The notes beneath the pieces were generated by a model that was given only the letters and a program-made list of their open reading frames with translations, made no database searches and was not told where the DNA came from. Position numbers and translations under genes: made by a program. Of a DNA stretch of 41,585 nt, positions 1 through 41,585 are shown in pieces (position 1 is the stretch's first letter; every line of letters starts with the position of its first letter). Origin of the DNA: Planctomycetaceae bacterium (GTDB lineage Bacteria; Planctomycetota; Planctomycetia; Pirellulales; PALSA-1355); the NCBI GenBank assembly GCA_003153375.1, contig PLYM01000170.1, forward strand, positions 1 through 41,585, written 5' to 3'.

Positions 1-125
1 TAAGAGCGCCATGACGGTTGCGCCCGATTGATAAGAACATCCGTTGCCCCAACATCGCCGTAGGCCGCAAGTACCCCTTTGGTCAATTGGCCAATTGTCT
101 GTCGCACAAATTCTCCAATGTCCAT
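1..125 (-). CDS. Partial hypothetical protein (N-terminal 41 residues)
   Basis: A minus-strand frame opens at an ATG at 125 and stays open to the left edge, giving 41 residues that begin MDIGEFVRQTIGQL and contain a GVLAAYGDVGATDVL stretch. The frame has no stop, and the amphipathic N-terminus looks coding. An AAGGGA lies about 15 bases upstream of the ATG, rather far for a ribosome-binding site. The gene lies 50 bases downstream of the membrane-protein gene that ends at 176, same strand, so the two may be co-transcribed. The start resembles small bacterial proteins that begin M-[DE]-[IL]-x-[EQ]-F-[IV], but I do not recognise a family. The frame contains a perfect 14-bp palindrome (84-97), which probably falls there by chance. 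Confidence 0.45.
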   Translation of the reverse strand, partial: MDIGEFVRQTIGQLTKGVLAAYGDVGATDVLINRAQPSWRS

Positions 126-175
126 TTCTTGAATTTCCCTTCGCGCTAGAACCTATGGGTCAAACCCCGAGCCGG

Positions 176-595
176 TCATTTGCGCAGCTTTTCCAGCAGC
201 ATGCGCGTCGCCCGCGTGTTCTCTTCGATGTCGACCAGCACGAGAATCAGCCCCGCACTTAGAAACGCGCTGAATGCCGCGCCGATGCCCCCGAGGATAA
301 ACGCAAAGCCTGTCATCAGTTTGCCATCGGACGCCAGGAACACGGCCAGCAGTCCACAGATGAACAAGTCGAGAACGCCCCCCCAGATCATGGCCGAAGC
401 AAACCAACGCAGGCCGCTATGCTTCTTCCCGCTTGAAGCCGTGGCCGTTGCCTTCGATTTGGCCGACAACTGCGGGGGCGCTTTGGCCATTCGCGCTGCC
501 GGATCATCGTAGAGATCAGGATCCAGGGCCTTCGCTGGCTTTGCCTTAGCCTGCTTGACCATCGCGTCAACGTCGAACTCCGGTTCTTTGGCCAT
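176..595 (-). CDS. Hypothetical two-helix membrane protein
   Basis: A 139-residue protein. The first 60 residues are charged and rich in Lys, Ala and Pro (it starts MAKEPEFDVDAMVKQAKAK). Two hydrophobic segments follow, around residues 68-88 and 95-122, the second with a GGIGAAFSAFLSAGLILVLV character. A short basic tail (residues 123-139) closes the protein. The ATG at 595 is preceded by AGGGGA at a good distance. The likely topology is a cytoplasmic N-terminal tail and a helical hairpin in the inner membrane. I recognise no family. It sits between a small HTH gene upstream and a truncated gene downstream on the same strand, so it may belong to a small operon. Confidence 0.7.
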   Translation of the reverse strand: MAKEPEFDVDAMVKQAKAKPAKALDPDLYDDPAARMAKAPPQLSAKSKATATASSGKKHSGLRWFASAMIWGGVLDLFICGLLAVFLASDGKLMTGFAFILGGIGAAFSAFLSAGLILVLVDIEENTRATRMLLEKLRK

Positions 596-713
596 GGCAA
601 TCCCCTGGCGTGTTGCGGGATGTTCTCGGGCGCCGCATCATTTGACCCCGGCCGCCAGCGGCAAGCAAGGTTTTTTGGGCTGGCTTGAAACCGCCCCGGG
701 CGTGGCGGGAGGG

Positions 714-899
714 CTAGGGCTTCAGCGATAGCCCGAGATACGCCGCGATCTTGGAAGCGTTGGAAAGCCGCATGTCGGCCCCAGCGAGGAATCGCGTGAT
801 GGTCGGCCCGGGGACGCCAGTGCGCCGCGAAAGCTCTCCAGCGGAAAGCCCACTGTCCCAAATGGCGCGGCGGAGGATGTCTTCTAAGGGCCGTTGCAT
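714..899 (-). CDS. Small XRE-type helix-turn-helix DNA-binding protein
   Basis: A 61-residue protein that consists of little but a helix-turn-helix. Residues 18-60 follow the Cro/C1-XRE pattern: SGLSAGELSRRTGVP, then a recognition helix around GPTITRFLAG, then NASKIAAYLGLSL. I chose the ATG at 899 because the longer in-frame extension upstream runs through the promoter region and looks non-coding. Compact XRE proteins of this size usually act as dimeric repressors of an adjacent promoter. Here a near-consensus promoter with inverted repeats lies about 40-70 bases away, pointing the opposite way. Regulation of that promoter is inferred; the HTH fold is clear from the sequence. Confidence 0.8.
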   Translation of the reverse strand: MQRPLEDILRRAIWDSGLSAGELSRRTGVPGPTITRFLAGADMRLSNASKIAAYLGLSLKP

Positions 900-940
900 C
901 CTCAAGTCTAGCTCACGGCCGCGGTCAGTACGAAAACGTA

Positions 941-968
941 TTGACAGGCCTGTTTTCAGGCATATACT
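941..968 (+). promoter_or_regulatory. Sigma70-type promoter with palindromic spacer
   Basis: TTGACA (941-946) and TATACT (963-968) are separated by 16 bases, which is close to the housekeeping consensus. The spacer holds two overlapping inverted repeats: ACAGGCCTGT (944-953), a perfect palindrome, and GCCTG-TTTT-CAGGC (948-961). They are well placed to be operator sites for the divergent HTH protein encoded at 714-899. The promoter would drive the small-gene cluster from 1101 to 1944. The motifs are visible; the operator role is inferred. Confidence 0.65.
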
Positions 969-979
969 GGCGGTCTGTT

Positions 980-1096
980 GGCTGGCGCCTTCTCCAAAAA
1001 TCAAGCGTTCCCCGCGGTGGCATTCTTTGGTGCCAGCCTTACTTGCCGCCGGCGGGGGCGCTGTTTTGCCCGGCTCTCCCGGGCTGAAAGGCTGGC
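980..1096 (+). promoter_or_regulatory. Structured 5' leader with duplicated anti-RBS segment
   Basis: The roughly 125-base leader between the promoter and the ATG at 1101 contains GGCTGGC twice (980-986 and 1090-1096) and its exact complement GCCAGCC once (1032-1038). The second copy lies just before the start codon. The middle segment could therefore pair either with the 5' copy or with the ribosome-binding region. A separate 6-bp hairpin, GCCCGG/CCGGGC, spans 1068-1084. This would permit two mutually exclusive folds. A regulatory role is inference only. Confidence 0.35.
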
Positions 1097-1100
1097 AATC

Positions 1101-1397
1101 ATGGCCACCGCTACACGTGCTCGCTCCCGTTCGTCGAAGGCTTCCCCCAAAGCCGCTAGCCGCGCCGCGAATGCATCGAAGCGCGTCACGGATTCGGACT
1201 GCATGGTTTTCCTGGTGACCGACAACAGCGACGGCTCGGTCGATGAAGCCGAGTTGGTCCACGTTGCCGCTACTGCTCGCGAAGCCGAGATTTTCGCAAG
1301 CGGCTTCAATGCGGCCATGAACTGGAACACCTACGAAGGCCAAGTTGCGCGGCCGGGCACGCCCGACGCGGACTATCTGAAAGTAGGTGCCGCATGA
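1101..1397 (+). CDS. Hypothetical small protein with basic N-terminus (paralogue A)
   Basis: A 98-residue protein starting at the ATG at 1101. An upstream TTG in frame would begin almost at the predicted transcription start, so I rejected it. Residues 1-29 are strongly basic and rich in Ala and Ser (RARSRSSKASPKAASR), possibly binding nucleic acid. The rest is a compact alpha/beta-looking segment with VFLVTDN and EAEIFASGFNAAMNW. The same pattern (short beta strand, AE, beta strand, then A-x-x-FA-x-GFNA) recurs in the next gene, so the two are diverged tandem paralogues. The stop codon overlaps the next start as ATGA (1394-1397). No family recognised. Confidence 0.65.
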   Translation: MATATRARSRSSKASPKAASRAANASKRVTDSDCMVFLVTDNSDGSVDEAELVHVAATAREAEIFASGFNAAMNWNTYEGQVARPGTPDADYLKVGAA

Positions 1398-1747
1398 CGA
1401 CGCGAGCGAAAGCACGTTCCAACGGTCCACGGAAAACGAAGGCGCAGCGCACTGCCGTTTCGGCAACACTCGACCTTGCCACCCTCGACCGAACCGTGTG
1501 GGTTCTCGACGGTCGAGGGACGCATGCGGAAGTTATGTTCATAGCCCCGAGCCCGGAGTATGCCAAGGCGTTTGCCGATGGCTTTAACGCACGGTCCGGG
1601 AGTGTCGGGGGTTGGGAGAACAACGATGGCGACTTCGCAGAAGCCGGATCTGAAGTGCTGGTGAAGCTGCTCAGCAATCGCGACGAGCATCACGATCCGG
1701 AGCGTGTGCGTCAAAACCGCCTGGAAAAGCTAGGGGGTGCAGCATGA
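1394..1747 (+). CDS. Hypothetical small protein (paralogue B)
   Basis: A 117-residue protein whose ATG overlaps the stop of the preceding gene (ATGA), so translation is probably coupled. It shares its layout with the upstream gene: a basic N-terminus (TTRAKARSNGPRKTKAQR), a VWVLDG strand and a helix ending EYAKAFADGFNA, which matches EAEIFASGFNA in paralogue A. It has an additional acidic and basic C-terminal part (residues 75-117) that A lacks. The matched helix and beta strands suggest a small shared domain that duplicated and then diverged. No family recognised. Its stop codon again overlaps the next start. Confidence 0.65.
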   Translation: MTTRAKARSNGPRKTKAQRTAVSATLDLATLDRTVWVLDGRGTHAEVMFIAPSPEYAKAFADGFNARSGSVGGWENNDGDFAEAGSEVLVKLLSNRDEHHDPERVRQNRLEKLGGAA

Positions 1748-1944
1748 GCAAGGCACGTGTCGAGATTGAACCCGTGTTTGAAATTCTCATTACCTGCAAG
1801 GGCAAGATTGAACGCACCGGCCAGATTCTCCGCGAGCAAGAGGTGGCGCCTTATGTGGGGTCGTTCAACAGTCTGAGCCATCGAACTGGACGCACGGCCA
1901 CCGTCGAGCCGTTGCGGCTATCACGTGTCGCGGTCGCGCGATGA
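1744..1944 (+). CDS. Hypothetical 66-residue protein, third gene of small operon
   Basis: The ATG at 1744 overlaps the upstream stop codon (ATGA), making a three-gene translationally coupled cluster with the two paralogues. The 66-residue product starts MSKARVEIEPVFEILITCKGK. It looks like a small soluble alpha/beta protein with a basic C-terminal tail (LRLSRVAVAR). No family recognised. The overlap architecture is the main support that it is translated. Confidence 0.55.
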   Translation: MSKARVEIEPVFEILITCKGKIERTGQILREQEVAPYVGSFNSLSHRTGRTATVEPLRLSRVAVAR

Positions 1945-2376
1945 AAGCGGCGAGTTGATTTCGAGCCCCTTGCCCGTCGCGTGGCGGGCGGGGGCATCTT
2001 TTGACACAGCGCGCAAAAAGGGCCTGCCCAGTAATGCAACAAACCAGGACAGGCCCCTATGGAACCCCGCGGGAGCCTCGCAAAAAGTTCGCGCGGGGTC
2101 ACCGTTCCCTATATCAGTAGGCACCAAAACTCTGGAAAGCGGACGAAGAATGCGCGACAACACAAAGCGGTCCGCGGCCTTGAAGGTTCAAACCAAGGAA
2201 GTAGGCCGCACGGCGAGCCCTGCCCGTCGCGATGCCCGGAGCTAAGGCGAGCTGGAGCCAGCGAAGAAGAGATTCAGCGAATGACGGGCGAGGTGGACGA
2301 AGATGCTGGCGATAAAGGATAGAAGGAAATGCCCGATGCGCAGCTGGCGGCCGGCGGCGCGTTAACCGCCAATTGC
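1945..2376. other. Gene-poor stretch with hairpins and doubtful ORFs
   Basis: No convincing gene covers these 430 bases. Two overlapping plus-strand frames (from 1925 and from 2059) have atypical composition. The end of the second, after a possible frame change near 2240, reads plausibly as coding (RRAGASEEEIQRMTGE), so a decayed small gene is possible. The clear structure here is a pair of hairpins (2015-2099), listed separately. Confidence 0.4.
2015..2056 (-). terminator. Intrinsic terminator on minus strand, no obvious upstream gene
   Basis: Perfect 7-bp arms GGGCCTG (2020-2026) and CAGGCCC (2050-2056), followed on the minus strand by TTTTTG. The plus strand has no U-tract, so the terminator serves minus-strand transcription. 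A second perfect hairpin with 8-bp arms (ACCCCGCG 2064-2071, CGCGGGGT 2092-2099) lies immediately upstream on that strand. Together they look like the 3' end of a small structured RNA. Confidence 0.55.
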
Positions 2377-2613
2377 TCACGTTCCGAGTCGCACTTTTAA
2401 GTCGAAGAACTCGGTCAGCAGTTGGTCCCATTTCTGGGCCCGCTCTTGGCGGGTGCCGCCGAGCTGGGTCAACTCGGTTTCGATTGATTTGATGCGGTCG
2501 CGGAGTGCGGCTCGCTCATCCGGGCAGCTCTTGAGAGGGTCGAGCATGGACGCATCGAGATCTGTTTTCGGTAAGCACACGCCTCCGTCTTTATTTAGGC
2601 CGCCGTTCGGCAT
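2377..2613 (-). CDS. Hypothetical small coiled-coil protein
   Basis: A minus-strand frame. The last 56 residues, from Met at 2547, look genuinely coding: a heptad-like charged helix, ERAALRDRIKSIETELTQL, then ERAQKWDQLLTEFFDLKVRL. The start could be the ATG at 2613 (78 residues) or the one at 2547 (56 residues); neither has a well-spaced Shine-Dalgarno, so the start is unresolved. The helical part resembles the small protein encoded on the opposite strand at 2854-3018 (LR-x(2)-[IL]-x-S-[IV]-E and a C-terminal [DE]-Q-[IL]-L motif). No family recognised. Confidence 0.45.
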   Translation of the reverse strand: MPNGGLNKDGGVCLPKTDLDASMLDPLKSCPDERAALRDRIKSIETELTQLGGTRQERAQKWDQLLTEFFDLKVRLGT

Positions 2614-2709
2614 TCCTGACAGGAACGGCCCCAGGCGACGGACTATAGCGAGAATCGCCGCGGAGCGTGATCGAGGTTTTTCGAGACGCAAGCAGCATGC
2701 ACAAACGAC

Positions 2710-2751
2710 AAAAAAAGCCTGCCCCCCGTGTGTTCGCAGGGAGGGGCAGGC
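2710..2751 (-). terminator. Strong intrinsic terminator on minus strand, orphan
   Basis: Perfect 9-bp arms GCCTGCCCC (2717-2725) and GGGGCAGGC (2743-2751), followed on the minus strand by seven T residues (2716-2710). It is textbook in form and resembles the element at 2015-2056. No convincing minus-strand gene lies immediately upstream; the nearest annotated genes there are on the plus strand. Confidence 0.65.
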
Positions 2752-2853
2752 CCTCGTGCCGCGGGTGCCGTCCGTTGCCCGAATCAGCACCGCAGCGAAG
2801 GTCTACAGGCTATCGTCACGTCGAGCCAATTTCAACCAAACGGAGTGCGGAAC

Positions 2854-3018
2854 ATGGACAACGAATCGGAACTACGCAAGAAGCTGGCCAGCGTCGAGGC
2901 CCGGCTCGAGCGTCTAACGCAAGCCCTTGGCCGCGTCACTGGCGAGCGGGATCAGATTTTGCGGCAACTGTTGGACTTGGAGGGGGCCGAGTCTTGCAGG
3001 TTCGTTGGGGCGCGGTAG
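2854..3018 (+). CDS. Hypothetical small coiled-coil protein
   Basis: A 54-residue protein starting at the ATG at 2854, with GGAG ten bases upstream. Most of it is a single amphipathic helix with heptad spacing (ELRKKLASVEARLERLTQAL), followed by RVTGERDQILRQLLDLE and a short tail ending CRFVGAR. It probably oligomerises as a coiled coil. It sits directly beyond the minus-strand terminator at 2710-2751 and 42 bases before the next plus-strand gene. No family recognised. Confidence 0.55.
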   Translation: MDNESELRKKLASVEARLERLTQALGRVTGERDQILRQLLDLEGAESCRFVGAR

Positions 3019-3060
3019 GGTGCCGGTTTCAAATCTCATTTTCAACCCGGAGGCTAGTAA

Positions 3061-3345
3061 ATGAGCGACTTTGACAATCCCCATATTGAAGCGACCCATG
3101 ACCAGGGAGAGCGTGAAGGTGAAGCGTGGGCTCGATCCGCCAAACCAGAAGAGCTAGAGCGAATGGTGGCGCAAATCGACGAATCGATGAGACTGCATAA
3201 CGGTGTCGCCTTCGGCGAAATTGCGGACATCATCACCGCACAACACCCCGGGGATCCCGGCGCGAGATTTAGTGCCCCACTGAATGCCGGGTTCATGCAG
3301 GGCATATTGAAGGCACATCGGCAAATTATTGGCGAGAAGAATTGA
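3061..3345 (+). CDS. Hypothetical 94-residue acidic protein
   Basis: The ATG at 3061 is preceded by GGAGG with good spacing, so the start is well supported. The product starts MSDFDNPHIEATHDQGEREGEAWARSA and is soluble, acidic and mainly helical: EELERMVAQIDESMR, then a segment ending FMQGILKAHRQIIGEKN. There is no signal peptide or membrane segment. It follows the coiled-coil gene on the same strand after 42 bases. I do not recognise a family. Confidence 0.65.
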   Translation: MSDFDNPHIEATHDQGEREGEAWARSAKPEELERMVAQIDESMRLHNGVAFGEIADIITAQHPGDPGARFSAPLNAGFMQGILKAHRQIIGEKN

Positions 3346-3467
3346 CCGATCGCTTAGGGGCCCGCTAGATGCACGACCGAGGGCAACGACCTGGAACACG
3401 TTGAAGGCGCTTTGCGCTCATCCTGGGCGATTCTGGTGGGCCGTTCTGTGCGCACTGGTCTCGCTTG

Positions 3468-3662
3468 CTATTCGCCCGCGAGTTTCGCCGCCTTTGCACG
3501 ACGGATCGCCCGCTGACGGTTATGGCGAATCGTCTCGCTTGGCTTCACGTAGTATTCGCGTTTCCTCATTTCTCTTTTCGTACCGCTCCGCTCGACCAAT
3601 TTGCGAAACCGTCGGACCGCTTCCTGAATGGATTCACGATCCCGAACTGGCATGTAAACCAC
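3468..3662 (-). CDS. rpsU: Small ribosomal subunit protein bS21
   Basis: A 64-residue basic protein with the bS21 pattern [21 protein letters not shown], then [15 protein letters not shown] and a C-terminal cluster of Arg, Lys and Ala. bS21 binds the 30S platform near the anti-Shine-Dalgarno region and takes part in initiation. I chose the GTG at 3662: AAGGAG ends five bases before it, and the resulting start, M-V-Y-M-P-V-R-D, keeps the N-terminal length usual for planctomycete bS21. An internal ATG at 3653 is the alternative. The gene lies 124 bases downstream of tRNA-Ala on the same strand, with a terminator in between, so it probably has its own promoter. Confidence 0.88.
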
Positions 3663-3737
3663 TGATTCTCCTTGCGTTGGTGCGTTACTCTGAATCCTAG
3701 CACCGGCATAGCACCAAGCCGTTTCTAGCACGACTCA

Positions 3738-3777
3738 ACAAAAAGAGCCTCGCCGCAACTCATGTTGTGACAAGGCT
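3738..3777 (-). terminator. Intrinsic terminator behind tRNA-Ala
   Basis: On the minus strand the arms AGCCT (3773-3777) and AGGCT (3746-3750) enclose an inner stem ACAAC/GTTGC around the loop ATGA, followed by CTTTTTGTTG. It starts nine bases after the tRNA 3' end, so it most likely terminates the tRNA transcript before rpsU. Confidence 0.7.
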
Positions 3778-3782
3778 TTCCA

Positions 3783-3858
<76 letters not shown>

Positions 3859-3872
3859 GCGAACGAACTCGC

Positions 3873-3901
3873 AAATTATCACTCTGGGTTCAACGTGTCA
3901 A
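3873..3901 (-). promoter_or_regulatory. Promoter of tRNA-Ala
   Basis: On the minus strand TTGACA (3901-3896) is followed after 17 bases by TAATTT (3878-3873), placing the start of transcription only a few bases before the tRNA 5' end at 3858. Strength and spacing fit a stable-RNA promoter. Confidence 0.75.
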
Positions 3902-3946
3902 GTTGGATGCGGACCGCATTCGGCCGGGAGACGCGGACGAAAAATT

Positions 3947-4324
3947 ATGAGAAACGGCAGGCATTGCGCAATGCAGGCAGGGCTGATGCGGAAGTTTCGC
4001 CGCTCGTTGGCCCGCAAATTACCTCTCGCCGGCGAGCATCGGAACGCTGGTCTCAACCAGGAAAAAGCCGTCGCGGAATGTTGCCACGCCGGCCGTCTGG
4101 TCCCGAATATCGAGGCTACTTCAGCGGCAGAAGCTGCGCGAGCGGTCCACGGTAGTGATCAACGATACCGCATCGACGCATCACAGGCCGCCCATCTGGC
4201 TGGAACCCGCTACCAAATGGCAGCGTCTTTGAGCCGCTTGATGGATGAAGGCCAACCGATCTACTTGTGGATTGCCTCGCAAGGGCTCGAACTCGTGGCG
4301 GGTCCCTGGGGCTGGCAATCATGA
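3947..4324 (+). CDS. Doubtful hypothetical ORF
   Basis: An open frame of 125 codons in an otherwise gene-free stretch. The C-terminal half reads plausibly as protein (residues 70-118, with AGTRYQMAASLSRLMDEGQP and ending GPWGWQS), while the N-terminal half is arginine-rich and atypical. A shorter start at Met14 (3986) is possible. There is no clear ribosome-binding site, and its stop codon touches the extended -10 promoter of the next gene. No family recognised. Confidence 0.3.
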   Translation: MRNGRHCAMQAGLMRKFRRSLARKLPLAGEHRNAGLNQEKAVAECCHAGRLVPNIEATSAAEAARAVHGSDQRYRIDASQAAHLAGTRYQMAASLSRLMDEGQPIYLWIASQGLELVAGPWGWQS

Positions 4325-4330
4325 TATAAT
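4322..4330 (+). promoter_or_regulatory. Extended -10 promoter for the Tat-exported protein gene
   Basis: TGATATAAT gives a perfect TATAAT hexamer (4325-4330) with the upstream TGN extension. No good -35 hexamer is visible, which is usual for extended -10 promoters. The predicted transcript start is about 50 bases before the ATG at 4388. Confidence 0.55.
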
Positions 4331-4387
4331 TCCAGCGACTGATGGAGTTTTGAACAATTCGGCGATCCAATCGTGGAGGGCGGCGCC

Positions 4388-5905
4388 ATGTTCGGAAGTT
4401 CGCGGAGACGGTTTTTGCAAAACGCGGCCGTGGCCGGAGCGGCGGCCGGGCTGGGAGACCTTTCCTTCCTGACGAATCTCAAGCCAGTGTCGGCTGCCGA
4501 GGCGGCACCGAATCCGCAGCTGGTGCGGTTGCAGCCCGAGATCGAGCCGATCGTGCGGCTGTTGGAAGATACGCCGCGCGAAAAGCTGCTCGAAGAGGTG
4601 GCCGGCCGGATTCGTGGTGGGTTGAGTTATCGCGACGTGCTCGCCGCGCTGCTGTTGGCCGGCGTGCGCAACGTGCAGCCGCGGCCCGAGGTCGGATTCA
4701 AGTTTCATGCGGTGCTAGTGGTCAACTCGGCTCACCTCGCCAGCCTGGCATCGCCCGACGCCCACCGTTGGCTGCCGATCTTCTGGGCGCTCGACTATTT
4801 CAAGGACGCGCAGGCCCAGGATGTTCGCGAAGGCGACTGGTCGATGCGGCCGGTCGACGAAGCATCTGTTCCGTCGGCCAGCCAGGCACGCGCCGCATTC
4901 AGCCAGGCCATGGATCAGTGGGACGTGTCGAAAGCCGATGTGGCCGTCGCCGGCCTGGCCCGCACGGCGGGTGTCAACGAAATCTTCGAATTGCTGTTCC
5001 GTTACGGCGCTCGCGATTTTCGCTCGATCGGCCACAAAGCGATTTTCGTGGCCAATAGCTTGCGCACGCTCAACGTGATTGGCTATCACTATGCCGAGCC
5101 GGTGCTCCGCTCGCTGGCCTACGCCTTGCAATTGCACGAGGGCGATAATCCGGCCAATCGCGATGGCGAGCCCGACCTCCCCTGGCGACACAACATCGAA
5201 CGAGCGCGCAAGTTCCGCGCCAACTGGCTCGAAGGTCAGCTCGACTCGGGCGCCACGACCGAAATGCTTGCCAGCCTGCGCCAAGGAAACCAAGACGAGA
5301 CGGCCGAGAAGGTCGTCGAGCTGGTTAATCGCCAGATCGCTCCCCAGGCGATCTGGGATGCGATGTTCGTCGGTGCCGGCGAGTTGCTGGTGCGCCAGCC
5401 TGGCATCGTCGCCCTGCACGCGGTCACCACGAGCAACGCGCTGCGCTATGCCTGGGACACGACCGACAGCGACGATACGCGACGCATGATCCTGCTGCAA
5501 AACGCCTCGTTCCTGTCGATGTTTCGTCAGGCGATGAGCGGCCGTGGCTCGGTGAAGGAATTCAAGCTCGATGAAATGCAGCCTACTTCGTTGGAGGGTT
5601 CTCAGCCGGTCCAGGAGATCTTTGTCGACGTCAGCCGCGACAAGATGAAAGCGGCCGGCAAGATGCTGAGCTACTTGCAAAGCCATCCCGATCCGAAAGA
5701 GCTGATCGACGCGGCGCGGGTGTTGATTTTCCTCAAGGGCAACAACGCCCACGACTATAAGTTCAGCTCGGCGGTGCTCGAAGACTACCAAAACGTCTCG
5801 GCTGCCTGGCGTGGCCGCTACCTGGCCTCGAGCGTCTTCAATCTGCGCGGAGCCGAGGGAGATGACAACGCCTTGGTGCAGCGAACGCGGGCGGCGCTGG
5901 GGTAA
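4388..5905 (+). CDS. Tat-exported protein of unknown family
   Basis: A 505-residue protein. The start is the ATG at 4388, with GGAGGG seven bases before it; an upstream GTG at 4373 would overlap that site. The N-terminus SSRRRFLQNAAVAGAAAG is a twin-arginine signal with a hydrophobic core, and cleavage is likely near VSAAEAA, so it is exported folded, perhaps with a cofactor. The mature part is mostly helical, with an early VGFKFHAVLVVNSAHLASLA segment and a later MFVGAGELLVRQPGIVALHAV segment. Conserved-looking His residues (FKFHA, NSAH, ALHAV) could bind metal, but this is a guess. It ends eight bases before the convergent M81 gene. No named domain recognised. Confidence 0.85.
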   Translation: MFGSSRRRFLQNAAVAGAAAGLGDLSFLTNLKPVSAAEAAPNPQLVRLQPEIEPIVRLLEDTPREKLLEEVAGRIRGGLSYRDVLAALLLAGVRNVQPRPEVGFKFHAVLVVNSAHLASLASPDAHRWLPIFWALDYFKDAQAQDVREGDWSMRPVDEASVPSASQARAAFSQAMDQWDVSKADVAVAGLARTAGVNEIFELLFRYGARDFRSIGHKAIFVANSLRTLNVIGYHYAEPVLRSLAYALQLHEGDNPANRDGEPDLPWRHNIERARKFRANWLEGQLDSGATTEMLASLRQGNQDETAEKVVELVNRQIAPQAIWDAMFVGAGELLVRQPGIVALHAVTTSNALRYAWDTTDSDDTRRMILLQNASFLSMFRQAMSGRGSVKEFKLDEMQPTSLEGSQPVQEIFVDVSRDKMKAAGKMLSYLQSHPDPKELIDAARVLIFLKGNNAHDYKFSSAVLEDYQNVSAAWRGRYLASSVFNLRGAEGDDNALVQRTRAALG

Positions 5906-5913
5906 GCACCGAC

Positions 5914-7380
5914 TCAGATCGGCTCGAACGGAAACAGCGGCTGGCGGCGGTGGTGGTATTCGAGCCGGCCGAGATCGGCGGTTGTGACCCCCGGCGTGTT
6001 GACGCGCAGCAAGTGCGAGCAAACCGGAGCATAGGCAGCCACCGGCGCGTGGACTCCCTTGGCCACGAGTATGTGAAAGGCGGTCGGATCGACGTGGCAG
6101 CATCTCAGTTGTTCGAGGCTGAAAGGCAACGCGCGTCGCGAGGTGAGCATGACCGTCGGACCCGAGTCGAATTCGACGACCACGGTCGGACCCATGTCAT
6201 AGGTCGTCCGCCCGCCGTGCCGAGCTTGCGTCTCGCTGTAGCGACCGTCGTAAAGCCCGCGCACTCGAACGCTGGCCGAGATGGGCGATCCGTGCAGCTT
6301 GTCGGTCTTGCCGCCCATTTCCAGCGTCAGCCGAGCGCCAATGCCGGCCTTGCGGGCGCGCTCGACCGCCTCGGGATCATAGAGACAGACGAACGCCTTG
6401 TGCACCCCGTGCCGGCAAATCGACTCCAAGAGCACGGTGCCATCGCCGGGCGAACCCCCGCCGACATTGTCGCCCATGTCCAGCAGGCACACCGGAGACG
6501 GCAATTGCTTGGCCTTCTCCACGGCTTCGTCGACGTCGAGCAAGTGTCCGACGAAGGCCTCGCGCTGGGCGATCAGATACTCGGCAACCTCGTGGGCCAG
6601 CCTGGCGGCCAGATCGGGATTGTCGTTCGTCACCACCAGCACGCTGGAGCCCATCTCCTTGACGTCGGCATAGGGAAACCCCAGCAGCAAGCTGTTCGAG
6701 ATGATGTGTTTGTCGGCCAACATGTCGTCCAGCGACTCATAGCAGGCGCGTAGCGGCGAGGCCGCGGTGCCCTGCCGCTCGATGTTGATGGCCAGCGGCG
6801 GAAACGCGGCGGCTTGCGTGGGACGCACTTCGCCGCGCAAGATGCGGGCCATCAGGCGAGCCGCCTCGCGGCCGCGCTCGCGTTGATCGAGGTGTGGGTT
6901 CGTTCGATAGGCAATCAGTGCGTCGGTCGCCCGCACCATTTCTTCCGAGAGATTGGCGTGCAAGTCGAGGGTGCCGACGATCGGCGTGAGCGGGCCGACT
7001 CGGGAGCGCAATTCGCGCAGCCATGCCCCGTCCATGTCGCGACAGCTCTCGGCCACGGCCGCGCCATGCGGCGCGACGAGCACTCCGGCCAGATCGCCGG
7101 CCTGTTTGAGCTCGGCCAGCATCGCGCCCAACAGCTTGTTGAGCGTGGGGCCCGTCACGACACCACTGGGAGGCGCCCAGGCCAGGAAGATGGGCACCGC
7201 CTGCAGTCCGGCTTCCTCGAGTCCCTGAAAAAAGCCGCCGACCTCGTGGTGTGACGCGGCATACTGCTCGCGGATGGCCGCGCCCGTCAGGATGGCGCCC
7301 TTTTCGAAATCCTCCCACGTCGTCGGCGTGCCGAGGAACGTGTTCGATTCGTGTTGCAACGCGATGATGCCGACTCGCAC
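5914..7380 (-). CDS. M81 family metallopeptidase (MlrC-like)
   Basis: A 488-residue protein matching the MlrC/M81 family over its full length. It starts RVGIIALQHESNTF, the family hallmark, and carries GTLDLHANLS, then AYRTNPHLDQRERG and a GDNVGGGSPGDGT loop. These His, Asp and Glu residues are the likely zinc ligands and catalytic residues. M81 proteins include the last enzyme of microcystin degradation and many hydrolases of unknown substrate. There is no signal peptide, so it is cytoplasmic. The start is a GTG at 7380 whose G is the last base of the TAG of the upstream RraA-like gene, so translation is coupled. A role in turnover of a small amide or peptide-like compound together with the RraA-like enzyme is inference. 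Confidence 0.9.
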   Translation of the reverse strand: MRVGIIALQHESNTFLGTPTTWEDFEKGAILTGAAIREQYAASHHEVGGFFQGLEEAGLQAVPIFLAWAPPSGVVTGPTLNKLLGAMLAELKQAGDLAGVLVAPHGAAVAESCRDMDGAWLRELRSRVGPLTPIVGTLDLHANLSEEMVRATDALIAYRTNPHLDQRERGREAARLMARILRGEVRPTQAAAFPPLAINIERQGTAASPLRACYESLDDMLADKHIISNSLLLGFPYADVKEMGSSVLVVTNDNPDLAARLAHEVAEYLIAQREAFVGHLLDVDEAVEKAKQLPSPVCLLDMGDNVGGGSPGDGTVLLESICRHGVHKAFVCLYDPEAVERARKAGIGARLTLEMGGKTDKLHGSPISASVRVRGLYDGRYSETQARHGGRTTYDMGPTVVVEFDSGPTVMLTSRRALPFSLEQLRCCHVDPTAFHILVAKGVHAPVAAYAPVCSHLLRVNTPGVTTADLGRLEYHHRRQPLFPFEPI

Positions 7381-8039
7381 TAGAGTACCCCGTATTTGCG
7401 AAACACGTCCGTTGCCTTCATGCCCGCGCGAATCTCGTCGCGGACCCGGTTTTCCGCCGTTACTTTTTCCAACGCCCTGGCGATCGTTTCTTGCTCGATG
7501 GCCCGCGGCACGACGACCGCGCCATCGGCGTCGGCCAGCACCAGGTCGCCCCGCTCAATCCGCACTCCGCCGATGTTGACCACCACATCGATCGCCGTGA
7601 CACGCTGGCGGTGCATGCTATCGCGGGGACAGGTCGACCGCGCGAAGACGGTGAAGCCGAGCTGGTCCATCTTATCGATATCGCGAACCGCTCCATCGAC
7701 GAGCGCTCCGGCACAGCCTCGGTTGCGAGCGGCGGTCGAGAGCAGTTCGCCCCAGACGCCCGATCGCACGGACCCGCCGGCGGCAGCGACGAGAACGTCG
7801 TCGGGCTGACACTCGTCGACTGCCTGGAGCTCGAGCTCGTACGGTCGGGGGTCGATCTCGTCCAACTCCTCCCACTGCGTGGTCTTGGCCCGGCCGAACA
7901 GCAGCGCAGCGCCGCTGACGCGATGTAATTCCAGGGAAAGGACCTGGTCCCGGTGGCCCAATGCGTCCAAAACGTCGGCCACGACCGCCGAGTAGAGCGT
8001 GCAGCGCAACTGGGCAAAGTTGACTTGGGCGGCGGTCAT
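7380..8039 (-). CDS. RraA-like family protein (possible oxoacid aldolase)
   Basis: A 219-residue protein of the RraA/4-hydroxy-4-methyl-2-oxoglutarate aldolase fold. It shows VADVLDALGHRDQVL near the N-terminus, an AAGGSVRSGVWGELLSTAA phosphate/carboxylate-binding loop, and GALVDGAVRDIDKMDQLGF, in which the R-D pair matches the catalytic Arg and Asp of the aldolases. GDLVLADADGAVVVP is also family-typical. Some members inhibit RNase E instead; the catalytic loop and the pairing with an M81 enzyme favour a metabolic role on a 2-oxoacid-like substrate. It starts at an ATG and overlaps the downstream M81 gene by one base. Confidence 0.85.
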   Translation of the reverse strand: MTAAQVNFAQLRCTLYSAVVADVLDALGHRDQVLSLELHRVSGAALLFGRAKTTQWEELDEIDPRPYELELQAVDECQPDDVLVAAAGGSVRSGVWGELLSTAARNRGCAGALVDGAVRDIDKMDQLGFTVFARSTCPRDSMHRQRVTAIDVVVNIGGVRIERGDLVLADADGAVVVPRAIEQETIARALEKVTAENRVRDEIRAGMKATDVFRKYGVL

Positions 8040-8245
8040 GGGATCGATCGGCCTGGTCCGGATTCCGGCATTCCACGGGAGGCGGCACGGCGACCGGCTG
8101 CGGAGAATGCACTGTCAGTGTACTGTTAAATCGAGCTTTGAACAGCAAACGCGCGAGGCGTCTCGTGCGCCTGCTCGATGTGCCGCGGCCGGTCCACGGA
8201 AGGTCGACTATTGCCGGGAAAAATCACTTCGGGGATACTGCAAGA

Positions 8246-9640
8246 ATGAGGTACAAAATCGGCGGCCAACTGGCATTTTTATTCATCGTCTTCGCAGTGC
8301 CCATCGTGACCGTGGCGATGGACCGCGAGCAGGCCGTGCAGCTCGCCAAAGAGTACCTGGCCAGCGATGAAGACGATGAACGTGAAGTTCTGGCGGAGCG
8401 ACTGGAAACATACCAGGGCGACGTCGGGACAGTCCTGCGGGCCCTCAGCAGGCAGAAGTTTTTGCCCGTCGAAACCGGCTACCGGCCGCGTGAAAAGTTC
8501 TCGGTGTCCAGCCTGCGGAGAAAGCACCCCGAGGACTTGTTGTACTTTACGGTGCCCAAGTCGTACCGCCCGGATCGGCCGACCGGGTTGATCGTCTATT
8601 TGCACGGGGGTGGCAATACCACCTCCCGCACCGCACCCCATTACATCATGGACTTTCCGGACGAGGGCGAGGAGGACGACACATACCAAATGGGAGATGT
8701 GTTTGAGGGCACCGGCATGATCGCCGTCGGACCCTCGGCGCCCTGGGACGAAGACTCCTCGTATCGCTGGTGCCTGGAAGAATCCGACGAGTACCTGGCC
8801 GACGTGATTGCCGAGTGCAAGAGCCGCTTCAACATCGATGCCGATCGCGTGTTCCTGTTTGGCCATTCGATGGGCGGTTTCGGCGCCTACCATCACATTT
8901 TGCGCCAGCCCGATCGATTCGCGGGTGTCATCGTCAATGCTGGTTCCTGGTCGTTAGCCTACCTGCCGATTATGCGCGGCACCCCCTTGTGTATCGTGCA
9001 GGGTGTACACGATGCCCGTCCCGGCGAGCGCTGGCACTATACCGACGTCGCCTACGCCCGCTGGACCGACAGGTTGCTGAACCAGTACGATCTCGACCAC
9101 ACGTACTTTGAGCACGACGGCGAGCACAGCTTGTCCTTCGGCAAGAAGTACGTTGCCAGGTACTTTCAGTCGGCCCGCAACGTGCGCCGCGATCCGCGCT
9201 ATTCCCACGTGGTCCTGGCGTCGCCCGTCGGCTTCAGCCGATCTCATTGCTATCCCGTGGAGCACAATCGCTGGCTCTCGTTGGACGAGGCTGACGAGGG
9301 ACGGCTGACGTACGATGTCCTACAGTCGAACGAAGAGGATGATTTTGATGACTGGCAATTGGAGCACAGGACGCGGCGGCTGCGCGGCGCGGCGATCGAT
9401 GCGGTGATTGAGGGGGACAACACGATTCGAGTGACGACCAAGAACGTGGCGCGGTTCACCATTTGGCTTGATGGGCGCATGGTGGATCTTAAGAAAGCCG
9501 TGATCGTGATCGTTGACGACGAAATTCGTTTCGAAGAGAGGGTGTACGTCTCCTTGCTGACGGCCCTCGAATCGTACGAACGTCGTGGCGACTGGGGGCT
9601 CGTCTATCCGGCCAAGATTTCCTTGGATTTGGGGCAGTAG
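8246..9640 (+). CDS. Secreted alpha/beta-hydrolase (esterase-like)
   Basis: A 464-residue protein starting at the ATG at 8246. The longer frame upstream would bury the signal peptide (MRYKIGGQLAFLFIVFAVP). After a charged helical N-terminal part comes the hydrolase domain: LIVYLHGGGN (oxyanion region, about residues 115-124), then VFLFGHSMGGFGAYH with nucleophile Ser208, and FEHDGEHSLSFG, which probably carries the catalytic His. Its size and layout match the feruloyl-esterase/prolyl-oligopeptidase-like secreted hydrolases common in planctomycetes. The C-terminal 120 residues (with IRVTTKNVARFTIWLDG) form an extra beta-rich domain also present in the hydrolase at 26316. The substrate is unknown. 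Confidence 0.85.
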   Translation: MRYKIGGQLAFLFIVFAVPIVTVAMDREQAVQLAKEYLASDEDDEREVLAERLETYQGDVGTVLRALSRQKFLPVETGYRPREKFSVSSLRRKHPEDLLYFTVPKSYRPDRPTGLIVYLHGGGNTTSRTAPHYIMDFPDEGEEDDTYQMGDVFEGTGMIAVGPSAPWDEDSSYRWCLEESDEYLADVIAECKSRFNIDADRVFLFGHSMGGFGAYHHILRQPDRFAGVIVNAGSWSLAYLPIMRGTPLCIVQGVHDARPGERWHYTDVAYARWTDRLLNQYDLDHTYFEHDGEHSLSFGKKYVARYFQSARNVRRDPRYSHVVLASPVGFSRSHCYPVEHNRWLSLDEADEGRLTYDVLQSNEEDDFDDWQLEHRTRRLRGAAIDAVIEGDNTIRVTTKNVARFTIWLDGRMVDLKKAVIVIVDDEIRFEERVYVSLLTALESYERRGDWGLVYPAKISLDLGQ

Positions 9641-9687
9641 CGAGAATCGTTAGTGGTCTCATCGCGAACCAACCGAAGCGAGCATTC

Positions 9688-10506
9688 ATGAGCGACCCAA
9701 CGCCGAGCAACGATCCGATCGTGGTGACGCCACATGAGGTCGAGGGGGGCAAAACCCTTGAAATCATGATCAATCGACCGCAAGTTCACAACGCGGTCGA
9801 CGGCGCGGCGGCGGCGCGGTTGCTCGAAGCCTGGCGCATGTTTCACGACGATACCTCGCTCAGCGTCGCGGTGCTGCACGGAGCCGGCGAGCAGGCATTT
9901 TGTTCCGGCGCCGACCTGAACGCGTTGGCCACGCTGGCTGATGTGGGAGCGCAGAGCGCGGCGGCCGAGAACGCACAACACGGCGCGGGCCCGATGGGCG
10001 GCTCGCGCATCGTGCAGGTCAAGCCGGTGATCACGGTCTCGCAAGGTTATACCTACGCCGGCGGCCTCGAGTTGTTTTGCCACGGCCACATCCGCCTGGC
10101 TGAGCCGCAGGCGACGTTCTCGGTTGCGTGCCGCCGCTGGGGCGTGCCCTTGGTCGACGGCGGCACGGTTTATCTGCCGCGCCTGATTGGCTGGGGCGCC
10201 GCGCTGCCGCTGATCATTACCGGCCAACGCATCTCTGCCGAACGGGCCTATCAGGTCGGCCTCGTTTGGGAACTGACGCCGCAGGGCGCCGGCCTCGAGC
10301 GGGCGATGTCCATGGCCCGACAGATCTGCCAGCAACCGCGCGATGCGCTGCTGGCCGATTTGCACTCGGCTCTACAGGGGTCGCACTTGCCACTCGCTCA
10401 GGCATTGGAACTCGAGGCTCGCAACCTGAATCCCGTGATGCGCAGCGAGAGCACGCGCCGCGGAGTCGAGGCTTTTCAGCAAGGCAAACGATTCTGGTTC
10501 ACGTGA
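9688..10506 (+). CDS. Crotonase-fold protein (enoyl-CoA hydratase/isomerase family)
   Basis: A 272-residue cytoplasmic protein with the crotonase fold: INRPQVHNAV near the N-terminus, AFCSGADL (residues 71-77, CoA and oxyanion binding), GYTYAGGLELF (Glu128, matching the first catalytic Glu of hydratases) and DGGTVYLPRLIGW. The position of the second hydratase Glu is occupied by Cys148 (in FSVACRRWG), so simple enoyl-CoA hydration is doubtful; isomerase, hydrolase or another crotonase activity is possible. The gene follows the esterase by 47 bases. No neighbouring fatty-acid genes point to a pathway. Confidence 0.85.
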   Translation: MSDPTPSNDPIVVTPHEVEGGKTLEIMINRPQVHNAVDGAAAARLLEAWRMFHDDTSLSVAVLHGAGEQAFCSGADLNALATLADVGAQSAAAENAQHGAGPMGGSRIVQVKPVITVSQGYTYAGGLELFCHGHIRLAEPQATFSVACRRWGVPLVDGGTVYLPRLIGWGAALPLIITGQRISAERAYQVGLVWELTPQGAGLERAMSMARQICQQPRDALLADLHSALQGSHLPLAQALELEARNLNPVMRSESTRRGVEAFQQGKRFWFT

Positions 10507-10662
10507 CCGCGGCCCCATCGCTGCCCCGGTTTCGCGAATGGCTGAGACGGTTGGAGCTCGGTCTTCGAATGGCGGCGCTTGTGCGGCCCCTGCCGCGCGA
10601 TTAGCTTAACTCTGTCGACTGCTCGTGAGGTTCAGCCCGCACACCCACCGAGAGATTCTGTC

Positions 10663-12312
10663 GTGCAAGCCCTCCTTTGCTGTCTCGCGCTCATGGCCGC
10701 CGGAGACGAACCGTACTTTGCTTGGGTGCCTGAGCCAGCGCTGGTGACTGAACTGCCCGCCACGGCCGGTGAGCGCCTATCGGCCGCCGAACTGGCGGCG
10801 TTGGCCACCGGCAAACCCCAGGTCCCGTTTGTGGATCTCACGGTCGGCATCCGCACTAAGGACAGCGGAGCCTGGGTTGGCTCGCCGCACGGTCTGATGA
10901 ACCTGGCCCCTGGCAGTGAGCGTTGGCGGCTGTTTCATTCGCGACGTTGGTTGCCCAGCGATGACGTGCGCGATCTGGCGATTGGAGATCACGGCAGTGT
11001 CTACGTCAAAACGCCGGGGGGAATCGGAAAGCTGGCGCGTCGCGAAACGACACTGGTCAAAAAGATGGACGAGATCGACGACACGTTGGTCAAGCACCAC
11101 ATTCAGTTCGGCCTGGTCGGCGGCATCAGCCTGAACGAGCCCGGGCGACTCGACGCGGGCTATTCACAGCACTCGAACGATAACGACGGATTGTGGACCA
11201 GTCTCTATGTCGCGGCCGAGGCTTTTCGCTACGGCGTGACCAAGGATCCGACGGCCAAGAAAAATGCGCGGCGAGCGCTCGATGCGATGATGTTTCTGGA
11301 GCAGATCACAGGCATATCCGGGTTCGCCGCGCGCAGTATCGTGCCGATCGACCAAACACCCAACCACGCGCGGGGCGAGTGGCACCGCTCGGCCGACGGT
11401 CGCTGGTGGTGGAAGGGCGACACCTCGAGCGACGAGGTCGACGGCCATTATTTCGCCTACTCGATCTACTATGACATCGCCGCCGACGAAGCGGAAAAAC
11501 AAGAGATTCGCCGAGTCGTGGGCCGAATCACGGATCATATTCTTGACCACGGACTGTACTACGTCGGACCCTCGGGTTCGCCCACGACCTGGGGCGTGTG
11601 GGCGCCAGAGAAACTGAACCACGACCTGCGCCGCGCGGGTGATCGAGGTCTGAACTCGCTCGAGATTCTGTCGCACCTCAAAGCGGCGGAGCACATTGTG
11701 GGCAATCCGCGTTATACCGCGATGATCAAGGAGCTGATCGAGAAACACAGCTATGAAATGAACACCGTGCACCAAAAGAACGCCTGGCCGGCCGAGATGG
11801 TCAACCACAGCGACGACGAGCTGGCGTTCCTGGCTTACTACCCACTATTGATTTACGAGCGCGACACGGCCTTGCGGACGGTTTACATGGCGAGCCTGAA
11901 ACGCTCGTGGCGCAGTGAGCGGCTCGAACACAGCCCATTCTTCAACTTGAGCTACGGTGCCTGCCTGCAAGCCGACGAATGGACCAACCCCGGGCAGCGA
12001 CCAGATCGTGCGTTGGTCGAGCCTGACGATTACGACCGGGATATCTGCGTCGAATGGTTCCGCGACGTCCCGCAAGACACCGTGAGTTGGACCGTGAACA
12101 ACAGCCAGCGTCAGGACATCGGCGCGGTGTCGAGGAATCGCTTCCGGCGGGCACGAGGCCAGGTCGTCGTGCCGCCGTCCGAGCGTCACGTGATGCGTTG
12201 GAACGGCGATCCCTATGACCTCGACGGCGGTTCCGACGGCCGTTATCGCGACGACGGCACCGCCATCTTGCTGCCCTATTGGATGGGCCGCTATCACCGG
12301 CTGATTGAATAG
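10663..12312 (+). CDS. Secreted protein with six-hairpin-like helical domain
   Basis: A 549-residue product if translated from the GTG at 10663, which gives a short signal peptide (QALLCCLALMAAG). The longer frame from 10579 would place this hydrophobic stretch internally. The first 130 residues contain DVRDLAIGDHGSVYVKTPGGIG, which resembles one or two blades of a two-component-regulator-type propeller. The remainder is helical and Trp/His-rich with paired-helix repeats (DGLWTSLYVAAEAFRYG, then GHYFAYSIYYDIAADEAE) as in six-hairpin glycosidases. A carbohydrate-active role is plausible but not shown. It converges on the GT41 gene with a gap of 49 bases. Confidence 0.75.
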   Translation: MQALLCCLALMAAGDEPYFAWVPEPALVTELPATAGERLSAAELAALATGKPQVPFVDLTVGIRTKDSGAWVGSPHGLMNLAPGSERWRLFHSRRWLPSDDVRDLAIGDHGSVYVKTPGGIGKLARRETTLVKKMDEIDDTLVKHHIQFGLVGGISLNEPGRLDAGYSQHSNDNDGLWTSLYVAAEAFRYGVTKDPTAKKNARRALDAMMFLEQITGISGFAARSIVPIDQTPNHARGEWHRSADGRWWWKGDTSSDEVDGHYFAYSIYYDIAADEAEKQEIRRVVGRITDHILDHGLYYVGPSGSPTTWGVWAPEKLNHDLRRAGDRGLNSLEILSHLKAAEHIVGNPRYTAMIKELIEKHSYEMNTVHQKNAWPAEMVNHSDDELAFLAYYPLLIYERDTALRTVYMASLKRSWRSERLEHSPFFNLSYGACLQADEWTNPGQRPDRALVEPDDYDRDICVEWFRDVPQDTVSWTVNNSQRQDIGAVSRNRFRRARGQVVVPPSERHVMRWNGDPYDLDGGSDGRYRDDGTAILLPYWMGRYHRLIE

Positions 12313-12361
12313 GTGCGGCGTAACGGCAACTGGCAGGCTTCGATGGTGGCTCGCATCGGAG

Positions 12362-14710
12362 CTATCGAGGCGACTGAGCTGCGCACCACTGCCGCCACAC
12401 GGTCCGAAGCAATTGACTAAAATCCTCGGCAAAGCGCCGGCCATCGCACAAGGGCGACGCGGCCATGCGGTCGCGGAGCGTCCGGCGGAGATCGGCCAAA
12501 CGTGGAATGTCGGCCGACAGGACCACCGCTCGCTCTACATAGTCGTTCACGTCCTCGGCAATCCACTCGCCAAGACCCACATTCGACAAATGGCTGAGCG
12601 AATGCCGGCTGGCAAACGTCTCGCCGGGAAACGTGAGCACGGGCACGCCCATCCAAAGTGCCTCGCACGTCGTGAGCCCGCCGTTGTATGGAAACGTATC
12701 CAAGGCGACATCGACCCGCTGGTACGCGCGTAACAAAGCTTCGTGCGGCGACCGGCCGAGCAGTTCCAGCCGATCGGCAGCCACCCCGCGCTTGGAAAAC
12801 ATCGTGATGAGGTGCCGCGCGACCAATGGCTCGTCCCAACCGGCATATTTCAGAATCAGCCGCGACGCTACGACGCGCCGCAGGATCGCGGCCCAGGCGT
12901 CGACGACCTCGGTCGTTATTTTCACCGGATTGTTGAAGCTGCCAAACGTTACAAAGCCCTGTTGGCTTGCCGGCGGGGGCACAATCGGTGGCGCGTAGTC
13001 TGGCGGCTCGTAACAGACGTAGCCGTGAGACAGCCGCAGGATGCTCTCGCGGTAGAACGTCTCGGATGGCACGGGCACTTCGCAAGGGTCGGCTAACAGG
13101 TAATCCATGGCGCCGAGCCCCGAGGTGCCGACGTAACCCATCCAACTGATTTGCACCGGGGCCGGTTTGCGGGCGAATGTCAGCAGGCGGTTGCCGGCCG
13201 TGTGTCCGGCCAGGTCGAACAAGATATCGATCCGGTCGGCGCGGATGCGATCGGCCAATTGCTGGTCATCGAGCGGCGCCACGTTGCGCCACTCGCCGGC
13301 GTTGGTTTGCAGTCGAGCGGTCATCGCGTCGCGCTGCCCACGGTCGTGGTAGCAAACGTTGTCAAACTGCGAGCGATCGAGGTTTTCCAAGAGGCGGATC
13401 AAAAAAGACCCCACGGGGTGGACGCACAAATCGGCCGAAACGAAGCCAATGCGCAACGTTCGCTCTGGCTCGGGGCTGTTATCGTGCGGTTGCCAGGCGG
13501 CGCGCAATGGGGCGGCGTGCCGGTCATCGTACTGGCGGTGAGCTTTGGCCAACTCCGCCAGCGTCACTCCCGGAAGATAGTGCAAGGCCAAGAGTGTGCT
13601 GCTGTGGACCGCCGCCGACCGTGGCTCGTGCGTCAGCGCCTCGTGAAAGCTGACTCTGGCCGCGGCGTAGTGACCCTGGCGGGCCAATGCCAGGCCAAGG
13701 TTGTGATGGGCCTCGCAGCAGACCGGCTGCAACCCGAGCGCTCGCCGGCAGCAAACGACCGCTTCTTCGGCGCGTCCTTGCCGTGCCAGTGTGCCACCCA
13801 ACAAAAGGTGGGCATCGGCGTGCTGGGGCACGAGTTGTATGACCCGCTGGAAGCACTGCGCCGCTTCGTCGAGCCTGCCGAGCTGTTCGCTGGCGATGCC
13901 CAGGTTCATGAGTGCATCAACGAGGGCCGGTTGCAGTTCGAGCGCGCGGCGAAAACTACCAATCGCTTCGTCGAGCCGATACTGCTTTGCCGCGACAGCT
14001 CCGAATGAATTGTGCAAGGTCGCCGAGTCGGGTCGTCCTGCGAGCGCCCGCTGAAAACAGACCTCGGCTTCTGGCCACCGGCCCTGGCGTTCCAAAACCA
14101 CGCCCAGATTGCCCAGAGCTTCGACATGATCGGGCTGCATTGCCAGCGCGCGTTGCAAGCAAGAGACGGCCTCGTCGAGCCTTCCTTGCTCCGCCAGCAC
14201 GGTGCCCAGGTTGAGATGCGCTGAGACCGAGTTGGGACTATGGCTTGCGGCGAGTTGAAAACAGCGGACGGCTTCCGCCAGGTCTCCGCGCGCGGCCGCC
14301 GCCAGGCCCAAACCATGTTCTTGGGAAGTCCTGGCTTGCCGCAGGCTGTCGGCATAGGCAGCGGCCGAGGGCCGCAAGCGAGTCGCCTGCTCGAAACTCG
14401 CGATGGCCTCGTTGAGCAGCCCCTGCTGGGCCAGCAGGGCGCCCAGGTAATGGTGCGTCTCGGCATTCGTGGGTTCCAACGCTATGGACTGCCGGAGATT
14501 TGCCAGAGCATCATCGGCTTGTCCCAATGCCACGCAGGCCGCGCCCAGCAGATAGTGGGCTTCGGCATGTGTCGGGTCGGCCTCCAACACACGACGATAG
14601 AACTGCTCCGCCGTCCGCGCGTCGCCGGCCATGTGAAAGGCCTTGGCTTGTTCCAAAAGGTCGGCGACGGACGACACGCGGCTCCCCCCTGCCCTGCTTT
14701 CGGTGTCCAT
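12362..14710 (-). CDS. TPR-containing GT41 glycosyltransferase (SPINDLY/OGT-like)
   Basis: A 782-residue protein. I chose the ATG at 14710; the frame continues upstream into the neighbouring gene without support. About residues 10-390 are ten or so tetratricopeptide repeats of the A-x-x-x-L-G-x(2)-L type. The C-terminal half is a GT41 catalytic domain: RIGFVSADLCVHPVGSFL (with the conserved His), DILFDLAGHTAGNRL, FGSFNNPVKITTEVV (with the UDP-contacting Lys) and DTFPYNGGLTTCEALWMG. GT41 enzymes O-glycosylate Ser/Thr of proteins from UDP-GlcNAc or GDP-fucose. It is probably cytoplasmic, as no signal peptide is present. It follows the serine-hydrolase gene on the same strand after 23 bases. Confidence 0.92.
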   Translation of the reverse strand: MDTESRAGGSRVSSVADLLEQAKAFHMAGDARTAEQFYRRVLEADPTHAEAHYLLGAACVALGQADDALANLRQSIALEPTNAETHHYLGALLAQQGLLNEAIASFEQATRLRPSAAAYADSLRQARTSQEHGLGLAAAARGDLAEAVRCFQLAASHSPNSVSAHLNLGTVLAEQGRLDEAVSCLQRALAMQPDHVEALGNLGVVLERQGRWPEAEVCFQRALAGRPDSATLHNSFGAVAAKQYRLDEAIGSFRRALELQPALVDALMNLGIASEQLGRLDEAAQCFQRVIQLVPQHADAHLLLGGTLARQGRAEEAVVCCRRALGLQPVCCEAHHNLGLALARQGHYAAARVSFHEALTHEPRSAAVHSSTLLALHYLPGVTLAELAKAHRQYDDRHAAPLRAAWQPHDNSPEPERTLRIGFVSADLCVHPVGSFLIRLLENLDRSQFDNVCYHDRGQRDAMTARLQTNAGEWRNVAPLDDQQLADRIRADRIDILFDLAGHTAGNRLLTFARKPAPVQISWMGYVGTSGLGAMDYLLADPCEVPVPSETFYRESILRLSHGYVCYEPPDYAPPIVPPPASQQGFVTFGSFNNPVKITTEVVDAWAAILRRVVASRLILKYAGWDEPLVARHLITMFSKRGVAADRLELLGRSPHEALLRAYQRVDVALDTFPYNGGLTTCEALWMGVPVLTFPGETFASRHSLSHLSNVGLGEWIAEDVNDYVERAVVLSADIPRLADLRRTLRDRMAASPLCDGRRFAEDFSQLLRTVWRQWCAAQSPR

Positions 14711-14733
14711 GGTGGCGCAAGCTACTTGACTAG

Positions 14734-16275
14734 CTACTTGACTGGCGTAAACGCCCCTTGACCATGGATATTCAGGTTCTCGATCAGCACGCGGTCTGCA
14801 TGACCATCGGGTGCGATCGAAAAACGCACGCCGTTGGGCCCACCGGCTGATTCGCCAGTCGGCTGATAGATAAATACGTCGCGGTCCCAATGGCGCAGCG
14901 CGAACTCCATCGGCTTAGGCCCCAATCGCAGGAAAAGCGAATCTTGCTCGTCGACGATTTCGATGCTGCCGAAGAAGTCATTCGCATACTTGCCCGCGTA
15001 CGCAGGTAGCTTGAGCGCGGACGTCGGTGGCGCCGGGGGCTGGCTATATTCTCGCTCTTGGCCCAACTCCTTCTTGATTTCTTCGTCGAACATTCGGTTG
15101 GCAAATCCAACCCAGTCTCGCTGGAGCTTGCCGTCGAGCACCAGGTCGAAAAAACTTTCCGTTAGACCCTCGGGCACGCCCGTCGGCGCCGCGTTCGAGA
15201 GGACGGCGATGGCCAGTTCCTCGGCCGGGAGCATGGCCACTTCGGTTCGCATGCCCAATGCAAACGCGCCGGAGTGCTTCCAGAAAACCTTGCCTCCGCG
15301 TTCGACGTTGACATTCCAGCCCAGGCCATAGGAGACGACGCGGCCCTGGTCCGGGTTGAAGCTGGTCACGATCTGCGGCGTGTGAGTTTCGGCCAAGGCC
15401 GTGGCGGAAATCAACTGGCGTCCTTCCAACTTGCCTTCATTAAGCTGCAATCGCATCCAACGAATGAGATCGTTCAGCGTGCTGCTGGCGCCCCCGGCGG
15501 GCGCTTGGGCGTCGGGCTGGCGCGTGTGCTTGGCGCTCCATTTTCCATCGACGCGAACGTGCAACAGCGCGCGGTTTTTCGCCTTGGCATAATCGGCAAA
15601 GCGGTAGCTGGTCGAGGTCATGCCCAGGGGAACGAACAGCTTTTTGGCGGCCAACTCTTCCCATGTGTCGCCGCTGGCCTTGGCCGCGGCATAACCTGCT
15701 TCGCTGTAGCCGAAGTTGGTATAGGCAAACTGAGAACGAAAGCTGCTGGCTGGCGGCTGAAACCGCAATCGCCGCAGAACTTCCTGCTGGTCGTAGCCGA
15801 CATCCTCGAGCAGGTCGCCGCAATGGTCTGGCAGGCCGCTGCGATGGCAGAGCAAGTCACGCAGTCGCAATTCGCGCGTGACGAAGGGATCGTGCATGCG
15901 GAAGCCCGCGTCGTGATCGATCACGCGATCGTCCCAGGCGATCCGCCCTTCGCCCACCAGCGCTGCCAGCACCGTCGAGGCGATCGGCTTGGACACCGAC
16001 GCCACCTGAAACACGGTGTCTGCGTCGATGCGGTCTGGCTTGCCGGCCGCGCGCACGCCAAAACCTTGCTTGTAAACGACCTGGTCTTGATGAATGACCG
16101 CGATGGCAATGCCGGGCACGCCCGTGCTCTTGAGCGCCTCGTTGGTGAGCTTCTCCAAATCCTTGATGGCCGATTGGACTCGCTCGGGCGTCACTTTGGC
16201 CTTGGGGCCGGCGTCGGCAGCGCTCGCCGTCGTGGTCAAAAGGCCGAGGAACAGGGCGGCGAGAGACGTCTTCAT
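14734..16275 (-). CDS. Serine hydrolase, beta-lactamase/penicillin-binding-protein-like
   Basis: A 513-residue secreted protein with the signal peptide MKTSLAALFLGLLTTTASA from the ATG at 16275. It has the three motifs of class C beta-lactamase-like hydrolases: S93-x-x-K96 (ASVSKPIA), Y-T-N (FAYTNFGYSE, Tyr185) and a H-S-G box (FWKHSGAFALG) in place of K-T-G. After residue about 390 a C-terminal lipocalin-like extension follows (PAYAGKYANDFFGSIEI), as in the DUF3471-bearing members. Such proteins are usually esterases or D-amino-acid peptidases rather than true beta-lactamases. Location is periplasmic. It may be co-transcribed with the GT41 gene downstream. Confidence 0.9.
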   Translation of the reverse strand: MKTSLAALFLGLLTTTASAADAGPKAKVTPERVQSAIKDLEKLTNEALKSTGVPGIAIAVIHQDQVVYKQGFGVRAAGKPDRIDADTVFQVASVSKPIASTVLAALVGEGRIAWDDRVIDHDAGFRMHDPFVTRELRLRDLLCHRSGLPDHCGDLLEDVGYDQQEVLRRLRFQPPASSFRSQFAYTNFGYSEAGYAAAKASGDTWEELAAKKLFVPLGMTSTSYRFADYAKAKNRALLHVRVDGKWSAKHTRQPDAQAPAGGASSTLNDLIRWMRLQLNEGKLEGRQLISATALAETHTPQIVTSFNPDQGRVVSYGLGWNVNVERGGKVFWKHSGAFALGMRTEVAMLPAEELAIAVLSNAAPTGVPEGLTESFFDLVLDGKLQRDWVGFANRMFDEEIKKELGQEREYSQPPAPPTSALKLPAYAGKYANDFFGSIEIVDEQDSLFLRLGPKPMEFALRHWDRDVFIYQPTGESAGGPNGVRFSIAPDGHADRVLIENLNIHGQGAFTPVK

Positions 16276-16417
16276 GACAGAGCGTACCGTCGGAATTTGG
16301 GGTGGAAACCAGGTCGAATTCGCAGTCGTCCCCATCACGGTAACATCTTTCGCGGTTCCACGCTTAGGTAGCTGGGTAATTCTATTCCTGCCGAGTTTCG
16401 GCCCGGAGATTGACGCT

Positions 16418-17371
16418 ATGACCGCCGTGAGCAGCCATCCGGAACCGCACTCAATTCCCCGAGGTCGCGCAGTCGCGATCGTGCTCCTGGTTTGCCTGGG
16501 GATCGTGGGCCTGCCGTTTTTATTGGCCGGGCTGGTCGCCTTGGCATGTCACGTTCCCGTGATGGAGGCGGTGTACGCCATGTTGACGTTGGTTGGCGTG
16601 GCCTCATTCGCGGCGGTGCTGGTGTTGCGCGCGCGAAGCTACCTGGCGCGCGGAGGCCTGGTTTCTGACGCAGGCACGGAACCACGGCGGAAGCTGCTTC
16701 TCTCGCTCGCCGCGGTATCGCTGATCGCGGGTGTCGTCGTTCTGGAAGCAGTGCGCCGTGATGCCCAGATCGATCCCATTCATCGTCGCATCCAGGAGTT
16801 GATCAAAATCCGCCAGCCGATCCTGACTCGCACACAGAATCTTTTGGAGCACCAGCGGGCGCTGCTTGCGATCGCGCCTCCTGACCTCAAGGGGGCGGAG
16901 CACGTCGGCCAATTGATTCAGCAAGAATTGGGCGAATCGAACGGCCTCGGCAGCCTAATCGATTCGGAAGTTGCAGAGGAACAACGACTCGTTTATTGCG
17001 TGCTCCCGGAATGGATCGCGATTCAGCAGTCCGTCAAAGACCTTGCCCATGAACTGGTCGCGATGCCGAGCCATCCTTGGAGCGTGCTCACGTCGAAGCA
17101 TACCTTGCAGTTGTACATCTCCTTGTTTGCGGTCGTTAATGGACTCTTGATGCTCGCCATCGCGGCGAGCCACCGGCAGATTCGCGAAAATGGCATCTGG
17201 CAAGGTGGGGTATTGATCCGCTGGAAGCTCATCGGCTCGTATCGTTGGGAGAACGACGCATTGGTCGCCCTGATTTGCAAAACGCAGTCCTCAATTACGC
17301 TCCCGATTGCTTGGGAGGACAAACCGGCTGTTGAAAACCTTTTGGCGCTAAGACTTGCTGGCCGCCTGTGA
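16418..17371 (+). CDS. Hypothetical multi-pass membrane protein (DUF5673-like tail)
   Basis: A 317-residue protein starting at the ATG at 16418, with GGAG nearby; the longer frame reaches back into the divergent gene and is not supported. Two N-terminal hydrophobic segments (around residues 18-45 and 50-70), another near 92-108 and one near 225-245 suggest four membrane helices with a charged soluble loop between helices three and four. The C-terminal 70 residues contain IRENGIWQGGVLIRWKLIGSYRWEND, cut here as IRENGIWQGG and IRWKLIGSYRW. That pattern resembles the beta-rich DUF5673 domain found after membrane helices. Function unknown. Confidence 0.75.
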   Translation: MTAVSSHPEPHSIPRGRAVAIVLLVCLGIVGLPFLLAGLVALACHVPVMEAVYAMLTLVGVASFAAVLVLRARSYLARGGLVSDAGTEPRRKLLLSLAAVSLIAGVVVLEAVRRDAQIDPIHRRIQELIKIRQPILTRTQNLLEHQRALLAIAPPDLKGAEHVGQLIQQELGESNGLGSLIDSEVAEEQRLVYCVLPEWIAIQQSVKDLAHELVAMPSHPWSVLTSKHTLQLYISLFAVVNGLLMLAIAASHRQIRENGIWQGGVLIRWKLIGSYRWENDALVALICKTQSSITLPIAWEDKPAVENLLALRLAGRL

Positions 17372-17521
17372 CGACGGCCGCACGGCTAAAATGAGCGACC
17401 GGGAAATCTGCGGGTATGTGCCCTGCTCCCGGAACGTGGCACGAAATGTGCATAATGCGAACGACACTGGCGTTGCTCCCGACGGCTGTCATTATTGTCC
17501 CAGGACCGCTTGGAACGAATC

Positions 17522-18061
17522 ATGGCGATGCGACTGCACAAGGACATTCCCTTAAAGGGTGAGCTTCTCCCGCCGGAGGATGCGGGAAGGACTTGGCAGC
17601 ACGACCTCGCCGTGGCGGAACAGTTGGCCAGCTGGCTCGACTCGAGGTTTGAGATTCCCGGATTGGGCATCCGATTCGGAATTGATGCCATACTTGGCCT
17701 GATCCCCGGATTCGGGGATGCGGTGACGTCGATGGCGTCGCTGTACATCTTGGCCATTGCCTCCCGCCACGGTCTGCCACGGGTAACCCAAGCACGCATG
17801 GCGGCCAATATCGCCGTGGATTGGCTGATGGGATCGATCCCGCTGTTGGGCGACCTGTTTGATGTGGCGTGGAAGTCGAACCAAATGAATGCCGCGCTGC
17901 TGAGACGGCATCTCTTGGCCGCCAGCGAAGAACACCGCCGCCACCGACGGCATGACTGGTTGTTTCTGGCTGTTTTGATCGGCGGGCTGCTGGTTGTGCT
18001 CGGCATTGCGGTGTCGATAGGTTACTTGACCATGCGTTGGCTCTGGCACTCTCTTACTTAG
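17522..18061 (+). CDS. DUF4112 domain-containing membrane protein
   Basis: A 179-residue protein that fits DUF4112: LDSRFEIPGLGIRFGIDAIL, GLIPGFGDAVTSMASLYIL, then ARMAANIAVDWLMGSIPLLG and DLFDVAWKSNQMNAALL. The two glycine- and proline-containing hydrophobic stretches and a clear C-terminal transmembrane helix (residues 145-170) make it an inner-membrane protein. The start is uncertain: TTG at 17495, ATG at 17522 (chosen) or ATG at 17528. Biochemical role of the family is unknown. It converges with the uvrA-like gene across a 79-base gap. Confidence 0.85.
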   Translation: MAMRLHKDIPLKGELLPPEDAGRTWQHDLAVAEQLASWLDSRFEIPGLGIRFGIDAILGLIPGFGDAVTSMASLYILAIASRHGLPRVTQARMAANIAVDWLMGSIPLLGDLFDVAWKSNQMNAALLRRHLLAASEEHRRHRRHDWLFLAVLIGGLLVVLGIAVSIGYLTMRWLWHSLT

Positions 18062-18140
18062 CCACCCGCAAGGAATCGGAGAGCCCTTCCGTCGTCTTTC
18101 CTCTTTCCGCGCTCTTTCGAGCGTCGTGCCAAGCGAGTCG

Positions 18141-20675
18141 CTAGAGGTGTCGTTTTAGATAAGGCGCGGTGCGGCTGTGTCGGTTGCGAGACACGTCGGC
18201 CGGTGTTCCGGTTGCCACGACCTGGCCCCCTTCGTCCCCCGCGCCGGGGCCGATGTCGATGACCCAATCGCTACGGGCGATGACCTGCATGTCGTGTTCG
18301 ACAACGATCACCGTGTTGCCCGAGTCGACCAGGCCGCTCAGTTGGCTCAGCAGCTTTTCCACGTCGGCAGGATGCAATCCGGTCGTGGGTTCGTCCAGCA
18401 CATAGAGCGATCGGCCGCGCTGGGTCCGTTGGAGCTCCGTGGCCAGCTTGATTCGTTGGGCTTCGCCCCCCGAGAGTTCCGTGGCTGGCTGGCCCAATCG
18501 CAAGTAGCCCAGCCCCACATCGCGCAGCACCGTCAGGGCGCGCTCGACGGGGGCTTCCTCGGCGAAAAACTCCCAGGCACTATCAACGGTCAAGCTCAGC
18601 ACGTCCGCTATGTTCTTGCCGCGAAAGGTGACCTCCAACGTTTTGGCGTTATAGCGAGTCCCCTGACAGGTAGGGCAAGGAGCATAGACGCTGGGCAGAA
18701 ATAATAGCTCGACCATCACGAAGCCTTCTCCTTGGCAGTGATCGCAGCGTCCCTTGCCCACGTTAAAGGAGAACCGGCTGGCGTCATATCGCCGCGAGCG
18801 TGCCAGCTTGGTGGCGGCAAACAGCCGGCGAATGGGATCGAACATTCCCGTGTAGGTGGCCATGTTCGACCGCGGGCTGCGGCCGATTGGCTTTTGATCC
18901 ACGCGCACTAGCCGGGCAATCAGCTCGCCGCCGGCTGCGATGCGGCCGCCGGTCGCCAGCGGCGCGGCGCGCTCGAGCGGATCGAGGTCCTCATCTTCCG
19001 CGGGAAGGTCGTGCCCCAAATGTTCGGCCACCAGCTCGACGAGCACCTGGCTTACCAAGGTCGACTTGCCCGAGCCGGAAACCCCGGTGACAGCCGTGAA
19101 CACGCCGAGCGGAAAATCGACGTCGATGTCAGACAAGTTGTTACGCGTGACGCCGGTTAGACGCAGCCAACCCGAGGGCGCTCGGGGCCGGTGTCGAATG
19201 GCCTGTTGCGTTGCGAATAGGTAGTGCGCGGTCCGCGAAGCCTGGACCTCGCGAAGTCCCTCAGGCGGTCCGCTGTACAAGATCTCGCCCCCGTGTTGCC
19301 CGGCGGCCGGCCCGACGTCGACCAGCCAATCCGCGTGCCGCATGATTTCCATTTCGTGTTCGACCACGAACAACGAATTGCCGGCTTGCTTCAGTCCATC
19401 GAGCGCCGCCAACAGCGATTCGGTATCCGCCGGGTGAAGCCCCGCCGAGGGTTCATCGAGCACATACACGACGCCAAACAGATTGGAATAGAGCTGCGTG
19501 GCCAGTCGCAATCGCTGCAACTCACCCGGCGAGAGCGTCGGCGTACTGCGGTCGAGCGCCAAGTAACCGAGGCCCAGGTCCAAGAGCGCCTTCAACCGGG
19601 CGACGAGATCGCCGGCGATGCGCGAGGTCACGAGGGCTTGTTCGGGGTGGGCCATTCGCTGGCGGCGCAGTTGCGGAGCGGTGCCGTCGGCATAAGGGCG
19701 AAGCAAAAGCGCCACGCGCTTCAGCGGCAGCCGCGATAGTTCGGCAATGTCGATTCCAGCAAACGTCACCGCCAAGGACTCGGGACGCAGTCGCTTGCCG
19801 TGACACATCGGACAATCGTTGGCCAGCATGTAGCGCAGTGCCCGCTTCTTCATCAACGGGCTGTGCGTCGTGGCAAAGGTGTGCAGCACGTAGCGCCGCA
19901 CGCCGGTGAAGGTTCCCATGTAGCTCGGCTCGAGCTTGCGCTTGACCGCCGAGCGGGTCTCGGCTGGCGTGAAGCCGGCATAGACGGGCACGACGGGCTG
20001 GTCGTCGGTGAAGAGAATCCAGTCGCGATCTTTTTTGGGCAACTCACGCCATGGTTTTTCGACGTCGTAGCCGAGCGTAACCAGGATGTCGCGCTGATTC
20101 TGCCCGCCCCAGGCCGGCGGCCAGGCGGCGATCGCCCGCTCGCGAATCGTCAGCGAATCGTCAGGAACCGCCGAGCGCTCCGTGACATCGTAAATCCGGC
20201 CCAGCCCATGACAGGCCGGACAAGCGCCCTGGGGAGTATTCGGCGAAAATCCTTCGGCGTAGATGATCCCTTGCCCAGGTGGGTACTGGCCGGCGCGCGA
20301 ATAGAGCATTCGCAACAGGTTCGATAAGGTCGTCACGCTGCCGACGGATGAACGGGCCGTGGCGGTACCACGCTGCTGCTGCAACGCCACGGCCGGGGGC
20401 AGCCCTTCGATCGCTTGCACCTCGGGCACGGCCATTTGATGGAACAGCCGACGGGCGTAGGGAGAGACCGATTCAAGGTAGCGCCGTTGCGCTTCGGCAT
20501 AGAGCGTGCCAAACGCCAGGCTCGATTTGCCGGAACCCGAGACCCCGGTAAACACCACCAGTGCGTCGCGCGGAATGTCGACGTCAATATTCTTGAGATT
20601 GTGTTCGCGCGCCCCCCGAACCCGCACGAACCCAGGGATGCCGCGCGCGGGATGGTTTTCCGAAGATTTGGCCAT
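18141..20675 (-). CDS. UvrA2-like excinuclease ABC ATPase
   Basis: An 844-residue tandem ABC ATPase from the ATG at 20675; a TTG five codons upstream is less likely. Both Walker A loops are intact ([13 protein letters not shown] and [13 protein letters not shown]). Both signature regions are present: [15 protein letters not shown] in the first half and [15 protein letters not shown] in the second, with Walker [13 protein letters not shown] and [12 protein letters not shown]. Four CxxC zinc-binding pairs are visible (CPACHG, CPMCHG, CDHCQG, CPTCQG). It is about 100 residues shorter than canonical UvrA and has the class II look, which usually lacks the UvrB-binding domain. Such proteins bind damaged or drug-modified DNA and can confer resistance to intercalators. 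It is not in a uvr operon here. Confidence 0.9.
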
Positions 20676-20984
20676 AAGACGAGACGGCAAGTCCCGCGCA
20701 AATGCCCGGCACGTTGCTCATGTTCTACCTGAGTATTCGAGAAATTCGCCAGGCAGTCGGCGTCTTTCTCACAGTGCCACTTTCCCACAAGTCGTCTGCA
20801 TTCTACTCGGCGAGAGGTTTGCCTTTAAGCGCTCGCAGTATGACAGCGCCTTGCCGATGCGTCGGCCAAACGCAGCAGGCCAGCGCGGGTGCGACCCTTT
20901 CTTGCACTCGAACCGGTCAGTGGCTAACCTGAAAGGCGATTCGATCCCGCCTGCCGTGCGTCCCAGTTGAGATGTCTTGCCGTC
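20676..20984. other. Intergenic region between divergent genes
   Basis: About 310 bases separate the divergent UvrA2-like and DUF1501 genes. It must hold promoters for both, but I see no convincing -35/-10 pair, hairpin or small gene. Confidence 0.4.
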
Positions 20985-22460
20985 ATGGACCCCAAACTGC
21001 CCGCCTGGTCCGAGCACAGCCGGTTTTCACGTCGTACCGCCATTCAGGCTGGCGCGATTGGGCTGTTGAACTTGGGGATGAACCACGTCGCCGGCCTGCG
21101 GGCCCTGGGCGAACAGGCGGCGGGCGGCCCGGCGGCGACCCCCAAGGCCAAGGCGGTCATTTTCATCTTCCTGTCGGGCGGACTGGCGCAGCACGAGAGC
21201 TTCGACATGAAGCCCGATGCGCCCGACGCCATCCGCGGCGAGTTCAAGCCGTCGGCAACCCGCACCCCGGGCATTCAGATTTGCGAGCACCTGCCGCGAC
21301 TTGCCCAGCGTAGCGAGATGTGGGCCTTGGTCCGATCGCTCGCTCATGGCTATCCCGACCATTCGGCCGGACACATGCTGATGCTCAGCGGACGCTCGCA
21401 GTTGCCCGTCGGTTTCGACGGCACCAAGCCCAAGAGTGGTGACTGGCCATCAATGGCAGCCGTGGCCCACTCGGTTTGTGCGGCGCGCAACAACCTGCCA
21501 CCGGCCGTGGTGTTGCCGGAGATCTTGATCCATCGCGAAGGCCGCGTGATTCCCGGTCAATTTGCCGGCGAGATGGGTCCGCATCGCAACCCAATGTTCG
21601 TCAACTATTCGCGCTTCAACTCCGAATCGTACGGCGCCTGGCCCGAGTATGGGTTCAGCCACGCCCGTGGGGCTGAGAATCCGCAGGGATTTGTCTTTCA
21701 AGCGCCGAATCTTTCGTTGCCCTCGGGCATGGACGCTCGGCGATTCAACGACCGGCTGGGTCTGCTCGGCACGATCGGCAACCAGCAGGCATCGCTCGAG
21801 CGGGTGGCGGAAAACGAGGCTTTCGACCGTCATCGCCAGAAGGCCATTTCTCTCTTGGCCGACCGACAGACCCAAAAGGCCTTCAACGTGGCCGATGCCG
21901 ATCCCAGGCTATTGGATCGTTATGGTCGCAATACGTTCGGCTGGTCGCTGCTGATCGCGCGGCAATTGGTCGAAGCCGGCGTGAACATGATTCAGGTGAA
22001 TCTTGGCAATGACGAAACCTGGGATACGCACGCCAATGCATTTCCCATCCTGCGGGACTTTCTGTTTCCACCGACCGATCGGGCCGTCTCGGCCTTGCTC
22101 GACGATCTGGCCGAGCGCGGCCTGCTCGATTCGACACTGATCGTGATGGCCGGCGAAATGGGACGAACGCCGAAGATTTCGACGCTGCCACAGTTTCGCG
22201 GCAAGCCCGGGCGCGATCACTGGGGCACGCAGACGGTGTTCTTTGCCGGCGGCGGAGTTCGCGGCGGCACCGTGATCGGCTCGACCGACAAGATCGGAGC
22301 CTACCCTGCGGCCAATCCGCAAAAGCCCGAAAACATGGCCGCCACGATCTACCAGGCCTTGGGCATCCCCCGCACGCTCGCCTGGCACGACTCCAGCGAT
22401 CGGCCTCATTTCGTGTATCACGGTGAGCCCATCTCGGGCTTGACGGGGTCAGGGGCCTAG
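20985..22460 (+). CDS. DUF1501 domain-containing protein, Tat-exported
   Basis: A 491-residue protein with a twin-arginine-type N-terminus (RFSRRTAIQAGAIGLLNLG) and the DUF1501 core: KAKAVIFIFLSGGLAQHESFD, HGYPDHSAGHMLMLSGR, GDDLAERG-like helices (LDDLAERGLLDSTLIV) and MAGEMGRTPKIS, then GRDHWGTQTVFFAGGGVRGG. The domain belongs to the alkaline phosphatase/sulfatase fold; the His and Asp residues above are its likely metal ligands. DUF1501 proteins normally sit beside a PSD1 (DUF1549/DUF1553) partner; this copy stands alone, unlike the pair at 33-37 kb. The start is the ATG at 20985; an in-frame TTG at 20967 is less likely. Confidence 0.9.
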   Translation: MDPKLPAWSEHSRFSRRTAIQAGAIGLLNLGMNHVAGLRALGEQAAGGPAATPKAKAVIFIFLSGGLAQHESFDMKPDAPDAIRGEFKPSATRTPGIQICEHLPRLAQRSEMWALVRSLAHGYPDHSAGHMLMLSGRSQLPVGFDGTKPKSGDWPSMAAVAHSVCAARNNLPPAVVLPEILIHREGRVIPGQFAGEMGPHRNPMFVNYSRFNSESYGAWPEYGFSHARGAENPQGFVFQAPNLSLPSGMDARRFNDRLGLLGTIGNQQASLERVAENEAFDRHRQKAISLLADRQTQKAFNVADADPRLLDRYGRNTFGWSLLIARQLVEAGVNMIQVNLGNDETWDTHANAFPILRDFLFPPTDRAVSALLDDLAERGLLDSTLIVMAGEMGRTPKISTLPQFRGKPGRDHWGTQTVFFAGGGVRGGTVIGSTDKIGAYPAANPQKPENMAATIYQALGIPRTLAWHDSSDRPHFVYHGEPISGLTGSGA

Positions 22461-22697
22461 CGGCCATAGCCAGCGTCCCGATGCGGAAATGGGATTCGCC
22501 GGGCGCCGCTTGGTGCACAAGCGACAGTTCAAACAATGAACTCGCGGCTGCGATCCTTTTCGGAAGGAAAACGAAATACGCAGTTCCGAACTCAAGCGAC
22601 GCCAGGCTTTGTCGAGGATCTGCCGAGAAGCGCCTCGCGCTAGAATGCCAGAGAACCCGCCGCTAGAATGGCGACGATTGCGAGCCGGATCGGTTCC

Positions 22698-24011
22698 ATG
22701 CTCGCCCCCTCAATCAGAAATGTCAGGTCAGAACCCGTGCGCTCATTCTTCTGCACCCTCGCCGTTGCCGCCGCCGCGGCGCTATTTCCCCTGCCAGCCT
22801 TCTGCCAGCAGGTTGAAGACCGAATCTCGGTGGATGCCGCCGACTGGCCCTGGTGGCGCGGGCCGCAGCGCAATGGAGTCGCGAATCCCGATCAGAATCC
22901 GCCCACCGAGTGGAGCGAGTCGCAGAATGTCGCCTGGAAGAGTCCCATTCCGGGACGCGGGCACAGCGCGCCGACCGTTGTGGGGCGCCGGGTCTTTCTC
23001 GCCACGGCGGACGAGCAAGAGGGCACCCAGTCGGTGCTCTGTTACGACCGCGAGACAGGCAAGCAGCTCTGGCAAACGGAAGTACACCGTGGCGGCTTGA
23101 TGCGTAAGAACGAGAAGTCCACGGCGGCTTCTGGCACGGTGGCCTGCGACGGCGAGAGTGTCTTCGTCAATTTTGCCAACGGCGGGGCCGTTCACGTCAC
23201 CACGCTCAGCCTTGAAGGCAAACAACGATGGCAAACCAAGATTGGCGACTACATCATTCACCAAGGCTATGGTGCGTCACCCGCCGTCTACCGATCGCTG
23301 GTCATCGCGGCGGCCGATAGCCACGCCGGCGGCGTCATCGCGGCGCTCGATCGAAAAACCGGCGCGATCGAGTGGAAACACGATCGGCCGAAGGAGCCGA
23401 ATTACACCTCGCCGATCATCTTGAACGTAGCGGGGCGCGACCAATTGTTCCTGACCGGCTGTAATCTGTTTTCCAGCTTTGATCCACTCAGCGGGAAAAC
23501 GCTGTGGGAAGTCAAAGGCGCGACGACCGAATGCGTCACCTCGACAGTCACCGATGGCGAGCGTGTGTTCTGCAGCGGCGGCTATCCGAAAAACCACTTG
23601 GCCGCCGTGCTTGCCGACGGTTCGGGCAAGATCGTCTGGGAAACAAAAGATCGCGTCTACGTGCCCTCGCTCTTGGCGCGAGACGGGCACCTGTTTGGCG
23701 TTCTCGATGCCGGCGTGGCTGCCTGTTGGAAGAGCGACACGGGAAAGGAGCAGTGGAAGAAGCGGCTTGGCGGCGAGTTCAGCGCCTCGCCCGTGTTGGT
23801 GGGCGACATGATCTTCGCGGCGAACGAGAACGGCGAAACGTATGTCTATCGAGCCGATCCCGGCAAGTACGAACAGATGGCCGTGAACAAGCTGGGCGAC
23901 CAAACGATGGCGAGTCCGACGATCTGCGGCAGCCGGATTTATCTGCGCGTGGTCGAGCAAGTCGACGGCCGCCGGCAAGAAATGCTGTATTGCCTCGCGA
24001 GGCAAAAATAA
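22698..24011 (+). CDS. PQQ-like beta-propeller repeat protein
   Basis: A secreted protein of 437 residues from the ATG at 22698 (447 from the alternative at 22668). The signal peptide ends near PAFCQQ. The start of the mature part, WPWWRGPQRNGVA, is the usual opening of planctomycete outer-membrane-assembly (BamB)-like WD/PQQ propellers. Repeats follow with A-x-D-x-x-T-G-x-x-x-W spacing: CYDRETGKQLWQ, ALDRKTGAIEWK, SFDPLSGKTLWE, CWKSDTGKEQWK. It probably forms a seven- or eight-bladed propeller in the periplasm or cell envelope. The substrate or partner is unknown, and actual PQQ binding is not implied. Confidence 0.9.
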   Translation: MLAPSIRNVRSEPVRSFFCTLAVAAAAALFPLPAFCQQVEDRISVDAADWPWWRGPQRNGVANPDQNPPTEWSESQNVAWKSPIPGRGHSAPTVVGRRVFLATADEQEGTQSVLCYDRETGKQLWQTEVHRGGLMRKNEKSTAASGTVACDGESVFVNFANGGAVHVTTLSLEGKQRWQTKIGDYIIHQGYGASPAVYRSLVIAAADSHAGGVIAALDRKTGAIEWKHDRPKEPNYTSPIILNVAGRDQLFLTGCNLFSSFDPLSGKTLWEVKGATTECVTSTVTDGERVFCSGGYPKNHLAAVLADGSGKIVWETKDRVYVPSLLARDGHLFGVLDAGVAACWKSDTGKEQWKKRLGGEFSASPVLVGDMIFAANENGETYVYRADPGKYEQMAVNKLGDQTMASPTICGSRIYLRVVEQVDGRRQEMLYCLARQK

Positions 24012-24059
24012 TCCCTGCCTCACAAATCACAAGCGATCGAGGCCGAGGCCCCCTGCCCT

Positions 24060-24344
24060 CTAATGCTTGTAGATCTTGTGCTGCGGTCTGCCTGAGAGAA
24101 TCTGCTCCTTACCCCAGGTCGTCACGTCCTTGAACGCCTGGCTGTGGATGAAGTCCATAAAGGCCTGCTCCTCGGACCATTCACTGGTGATCATATAGGA
24201 CGCGTCATCGCTCACGTCCTTCCAAAGCGTGGAGCTGGTGTGCCCCTGGGCCGAGCGCAGGGCTCCCATGACGGCTTCGAACTTCTGCTCAAAATCCTTT
24301 TGCTTGCCCTGAATCACGTGATAGTTCATGCCGACGGTGATCAT
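24060..24344 (-). CDS. Antibiotic biosynthesis monooxygenase (ABM) family protein
   Basis: A 94-residue protein from the ATG at 24344, fitting the dimeric alpha/beta ABM fold: MITVGMNYHVIQGKQKDFEQK, then ALRSAQGHTSSTLWKD, SYMITSEWSEEQAFMDFIHS and a C-terminal FKDVTTWGKEQIL. Family members act as small monooxygenases, haem-degrading enzymes or quinone-handling stress proteins; the sequence does not decide among these. The longer frame from 24428 is proline- and arginine-rich and looks non-coding. It is followed on the same strand, upstream, by the sialate O-acetylesterase gene. Confidence 0.85.
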   Translation of the reverse strand: MITVGMNYHVIQGKQKDFEQKFEAVMGALRSAQGHTSSTLWKDVSDDASYMITSEWSEEQAFMDFIHSQAFKDVTTWGKEQILSGRPQHKIYKH

Positions 24345-24434
24345 CTGGCGGTGTGCCTCTGGTGATGCCGGCCACGGGCGCCGGCGCTGATGGCGAATCG
24401 ATGAAATAGTACGGCCGCTGTGACTCAATCGCTT

Positions 24435-25991
24435 CTAGTTACCCGGCGGAGCGGCCGCCGTGGCGTCGCTCCAGGTGTCGGTTCGGAATGGCGAGGCGGG
24501 CAAGCCGGCCTTGTTCGCCAGATTGGGGTCAGCCAACTGGTGCCAGCCAAAGCGGACGGCTACCGGGTTGGCCACGCTCGGGCTACGGACCACGACGGAC
24601 TCGCCGTCGATGGTCGCTTCAGCCGCCAAGAACTTCTTGTCGGCGCCGGCAATCGAAAACCAGTTCAAGGGCTTGCCATCGCGCGAAATGAGTCCGCCGC
24701 TGGTATGCTTGAATTTGAGCCGGACTTGATTCGGTTCGGCCTGTAAGGAATCGTAGAGCGGACCGGAATAGACGGTATCGCTCAGGCCGTAGTTCTTGGC
24801 CAATGCCCACAGGGCCAGGCGTTTGCCGACGTCCTGCTTGTTCGGCGGATGAATGTCTTTGAGGCTGGCCACCAAATCCGTGGTGACGGCCATGCCCGTA
24901 TTGGGAAACGCCAGGGTGGCCGCTTGAGCCTCCCAAATCTCAGGCAGTCGGGTGGCGACTCCGCCGTAATCGAAAGGAGCAAGCTGTACGAACAAAAACG
25001 GAAAATCGCCCTGACCCCACACGGTTCGCCAGCCTTGGATCAAGGCCTTCATCCGCGTGTTGTATTGCATCCCCTGGCCAACGTTCGCCTCGCCCTGATA
25101 CCAAATGGCGCCGCGGATCGCGAACGGCACGAGTGGATGGATCATGCCGTTGTAAAGTCCTGTGCTGACGCCGTTGCTGTTGAGCGGATGGGCCGGAGCA
25201 GCCGGAGGATCGGGAATCTCCTGGCCGGCGGTTTTGGCTTTGTCAGCGGCTTCGATCCAGGCCCGATACTGTGCAATGCTGGAGTCCAAAGACTTCTGAT
25301 AGTCGGCCTTGCGAGCGTTGACCCACTCGAGATCGGTTTTCAGTTCGCTTTGAGACGCAAAGCCCTCCGGCGGCGTCCAAGGCTCGATGCGCGTGCCGCC
25401 CCACGAAGTGTTGATCAAGCCGATGGGCACATTCAGATTCTTGTTCAGCTCGCGGCCGAAGAAGTAGAGCACGGCCGAGAAGCCCTTGATCGTCTCGGGC
25501 GTACAAGCGACCCACTTGGCATTCACGTCCTTGGCGGGCTTGCCCGAGGGAACCAGCGGAACTGAAAACAGCCGGATCTCGGGGAAGTTGGCCGCGGCGA
25601 TTTCCGCCGGGGCATTGGTCGATTGCTGGACCGACCATTGCATATTCGATTGGCCGGAGCCGAGCCAGACCTCGCCGATGAGAATGTCGGCGAGCTTGAT
25701 GGTGTTTTTGCCGACTAGCGTCATTTCCAGCGCTTTGCCGGACTTCATGGCGGGCAGCGTGACGCTCCATTTGCCGCTGGCATCGGTTTTCGCGCTGGCC
25801 TTGGCTTCGCCGAGCGTGACGCTGACCTCTTCGCCCGGATCGGCCCAGCCCCAGATGGGCAGAGGAAGATCGCGCTGCAGCACCATGTGGTCTCCGACAA
25901 CTGCCGGCAGGCGAATGTCGGCTCGAGCACCACTCACGAGCACTCCGATCGAAAGCAGCGTCCCTAGGACGTAAGCACTCCGCGACTTCAT
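24435..25991 (-). CDS. Sialate O-acetylesterase (SGNH/GDSL-like)
   Basis: A 518-residue secreted esterase. The ATG at 25991 has GAGGAG five bases upstream. After the signal peptide (KSRSAYVLGTLLSIGVLVSG) comes the beta domain starting IRLPAVVGDHMVLQRDLPLPIWG, which is typical of this family. The catalytic serine lies in GEVWLGSGQSNMQWS, and IWYQGEANVG and the block V-A-S-L-K-DIHPPNK carry the remaining block residues, including the catalytic Asp and His. It removes O-acetyl groups from sialic acids or acetylated plant and algal polysaccharides. The gene is divergent from the secreted hydrolase at 26316. Confidence 0.95.
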   Translation of the reverse strand: MKSRSAYVLGTLLSIGVLVSGARADIRLPAVVGDHMVLQRDLPLPIWGWADPGEEVSVTLGEAKASAKTDASGKWSVTLPAMKSGKALEMTLVGKNTIKLADILIGEVWLGSGQSNMQWSVQQSTNAPAEIAAANFPEIRLFSVPLVPSGKPAKDVNAKWVACTPETIKGFSAVLYFFGRELNKNLNVPIGLINTSWGGTRIEPWTPPEGFASQSELKTDLEWVNARKADYQKSLDSSIAQYRAWIEAADKAKTAGQEIPDPPAAPAHPLNSNGVSTGLYNGMIHPLVPFAIRGAIWYQGEANVGQGMQYNTRMKALIQGWRTVWGQGDFPFLFVQLAPFDYGGVATRLPEIWEAQAATLAFPNTGMAVTTDLVASLKDIHPPNKQDVGKRLALWALAKNYGLSDTVYSGPLYDSLQAEPNQVRLKFKHTSGGLISRDGKPLNWFSIAGADKKFLAAEATIDGESVVVRSPSVANPVAVRFGWHQLADPNLANKAGLPASPFRTDTWSDATAAAPPGN

Positions 25992-26315
25992 GTTCACTCC
26001 TCGAATAAGCTGGTGGTGGGCATGCTGGTGATGGGGACCGCAAGGCTGTTTCGTCAGCGTCCCTCGGTTTCAGTCGGCCCATTATCGCCCAACGAGGGTA
26101 ACGACTGCAACCATTACTCGCCCCCGCACGGAAAGTGCCGCCCGGCGGCCCGTTCAAAGGCGGGCCCCCAGGTCGCCGGTGTTGGGAAATCGCCTTGGCG
26201 ACTGTCGGCGTACGAGCGGCCTGGCCCGTTTTACACGGTGTCCGCGTGACCTCTTTGGGCTAATATGGGCCTGATCGTCCCCTTGGAAAGAAACTTTGAC
26301 TTCACGGTGTGCTCC
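25992..26315. other. Intergenic region between divergent secreted hydrolases
   Basis: About 320 bases between the divergent sialate O-acetylesterase and alpha/beta hydrolase genes. A TAATAT hexamer at 26261-26266 could be a -10 for the plus-strand gene, without a matching -35. No other structure seen. Confidence 0.35.
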
Positions 26316-28346
26316 ATGAAATGCACTTGCCTGGTTGCGACGTTGGCGATCGCGGCGATCTCCACTGCGATGGCCGACGGGCCGGCCGACAACGCCGCTG
26401 AAACCGTGCGGGCTGTGCCACCTCCGGGTATAGCCGTTGGGCCCGAGGACGCCGCGAGGCTTCAGGCCGCTCTGGCCCGACTCGACAGCCAGCTGGCCGA
26501 GCTGCGTAGCCAACTGCGCGAAAAGCCAGCGCTGCTCGCGCAATTGCCGGATGTGGAAATCTACGCCAAGGCGGTGCGCTACGCGCTTCAATACCATGAA
26601 TTCTTCGAGCCGCGCGAAATCGAGATCGCCGGCAAACACCTGGCTCGTGGCGTGGACCTGGCGAATATGTTGGCGAAGGGAGTGCCGATTGGCGCGGGTC
26701 GTACGTACGAGACACGCACCGCGCAAGTCCGCGCGTACGTCTCCAAGATCGACGGTTCCGTGCAACCCTACCGCATCGTGATTCCTCCAGGCTACGACCC
26801 CGCCAGCGAACGTCCCCATCGGCTTGATTTCTGGTGCCATGGCCGTGGCGAAAAACTCAGCGAGCTGAACTTCATCGAGCAATCATCGTTGGGCGAGTTC
26901 ACCCCGCCGGATGCGTTCGTGGTGCATCTCTACGGCCGCTACTGCAACGCCAATAAGTTGGCTGGCGAGATCGATCTGCTGGAGGCGCTTGCCGACGTCA
27001 AACGCCGCTATCCAATCGACGAGAACCGCGTGGTGATCCGTGGCTTTTCGATGGGCGGGGCAGCTTGCTGGCAATTCGCCGTACACTATCCCGGCTTGTT
27101 CGCCGCCGCCGCGCCCGGCGCGGGTTTTTCCGAAACCCGCGAATTCCTGCGGGTGTTTCAAAATGAAGAGGTCAACCCGCCTTGGTATGAACAGAAGCTG
27201 TGGCATGTCTACGATTGCACCGACTACGCGGTGAACCTGTTTAATTGCCCGACCGTGGCGTACAGCGGCGAGAAGGATCGACAGAAGCAGGCGGCCGACA
27301 TCATGGCAGCCGCACTGCGTGCCGAAAACATGGAATTGACGCACATCATCGGGCCGGACACCGCGCATTCCTATCACCCGCAGGCCAAGGAAGAAATCAA
27401 CCGCCGGATTGACTCGATCGTGGCCCGCGGCCGCAATCCGGTTCCCCGCCGCGTGCGATTCACGACCTTCACGCTGCGCTACCCCGAGTGTCTTTGGCTG
27501 CGACTCGAAGGCTTGGAAAGGCATTGGGAACGGGCCCATGTCGACGCGGAGATCGTTGACGAGCGCTTGGTTAAGGTGACGACGAACAACGTTTCGGCCT
27601 TGCGGATCGCGATGCCCAGCGGCGCTTGCCCGCTCGACAACAAGCAGCCACCCACGGTGCGGATCGACGGATACGAGCTCCAACCCCCGGCCGTGGAAAC
27701 GGACCGCTCCTGGATAGCCGAGTTCCACAAAGCAGCGGAAGGATGGCGCGTCGGTCCGATCGAAACCGACAAAGCGCCGCGCAAAGCACCTGGATTGCAA
27801 GGACCGATCGACGATGCGTTCCTGGACTCGTTCCTGATGGTACGACCCACGGGCTCGAGTCCACGCAAGCAGACGGGTGCCTGGGTCGAAGCGGAGATGC
27901 AGCACGCCATCGAGCATTGGCGCAGGCAATTCCGCGGGGATGCTCGAGTGAAGGACGACTCGGCCGTTACCGATGCCGAAATCGCTGACAACAACCTGGT
28001 CCTGTGGGGCGATCCCAACAGCAATCGCTTGCTTGCCAAGATCGCGGACAAGCTCCCCATCCGCTGGCAAGATGACCAATTGATCGTCGGCAAGAAGACC
28101 TATCGGGCCGACACTTCGATGCCGATCTTGATCTTCCCCAATCCACTCAATCCGCGACGCTACGTGGTGCTCAACAGTGGATTTACGTTCCGCGAGTACG
28201 ACTATTTGAACAATGCCCGGCAAGTGCCCAAGCTGCCCGATTGGGCGGTGGTCAACACGATCGTCAAACCCACAAGCCGCGCCCCCGGCGAGATCGTCGC
28301 TGCTGGTTTTTTTGACGAGCGATGGCAGCTTGTCGAACAGCCGTAA
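26316..28346 (+). CDS. Secreted prolyl-oligopeptidase-like hydrolase
   Basis: A 676-residue protein from the ATG at 26316, with signal peptide MKCTCLVATLAIAAISTAMA. Residues about 45-90 are a helical segment with heptad-like Leu. The hydrolase domain follows: YRIVIPPGYDPASERPHRLDF, DENRVVIRGFSMGGAACWQ with nucleophile Ser245, and GPDTAHSYHPQAKEEI, which probably carries the catalytic His. After it comes a beta-rich domain (RVRFTTFTLRYPE, then LVKVTTNNVSALRI) that is also recognisable in the hydrolase at 8246, and a C-terminal region with NNLVLWGDPNSNRLLAKIAD and PILIFPNPLNPRRYVVLNSG. That last pattern is found in the planctomycete peptidases of this class. Substrate unknown. Confidence 0.88.
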   Translation: MKCTCLVATLAIAAISTAMADGPADNAAETVRAVPPPGIAVGPEDAARLQAALARLDSQLAELRSQLREKPALLAQLPDVEIYAKAVRYALQYHEFFEPREIEIAGKHLARGVDLANMLAKGVPIGAGRTYETRTAQVRAYVSKIDGSVQPYRIVIPPGYDPASERPHRLDFWCHGRGEKLSELNFIEQSSLGEFTPPDAFVVHLYGRYCNANKLAGEIDLLEALADVKRRYPIDENRVVIRGFSMGGAACWQFAVHYPGLFAAAAPGAGFSETREFLRVFQNEEVNPPWYEQKLWHVYDCTDYAVNLFNCPTVAYSGEKDRQKQAADIMAAALRAENMELTHIIGPDTAHSYHPQAKEEINRRIDSIVARGRNPVPRRVRFTTFTLRYPECLWLRLEGLERHWERAHVDAEIVDERLVKVTTNNVSALRIAMPSGACPLDNKQPPTVRIDGYELQPPAVETDRSWIAEFHKAAEGWRVGPIETDKAPRKAPGLQGPIDDAFLDSFLMVRPTGSSPRKQTGAWVEAEMQHAIEHWRRQFRGDARVKDDSAVTDAEIADNNLVLWGDPNSNRLLAKIADKLPIRWQDDQLIVGKKTYRADTSMPILIFPNPLNPRRYVVLNSGFTFREYDYLNNARQVPKLPDWAVVNTIVKPTSRAPGEIVAAGFFDERWQLVEQP

Positions 28347-28579
28347 GCAAGATCACGCGGTACTCAGCCGTGGGACTTGCTCGCGGCAGGCTTTGGTCGA
28401 CCAATGTGGCTGGTATTCCTGGCAATGTGTGTTCTGCGTCTCCTTGCCCTAGCTATTTGTCGGCAATCAGCTATAGTGCATCTGGTCGGTTTGACGACGC
28501 TCGAGCTCGATTCCGCACGAATCTGCCCCTTCTTTCGCCTCTCCCTCTTGGCGGGCCACCATTCTGGCCACTTCCGATT

Positions 28580-28611
28580 CGACCCGGAAGCCAGTTTTGG
28601 TCGGTTTTTTT
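28580..28611 (+). promoter_or_regulatory. Terminator-like hairpin in the leader of the RRM gene
   Basis: CGACC (28580-28584) pairs with GGTCG (28599-28603), followed by a run of seven T residues (28605-28611) that ends just before the GGAG ribosome-binding site of the RRM gene. The stem is only 5-6 bp, so it may be an attenuator or a chance T-run. Confidence 0.3.
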
Positions 28612-28625
28612 CTGGAGTTGAAACA

Positions 28626-28919
28626 ATGGGTATGAAATTGTATGTCGGCAATCTGAGCTACGATATTTCCAACGAGAGCTTGGAGAGTCTCTTTGCTCCG
28701 TTTGGTGCGGTACGCAGCGCTCAAGTGATTCAGGATCGTGACACAGGCCGGAGCAAGGGGTTTGGATTCGTCGAGATGGAGGACGACAACGCCGCTCGCA
28801 CGGCCATGTCTGAGCTGAACGAGAAGGATTGCAATGGCCGTCCGCTGACGGTCAACGAAGCCAAACCGCGCGAGGACCGCGGGTCGAACGAGCGACGTGG
28901 CAGCTACAGCCGCCGCTAA
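28626..28919 (+). CDS. RRM-type RNA-binding protein
   Basis: A 97-residue protein consisting of one RNA-recognition motif plus a short basic tail. RNP2 is KLYVGNLSY (residues 4-12), RNP1 is KGFGFVEM (around residues 45-52), and the intervening LESLFAPFGAVRSAQVIQD is a normal alpha1-beta2 region. The tail ends REDRGSNERRGSYSRR. This is the bacterial Rbp type, often cold-induced, that binds single-stranded RNA. The ATG at 28626 has GGAG nine bases upstream; longer frames upstream have no support. It is monocistronic: a clear terminator follows directly. The upstream region of about 280 bases holds no gene and may be a long leader. Confidence 0.95.
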   Translation: MGMKLYVGNLSYDISNESLESLFAPFGAVRSAQVIQDRDTGRSKGFGFVEMEDDNAARTAMSELNEKDCNGRPLTVNEAKPREDRGSNERRGSYSRR

Positions 28920-28939
28920 ACACGCAGCCGAAATGCATC

Positions 28940-28980
28940 AAGGCCGGGGTCGTCGTAACCGACTTCCCCGGCCTTTTTTT
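28940..28980 (+). terminator. Intrinsic terminator of the RRM gene
   Basis: AAGGCCGGGG (28940-28949) pairs with CCCCGGCCTT (28965-28974), followed by a T-run to 28980. It begins 20 bases after the stop codon. Confidence 0.92.
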
Positions 28981-29072
28981 CGGGCACTCGGTGCGCTGAT
29001 TGGGAGTCGACTCCGAGAAGGTGATCGGAGCCCGCAGGGCTTGCCTGCTGATTCCCAAGGATTCGAATTCGA

Positions 29073-30230
29073 TCAGGTGTGGGGGCTTGGCTCACGATGG
29101 TTTGGAAGGCTCGATTCGCGCAAAAGATCTGCCATCGCCAAGCGCATTAAAGTGCCCCGTTGTTTTTCGGTAAGCGCTGCCAGGCTATGCCGGCCAAATT
29201 GGATTTCCGCGTCATCCGCAGGGGGCGGCGAGGCGCCGCCTGGTGCAGCGCTGGTTTGATCGTTCGCCGCCATTTGAAACGCGTTGAAGCCTTCTTGCAG
29301 CTGGCCCAATTGATCTCGATTCAGTGCGAGACGATCCGTGAATTCCGGTTTGAAGAGGGTGCCGGACCGCGCGAGAAGCCGCATCAACGAGCCGCGTTGC
29401 TTCTCGCTAAAGATATCCAAACAACGTCGTCCGAGTTGAATTTCAGGATCATCGGCACTGGATGAGGCACCAGCTCCGACGTTGGCAGTCGCCGCTTTGT
29501 CGGTCATCGTTCGGTATTCGTCGAGACTCAGGCGCAGCTGTTGGAACTGCTCTCGGCTCAGCGCCAGCGAATCCTTGTCTTCCGGTTTGAATAGGGATTC
29601 AACGGGCGACACGGGGTTGCTCTTTTCGGAGACCGCTTTCGGCGATCGAGCGTGCCCCCGCGGCCTCGACGGCTCCGAGGCGCGCGGTGCAGTTCCTTGA
29701 AGAGCACCAGCGAAGGGTGGCCGAGATTCGCCGCCCGCGGCCGGCGCGGGAGGAGCGTCAACGCTGATCAGGTGGTCCGACGCTTCCATGTGCTCCAGCG
29801 TCCACACGAGCACGAAAATCAGCGAAGCTCCAAAGACCAGACACGCCCCGACGCCCAGGACCCATCCGAGCGGAGCGAGCGGGCAAATGGTCCTCAGCAC
29901 CTCGCCCCACGAGAACGCCGCTTGCTGCTCCTCCTCAACCTCCGAGGAGTCAAGATCTCTCAATCGGACCAGGCCGAGCCGCATTCGCGTGTCCGGGGTC
30001 TGCCCTGCCAATTCGTCGGCTTCGACCGATCTTCGAGGGCGCACGTTCACCACGCGAACTTGCGACCAGCCCGATGCGTTTTCGAGAAAGGCAACTTGAC
30101 CGATCTCACAGCCCTGGCCCGCGTCAACCTCAACGGCGAATCCATTGGCTGACTCGTCGACAATCTCAACGCCAAGTTCCCTTCGTCGATCTTCATTCGA
30201 CCGGATCGGCGAGCGCCACTGACCCGACAA
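29073..30230 (-). CDS. PilZ-like membrane protein with a tandem repeat
   Basis: The main frame gives 385 residues from a TTG at 30230. Residues 1-65 look like the second half of a PilZ domain (LGVEIVDESANGFAVEVDAG, ending VRVVNVRP). One transmembrane helix lies at about 120-143. After a Pro/Ala linker come two copies of a 78-residue unit (212-289 and 291-368): LFKPE-x(3)-D-x-LAL-x-R-[DE]-Q, a variable spacer, DD-x-EIQ-x-GR and [ST]EKQRG-x-LMRL. The unit resembles the LTxxQ-type helical motifs of Spy/CpxP-like and planctomycete proteins. The missing PilZ start (a RRxxxR motif) is present just upstream in another frame, see the separate note. Function unknown; c-di-GMP binding would need that N-terminus. 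Confidence 0.65.
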   Translation of the reverse strand: MSGQWRSPIRSNEDRRRELGVEIVDESANGFAVEVDAGQGCEIGQVAFLENASGWSQVRVVNVRPRRSVEADELAGQTPDTRMRLGLVRLRDLDSSEVEEEQQAAFSWGEVLRTICPLAPLGWVLGVGACLVFGASLIFVLVWTLEHMEASDHLISVDAPPAPAAGGESRPPFAGALQGTAPRASEPSRPRGHARSPKAVSEKSNPVSPVESLFKPEDKDSLALSREQFQQLRLSLDEYRTMTDKAATANVGAGASSSADDPEIQLGRRCLDIFSEKQRGSLMRLLARSGTLFKPEFTDRLALNRDQLGQLQEGFNAFQMAANDQTSAAPGGASPPPADDAEIQFGRHSLAALTEKQRGTLMRLAMADLLRESSLPNHREPSPHT

Positions 30231-30289
30231 CGGTAATGGCTGCGCCGTTCGTCAGGCGCATGATCGTCGGATTGCTGTGAGGAGATCAT
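30215..30289 (-). pseudogene. Probable frameshifted N-terminus of the PilZ-like gene
   Basis: A minus-strand frame starting at an ATG at 30289 reads MISSQQSDDHAPDERRSHYR before it leaves the frame of the main gene. ERRSHYR is the RRxxxR loop that PilZ domains use to bind c-di-GMP, and it sits exactly where the main frame lacks it. One extra base near 30230 would join it to the main frame as HYR-LSGQWRSP. Either the gene is frameshifted, the assembly has an error there, or the similarity is chance. Confidence 0.4.
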
Positions 30290-30548
30290 ACATGCCCGAT
30301 TTGCATGGGTCGGTCGCGAGCCTGGCACCGGCGCCGTCGTTTGTACAAGCGACGGCAGCACGCATTCAAGAGGTGCTCAACTCCAATTCAGCGAAGCGGA
30401 ATGCCTCACGTCGACGCGTTCAACGTCTCTTCAAAACATAGCTCAAAGAGCCGCCTATCTCCCCCCAATGGATGCGGACAGAGGGACCGCGTGATCCGCT
30501 ATTACCGGCCGAGTCGCTGTTGCCGTCAAAGGCGGCAATCAGGGTTCC

Positions 30549-31751
30549 TCAAGGCTTTATTTGATTCGCCGACGGCCGATTGGGCCGCGTCCCGCGCAGC
30601 ACGTCGACGGCCTCGGTAAGACCGTCGATAGTCAGCTCGTACATCGGGAAGACGCGGCGAATCATGTGGATGCTCGGCTCGTTCCAGCGGCCGCGGGGCT
30701 CGGGGTTGAGCCAGATCGAGTTGGGCACGCGCTGCCGAATGCGCCGCAGCCACTCCAAACCGGCGATCGAATTGCGGTCGTCGAAATCGATGGCGCCTCC
30801 GCCATGCGTGAGCTCGGTGGGGGCCATCCAGGCATCGCCTACAAAGACAGCCGACCAGGTGTGATCCAGCGTCTTGAGAACCTCGTGCGTCGGATCTCCC
30901 TTCGAATGCTGCATGTCGGTGTAGAGCCGCCGGTAGACGCAATTGTGGAAGAAACGGTACTCGAACTTCTTGAAATGGTTGGCGGCGTGCGCGGCGCTGA
31001 ACAGCCGCTCGCACAAGTGCGTGTAGGGATCCATCGAGCCGCCCACGTCCATCAACAACAATAGCTTGACGCGGTTTCGCCGCGGCGGCCCAAAGACCAG
31101 CTCGATTTCCCCGCCGTTGCGGGCGCTTTGGTCGATCGTGTCGTCCAGGTCCAGCTCCTGGGGGCCTTCGTCTTTATCCAGCCTCTTCAAGCGGCGCAGC
31201 GCTAGGCCGATCTGGCGGGTGTCGAGAATGCGGTCGCTGCGCAAATTGCGATACCGCCGGGAGTCGGCGACTTGCACCGCTGACCTTCCACCCCCGCCAC
31301 CGCCGACACGCACGCCGGTGGGATGTTCGCCGCCATGGCCGAAGGGGGACGTGCCGCCAGTGCCAATCCAGCGGTTGCCGCCGTCGTGGCGCTCCTTTTG
31401 CTGTTCAAGCAGCTCACGAAATCGCGCGGCAAGCTCGTCGAGGTCGAAGGCCCGCATCTTGGCCCGATCTTCGTCGCTGATTTCGGGCAGGATCGGGTTC
31501 TTGAGCCATTCGAGCAGTTCTTCGCTGACGTCCGGACTTGCCTCGATGCCCCCAAAGAACGAGGCAAACGCGCGGTCGTAGTTGTCGTACTCCGATTCAC
31601 GTTTGACCAACAGGCAGCGGGCCAGGTGGTAAAACGTGTTGAGATTGGCTCGCGCGTGACCTCCACGCAGCGCCTGCATGAGCGCCAGCCATTCGGTGCT
31701 CGTGACCTTCAGTCCAAAATCGCGGAGATGGTAAAGGAAGTCGACAAACAT
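30549..31751 (-). CDS. VWA domain-containing protein, CoxE-like
   Basis: A 400-residue cytoplasmic protein with the layout of CoxE-type von Willebrand A proteins. A helical N-terminus begins MFVDFLYHLRDFGLKVTSTEW. A long Gly-rich linker carries FGHGGEHPTGVRVGGGGGG. The VWA domain starts VKLLLLMDVGGSMDPYTH, where D-V-G-G-S-M is a MIDAS metal site (D-x-G-x-S form), and continues to DFDDRNSIAGLEWLRRI and NSIWLNPEPRGRWNEPS. With the MoxR ATPase encoded upstream it forms the usual AAA+/VWA chaperone-like pair that inserts cofactors or remodels protein complexes. The two genes are separated by a 96-base gap that contains 17-bp tandem repeats. Confidence 0.9.
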   Translation of the reverse strand: MFVDFLYHLRDFGLKVTSTEWLALMQALRGGHARANLNTFYHLARCLLVKRESEYDNYDRAFASFFGGIEASPDVSEELLEWLKNPILPEISDEDRAKMRAFDLDELAARFRELLEQQKERHDGGNRWIGTGGTSPFGHGGEHPTGVRVGGGGGGRSAVQVADSRRYRNLRSDRILDTRQIGLALRRLKRLDKDEGPQELDLDDTIDQSARNGGEIELVFGPPRRNRVKLLLLMDVGGSMDPYTHLCERLFSAAHAANHFKKFEYRFFHNCVYRRLYTDMQHSKGDPTHEVLKTLDHTWSAVFVGDAWMAPTELTHGGGAIDFDDRNSIAGLEWLRRIRQRVPNSIWLNPEPRGRWNEPSIHMIRRVFPMYELTIDGLTEAVDVLRGTRPNRPSANQIKP

Positions 31752-31760
31752 GGGTGCCTC

Positions 31761-31828
31761 GCTCCGTTGACCGGTTCGCTCCGTTGACTGGTTCGCTCCG
31801 ACAGCCAGTTGGCTCCGATAGCTCGTTA
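31761..31828. repeat. Four-unit 17-bp tandem repeat between moxR-like and VWA genes
   Basis: Four consecutive 17-base units, each starting GCTCCG: GCTCCGTTGACCGGTTC (31761-31777), GCTCCGTTGACTGGTTC (31778-31794), GCTCCGACAGCCAGTTG (31795-31811) and GCTCCGATAGCTCGTTA (31812-31828). The first two differ by one base and the last two are more diverged. The array lies in the untranslated gap of a presumed operon. Confidence 0.85.
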
Positions 31829-31847
31829 CGGGTGCCTGAAGCGATCG

Positions 31848-32678
31848 CTAGCTCACGCGTCCAAACCGGCGTTTCGCGAGCACCATCTCAATGTCGCTCT
31901 CGCGCTTGAGCAACACGCCCATGAACGGCAACTCCTTTTCGATCGCCTGGGCCGTGATCCCTCCGCGTCGAATCGCCGCGATCCAGTCAATCAGCTCGCT
32001 GGTCGAAGGACGTTTGCGGACGTCGGGCAGATCGCGCAGCCAGTAGAAACGCAGCAAGACCTGGCGCAGCAGCTCGTCTTCGACGTCCGGATGGTGGACC
32101 CGCACGATGTTGGCCATGGTCTCCTTGTTGGGGAATTCGATGTAGTGAAAAACGCAACGGCGCAGGAAGGCGTCGGGCAGCTCTTTCTCGTTGTTGGACG
32201 TGATCACCACGATCGGCCGATGCTCGGCAGTGATCTGGTCGCCCGTCTCAAAAACGGAGAAGCTCATGCGATCCAGCTCGTGCAGCAGATCGTTGGGAAA
32301 TTCCATGTCGGCCTTGTCGATCTCGTCGATCAACAGCACGACGCGCTCTTGGGCCCGCAGCGCCAGCCCTAAGGGGCCCAACTTGATGTACTGGCGAATA
32401 TCGCCAATATCCCGGTCGCCAAAGCGTGCGTCGTTGAGCCGCTGAATGGTGTCGTAGACGTAGAGTCCTTCTTGCGCCTTGGTGGTCGACTTGATGTTCC
32501 AAGTCAAAAGCTGCTTGTCGAGATTCTCGGCGATCGCCTCGGCGAGCACGGTCTTGCCCGTGCCCGGCTCCCCGCGAATCAACAGCGGCTTTTCCAGCGC
32601 GCAGGCGACGTTTACCGCGTCGCGCAACTCGGGAGTGACAAGATACGTGTCCGTGCCCGTGAACAAATGGAAAGACAT
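31848..32678 (-). CDS. MoxR family AAA+ ATPase
   Basis: A 276-residue AAA+ ATPase from the ATG at 32678, with AGGAGAG immediately upstream; the longer frame from 32801 is not needed. Walker A is GEPGTGKT (residues 36-43), Walker B is VVLLIDEIDKAD, and sensor 1 is VVITSNNEKELPDAFLRRC. FHYIEFP and a C-terminal GITAQAIEKELPFMG complete the MoxR pattern. MoxR ATPases work with VWA-domain partners as assembly chaperones; the partner is encoded immediately downstream. No further cox, mox or xdh genes are nearby, so the client complex is unknown. Confidence 0.95.
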   Translation of the reverse strand: MSFHLFTGTDTYLVTPELRDAVNVACALEKPLLIRGEPGTGKTVLAEAIAENLDKQLLTWNIKSTTKAQEGLYVYDTIQRLNDARFGDRDIGDIRQYIKLGPLGLALRAQERVVLLIDEIDKADMEFPNDLLHELDRMSFSVFETGDQITAEHRPIVVITSNNEKELPDAFLRRCVFHYIEFPNKETMANIVRVHHPDVEDELLRQVLLRFYWLRDLPDVRKRPSTSELIDWIAAIRRGGITAQAIEKELPFMGVLLKRESDIEMVLAKRRFGRVS

Positions 32679-33113
32679 GAACTCTCCTGGTTTAGTAGGT
32701 TGAACGTCAACTTGGCCCCGTCGCGTGACCGGCCCATCGCGCGGCAGTGCCACAGGCTCGCCTATTTTGACTGGTCTTCGACTCGAACGCAAAACATTCA
32801 TCAGGTTGTCATTGCTTGAGGGAGCCTTCGACCCGCTTGTCGGCTGATCGAGCGGACCGGAGGGCCGGGTTCGATTGTTGCCGTTCGTACGTGCGCCGAT
32901 GCTTCCTTGCAGGGAAAGAGGGGGAATCGAAGCCAGCCGGCGCGGACCGTTCCCTCGGCTCGCTTATTAGGCGATTGCGCCTCCCAGACGCAGGCCGCTC
33001 TCGGCGCTTGGCGGTTTTCGTATCACTACCCAAAGCCCCAAAAACTTGACCGTCCCCGGGCGATCTGCGAATGTGGGGAGTTGGCTTTTCTCGTTCGACT
33101 TCGTGAGGCTGAG
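32679..33113. other. Intergenic region between divergent MoxR and PSD1 genes
   Basis: About 435 bases. The plus-strand frame of the PSD1 gene stays open far upstream (to 32907) but lacks a signal peptide and family similarity there. I see no convincing promoter, small gene or RNA structure. Confidence 0.4.
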
Positions 33114-36100
33114 ATGCGCGCCCGTGGCTGCCGAAACTTGATGCTGGACCACTCGATTCGGCCTCGTCGCCCCTCGGCGACGCACGATCCCGAGTGCCGG
33201 CGAGCCTCTGCGACAATTCGTGCCGTCGCGATCGTGATCGCCACGCTGGCTGCCACCTGCGGCGCGCTGGCCGACGAGGATCGGCAATTCAATCGCGACG
33301 TGCGGCCGATTCTTTCGGACAACTGTTTTCAATGCCATGGTCCCGACTCGGCGCAGCGCAAGGCCGAGCTGCGGCTCGATGTCGAAGCCAGCGCCAAGCG
33401 GGACCGTGATGGCTCGCGGCCGATCGTGCCGGGCCGCTTGGACGAGAGCGCGCTCTATGCGCGGATCACGAGCACTGACCCTGAGTTGCGCATGCCGCCT
33501 CCGACCTCGGGCAAGAAACTCTCGGCGGCGCAAATCGACGTGCTGGCCCGCTGGATTCGCGCGGGCGCGGCGTGGGAGCGCCATTGGGCATTCATTCCGC
33601 CCCAGCGGCCCGTGCCGCCGAGCGTACAGCGCCGCGACTGGCCGCGCAATCCGATCGACGCCTTCATTCTCGCGCGGCTCGAAGCCGAGCAGCTCGCGCC
33701 GGCGCCCGAGGCCGATCGCACCACGCTCGCGCGGCGCGTCACGTTGGATCTGACCGGCTTGCCGCCCACGCCGGCGGAAGTCGACGCCTTTGTGACCGAT
33801 GATTCGGCGGATGCGTATCAGCGGCTGGTTGATCGGTTGCTGGCTTCGCCCCGCTTTGGCGAGCAGATGGCGGCCCGCTGGCTCGACGCGGCCCGCTATG
33901 CCGACACCAGCGGCTATCAGACCGACGGCCCGCGCGTGATGTGGCGGTGGCGCGATTGGGTCATCGAGGCGTTCAATCACAACCTGGCGTTCGACCGCTT
34001 TACGATCGAGCAGCTCGCCGGCGATCTGCTGCCCGCGGCCACGCTCGACGAACGCATCGCCAGCGGCTTCAATCGCAATCACCGTGGCAACTCCGAGGGG
34101 GGCATCATCCCCGAGGAGTACGCCGTCGAGTACGTGGTCGACCGCGTCGACACCACGGCCACGGTTTGGCTGGGGCTGACCGTGGCTTGTGCCCGTTGCC
34201 ACGATCACAAGTTCGACCCCTTCTCGCAGCGAGAGTTCTATCAGCTCTTCGCGTTCTTCAACAACGTGCCCGAGAAAGGCCGCGCGATCAAAGTCGGCAA
34301 CTCGCCGCCGTTCATCAAAGCCCCCACGCGGCATCAGCAGCAGCAGTTGCAGGCCCTCGAAGCCCAGCGACTCGCGGCCGAGCATGCCTTGGCCCAACTC
34401 GAAGGCGAATTAGCCGCCGGTGAGAGCCGCTGGTCGGCTGGCTTTTCGTCGGCCACTCCCCTGCCCTGGGCGCCCAGCGACCATCTTCTGGCCCAATTTC
34501 CGCTGAACGAAAATGATTTCGATGGCACGCGCACCGTCAACGCCGGCGACGTGGCCAACTTCGGCTACTTTGATCGCCTCACGCTCTCGGCCTGGATCCG
34601 TCCCCGGGCCGACACGGGTACGATCATGGCGCGAATGGCCGAACAAGCCGACGCCGAAGGCTACAGCCTGCAACTGGCCGGCGGCAGGTTGCAAGTCAAT
34701 CTGGTCAAGCGCTGGCTGGACGACGCCGTGCGCGTCGAGACCGCCGAGCCGCTGGCCATCGACCGCCTTCAGCACGTCGCCGTCACCTACGACGGCTCGC
34801 GCGCGGCCGCGGGCGTCAAGATTTTTGTCGACGGCCGTCCACAAGCGACGCGTATCCTGCTCGACGAGTTGAATCAGTCGTTCAGCACCAGCGAGCCACT
34901 GCGCCTGGGGGGCGGCGGCCCCGGCCCGGCCTTCCGCGGTCTGCTCGACGAAGTGCGTATCGATAAGACCGACCTGCCCACCGACGAGATCGCGCTGCTG
35001 GCCACTCGCGACACGATCGATGCCATTTGCTCGCTCGCTCCGGCCGACCGCACGCGAGCGCAGTCGGCCAAGCTGCGGGCCTATTATCTCGCCGAGCACG
35101 CGCCACAGCCGATCCGCGCCGCGCGCAAACAAGTGCTCGAACTCGCCCAGCAGCAGCGCGATCTCGAGGAGAGTTTTCCCACGACGATGGTCATGCAGGA
35201 GCTGCCCGTGCCGCGCGAGTCGTTCGTGCTGGTGCGCGGACAATATGACAAGCCGGGCGAGCGCGTCACCGCCGGCGTGCCGGCCAGCTTGCCGCCGCTG
35301 CCGACCACCTCGCCCGATCGCCTGGCCCTGGCCCGCTGGCTGGTCGACCCCGCGCATCCGCTCACCGCGCGGGTGATCGTCAACCGTCTCTGGCAGGCTC
35401 ATTTCGGCACCGGTCTGGTCAAAACGGTCGACGACTTTGGCGCGCAGGGCGACCCGCCCAGCCATGCCGCTCTGCTCGACTGGCTGGCTACTGAGCTGGT
35501 CGCCTCGGGCTGGAATCTCAAAGCCCTGCAGCGCGCGATCGTCAGTAGCGCCACGTATCGGCAAAGCTCGCGGGTCACGCCGCGCGAGCTGGAACGCGAC
35601 CCCGACAATCGGCTGCTCGCCCGCGGGCCGCGGTTTCGATTTTCCGCCGAGATGATTCGCGACGCCAGCCTGGCCGCCAGCGGGCTGCTGGTCGAAGAGT
35701 TTGGCGGCCCCAGCGTGCACCCCTATCAGCCGCCCGGTTTGTGGAAAGAACTGACCGGCGGCGGCGACGCCACCCAGGACCACGGCGCCAATCTCTATCG
35801 CCGCAGCTTGTACACCTTCTGGAAGCGCACGATTCAGCCGCCGTCGATGATGACCTTCGACGCCTCCGGGCGCGAGGCCTGCTCGGTGCGCGTGGCCCGC
35901 ACCAACACCCCACTGCAAGCCCTGGCACTGATGAACGAAGTCACGTTTGTGGAGGCCGCCCGCATGTTGGCCCAGCGCGTGATGCAGGAAACCGGACCCG
36001 CCCCCTCCGAGCGGATCACGCTCGCCTTTCGCCTTGTGCTCGCGCGCCGGCCCAGCGAGCAAGAGCTGCGCATCCTCCGTTCGAGCTTCGAGCGCCGCCT

Positions 36101-36254
36101 GGCGGAGTTTCGCGAAGACCCGGCAGCGGCCGCCGCACTTTTGCACGTGGGCGAGGCCCCCGCGGCCGCCGCGCTCGACGCTTGCGAGCTGGCCGCCTAT
36201 GCCACGGTGGCCAATTTGATTCTGAACCTCGACGAAGCCGTCACCAAGGAATGA
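33114..36254 (+). CDS. PSD1 and planctomycete cytochrome c domain protein (DUF1549/LamG/DUF1553)
   Basis: A 1046-residue exported protein. I chose the ATG at 33114, with GAGG close upstream; an ATG at 33141 is the alternative. A signal segment ([17 protein letters not shown]) is followed by the planctomycete cytochrome c domain: [20 protein letters not shown], in which C71-F-Q-C74-H75 binds haem c. DUF1549 follows ([31 protein letters not shown]-like [17 protein letters not shown], then [11 protein letters not shown], a further CxxCH). A LamG-like domain (residues about 470-620, [16 protein letters not shown]) and DUF1553 ([20 protein letters not shown], then ASATYRQSS-like [10 protein letters not shown]) end the protein. 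With the DUF1501 gene four bases downstream it is the standard planctomycete export pair. Confidence 0.93.
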
Positions 36255-36258
36255 GCCG

Positions 36259-37716
36259 ATGGACCCCCGCGCGCAAAATCCCTGGTTGCCCGACCGCCGA
36301 CGATTCCTCGCGCACTCGGCTTCGGCCCTTGGCACTGCCGCCCTGGCTACGCTTTTGAGCGGCGACGCCCGCGGCGCGGTTTCTCCCGACGATGCCGACG
36401 CGCCCAGCGGCTTGCCGCACTTCAAGCCCCGCGCCAAGCGGGTCATTTACCTGTTTCAATCGGGTGCGCCTTCGCAGTTGGATCTGTTCGACTACAAGCC
36501 GGCGCTGCGCGACGTGCAGGGCAGCGAACTGCCCGACTCGGTGCGCAAAGGTCAGCGGCTCACCGGCATGACCTCGCGACAGGCCAGCTTCCCGATCGCG
36601 GCTTCGAAGTATCGCTTTGCCCAGCACGGCCAAGGCGGCGCCTGGCTCAGCGAGCTGCTGCCGCACACCGCACGGGTGGCCGACGAGCTGTGCTTCGTCA
36701 AGTCGCTGCACACCGAGGCGATCAATCACGACCCGGCCGTCACCTTCTTCCAAACCGGCGCTCAGTTGGCGGGCCGGCCGAGCATCGGCTCCTGGCTGTC
36801 GTATGGACTGGGCAGCGAAAATCGCGATCTGCCGGCGTTCGTGGCCATGATCTCGCAAGGCTCGGGCAACCCCACTGATCAGCCGCTCTACGATCGCCTG
36901 TGGGGCAGCGGCTTTTTGCCCTCGAAATATCAGGGCGTCAAATTTCGCTCGGTCGGCGACCCAGTGCTCAACCTTTCGAACCCGCCGGGCATCGACAGCC
37001 GCGCACGCCGCGCGATGCTCAACGACCTGGGCGCTCTCAATCAACTGAAGCTCGATGCCTTCGGCGATCCGGAAATCGCCACCCGCATCGCGCAATATGA
37101 GTTGGCCTTTCGCATGCAATCTTCGGTGCCCGAACTCACCAGCGTGGCCGACGAGCCCGCCAGCGTGTTCGAAATGTACGGCCCCGAGTCGCGCACTCCC
37201 GGCACGTTTGCCGCCAACTGCTTGTTGGCACGGCGACTCTGCGAGCGCGGCGTGCGATTCGTGCAGCTATTTCACCGCGGCTGGGATCAGCACGTGCATC
37301 TGCCCCAGCAGATCGAGGCCCAGTGCCGCGATACCGACCAGGCCTCGGCCGCGCTGGTGGCCGATCTCAAGCAGCGCGGCCTGCTCGACGACACGCTCGT
37401 GGTTTGGGGCGGCGAGTTCGGCCGCACCGTCTATTGCCAGGGCAAGCTCACGCGCGACGACTACGGCCGCGACCATCACCCGCGTTGCTTCACCGTCTGG
37501 CTGGCCGGCGCCGGCATTCGCGCGGGCACAACGTATGGCCAGACCGACGACCACTCCTACAACATCACCGCCGACCCCGTCCACGTCCACGATCTGCACG
37601 CCACGATCCTGGCCTGCCTGGGCATCGACCACACCCGTCTCACCTTCAAATTCCAAGGCCGCCACCACCGCCTCACCGACGTCCGCGGCCAGGTCGTCAA
37701 CGGCATCTTGGCCTAA
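36259..37716 (+). CDS. DUF1501 domain-containing protein, PSD1 partner
   Basis: A 485-residue Tat-exported protein ([20 protein letters not shown]). Its core is DUF1501: [59 protein letters not shown]-type helices ([18 protein letters not shown]), [12 protein letters not shown] and [19 protein letters not shown]. The fold is related to alkaline phosphatases and sulfatases, and the His and Asp residues in these blocks are the likely metal ligands. It starts four bases after the PSD1 stop, so the pair is translationally linked. In planctomycetes such pairs are many per genome; their substrates are unknown, with roles in polysaccharide or sulfate-ester processing proposed. Confidence 0.94.
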
Positions 37717-37765
37717 TCCGGTCACGTTGCGAATGACGGTCCGGCGTTTCGCCGCTTGCGGGCGC

Positions 37766-38719
37766 TCAAATTCCCGAGCCATCGTCGAAAACCTCGCTGC
37801 GAAGCTGGGCCTGCGACACGTTACTTCCCGCAGGCACGCTCTTGGTCAGCCAGACGTTGCCGCCAATCACCGAACCGCGGCCAATCGTTATGCGGCCGAG
37901 AATGGTGGCGCCGGCGTAAATGACCACGTCGTCCTCGACAATGGGGTGTCGAGCATTGCCTTTGACGAGCGACCCATCTTCATCGACTTGAAACCGTTTG
38001 GCTCCCAGCGTTACGCCGTGATAAAGCCGAACGTGTTCGCCAATCACCGCGGTTTCTCCAATCACGACTCCCGTCCCATGATCGATGAAAAAGCTTCCTT
38101 TGATCTGGGCTCCGGGATGGATGTCGATGCCGGTTAGCGAGTGCGCGATTTCGGCGATGATCCTGGCGTTCAGCGTGGCGCCCAGGCCGAACAAGGCGTG
38201 GGCCAGGCGGTGATAAGCCACGGCCGTAATGCCGGGATAGCAGGCGAGCACCTCGTCGACGCTGCGAGCGGCGGGATCGCCTTCATAAGCCGCGTAGATG
38301 TCGGTTTCCAGCACCGCCCTGATCTCTGGCAGGCGGGCGGAGAAATCTCGCACGATGGCCAACGCTTGTTCGCGGTTCTCGTCGCTGGCGGCGTCCAAGC
38401 CCGAGATGAACTGCAACTCGCGAACGATCTGTTCAACGAGCTCGCGGAGAGCCTTGTCGAGCGTATGACCAACAAAGAAATCGACGCTTTCGTTGACCAG
38501 CGGATGCGTGGCCAGGCGGTTGGGAAACAGCGCGGCAATCAGCCTGTCCACGATTTCAGCCAACATGACCCGCGAGGGGAGCTTGGCCGGGTTTTCCGAG
38601 CGCTGGCGAGCGGCCAGAGACTCCTCTCGCAGCGTCCGCAATTCGGCCACGATCGCGTTGATATTCCAGTGGAGATCCTGGCCTATATCGACTCGAAGTT
38701 TACGCAAGCTGGTGGTCAT
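37766..38719 (-). CDS. cysE: Serine O-acetyltransferase (EpsC/CysE type)
   Basis: A 317-residue enzyme that acetylates L-serine with acetyl-CoA to O-acetylserine, the substrate of the cysteine synthase encoded just upstream. The N-terminal 190 residues are the helical SAT domain ([19 protein letters not shown], then [12 protein letters not shown]). The left-handed beta-helix follows with the catalytic His in [20 protein letters not shown] and in [13 protein letters not shown], ending [13 protein letters not shown]. At 317 residues it belongs to the longer EpsC-type group that accompanies family 2 encapsulins, longer than the 273 residues of E. coli CysE. Its ATG overlaps the TGA of cysK (ATGA), so the two are translationally coupled. 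Confidence 0.95.
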
Positions 38720-39693
38720 TTCGGACGCCCCTCGCCGTCAAAGACTCCTTGAAACAAAACCGAGCTCAGGTACCGCTCACCCGAGTCGGGCAGCACGACC
38801 ACGATGGTCTTGCCGGCGTTCTCCGGTCGTTTGGCAATCCGCACCGCGGCGGCTGCGGCGGCTCCGCAGGAAATTCCCGCCAAGATTCCCTCCTCGAGCG
38901 TCAAACGTCGGGCATAGTCGATCGATTCTTCGTTCGTGACCTGTTCGATTTCGTCGACCAAGGACAGGTCCAAGACCGCAGGCACGAAGCCCGCGCCAAT
39001 GCCCTGGATCTTGTGAGGGCCCGGCTTCAAGGGCTCTCCGGCGCGCTGCTGGGTCAGCACCGGGCTGGCCGTTGGCTCGACGGCCACGGATTGGATGGCC
39101 TTGCCCTTGGCCTGCTTGATGTAGCGTGAGACCCCGGTAATCGTGCCGCCCGTGCCGACGCCCGAAACGAAGATGTCGACGGCGCCATCGGTATCGTCCC
39201 AAATCTCAGGGCCGGTTGTTTTCTCGTGAATCGCGGGATTGGCGGGATTCTTGAACTGTTGGAGCAACACGTAACGCTGAGGATCCGAGGCGGCAATCTC
39301 CTCCGCGCGCGCGATGGCTCCGCTCATGCCTCGCGATCCTTCGGTCAACTCCAGCTTCGCCCCGTAGGCCAGCAAAAGCTTGCGGCGCTCCAAGCTCATC
39401 GTTTCCGGCATCGTCAGCGTCAGCGGGATCTTGCGAGCCGCGGCCACGAAGGCCAAGGCGATGCCCGTATTGCCGCTCGTGGGTTCAACGAGCTCTTTGC
39501 CAGGGCCGAGCAAGCCTCGGCGCTCGGCGTCCCAGACCATCGCGGCGCCGATGCGGCACTTGACCGAATAGGCCGGATTACGGCCCTCGATTTTCGCCAG
39601 CACCGTGGCCGGCGCGCCATCGGTCACGCGATTGAGCCGCACGAGGGGTGTGTGGCCGATGGAAAGTGAGTTGTCGTCATACCATCGTGGCAT
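38716..39693 (-). CDS. cysK: Cysteine synthase A (O-acetylserine sulfhydrylase)
   Basis: A 325-residue PLP enzyme that makes cysteine from O-acetylserine and sulfide. It matches CysK of the proteobacterial type throughout: [35 protein letters not shown] with the PLP Lys in [37 protein letters not shown] (phosphate-binding glycines) and [17 protein letters not shown], then [19 protein letters not shown]. The C-terminal [14 protein letters not shown] is also typical. The start is the ATG at 39693. It is the first gene of a cysK-cysE pair and is preceded by a strong hairpin in its leader. The close similarity to the proteobacterial type, including details such as SVKCRIG, may mean transfer. Confidence 0.96.
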
Positions 39694-39753
39694 ATGGGCT
39701 TCCTATTCCGCCAAGGAGAGGTCTGAATTCAAGCAGCAGTCAACCAACAAGAA

Positions 39754-39787
39754 AGGCCAGTAAACCCCGCGTGGGATTGACTGGCCT
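39754..39787 (-). terminator. Strong terminator hairpin between rhodanese gene and cysK
   Basis: On the minus strand AGGCCAGT (39787-39780) pairs with ACTGGCCT (39761-39754). The interior AATCCC/GGGGTT extends the stem after one mismatch, leaving a four-base loop ACGC, and TTCTTGTT follows. It lies 58 bases before the cysK start. It may end the rhodanese transcript, or act as an attenuator in a cysK transcript started at the promoter listed next. Confidence 0.75.
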
Positions 39788-39817
39788 CCGGTTGACCGGT
39801 CAGCGTTCCAGGCCCGA

Positions 39818-39846
39818 ATCTTATCCGGGAGCGCGAAGCGTTTCAA
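39818..39846 (-). promoter_or_regulatory. Possible cysK promoter
   Basis: On the minus strand TTGAAA (39846-39841) and TAAGAT (39823-39818) are 17 bases apart. A transcript from here would carry the terminator hairpin at 39754-39787 in its leader. Confidence 0.5.
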
Positions 39847-39884
39847 GTTACCTGGCTGGCTGAGCGGCGTGAATTGCTGGCAGA

Positions 39885-40439
39885 TCAGCCGCCGCAGTTG
39901 GCCGACTGGGGGCGTCGATTCCATGGCATGCGCGCCAGGACCATCGCCATGCCACACGTGTCGGTGATGCCCGAAAAGGTCAGCCCGGCGCCGATGAACG
40001 CGGACAGGCCATAAAAGATTGGGTCAACGAGCCAACCCAAGAGTACGCCGGCCAGCACCAGTGATCCCGCGGCGATGCGCACCTGGCGTTCCAGGGACAC
40101 GGATTTCTGTCCGTGCACCAGCGGCAAACCGGCCGTCAGGCAAGCTTGGGTTCCACCCTCGACGTCGATCACGTTGCCGAACCCCGATTGCTGGAACTTC
40201 TCGCAAGCCTTCCGGCTGCGTCCTCCGGACTGGCAAATCACATACAAGGGCTCTCCGCCGGCACCGTTGCGGGCCTTCATCACGGCAGCCGGATCGAGCT
40301 CATCGAGCGGGATATTCCGAGCGAATTGCACGTGTAGTCCCTGATACTCGCGCGGTGTGCGCACGTCAATGAGATCCGGCGTATGGCCGTCCCGATGTCG
40401 TTTTGCGAGGTCCGAGGGCGAAATACTGGGGAGTGACAT
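39885..40439 (-). CDS. Membrane-anchored rhodanese (YgaP-like, rhodanese plus DUF2892)
   Basis: A 184-residue protein from the ATG at 40439, which has AAGGAG upstream. The N-terminal rhodanese domain contains LIDVRTPREYQGLHV and the active-site loop VICQSGGRSRKA with Cys69, which carries the persulfide. Two transmembrane helices follow (about residues 120-155) and the ending CGMAMVLARMPWNR is the DUF2892/YgaP tail. YgaP-type rhodaneses pass sulfane sulfur at the cytoplasmic face of the inner membrane. It is divergent from the encapsulin gene and upstream of cysK-cysE, consistent with a sulfur-handling role in this locus. Confidence 0.93.
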   Translation of the reverse strand: MSLPSISPSDLAKRHRDGHTPDLIDVRTPREYQGLHVQFARNIPLDELDPAAVMKARNGAGGEPLYVICQSGGRSRKACEKFQQSGFGNVIDVEGGTQACLTAGLPLVHGQKSVSLERQVRIAAGSLVLAGVLLGWLVDPIFYGLSAFIGAGLTFSGITDTCGMAMVLARMPWNRRPQSANCGG

Positions 40440-40967
40440 GAGTTTTGCTCCTTGGGGGGAGGGCACCCGGGGGTTGCCCAATCAGCGAATCAGTCCGCCG
40501 TACGCTCCATCGCAGGGAATCATAGGTCGTTGGTAGGCTGAAAATCAATTCGGCTGTGGCGCGCCCGTGCGGCATGGGTTCGGCCGGGAAGTCGCTTCTC
40601 AGAATCTCGGCGGGCTGAGAGGAACTCCCCAAGTTGCCAAGCGCGCTTCCGCCGTCGAGGAAATGTGTCTCGGCTACTTTTCCAATTATGTGAAGCACGC
40701 TAGACTAGCGAGACTTTGCGGGCGGTCAAGGTCGCTATTTCGCCCGCCTTGCTGACCGGACATCCGGAGGCACGCGGCATTTTGCCCCAGGATTGGGGCG
40801 ATGACGCATGGTCACCCTGTTCTTTTCCCGGATGTTAGCGAGTGGCAATCGCCAATATGGCCAGCTTCTGTTCGACCCAAGCAGTTTTCTCGGGGCGGGG
40901 CGCCGGTGCCACAACGTCCCGGATGCATTCGCGCTCTTGATGGGGCTTGTTCGCAAGGTAGAAAAAA
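40440..40967. other. Long intergenic region between rhodanese and encapsulin genes
   Basis: About 530 bases between divergent genes, with no credible ORF. It contains a near-perfect palindrome CGCTAG-A-CTAGCG (40698-40710) and an inverted repeat GCGGGCG/CGCCCGC (40718-40724 and 40741-40747). GGTCA (40723-40727) could alternatively pair with TGACC (40753-40757). These could be operator or RNA elements controlling the encapsulin or the rhodanese gene. No clear promoter hexamers identified. Confidence 0.5.
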
Positions 40968-41585
40968 ATGTCCGATAGCAGATTACAGCGTAGTGTGACG
41001 ACGTCGGTTGCGAAGAACCTGGCGAACACGACGAAGACGTCGCCGAAGATGATGTCGATCACGCCGCGGTGGCTATTGAGCCTGCTGCCGTGGGTGAATG
41101 TGGAGGGGGGCACGTATCGGGTCAATCGGACCAAGGTTGAGCTGAGCAAGGCCGAGCGGATTGAAGTGGACGTTCGTGACGGGGCGTTCTTGTTCCCGAC
41201 CGAGGCCTTGCGGAGCGTGCCGCTGTTTTCGAAGTTGCCCGAGACGATCCTCGATCGGATGGCGAATCGCTTCAAGACCGAAGAGGTCTCGCTGGGCAAC
41301 AAGCTGTTGGTCGAGGGAGAGGATCTCAGCAAGTTTTTCATTCTGGCCCAGGGCCAGGTGGAAGTGCTCAGCAAAGGGGTACACGGCACCGACTTGCGAA
41401 CGGCGCTGCTATCGGAGGGGGAGTTCTTTGGTGAAACGGACCTGGTTTCCGACAAGCCGTCGGACATTTCCGTGCGGACCATTACCCCCTGCGTGCTGCT
41501 GACGCTGTCTCGCAAGGATCTGGATGCCGTGTTGGCCGAGATTCCCAGTCTGGGCGAAGAATTCAAGCGGGCCATCGACGAGCAT
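40968..41585 (+). CDS. Family 2B encapsulin nanocompartment shell protein (partial)
   Basis: The first 206 residues of a gene cut by the window end, from the ATG at 40968 (AAGG upstream). Residues 1-55 match the N-arm of family 2 encapsulins, HK97-fold shell proteins: [39 protein letters not shown] and RVNR. Family 2A shells continue directly into the HK97 core; here residues about 80-190 are a cyclic-nucleotide-binding-like domain ([45 protein letters not shown]), the mark of family 2B. The Arg that holds the cyclic phosphate in CRP appears replaced by Asp166. The shell assembles into an icosahedral compartment around an enzyme cargo. The remaining HK97 core and probable cargo gene lie outside the window. 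Confidence 0.9.

Follow-up and report, generated by a model that had tools for sequence, protein, structure and literature searches.

The window, by which we mean the whole analysed stretch of DNA (41,585 nucleotides), carries three tandem open reading frames, A, B and C, each overlapping the next by ATGA (at 1394 and 1744). They belong to a single-unit layout in which a divergent XRE gene (714-899) and a promoter (941-968) are followed by A-B-C and a terminator-like hairpin (1967-1994). Sister loci of the same design lie on two other contigs of this genome, C22 and C204, and a further sequence, C282, has pieces in common with the window. The features concerned are as follows.

714-899, minus strand: XRE/Cro-type repressor gene, 61 aa, divergent from the operon (HTH_26 1.1e-5, HTH_3 2.7e-5; phage repressor PHROGs)
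926-961, no strand: candidate operator palindromes, CAGTACG-AAAA-CGTATTG (926-943, one mismatched pair), ACAGGCCTGT (944-953) and GCCTG-TTTT-CAGGC (948-961)
941-968, plus strand: sigma-70-type promoter, TTGACA-16-TATACT, an 11/12 consensus match
975-1100, plus strand: 5' leader of A, its transcription start guessed from the promoter
1101-1397, plus strand: gene A, 98 aa, a basic tail and a module with EAEIFASGFNA
1394-1747, plus strand: gene B, 117 aa, a diverged paralogue of A
1744-1944, plus strand: gene C, 66 aa, predicted beta-beta-alpha-beta, a relative of 76-aa proteins of C22 and C204
1967-1994, plus strand: terminator-like hairpin of 12 pairs, 9 of them G-C, which may end the unit
2854-3018, plus strand: 54-aa ORF with a coiled-coil look, also in C282 (79% DNA identity over 164 columns)
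3468-3662, minus strand: rpsU (bS21) copy bordering the element region (Ribosomal_S21 1.7e-13)
3785-3858, minus strand: tRNA-Ala(GGC), a possible attachment site

Promoter, leader and gene junctions

The preliminary description had read this stretch as three small genes with two ATGA overlaps under a strong promoter, and the ORF coordinates and junction sequences bear out the first part. The A/B and B/C junctions are nearly identical (GTAGGTGCCGCATGA vs GGGGGTGCAGCATGA), both with a purine-rich ribosome-binding stretch, and because this stretch lies within the junctions the A and B coding sequences both end in GAA. The codon-usage score is positive for A, B and C; as the start it prefers for B is internal (1535), and as rpsU and the XRE gene went unlisted by the same scan, codon usage is weak evidence here. 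The promoter was also rightly called strong, its 11/12 match being absent from all 1000 shuffled versions of the 195-bp intergenic region, and it adjoins the repressor gene. Exact palindromes across the promoter do not exceed those of shuffles in the window (193/1000), C22 (125/1000) or C204 (999/1000), and we therefore infer repression from the gene order and the kind of regulator.

Within the leader, positions 1031-1040 are an exact 10-bp complement of 1088-1097, a segment that overlaps the ribosome-binding site of A; in this post hoc comparison 13 of 2000 shuffles reach 10 bp. The predicted leader fold pairs the 1031-1040 region with a segment near 979 instead, and the same complementarity test on the C22 and C204 leaders gave no such pairing. 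A translation switch of A by way of the 1031-1040/1088-1097 pairing is a possible reading of this complementarity. At the other end of the unit, the hairpin scan returned 5 such sites vs 5.0 expected in shuffles, and the hairpin at 1967-1994 is thus not significant alone; its sequence is also present in C282 and C22.

Protein families of the operon

The first reading of A and B as diverged paralogues is confirmed by their pairwise comparison (BLASTP E 4e-7; full length Z 11.8, 0/5000 shuffles) and by that of the module alone (A 31-98, B 30-117; Z 9.5, 0/5000 shuffles). It had also given the two proteins a shared basic N-terminus and a module ending in FA-x-GFNA. The module holds, its motif being EAEIFASGFNA in A and EYAKAFADGFNA in B, whereas the N-termini taken alone have no significant likeness (411/5000 shuffles), so that the shared basic N-terminus amounts to a compositional likeness and homology there is not proven. 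Synonymous sites between A and B are saturated and dN is 0.74 (93 aligned codons), which makes the duplication an old one through which both frames stayed open. The pair probably arose by tandem duplication. The structure model of A is too poor (mean pLDDT 50.5) for superposing the two modules, and places module strands at 34-41 and 47-56 and a helix at 59-73.

A further A/B relative is the 115-aa protein P0001 of C22, which also has a basic tail (A-P0001 0/2000, B-P0001 3/2000 shuffles). By BLASTP, B matches P0001 at E 6e-5 and the match of A is not significant (E 8.8). P0001 was chosen by a profile match (E 4.1e-4, one genome in a search over 392), hence these pair tests are not selection-free. 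Its helix motif is doubled in tandem, as AAQGFVAGFNA and AAQGFVEGLNL (L020:13311-13658). The basic tails of A, B, P0001 and the C-like protein P0002 suggest that these proteins may bind nucleic acid.

Judged by its sequence, C is not detectably related to A or B (1936 and 960 of 5000 shuffles, respectively; no BLASTP match; profile-profile E 0.28). It does have relatives at the sister loci, namely P0002 of C22 (76 aa, basic tail) and P0003 of C204. Against P0002, 0/2000 shuffles reach the score with gaps and 0/2000 without, and BLASTP reported no match; against P0003 the figures are 0/2000 with gaps and 1/2000 without. P0003 was found with a profile containing P0002, to which it is 92% identical, and selection on this 76-aa gene between C22 and C204 is purifying (dN 0.07, dS 0.43). 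AlphaFold2 run on the single sequence of C predicts beta-beta-alpha-beta in its best model (mean pLDDT 84.5), with the five models spanning 50.6-84.5. The C model found no significant match in Foldseek against the PDB (best E 0.84, EF-G; ClpS and Dmd also listed), in VIA (best Z 5.7, ClpS) or in BFVD (best E 0.13), which does not prove a new fold. In sequence searches of solved structures the A/B profile drew no match at E 1 and the C profile a single one, to a designed protein (E 0.14).

The one outside likeness of C is to the flagellin hook IN motif. When the C-type profile was run over 296 genomes, three of the five outside matches, the two best included, were flagellin IN motifs. Additionally, 30 IN motifs were gathered by PF07196 alone, with the strand picked by motif pattern, and scored against C, P0002 and P0003; the scores were low (6.6, 5.4 and 9.3 bits) and were reached by 1, 1 and 0 of 300 shuffles, of which 248, 282 and 274 were reported at all. 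A single hhalign comparison of the C-type proteins with the IN motifs gave E 0.0024 and a probability of 12%. Three of the 30 motifs (L060, L064 and L065) are not independent, as they belong to proteins that had given the earlier matches or to sisters of these. In the reverse test two of these three took the top scores (23.1 and 20.5 bits); once they are left out, the best is 10.4 vs 9.7 for the best shuffle. The same motifs had no likeness beyond shuffles to B or P0001, and A went unreported. Pfam lists no Flagellin_IN match for C at E 1, nor for P0002 or P0003 at E 0.5, and as no Pfam cut-off is met the likeness of C to the IN motif is one of small folds, not of family membership. The genome itself has zero PF07196 matches at E 0.001. 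Overall, C-type proteins have in common with the PF07196 motif a weak in-register likeness of about 40 residues ending in N...G..A.V, with C predicted as beta-beta-alpha-beta, but C is a free-standing 66-aa protein and A and B are without the likeness.

The preliminary description had recognized no known family in A and B, and this also stands after searches of Pfam, PHROGs, PADLOC and NCBIfam and of genomes. In those four libraries A, B and C have no notable match, the lowest E being 0.073 (A with ketol-acid reductoisomerase, far below cut-off). The genome searches covered 97 genomes with A, 97 with B and 146 with C, and 392, 396 and 296 with profiles A2, A3 and A5, in overlapping sets. Outside its own genome, the A/B family had no credible homologue in the A, B and profile searches; the profile searches scored the best-ranked first-look candidates per genome (e.g., 11/24), such that distant members may be missed. 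For C, the 146 genomes and the profiles gave no credible homologue outside its own genome except the flagellin motif. Genome-contig scans with A and A2 and viral-contig scans with B, A3 and A4 were likewise negative, as were phage searches with B, P0001 and P0002 and the plasmid search with B.

Several candidate matches were rejected. Those of A in C77 of its own genome and of B in G027 are chance matches with a stop inside, and those of A in G038 and G085 were taken as chance, the G085 frame being open over 3231 codons. The A3-profile matches in five other genomes lie in long unrelated-looking frames (four) or contain a stop (one); L022 and L024 among them are presumably PurD. Of the A5-profile matches, both set aside as chance, L035 lies between two genes and L037 contains a stop, and the viral matches L031/L032 to P0002 cover 37 residues within a large protein. 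In DUF551-bearing lambdoid phage proteins (L012-L016) the 13-residue EAEIFADGYNAAM nearly equals EAEIFASGFNAAM of A, however, in two members scanned this stretch sits beside the DUF551 domain, and the likeness was judged to be chance (E 0.8 in the phage collection).

Sister loci, a decayed copy and the flanks

C22 and C204 each carry an XRE gene with a divergent small-gene operon. The XRE protein of the window is homologous to both (Z 11.4 with C22 and 17.6 with C204; 0/2000 shuffles each), and homology holds among the three loci (Z 11, 18 and 24). The promoters match the consensus at 11/12 in C22 (1/1000 shuffles) and 12/12 in C204 (0/1000), both with a 16-bp spacer like that of the window. 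In C22 the operon combines the A/B-like P0001 with the C-like P0002, and in C204 the position of P0001 is taken by a different 181-aa gene. Besides its operon, C22 contains DUF6876 and ASCH; some kilobases off it also has a tape-measure gene and a short integrase, and these two may belong to something other than the element of the operon. C204 contains DUF6876 and ASCH proteins closely matching those of C22 (93% and 83% identity), an integrase that adjoins tRNA-Val, an AbiD/Abi_2 gene, a DUF3854/DUF927 protein with a PHROG primase match and an M41-like gene. The AbiD/Abi_2 gene near the C204 operon is located at L030:11011-11910 (PADLOC AbiD 1.3e-60). As gene content and order vary among the three loci, a common function of A, B and C does not follow.

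With small overlapping genes beside an XRE gene, and AbiD near a sister operon, the unit could also be taken for a toxin-antitoxin or small defence module carried as cargo of the element, in which A, B and C make one inhibitory complex together with the regulator. Dmd, a phage antitoxin, is among the weak fold matches of C (E 1.5 to 2.3), but these Dmd hits fall short of significance and are only some of many. In addition, the XRE gene is not part of the operon but divergent from it, and at E 1 PADLOC has no defence-system match for any of the three proteins. We regard such a module as unlikely.

C282 (3207 bases) has six pieces in common with window 704-3443. Five are in the same order and the sixth, window 2120-2164, is out of order, so that C282 is not wholly colinear with the window. 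At most 8 bases separate the match to window 704-807 from the match to 1961-1993; C282 is without a match to 808-1960, and the block absent from it comprises A-B-C, the promoter and the beginning of the repressor gene. This block absence fits one unit in a decaying family of elements, and another rearrangement is also possible. The window copy may itself be a non-functional remnant. A dead remnant in the fuller sense, with the operon a decaying scrap whose product is of no use, is unlikely. It would agree with the absence of the A-B-C unit from C282, whose alignment with the gene that follows contains a gap of 2 bases that would shift the frame, and with the few tiny positive-score ORFs that are all that 1945-3400 holds. 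Nonetheless, the promoter, the three open frames and the junctions of the window are all intact, and A and B have both stayed open over the long divergence recorded in their saturated synonymous sites and dN.

The surroundings of the unit contain several other repeated or distinctive stretches. A 38-bp repeat at window 3406-3443 occurs again at C282:1520-1557 and partly at C22:10632-10665. Two G+C-rich leader-like stretches, at 2015-2164 and 2700-2853, follow A-runs (AAAAAGGGCCTGCCC, AAAAAAAGCCTGCCCC) and lie 5' of tiny ORFs; the first recurs in C37 and part of it in C282. Rfam listed three matches, of which the tRNA alone passes the curated score; the other two, both BcKCsr2 on G+C-rich stretches, were taken as chance. 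Beside the repressor gene, the minus strand carries a 139-aa ORF (176-595) with a membrane-protein look and no notable family. Further DNA copies of rpsU occur in the same genome in C37, C22 and C227 (85-91% to the window copy), with a more distant one in C273.

Marks such as DUF1501-like neighbours make the organism probably a planctomycete. The chromosomal gene at 4373-5905 has an orthologue in four of six genomes queried, and in three of these four (G002, G003 and G004) the upstream DNA was read. The 7 to 8 kb read upstream in each has no blastn match to window 1-4000, and the orthologue there has other upstream neighbours and no tRNA. The sole other genome of the genus that was searched has no match to the gene at E 1e-20. 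The copy in the window is without an integrase or replication gene. Its contig begins at base 1 of the window, so the element is cut off on its left side, and the window and C204 contigs both stop before the far side of the element. The mobile-element setting proposed at the outset is upheld by the sister loci, by the integrase near the C204 operon and by the absence of the region upstream of the orthologue in 3/3 relatives. It is extremely improbable that A, B and C are non-mobile host genes of a lineage. The G+C content at 500-base window starts 1-3001 (0.57 to 0.63), somewhat below the 0.60 to 0.69 at 4001-7501, would allow it, but the searches made found A/B/C in neither the one other genome of the genus nor two further ones of the family, and several related loci occur in one genome together with integrase and phage genes.

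Role of the operon and comparison with known systems

One strong promoter precedes three overlapping genes and a terminator-like hairpin, with a divergent XRE gene and sister loci of the same design. Considering all of the above, A-B-C is probably a repressor-controlled early or accessory operon of an integrated, partly decayed, lineage-specific element of the integrative-element or phage-satellite type. The XRE protein would silence the promoter in the integrated state and induction would release it. With their basic tails and predicted beta-beta-alpha module, A and B may then bind nucleic acid or each other, and C may be their small beta-beta-alpha-beta partner. Together they would serve the element after induction, in copying, in excision or in countering the host or another phage, and not the host. 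We consider it very unlikely that A/B and C are two new small-protein families which act as one three-part effector complex in a lineage-specific satellite, where C would be a free-standing beta-beta-alpha-beta module like flagellin IN, a CI-like switch would release the complex and an RNA leader would further gate it by hiding the ribosome-binding site of A.

For the probable early or accessory operon, two families without an entry in the libraries searched gain a defined unit (repressor gene, promoter, three genes and hairpin) along with sister loci, which makes their role directly testable. If A/B and C do serve a satellite-like element, they would be an addition to a group on which a brief, title-level search found little literature.

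Switches of the CI/Cro and Stl types govern the repressor-controlled early operons of temperate phages and phage satellites. The present unit differs from these in that the A, B and C proteins match no known phage or satellite family and in that the element of the window is incomplete. It resembles them in the small XRE gene divergent from a strong promoter with small overlapping genes, and in the integrase and tRNA beside a sister locus (C204). The A, B and C proteins are new to the libraries searched, and their genetic setting is of a known kind.
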